Source of the DNA: JBDRGX01 sp043817485 [NCBI: bacterium]
Lineage (GTDB): Bacteria; JBDRGX01
DNA: 5,053 nucleotides
Assembly (NCBI GenBank): GCA_043817485.1
Contig: JBDRGX010000119.1
Coordinates: 1 to 5,053 of the forward strand
Direction: 5' to 3'
The notes below the pieces were generated by a model, which was not told the origin of the DNA, searched no databases, and saw only the letters and a program-made list of their open reading frames with translations. This document shows positions 1 through 5,053 of the stretch, piece after piece. Made by a program: the position numbers and the translations under genes. Numbering within the stretch: position 1 is the first letter of the stretch; every line of letters starts with the position of its first letter.

Positions 1-57
1 ATGCAAAATACCAAGTTGCATTCAAACGCTAATTGTGTTGACTACGGCTTCTTATGT

Positions 58-73
58 CCCCCGCTGGCGGGGG
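58..73. repeat. G+C-rich inverted repeat (hairpin)
   Basis: CCCCCGC and GCGGGGG are perfect inverted arms separated by TG. As RNA this would fold with six G-C pairs and a CTGG loop. A G-rich block (AGGGGGTGG, 79-87) follows. No T-tract follows on the plus strand, so it is not a classic intrinsic terminator. I infer it is the core palindrome of a dispersed repeat. Confidence 0.7.
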
Positions 74-105
74 TATATAGGGGGTGGAATTCTTTAATAC
101 ATTTT

Positions 106-129
106 TCTGCTTGCGTTCGTACAGGCAGA
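106..129. repeat. Imperfect hairpin, 8-bp arms
   Basis: TCTGCTTG (106-113) pairs with CAGGCAGA (122-129), with one T-G wobble and an 8-nt loop. No T-run follows immediately; a pyrimidine-rich stretch comes some ten bases later. It is probably part of the same repeat as the 58-73 hairpin rather than a terminator. Confidence 0.4.
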
Positions 130-214
130 TCAGTCGTTTTCTTCTTGCCGCTTTATTATCATTTTGAATGCGACTTGTAGACTTGTTTTTATGAAAGTAA
201 AGATACAAATAAAA

Positions 215-261
215 CTTGACACTTTTTTAAAAAAATATTATAAATTTTTTTTTATGTCAAG
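215..261. repeat. Inverted repeat CTTGACA ... TGTCAAG around the promoter
   Basis: The 7-bp arms CTTGACA (215-221) and TGTCAAG (255-261) are perfect complements enclosing 33 bp of nearly pure A/T. On the minus strand the right arm reads TTGACA, with TATTTT 17 bp downstream (237-232), so a divergent promoter is possible. A regulator-binding palindrome is the alternative. Neither is shown by the sequence alone. Confidence 0.4.
216..244 (+). promoter_or_regulatory. Sigma70-type promoter for the SDR epimerase gene
   Basis: A perfect -35 hexamer TTGACA (216-221) is followed by a 17-bp spacer and the -10 hexamer TATAAA (239-244). Transcription should begin near 251, leaving a leader of about 70 nt before the ATG at 320. 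The ribosome site AAGGA (306-310) sits 9 nt upstream of that ATG. The -35 box is mirrored by TGTCAAG at 255-261, so the element lies inside a 7-bp-arm inverted repeat. Confidence 0.7.
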
Positions 262-319
262 AAATTTTATAATTAATTAAACAACATAAGCAAAATATTA
301 ATAATAAGGAAATTTTAAA

Positions 320-1279
320 ATGAAAATATTAATAACTGGTGGTGCTGGATTTATTGGTTCGCATTTATCTGATTATTTAATAAAAAGAGGAGATGAAATT
401 TGGGCAATAGATGACTTATCTACTGGAAAAAAAGAAAATATTTCTCATTTAGAAAATCATTCTAATTTTCATTTTGTTTTTGATAGTATTATGAATAGAG
501 AAAAACTTGAAGAATTAGTTGATAAGTGTGAATATATTTATCATTTGGCAGCTGCTGTAGGGGTAAAATATATTATAGAAAATCCTCTTTATTCTTTGCA
601 AGTAAATATAAAAGGAACTGAAAATATATTAGAATTTGCTAATAAAAAAAAGAAAAAAGTTTTAATTGCTTCTACATCAGAAGTTTATGGGAAAAGCGAA
701 AAACTTCCTTTTGAAGAAAATGGAGATATAGTTTTTGGTGCTACTTATAAAGCTCGATGGGGATATGGTTGTTCAAAAGCTGTTGATGAATTTTTAGGAT
801 TGGCTTATTTTAGAGAAAAAAAATTACCAATAGTTATTGCAAGACTTTTTAATACTTGTGGTCCTCGTCAAAGAGGTGAATATGGAATGGTTATTCCTCG
901 TTTTATTAAACAAGCTCTTTTAAATTATCCTATTACAATTTATGGAACTGGAAAACAAACAAGGTGTTTTTGTGATGTACAAGATGCAGTAAGTGGACTT
1001 GTTAAATTAATGGATGAAGATATAGCAATAGGAGAAATAGTAAATATTGGAAATAATGAAGAAATTTCTATTGAAGAATTAGCCAATAAAATTAAAAAAT
1101 TAACTAAAAGTAATTCAATTATTGAATATATTTCTTATGAAAAAGCTTATGAATCTGGATTTGAAGATTTAAAAAAACGAATTCCCGATCTTTCTAAAAT
1201 CAAAAAATTAATTAATTATCAACCAAAAATAAATATAGATAATCTTTTAAAAAGAACTATTGAATATTTTGAAGCATAA
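320..1279 (+). CDS. Extended SDR NAD-dependent nucleotide-sugar epimerase/decarboxylase (UXS/GalE-like)
   Basis: This is a 319-aa cytoplasmic protein of the extended short-chain dehydrogenase family. It is predicted to bind NAD and oxidise a UDP- or dTDP-sugar transiently, for epimerisation or decarboxylation in envelope-polysaccharide precursor synthesis. The Rossmann motif GGAGFIGSH has G7, G10 and G13. D31 ends strand beta-2, where an acidic residue favours NAD over NADP. The active site shows S118-T119-S120-E121 (TSEVYG) and the Y149-xxx-K153 pair. RLFNTCGPRQ (175-184) and YGTGKQTRCF (208-217) are substrate-domain motifs. TSEVYG and RWGYGCSK resemble UDP-glucuronate decarboxylases (UXS, the ArnA C-terminal domain), and R287-I-P-D resembles the RxPS/D motif of that group. 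GalE-type 4-epimerase remains possible, so the reaction is left open. Length is normal. The gene appears monocistronic behind its own promoter and converges on the trk operon; no terminator is evident. Family assignment is firm, substrate is not. Confidence 0.9.
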   Translation: MKILITGGAGFIGSHLSDYLIKRGDEIWAIDDLSTGKKENISHLENHSNFHFVFDSIMNREKLEELVDKCEYIYHLAAAVGVKYIIENPLYSLQVNIKGTENILEFANKKKKKVLIASTSEVYGKSEKLPFEENGDIVFGATYKARWGYGCSKAVDEFLGLAYFREKKLPIVIARLFNTCGPRQRGEYGMVIPRFIKQALLNYPITIYGTGKQTRCFCDVQDAVSGLVKLMDEDIAIGEIVNIGNNEEISIEELANKIKKLTKSNSIIEYISYEKAYESGFEDLKKRIPDLSKIKKLINYQPKINIDNLLKRTIEYFEA

Positions 1280-1343
1280 AATTAAAAAATCTCATATATG
1301 CTATAAAAGTAATTAAAAATAAAGAAATTTTATCCCCGAAAGA

Positions 1344-1359
1344 GTTACATTATTGTAAC
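1344..1359. repeat. Short inverted repeat in the convergent gap
   Basis: GTTACA and TGTAAC form a perfect 6-bp stem with a TTAT loop, between the convergent ends of the epimerase (1279) and nuclease (1398) genes. Its position would suit a bidirectional terminator, but neither strand has a proper U-tract after it. The rest of the 118-bp gap is A/T-rich with nothing else recognisable, apart from the 8-bp palindrome ATTGCAAT (1383-1390). Confidence 0.25.
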
Positions 1360-1397
1360 AAAACATATGTGTAAATTTAGAATTGCAATAGTTTTTT

Positions 1398-1832
1398 TTA
1401 TTCTTTCCAAATTCCTATTTTATTTTTTTTTGCTAAATCTTCATATTTTTGCCATTCAGATATATCAAAATGACAAGGTTGAATATTTGAAATTTTTGCA
1501 TATCCATAACGAAGCATTTGAATATTTATATTTGTATCTTTTAAATAAACTATACATCTTGTTCGATTATAAGCATCTCTTGGTCTTACTGGACAAATTT
1601 CTAAATCAATCTTTTTATTTAAAACTAAGTTTTTAAGAAAATCTGTAGCTTCTTGATAGTATTTTTGATTTTTTTCTGGAGCATCTATTCCTATAAACCT
1701 TATTATTATTTCTTCTGTTTCAATAGTATCTCCATCTATTACTTTAATACAAAGATGACCTGTTTCTTTTTTGCAAGCAATAATATTAAAAAGAAAAAAA
1801 ATAAGCAAAAAATAAAATATTTGCCTTTTCAA
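1398..1832 (-). CDS. Thermonuclease-family (SNase-like) lipoprotein, TTG start
   Basis: This is a 144-aa secreted, probably membrane-anchored nuclease. The in-frame ATG at 1919 lies deep inside trkH, so I choose the TTG at 1832. It has AGGAG 5 nt upstream (1842-1838) and makes a clean lipoprotein signal: K2, R3, a hydrophobic run I5-I18, then the lipobox I-I-A-C with C20 as the lipidated cysteine. The mature part is a staphylococcal-nuclease OB fold. It has DGDT (33-36, with the Ca2+-ligand aspartates), R45 and D50-A-P-E53 in RFIGIDAPE, and R90 in DAYNR. These match R35, D40, E43 and R87 of the Staphylococcus enzyme, so all catalytic residues are present. Predicted role is Ca2+-dependent cleavage of DNA or RNA outside the cytoplasmic membrane, perhaps for nucleotide scavenging. 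It starts 8 nt after trkH and its ribosome site overlaps the trkH stop, so it is the last gene of the operon. Free C80, C93 and C120 are present in the exported domain. Confidence 0.87.
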   Translation of the reverse strand: MKRQIFYFLLIFFLFNIIACKKETGHLCIKVIDGDTIETEEIIIRFIGIDAPEKNQKYYQEATDFLKNLVLNKKIDLEICPVRPRDAYNRTRCIVYLKDTNINIQMLRYGYAKISNIQPCHFDISEWQKYEDLAKKNKIGIWKE

Positions 1833-1837
1833 AAATA

Positions 1838-1842
1838 CTCCT
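1838..1842 (-). promoter_or_regulatory. Ribosome binding site that decides the TTG start of the nuclease
   Basis: AGGAG on the minus strand sits 5 nt before the TTG and shares bases with the trkH stop codon (TAGGAG). No ATG lies at a suitable distance in that frame. Together with the lipoprotein signal this fixes the start and implies coupling to trkH translation. Confidence 0.8.
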
Positions 1843-3343
1843 ATTTTTTTCCTTTTATAAGTGCAACAAAAAAGCCGATAAAAGCAAAGATAGAAACAAA
1901 TTCTAATCTTCCAGCCCACATTTCAAAAATATAAATTATTTTAAGTAGACAAGGCATAGAAGGAGTAGTAATTCCACAAGAAAGACCAACATTAGCAGCA
2001 GCAGAGGTTGATTCAAACAAAGAATCAATAAAAGAATAGTTATAAAACATACCTACGATCGTGCCTAAAAAATAAATTATAAAATAGCAAAAAGTAATTA
2101 ATAAAGCATTTTTTGCCATAGCATCATCTAATATTAAATTTTTAATATGATGAATTTTGGAAATAAAAATACTCATATCTGATGAAATGGTTGTTTTTAT
2201 TTGTTGATAAAAAACTTTTAAAATTATACCAATTCTTAATGTTTTAATACCGCCTGTAGTAGAACAAGCACAACCACCAATACCCATTGCTATAATTAAA
2301 CCATAAGTAGCTAATTGTGTCCAGTTTTTTGAAAACTGCGTAGCATAAAGTGTTCCATATCCAGTTCCAGTATGAGCAGAAATAAGATGAAAAAATCCTT
2401 TTCTAAATAAAATTAAGGTATTATTATAATCAGCCATTTTAATTAAGCCGATTAAAGTAATAAAAAAAGTAAAAAATATAGTCATAACAAATATTTTTAT
2501 TTCTATATTTTTATAAATTTCTTTTTTTGTTCCATTCCAAACAACATAATGAAGTGCAAAATTTATAGCACCAGTAAGCATTGTAACAATAATTATTACC
2601 TCAGCCCAAAAATTGTGATAAAATAAAATATTTTGAGATTGAGGACCAAATCCACCAGTATCCCATCCAGCCATAGCAATCCAAATACTATGGAATAAAG
2701 ATAAATCCCATTTTAATCCACCTTTACAAAAACTTATCCATAAAAAAATGCTTGATAACGCTACATAAAAAATACTTACAATCCAAATAAATTTTGCTGT
2801 TCCGAGAATATTAGGAAGAATTTTTTCTTCTCTTGCTTCTCCGATATACATTCCAAGAGCACCCGTTGTTTTTCCTATGACCAAAAGAACACCAATTACT
2901 ATTCCTTGTCCACCAATAAACATTATAAAATGACGCCACATATTATGTCCCATTGCTAAATGATCAAGGTCGCAAGCCAAACTAAGACCAGTTGTGGCAA
3001 ATCCACTCATTGTTTCAAAACACGCATCTAAATAAGAATAAAAATGATTACTAAAAAATAAGGGAATTGCAGATAAAAACATAGCAACTAACCAAGATAA
3101 TGAAGTAATTATTAAAGCATTTTTAAAAAGTAATTTTTTTTTTGTATAACACAAAAAGTTTACAATAAAAGCAAGAGATAAAGAAAAAAATATTCCGATA
3201 AGATAATCTAAACATGGATTCCATTCTTTATAAATAATAGAAACAAAAAAAGGAACTATCATAGCAATAGCAATGCCAATCATTATTTTGGAAAGATAAA
3301 AACCAATAATTTTAATATCATTTAATGTGGGTCTTAGTATCAT
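1841..3343 (-). CDS. trkH: Trk-type K+ uptake system, membrane pore subunit TrkH
   Basis: This 500-aa integral membrane protein forms the K+ pathway across the cytoplasmic membrane. Its length is close to that of known TrkH. It shows the four pseudo-repeated membrane-pore-membrane units, each with a selectivity-filter glycine: FETMSGFATTGLS (109-121, G119), AGWDTGGFG (225-233), SAHTGTGYGT (322-331) and AAANVGLS (448-455, G453). The intramembrane loop in the third repeat is recognisable as GIGGCACSTTGGIKTLR (354-370), and a family-typical GRLE motif (478-481) lies near the C-terminus. The first ~95 residues add two extra helices, as in TrkH rather than the shorter KtrB. The ATG overlaps the stop of the 42-aa gene upstream (ATGA). 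It has no good ribosome site of its own, so translation is probably coupled. The stop overlaps the ribosome site of the nuclease gene. No broken or missing filter element is seen. Confidence 0.96.
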   Translation of the reverse strand: MILRPTLNDIKIIGFYLSKIMIGIAIAMIVPFFVSIIYKEWNPCLDYLIGIFFSLSLAFIVNFLCYTKKKLLFKNALIITSLSWLVAMFLSAIPLFFSNHFYSYLDACFETMSGFATTGLSLACDLDHLAMGHNMWRHFIMFIGGQGIVIGVLLVIGKTTGALGMYIGEAREEKILPNILGTAKFIWIVSIFYVALSSIFLWISFCKGGLKWDLSLFHSIWIAMAGWDTGGFGPQSQNILFYHNFWAEVIIIVTMLTGAINFALHYVVWNGTKKEIYKNIEIKIFVMTIFFTFFITLIGLIKMADYNNTLILFRKGFFHLISAHTGTGYGTLYATQFSKNWTQLATYGLIIAMGIGGCACSTTGGIKTLRIGIILKVFYQQIKTTISSDMSIFISKIHHIKNLILDDAMAKNALLITFCYFIIYFLGTIVGMFYNYSFIDSLFESTSAAANVGLSCGITTPSMPCLLKIIYIFEMWAGRLEFVSIFAFIGFFVALIKGKK

Positions 3344-3468
3344 TTTGACAACTTTAAAACAATAAAAATAAGAATTAAAGAACCAATAATTATAAAAGCA
3401 TTAAAACTTAATTCGGTTAAAAATCCTAAAATAAAATTTTTAAATTGTTTTTGCTTTGAAATTTTCAT
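3340..3468 (-). CDS. 42-aa single-membrane-segment protein of the trk operon (unrecognised)
   Basis: This small gene fills the gap between trkA and trkH and belongs to no family I recognise. Its ATG at 3468 overlaps the trkA stop (TAATG) and its TGA overlaps the trkH start (ATGA), so it uses the gap with no spare bases. A ribosome site, AGGA (from AGGAAAAATATAATG), lies 8 nt upstream inside the end of trkA. The N-terminus is basic (K2, K5, K7, K10), followed by a short hydrophobic patch FILGFL (12-17), E19, and one strong hydrophobic segment from about F22 to L38 that ends with K39 and K42. This predicts a single-pass inner-membrane peptide. By position it could stabilise TrkH or adjust ring-pore coupling, as KdpF does for the unrelated Kdp system; that role is inference. 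The alternative is a leader that only couples trkA and trkH translation. Confidence 0.72.
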   Translation of the reverse strand: MKISKQKQFKNFILGFLTELSFNAFIIIGSLILIFIVLKLSK

Positions 3469-4130
3469 TATATTTTTCCTATTAGAGCTTTTAATAATTC
3501 TTTTTCTGTTTCTATTTTAGTAAGAGCAATAATATCATCTCCAACTTCTAAAAAAGTATTTCCCTTAGGAATAATAATATTGTTGTCTCTTAAAATAGAA
3601 ACAATTACTGAATTTTCTGGAATTTCAATTTCTTTAATTTGTTTATTTATTACGGGAGAGGTATCACTTAAATCAACTCTAACTATGGTTAAATTTCCTC
3701 GTTTAAAAGTCATTAAATTGACAATATCGTCAAAAGAAACTTCTTCTTCTATTATTTTTGAAATCAATAAAGTGCTATTGATGCAAACATCAACACCTAA
3801 TTTATAAAAAATTTGTTCTTTTTGTGGATCATTTACTTTAGTTACAGTTCGAGCTATTTTAAAATTTTCTTTGGATAATTGTGAAATAATTAAGTTATCT
3901 TCATCAGAACTGGTTACAGATGCAATAACATCTGCATTTTCAATACCAGCTTCTATTAAGCATTTTGGATTACATCCATCTCCTTGAATTACTACCATAT
4001 CTAATTCTTCAACTATTTGACGACAAATAAAAGCATTTTTTTCTATTAAAACAACTGTATGCTTGCTTTGTAAAAGTTTTTTTGCTAAATAAAAACCAAC
4101 ATTTCCACCACCTACAATGATGATATGCAT
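3468..4130 (-). CDS. trkA: TrkA K+ uptake regulatory subunit, RCK_N plus RCK_C
   Basis: This 220-aa cytoplasmic regulator binds a nucleotide and gates TrkH as part of a ring. Residues 1-~130 are an RCK_N Rossmann domain. They show GGGNVG with G7, G9 and G12, E30 at the end of strand beta-2 for ribose contact, QGDG (49-52), and the T-S-S-D-E-D-N stretch (73-79). Residues ~135-220 are an RCK_C domain, with the conserved D-D-I (199-200 region), a GNTFLEVGDD turn and a hydrophobic core. The length equals a half-size KtrA-type protein, not the ~458-aa tandem TrkA of E. coli. The ATG at 4130 overlaps the upstream stop (TAATG), with AAAGGAG just before it. The stop overlaps the start of the 42-aa gene. 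A hetero-oligomeric ring with the upstream 134-aa protein is likely. Confidence 0.93.
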   Translation of the reverse strand: MHIIIVGGGNVGFYLAKKLLQSKHTVVLIEKNAFICRQIVEELDMVVIQGDGCNPKCLIEAGIENADVIASVTSSDEDNLIISQLSKENFKIARTVTKVNDPQKEQIFYKLGVDVCINSTLLISKIIEEEVSFDDIVNLMTFKRGNLTIVRVDLSDTSPVINKQIKEIEIPENSVIVSILRDNNIIIPKGNTFLEVGDDIIALTKIETEKELLKALIGKI

Positions 4131-4534
4131 TATTCTCCTTTCTGCAAAATTTTATTTTTAAGTAAATTAGCAATCAAAGAAATTCCTATAGTTTCAATAT
4201 TAGATTGTTTGCAAAAATCTTCTTTATTAGATTCAGAAATTTTAGCAATAACTCTTGGAACATGATAAATTTTTTTAGCTATTTGTGATGTAATTATGTT
4301 AATATTATCATTATTAGTTAAAGCAATGAAAATATTAGCATTATCAATGTTAGCTTCTTTTAAAACACTTTCATTAAATCCATCTCCAATAATAGTTATT
4401 CCATTAAATTCTTTATCAAGTTTATTAAAAGCATTTTTGTTTTTGTCTATAATGACTATATCATTTCCTTCATAAGCTAAAAAAGTAGCAACTTTAGCTC
4501 CTAATTGACTACATCCTATGATTATAATATACAT
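4130..4534 (-). CDS. TrkA-N (RCK_N) single-domain protein, first gene of the trk operon
   Basis: This 134-aa cytoplasmic protein has only the RCK_N nucleotide-binding domain and no RCK_C. The Rossmann motif is G7-C-S9-Q-L-G12, so the middle glycine of GxGxxG is serine. D30 ends strand beta-2, and GDG (50-52) and L-T-N-N-D-N-I-N (72-79) match its 220-aa neighbour. The ATG at 4534 has AGGAG 5 nt upstream (4544-4540), the best ribosome site of the set. The stop overlaps the trkA start. A two-subunit TrkA ring from paired genes is known in Thermotoga maritima (TM1088A/TM1088B, from memory). This gene plausibly fills the same role, alternating with the larger subunit beneath TrkH. It is not obviously truncated: the domain is complete and translation runs cleanly into trkA. 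The serine may alter nucleotide preference. Confidence 0.9.
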   Translation of the reverse strand: MYIIIIGCSQLGAKVATFLAYEGNDIVIIDKNKNAFNKLDKEFNGITIIGDGFNESVLKEANIDNANIFIALTNNDNINIITSQIAKKIYHVPRVIAKISESNKEDFCKQSNIETIGISLIANLLKNKILQKGE

Positions 4535-4560
4535 ATTTGCTCCTATTTAAGATAAGAAAA

Positions 4561-4620
4561 TCCGAAATCCGAATATCGAAATACGAAACAAATTCGAATG
4601 ACAAAAATTTCAATGTTCAA
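4561..4620. repeat. Degenerate CGAAAT/ATTCGAA-type intergenic repeat
   Basis: Just upstream of the first trk gene the DNA repeats short words such as CCGAAATCC, CGAAATACGAAA and AATTCGAATGAC. Related words (AAATACGAAA, AAATGACCAAAAT) return at 4931-4949, but in the other order. No gene or convincing promoter is visible here. It resembles the low-complexity repeats scattered between genes in many uncultivated bacteria, and would lie in the 5' leader of the trk transcript. Confidence 0.4.
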
Positions 4621-4637
4621 AACAATGAAAAAAATTA

Positions 4638-4801
4638 AATTGAAAATTGAAAATGAAAAATGGAATTTACTCTGGTGTTTTTTCTTCCTGGTGTTCTGGT
4701 GACTGATGCTCTTTCTTTCTGGTGACTGGTGTTCTGGTGACTGGTGACTGGTTAATTGTCAAAGACTATAATTTTCCATTTCTCATTTCCCATTTCCAAT
4801 T
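4638..4801. repeat. 31-nt imperfect inverted repeat flanking a CTGGTG tract
   Basis: The left arm 4638-4668 and the reverse complement of 4771-4801 agree at 25 of 31 positions by hand alignment. In a minus-strand (trk-sense) transcript three of the six differences become G-U pairs, so 28 of 31 positions could pair. In a plus-strand transcript they would be A-C clashes. The enclosed ~100 nt is the CTGGTG tract. It may be a miniature mobile element or a structured leader. Confidence 0.6.
4671..4753. repeat. Imperfect tandem repeat, CTGGTGA / CTGGTGTT units
   Basis: CTGGTG occurs at 4672, 4688, 4696, 4719, 4726, 4734 and 4741, with a final CTGGTT at 4748. Spacing is mainly 7 or 8 bases, interrupted by T/C-rich stretches (4678-4687 and 4710-4718). 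Mixed 7/8 spacing argues against a coding repeat. It sits exactly between the two inverted arms. Confidence 0.75.
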
Positions 4802-4852
4802 GTTATTTACGGTTCCATTGGTAAAGGCGAATGCTGTCACCCGTGTTGTAAA

Positions 4853-4872
4853 GGGCAATTCATGAATTGCCC
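4853..4872. repeat. Perfect 20-bp palindrome (REP-like)
   Basis: The segment reads GGGCAATTCATGAATTGCCC on both strands. Flanks GTAAA and CTACG suggest a decayed outer arm of a longer GTAGGGGC...GCCCCTAC palindrome. It is markedly richer in G+C than its surroundings. With no T-tract and no nearby gene end, I read it as a dispersed palindromic repeat. A regulator site is less likely. Confidence 0.75.
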
Positions 4873-4982
4873 CTACGAATTTTCAAAATCCAATTCTCTT
4901 TTTTTTCCTTCTAAAGAAAATTCAAAATACAAATGACCAAAATACGAAATAATTTTTCAATTTAAAATATTTTATTTCTGAT

Positions 4983-4996
4983 TGTAACTTGGTATT
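4983..4996 (-). repeat. Inverted copy of the window-start repeat terminus
   Basis: Read on the minus strand this is AATACCAAGTTACA, matching bases 7-20 at 13 of 14 positions. Extending inward the match is 17 of 20. The two copies face each other across the five trk-operon genes and the epimerase gene. Confidence 0.5.
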
Positions 4997-5015
4997 AAAA
5001 TAAATTATTTTCATA

Positions 5016-5044
5016 ATAATGCTTATTTTTTATTAAATTGTCAA
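5016..5044 (-). promoter_or_regulatory. Candidate promoter for the trk operon, far upstream
   Basis: On the minus strand TTGACA (5044-5039) is followed by a 17-bp A/T-rich spacer and CATTAT (5021-5016), which matches TATAAT at four of six positions including the key A and final T. Its CTTGACA context equals that of the epimerase promoter. A start near 5009 would give a leader of about 475 nt holding the repeats described here. No better hexamer pair was found closer to 4534, but the distance makes the assignment tentative. Confidence 0.4.
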
Positions 5045-5053
5045 GGTTTTTGT

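What the first reader, a model, noticed from the sequence alone, without database searches (positions are those of the whole stretch)
3340..3468. Overlooked 42-aa membrane peptide gene locked between trkA and trkH
Seen: an ATG-to-TGA frame of 42 codons exactly fills the gap. It overlaps trkA as TAATG and trkH as ATGA, has its own AGGA site, and encodes a basic N-terminus plus one hydrophobic segment. Known: small hydrophobic subunits accompany some K+ transporters (KdpF in Kdp), but I know of none standard for TrkH. Inferred: a small accessory subunit or a translational coupler. Below 50 aa it would be missed by most gene callers.
Basis: partly seen in the sequence, partly recalled or inferred. 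Interest (0 to 1): 0.8.

Follow-up and report, generated by a model that had tools for sequence, protein, structure and literature searches.

The report
Small unnamed gene beside trkH
Between two potassium-uptake genes lies a real but unnamed gene for a 42-residue, single-helix membrane protein; relatives of it accompany one branch of the TrkH potassium channel in two bacterial phyla, so this branch probably has an extra subunit.

Summary
In detail: a 42-codon ATG-TGA frame (minus strand, 3468..3340) fills the trkA-trkH gap, overlapping both genes, with AGGA 8 nt upstream. It is a conserved gene. At 125 of 132 junctions examined, nearly all Omnitrophota, there is a 25-52 aa frame with one hydrophobic segment; 123 have a GxxxE motif. 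Pooled dN/dS over 29 disjoint pairs of relatives is 0.27. A profile finds it in 128 of 134 Omnitrophota genomes with this TrkH type, in 0 of 25 with only a distant TrkH and in 0 of 225 without a TrkH match; 133 of 137 hits lie directly before trkH. It also occurs in Actinomycetota, and it stays with trkH copies that have no trkA nearby. No Pfam or NCBIfam family fits, and it is not KdpF. Likeliest reading: a single-helix accessory subunit of one TrkH clade, packed through a face with G15 and E19. Binding is inferred, not shown: covariation gave no signal, and several trkH operons of the clade lack the gene. Relatives (58 of 60), but not the window, carry a second unnamed exported-protein gene right after trkH.

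The parts
3340..3468 (-). 42-aa single-helix membrane peptide gene; family motif GxxxE = G15 (3426-3424) and E19 (3414-3412)
   Evidence: selection measured on relatives
3477..3480 (-). AGGA ribosome-binding-like site, 8 nt before the ATG, inside the trkA tail
   Evidence: sequence
1841..3343 (-). trkH, 500 aa, of the clade that carries the peptide
   Evidence: (PF02386, 1.7e-40)
3468..4130 (-). trkA, 220 aa, TrkA_N plus TrkA_C; like TM1088B of Thermotoga maritima
4130..4534 (-). short trkA, 134 aa, TrkA_N only; like TM1088A

Best explanation
The gene encodes a dedicated single-helix membrane subunit of one clade of TrkH K+ channels. Shown: relatives are protein-coding, conserved in two phyla and tied to that trkH clade. 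Inferred: it sits with its basic N-terminus in the cytoplasm, crosses the membrane once, and packs against TrkH through one helix face (G15, E19, F22, I26, S30, L33 in the window), with E19 making a buried polar contact near the cytoplasmic side. By analogy with KdpF in the Kdp pump it would stabilise or tune TrkH, whose gating TrkA controls. The start-stop overlaps would couple its translation to that of trkA and trkH and balance the subunits.
For: Coding: pooled dN/dS 0.27, pN below pS in 28 of 29 disjoint pairs; pN/pS 0.37 in the true frame against 0.81 and 1.25 in the other two. Motif: G15, I16 and E19 in at least 90% of 117 rows (the window itself has Phe at 16); in 50 rows of two phyla the Gly is invariant and the Glu at least 90%. 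Tied to this TrkH: 128 of 134 genomes with close TrkH have it, 0 of 25 with distant TrkH only, 0 of 225 without a TrkH match at 1e-30; 133 of 137 profile hits lie within 200 nt upstream of a TrkH match on the same strand. Of 20 loci with a distant TrkH, 19 have a readable junction and trkA upstream, and none has a family member. Tied to TrkH rather than TrkA: of six trkH copies that follow a KdpD/KdpE-like pair and have no trkA hit in the fetched stretch, five keep it (L082, L084, L085, L089, and L096 without the Glu); L080 lacks it. Shape: one helix; N side more positive than C side in 121 of 145 rows, the reverse in 4; conservation periodic at 100 degrees per residue with 0, 4, 7, 11, 15 and 18 on one side and 87% Ala/Gly/Ser at +15. 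On the TrkH tree it is spread over the deep branches of the clade.
Against: No direct evidence of a complex. Covariation of peptide with TrkH (148 pairs, about 111 effective) did not exceed shuffled pairing. Without the motif positions the helical periodicity is not significant (p = 0.11). Some trkH operons of the clade lack the frame: L087 and L093 (trkA and trkH overlap directly), L080, and in the actinobacterial set L165, L166, L168, L169, L174, L176 and L180, so TrkH can do without it. A hydrophobic frame without the motif stands at 14 actinobacterial junctions and at L096, L107 (Ala for Gly, no ATG or GTG start) and L201. The passages read on the Vibrio TrkH-TrkA structures mention no such subunit (PMC6987127). 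Selection was measured on relatives only: the window's peptide has no close relative.
Confidence: 0.74

Rival explanations
1. Translational coupler only: the frame exists to carry ribosomes from trkA into trkH and set their ratio; the peptide itself does nothing.
For: Four-base ATGA overlap with trkH at 70 of 125 junctions. The window's trkH start has a weak ribosome site.
Against: Gly and Glu conserved in two phyla, dN/dS 0.27, gaps of up to 121 nt before trkH in some relatives, and presence before trkH copies with no trkA nearby.
Confidence: 0.06
2. Membrane anchor or regulator of TrkA (the gating ring) rather than a TrkH subunit.
For: It lies directly after trkA in most operons examined.
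Against: It persists before trkH copies with no trkA in the fetched stretch. trkA-trkH pairs of other clades do without it: Cetobacterium (trkA-trkA-trkH, last two overlapping by 4 bases) and 19 control junctions. A TrkA encoded elsewhere in those genomes was not excluded.
Confidence: 0.12
3. A free small membrane protein with its own role, merely co-transcribed with trkH.
For: Many microproteins have one helix; there are no interaction data here.
Against: Of 137 profile hits in 384 Omnitrophota genomes, 133 lie directly before trkH and two more at contig ends of genomes whose trkH contig breaks there; the remaining two have E of 0.003 and 0.009.
Confidence: 0.08

Closest known systems
KdpF (Pfam PF09604), small subunit of the KdpFABC K+ pump
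   Same: About 30 aa, one transmembrane helix, encoded in a K+-transport operon with a pore protein of the SKT superfamily (KdpA; that TrkH belongs to the same superfamily is recalled). KdpF is described as a single helix that stabilises the complex (PMC8385062, passages).
   Different: PF09604 is not among the families hit by any of 117 members at E 0.1. Profile comparison with ten actinobacterial KdpF sequences: probability 0.9%. KdpF's invariant YL and usual terminal PExF are absent here, and the GxxxE is absent from those ten. Next to trkH, not kdpA.
Two-subunit TrkA ring TM1088A/TM1088B with TrkH TM1089 of Thermotoga maritima
   Same: The window has the same kind of pair, a short TrkA_N protein and a TrkA with N and C domains (PMC4380455, passages).
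   Different: The passages read name no small third protein; whether one lies in that operon could not be tested here.
TrkH-TrkA of Vibrio parahaemolyticus (4J9U, 6V4J-L)
   Same: Homologues of the window's TrkH and TrkA.
   Different: A distant TrkH; the passages read mention TrkH and TrkA only (PMC6987127).

Membership tests
KdpF (PF09604) | Match to the Pfam model | tested here: not met
   (117 members, E up to 0.1); hhalign probability 0.9%
KdpF (PF09604) | Central YL and usual terminal P-E-x-F | tested here: not met
KdpF (PF09604) | Gene beside kdpA | tested here: not met
   beside trkH
KdpF (PF09604) | One transmembrane helix | tested here: met
   model; hydrophobicity
Trk K+ uptake system | TrkH pore protein in the operon | tested here: met
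   PF02386 E 1.7e-40
Trk K+ uptake system | TrkA with N and C domains in the operon | tested here: met
   PF02254 and PF02080
Subunit of the Trk complex | Physical association with TrkH | not testable with these tools
   covariation gave no signal

The most novel reading that the evidence does not exclude
One old clade of TrkH channels, in Omnitrophota and Actinomycetota at least, is an expanded complex: TrkA ring, TrkH pore, a GxxxE single-helix subunit encoded ahead of trkH, and an exported, membrane-anchored second partner encoded just after trkH (fused to a TrkH in a Coriobacteriia genome). The helix subunit would gate or assemble the pore through its intramembrane glutamate.
Probability: 0.45. 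Interest if true: 0.75.

Novelty: new variant of a known kind. Interest (0 to 1): 0.62.

Why it matters
Trk is treated as a two-part system, TrkH and TrkA. A third conserved membrane subunit would change how gating and assembly of this clade are read, and would give TrkH a counterpart to KdpF. The protein is tiny, has a clear motif and can be tested directly in K+-uptake-deficient laboratory E. coli.

Tried and rejected
KdpF homology: rejected. Known family: only scattered weak single- or few-member hits in Pfam, NCBIfam and PHROGs, and nothing significant among PDB sequences (the window's peptide alone hits phrog_27903, unknown function, at E 0.0025, and no other of 50 members does). RNA element: no Rfam match at gathering score.

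Docking site by covariation: no signal above shuffled pairing. Compensation: the two peptide-less TrkHs L087 and L093 have Glu at TrkH position 28 in the first helix, where 158 of 180 rows have Met, which looked like a transferred glutamate; but L073 has the same Glu together with the peptide, and the other peptide-less rows do not have it. The family of G115 holds only these two genomes. Left as a curiosity.

Viral contigs: no hit. Phages: 20 records with TrkH below 60% identity; ten listed, none opened. Plasmids: 26 records, the listed ones at 24-31% identity; two opened. Literature (open-licence PMC library only); no small subunit of TrkH in the listings or in the passages read.

Script and reading faults: the tree (built, whose script then stopped with an error) contains a row L201 that is by mistake a copy of L189 and must be ignored; the change count of 11 includes it and the contig-end cases L024 and L127, so it is too high. 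L172's chosen frame is the tail of a preceding trkH. In one search the window row lost its Met; one search replaces it. L224 holds no DNA upstream of trkH and tests nothing at the junction.

Full report
The window and the feature. The window is AT-rich and no whole genome is held for it. Its TrkH finds four loci in the genome collection, three Omnitrophota at 52-54% identity and one Coriobacteriia at 33%; on the TrkH tree the window is the first branch of the Omnitrophota-type rows (support 81 and 67). On the minus strand run a short trkA (4534-4130), trkA (4130-3468), the 42-codon frame (3468-3340) and trkH (3343-1841), each overlapping the next by one to four bases.

Is it a gene? TrkH was searched in 384 Omnitrophota genomes (the phylum of G001, the genome of L001); 159 have a match at E <= 1e-30, and 134 of these have a close TrkH. 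I analysed 132 junctions: the window, the four loci and 127 of the 128 loci L010-L137 (L131 dropped, its TrkH start not aligned; L005-L009 dropped, as L005-L007 repeat L001-L003 and L008-L009 come from the genome of L004). L004 is from Coriobacteriia and L137 has a distant TrkH. At 126 of 132 a frame of 25 or more codons with a hydrophobic stretch lies at the junction; 125 of these (25-52 aa) were taken as the family, the exception being L004. Choice by hydrophobicity alone gave the same frame at 125 of 125. GxxxE is present in 123 of 125; L096 has Ile for the Glu and L107 Ala for the Gly, with no ATG or GTG start in its frame. The six junctions without a hydrophobic frame are L024, L080, L087, L093, L127 and L137. 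For L024 and L127 the contig breaks at repeats just before trkH, and the peptide sits at the end of another contig of the same genome. L087 and L093 are real absences, trkA and trkH overlapping directly.

Selection. Over 29 disjoint pairs of relatives pS is 0.48 and pN 0.18, dN/dS 0.27, with pN below pS in 28 of 29. Read in the other two frames the same DNA gives pN/pS of 0.81 and 1.25, against 0.37 in the true frame. The glutamate is written GAA 65 times and GAG 58 times (all). The window is in no pair, having no close relative.

Distribution. A profile of 117 members gives 137 hits in 128 of 384 Omnitrophota genomes at E <= 0.01. All 128 are among the 134 with close TrkH; none of the 25 with only a distant TrkH and none of the 225 without a TrkH match at 1e-30 has it. 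Of the 137 hits, 133 lie within 200 nt upstream of a TrkH match on the same strand; two (G378, G178) are the contig-end cases; two weak ones (E 0.003 and 0.009) lie elsewhere in longer frames. The six genomes missed are G115 and G133 (real absence), G278 and G293 (TrkH begins at the contig edge), G184 (the TrkH match starts at residue 118 only about 115 nt after trkA, so the peptide and the TrkH start are missing together, by deletion or misassembly) and G317, whose junction has a hydrophobic frame without the motif.

In the phylum of G004, which I take to be Actinomycetota, 78 of 198 genomes have a TrkH at E <= 1e-20. A two-phylum profile hits 28 of 198 at E <= 0.01; one of these, G574, only at 0.009, and G501 has a second hit inside a 336-aa frame. 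Of 49 loci analysed (L140-L189 without L167, whose TrkH start is missing), 27 have the motif frame, 14 a hydrophobic frame without the motif, one (L172) a false choice, and 7 none. In a 50-row alignment of both phyla the Gly is invariant and the Glu at least 90%. Twenty loci with a distant TrkH were read as controls (19 from the phylum of G004, one Omnitrophota); L224 holds no upstream DNA. At the other 19, all with trkA upstream, there is no family member; one (L218) has an unrelated weakly hydrophobic frame. On the TrkH tree the peptide is spread over the deep branches of the clade with scattered absences, which I read as one origin and several losses (row L201 is faulty).

What it works with. 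Six Omnitrophota trkH copies (L080, L082, L084, L085, L089, L096) have no trkA hit in the fetched stretch and follow two genes that look like the KdpD-KdpE sensor pair; these names rest on my reading of the sequences, as no family search was run on them. Five of the six keep the peptide frame, L096 without the Glu. This favours TrkH over TrkA as partner. A TrkA elsewhere in those genomes was not excluded.

Shape. AlphaFold2 gives one helix, residues 4-41, mean pLDDT 88.7, from four sequences. The N side of the motif is more positive than the C side in 121 of 145 rows and less in 4, which by the positive-inside rule (recalled) puts the N-terminus in the cytoplasm. Conservation along 22 positions peaks at 100 degrees per residue, with 0, 4, 7, 11, 15 and 18 on one side and 87% small residues at 15; without the motif positions this is only a trend (p = 0.11). 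That is what a helix packed on a partner looks like. Covariation with TrkH (148 pairs) gave nothing beyond shuffled pairing, so the docking site is unknown.

Comparison. No Pfam, NCBIfam, PHROGs or PDB sequence family covers it beyond scattered weak hits. KdpF works in a similar setting but is not the same family. The window's two trkA genes match the two-subunit TrkA ring of Thermotoga maritima. Searches of an open-licence literature library showed no small subunit of TrkH.

A second partner. At 58 of 60 relatives checked a further unnamed protein gene follows trkH directly, overlapping it by four bases in 37. By eye it has a signal-like start, an OB-like domain and a C-terminal helix. It has no Pfam hit in the two members scanned and only a very weak NCBIfam hit to lysine-tRNA ligase in one. 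In L004 a TrkH reads on into such a domain in one 731-aa frame. The window gives no hit to it and has a staphylococcal-nuclease-like gene there instead.

Verdict. A real, conserved microprotein gene and a probable third subunit of one TrkH clade. Coding in relatives and linkage to TrkH are shown; binding, topology and effect are inferred.

Noticed in passing
L001 5497-5997; L003 2436-2939: A second unnamed conserved gene directly after trkH at 58 of 60 relatives: exported, with a C-terminal helix and an OB-like domain by eye; no Pfam match in the two scanned. No hit in the window.
   Followed up: partly
L004 1600-3795: A Coriobacteriia TrkH reads on into the downstream-protein domain as one 731-aa frame, a natural fusion that suggests contact.
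   Followed up: partly
window 1398-1919, minus strand: A staphylococcal-nuclease-like gene (PF00565) with a lipoprotein-like start stands where relatives have the OB-like gene; that its fold is also an OB fold is recalled.
   Followed up: no
L080, L082, L084, L085, L089, L096, upstream of trkH: trkH copies without trkA in the fetched stretch follow a sensor kinase and a response regulator that look like KdpD and KdpE, which suggests K+-limitation control of a second trkH.
   Followed up: partly
L024 with L194; L127 with L195: Repeats between the peptide gene and trkH coincide with contig breaks in G378 and G178.
   Followed up: partly
TrkH residue 28 in L087, L093 and L073: Glu in the first TrkH helix where 158 of 180 rows have Met; two of the three cases, sister genomes, lack the peptide.
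   Followed up: partly
L237 (G184:C2): The start of trkH (about 117 codons) and the peptide gene are missing together after an intact trkA; deletion or misassembly.
   Followed up: partly
window 4130-4534, minus strand: The first trkA is only 134 aa, without the C domain, whereas the corresponding gene of L001 has 214 aa; resembles TM1088A.
   Followed up: no
window 4717-4752: Short tandem array with unit CTGGTGA upstream of the operon.
   Followed up: no
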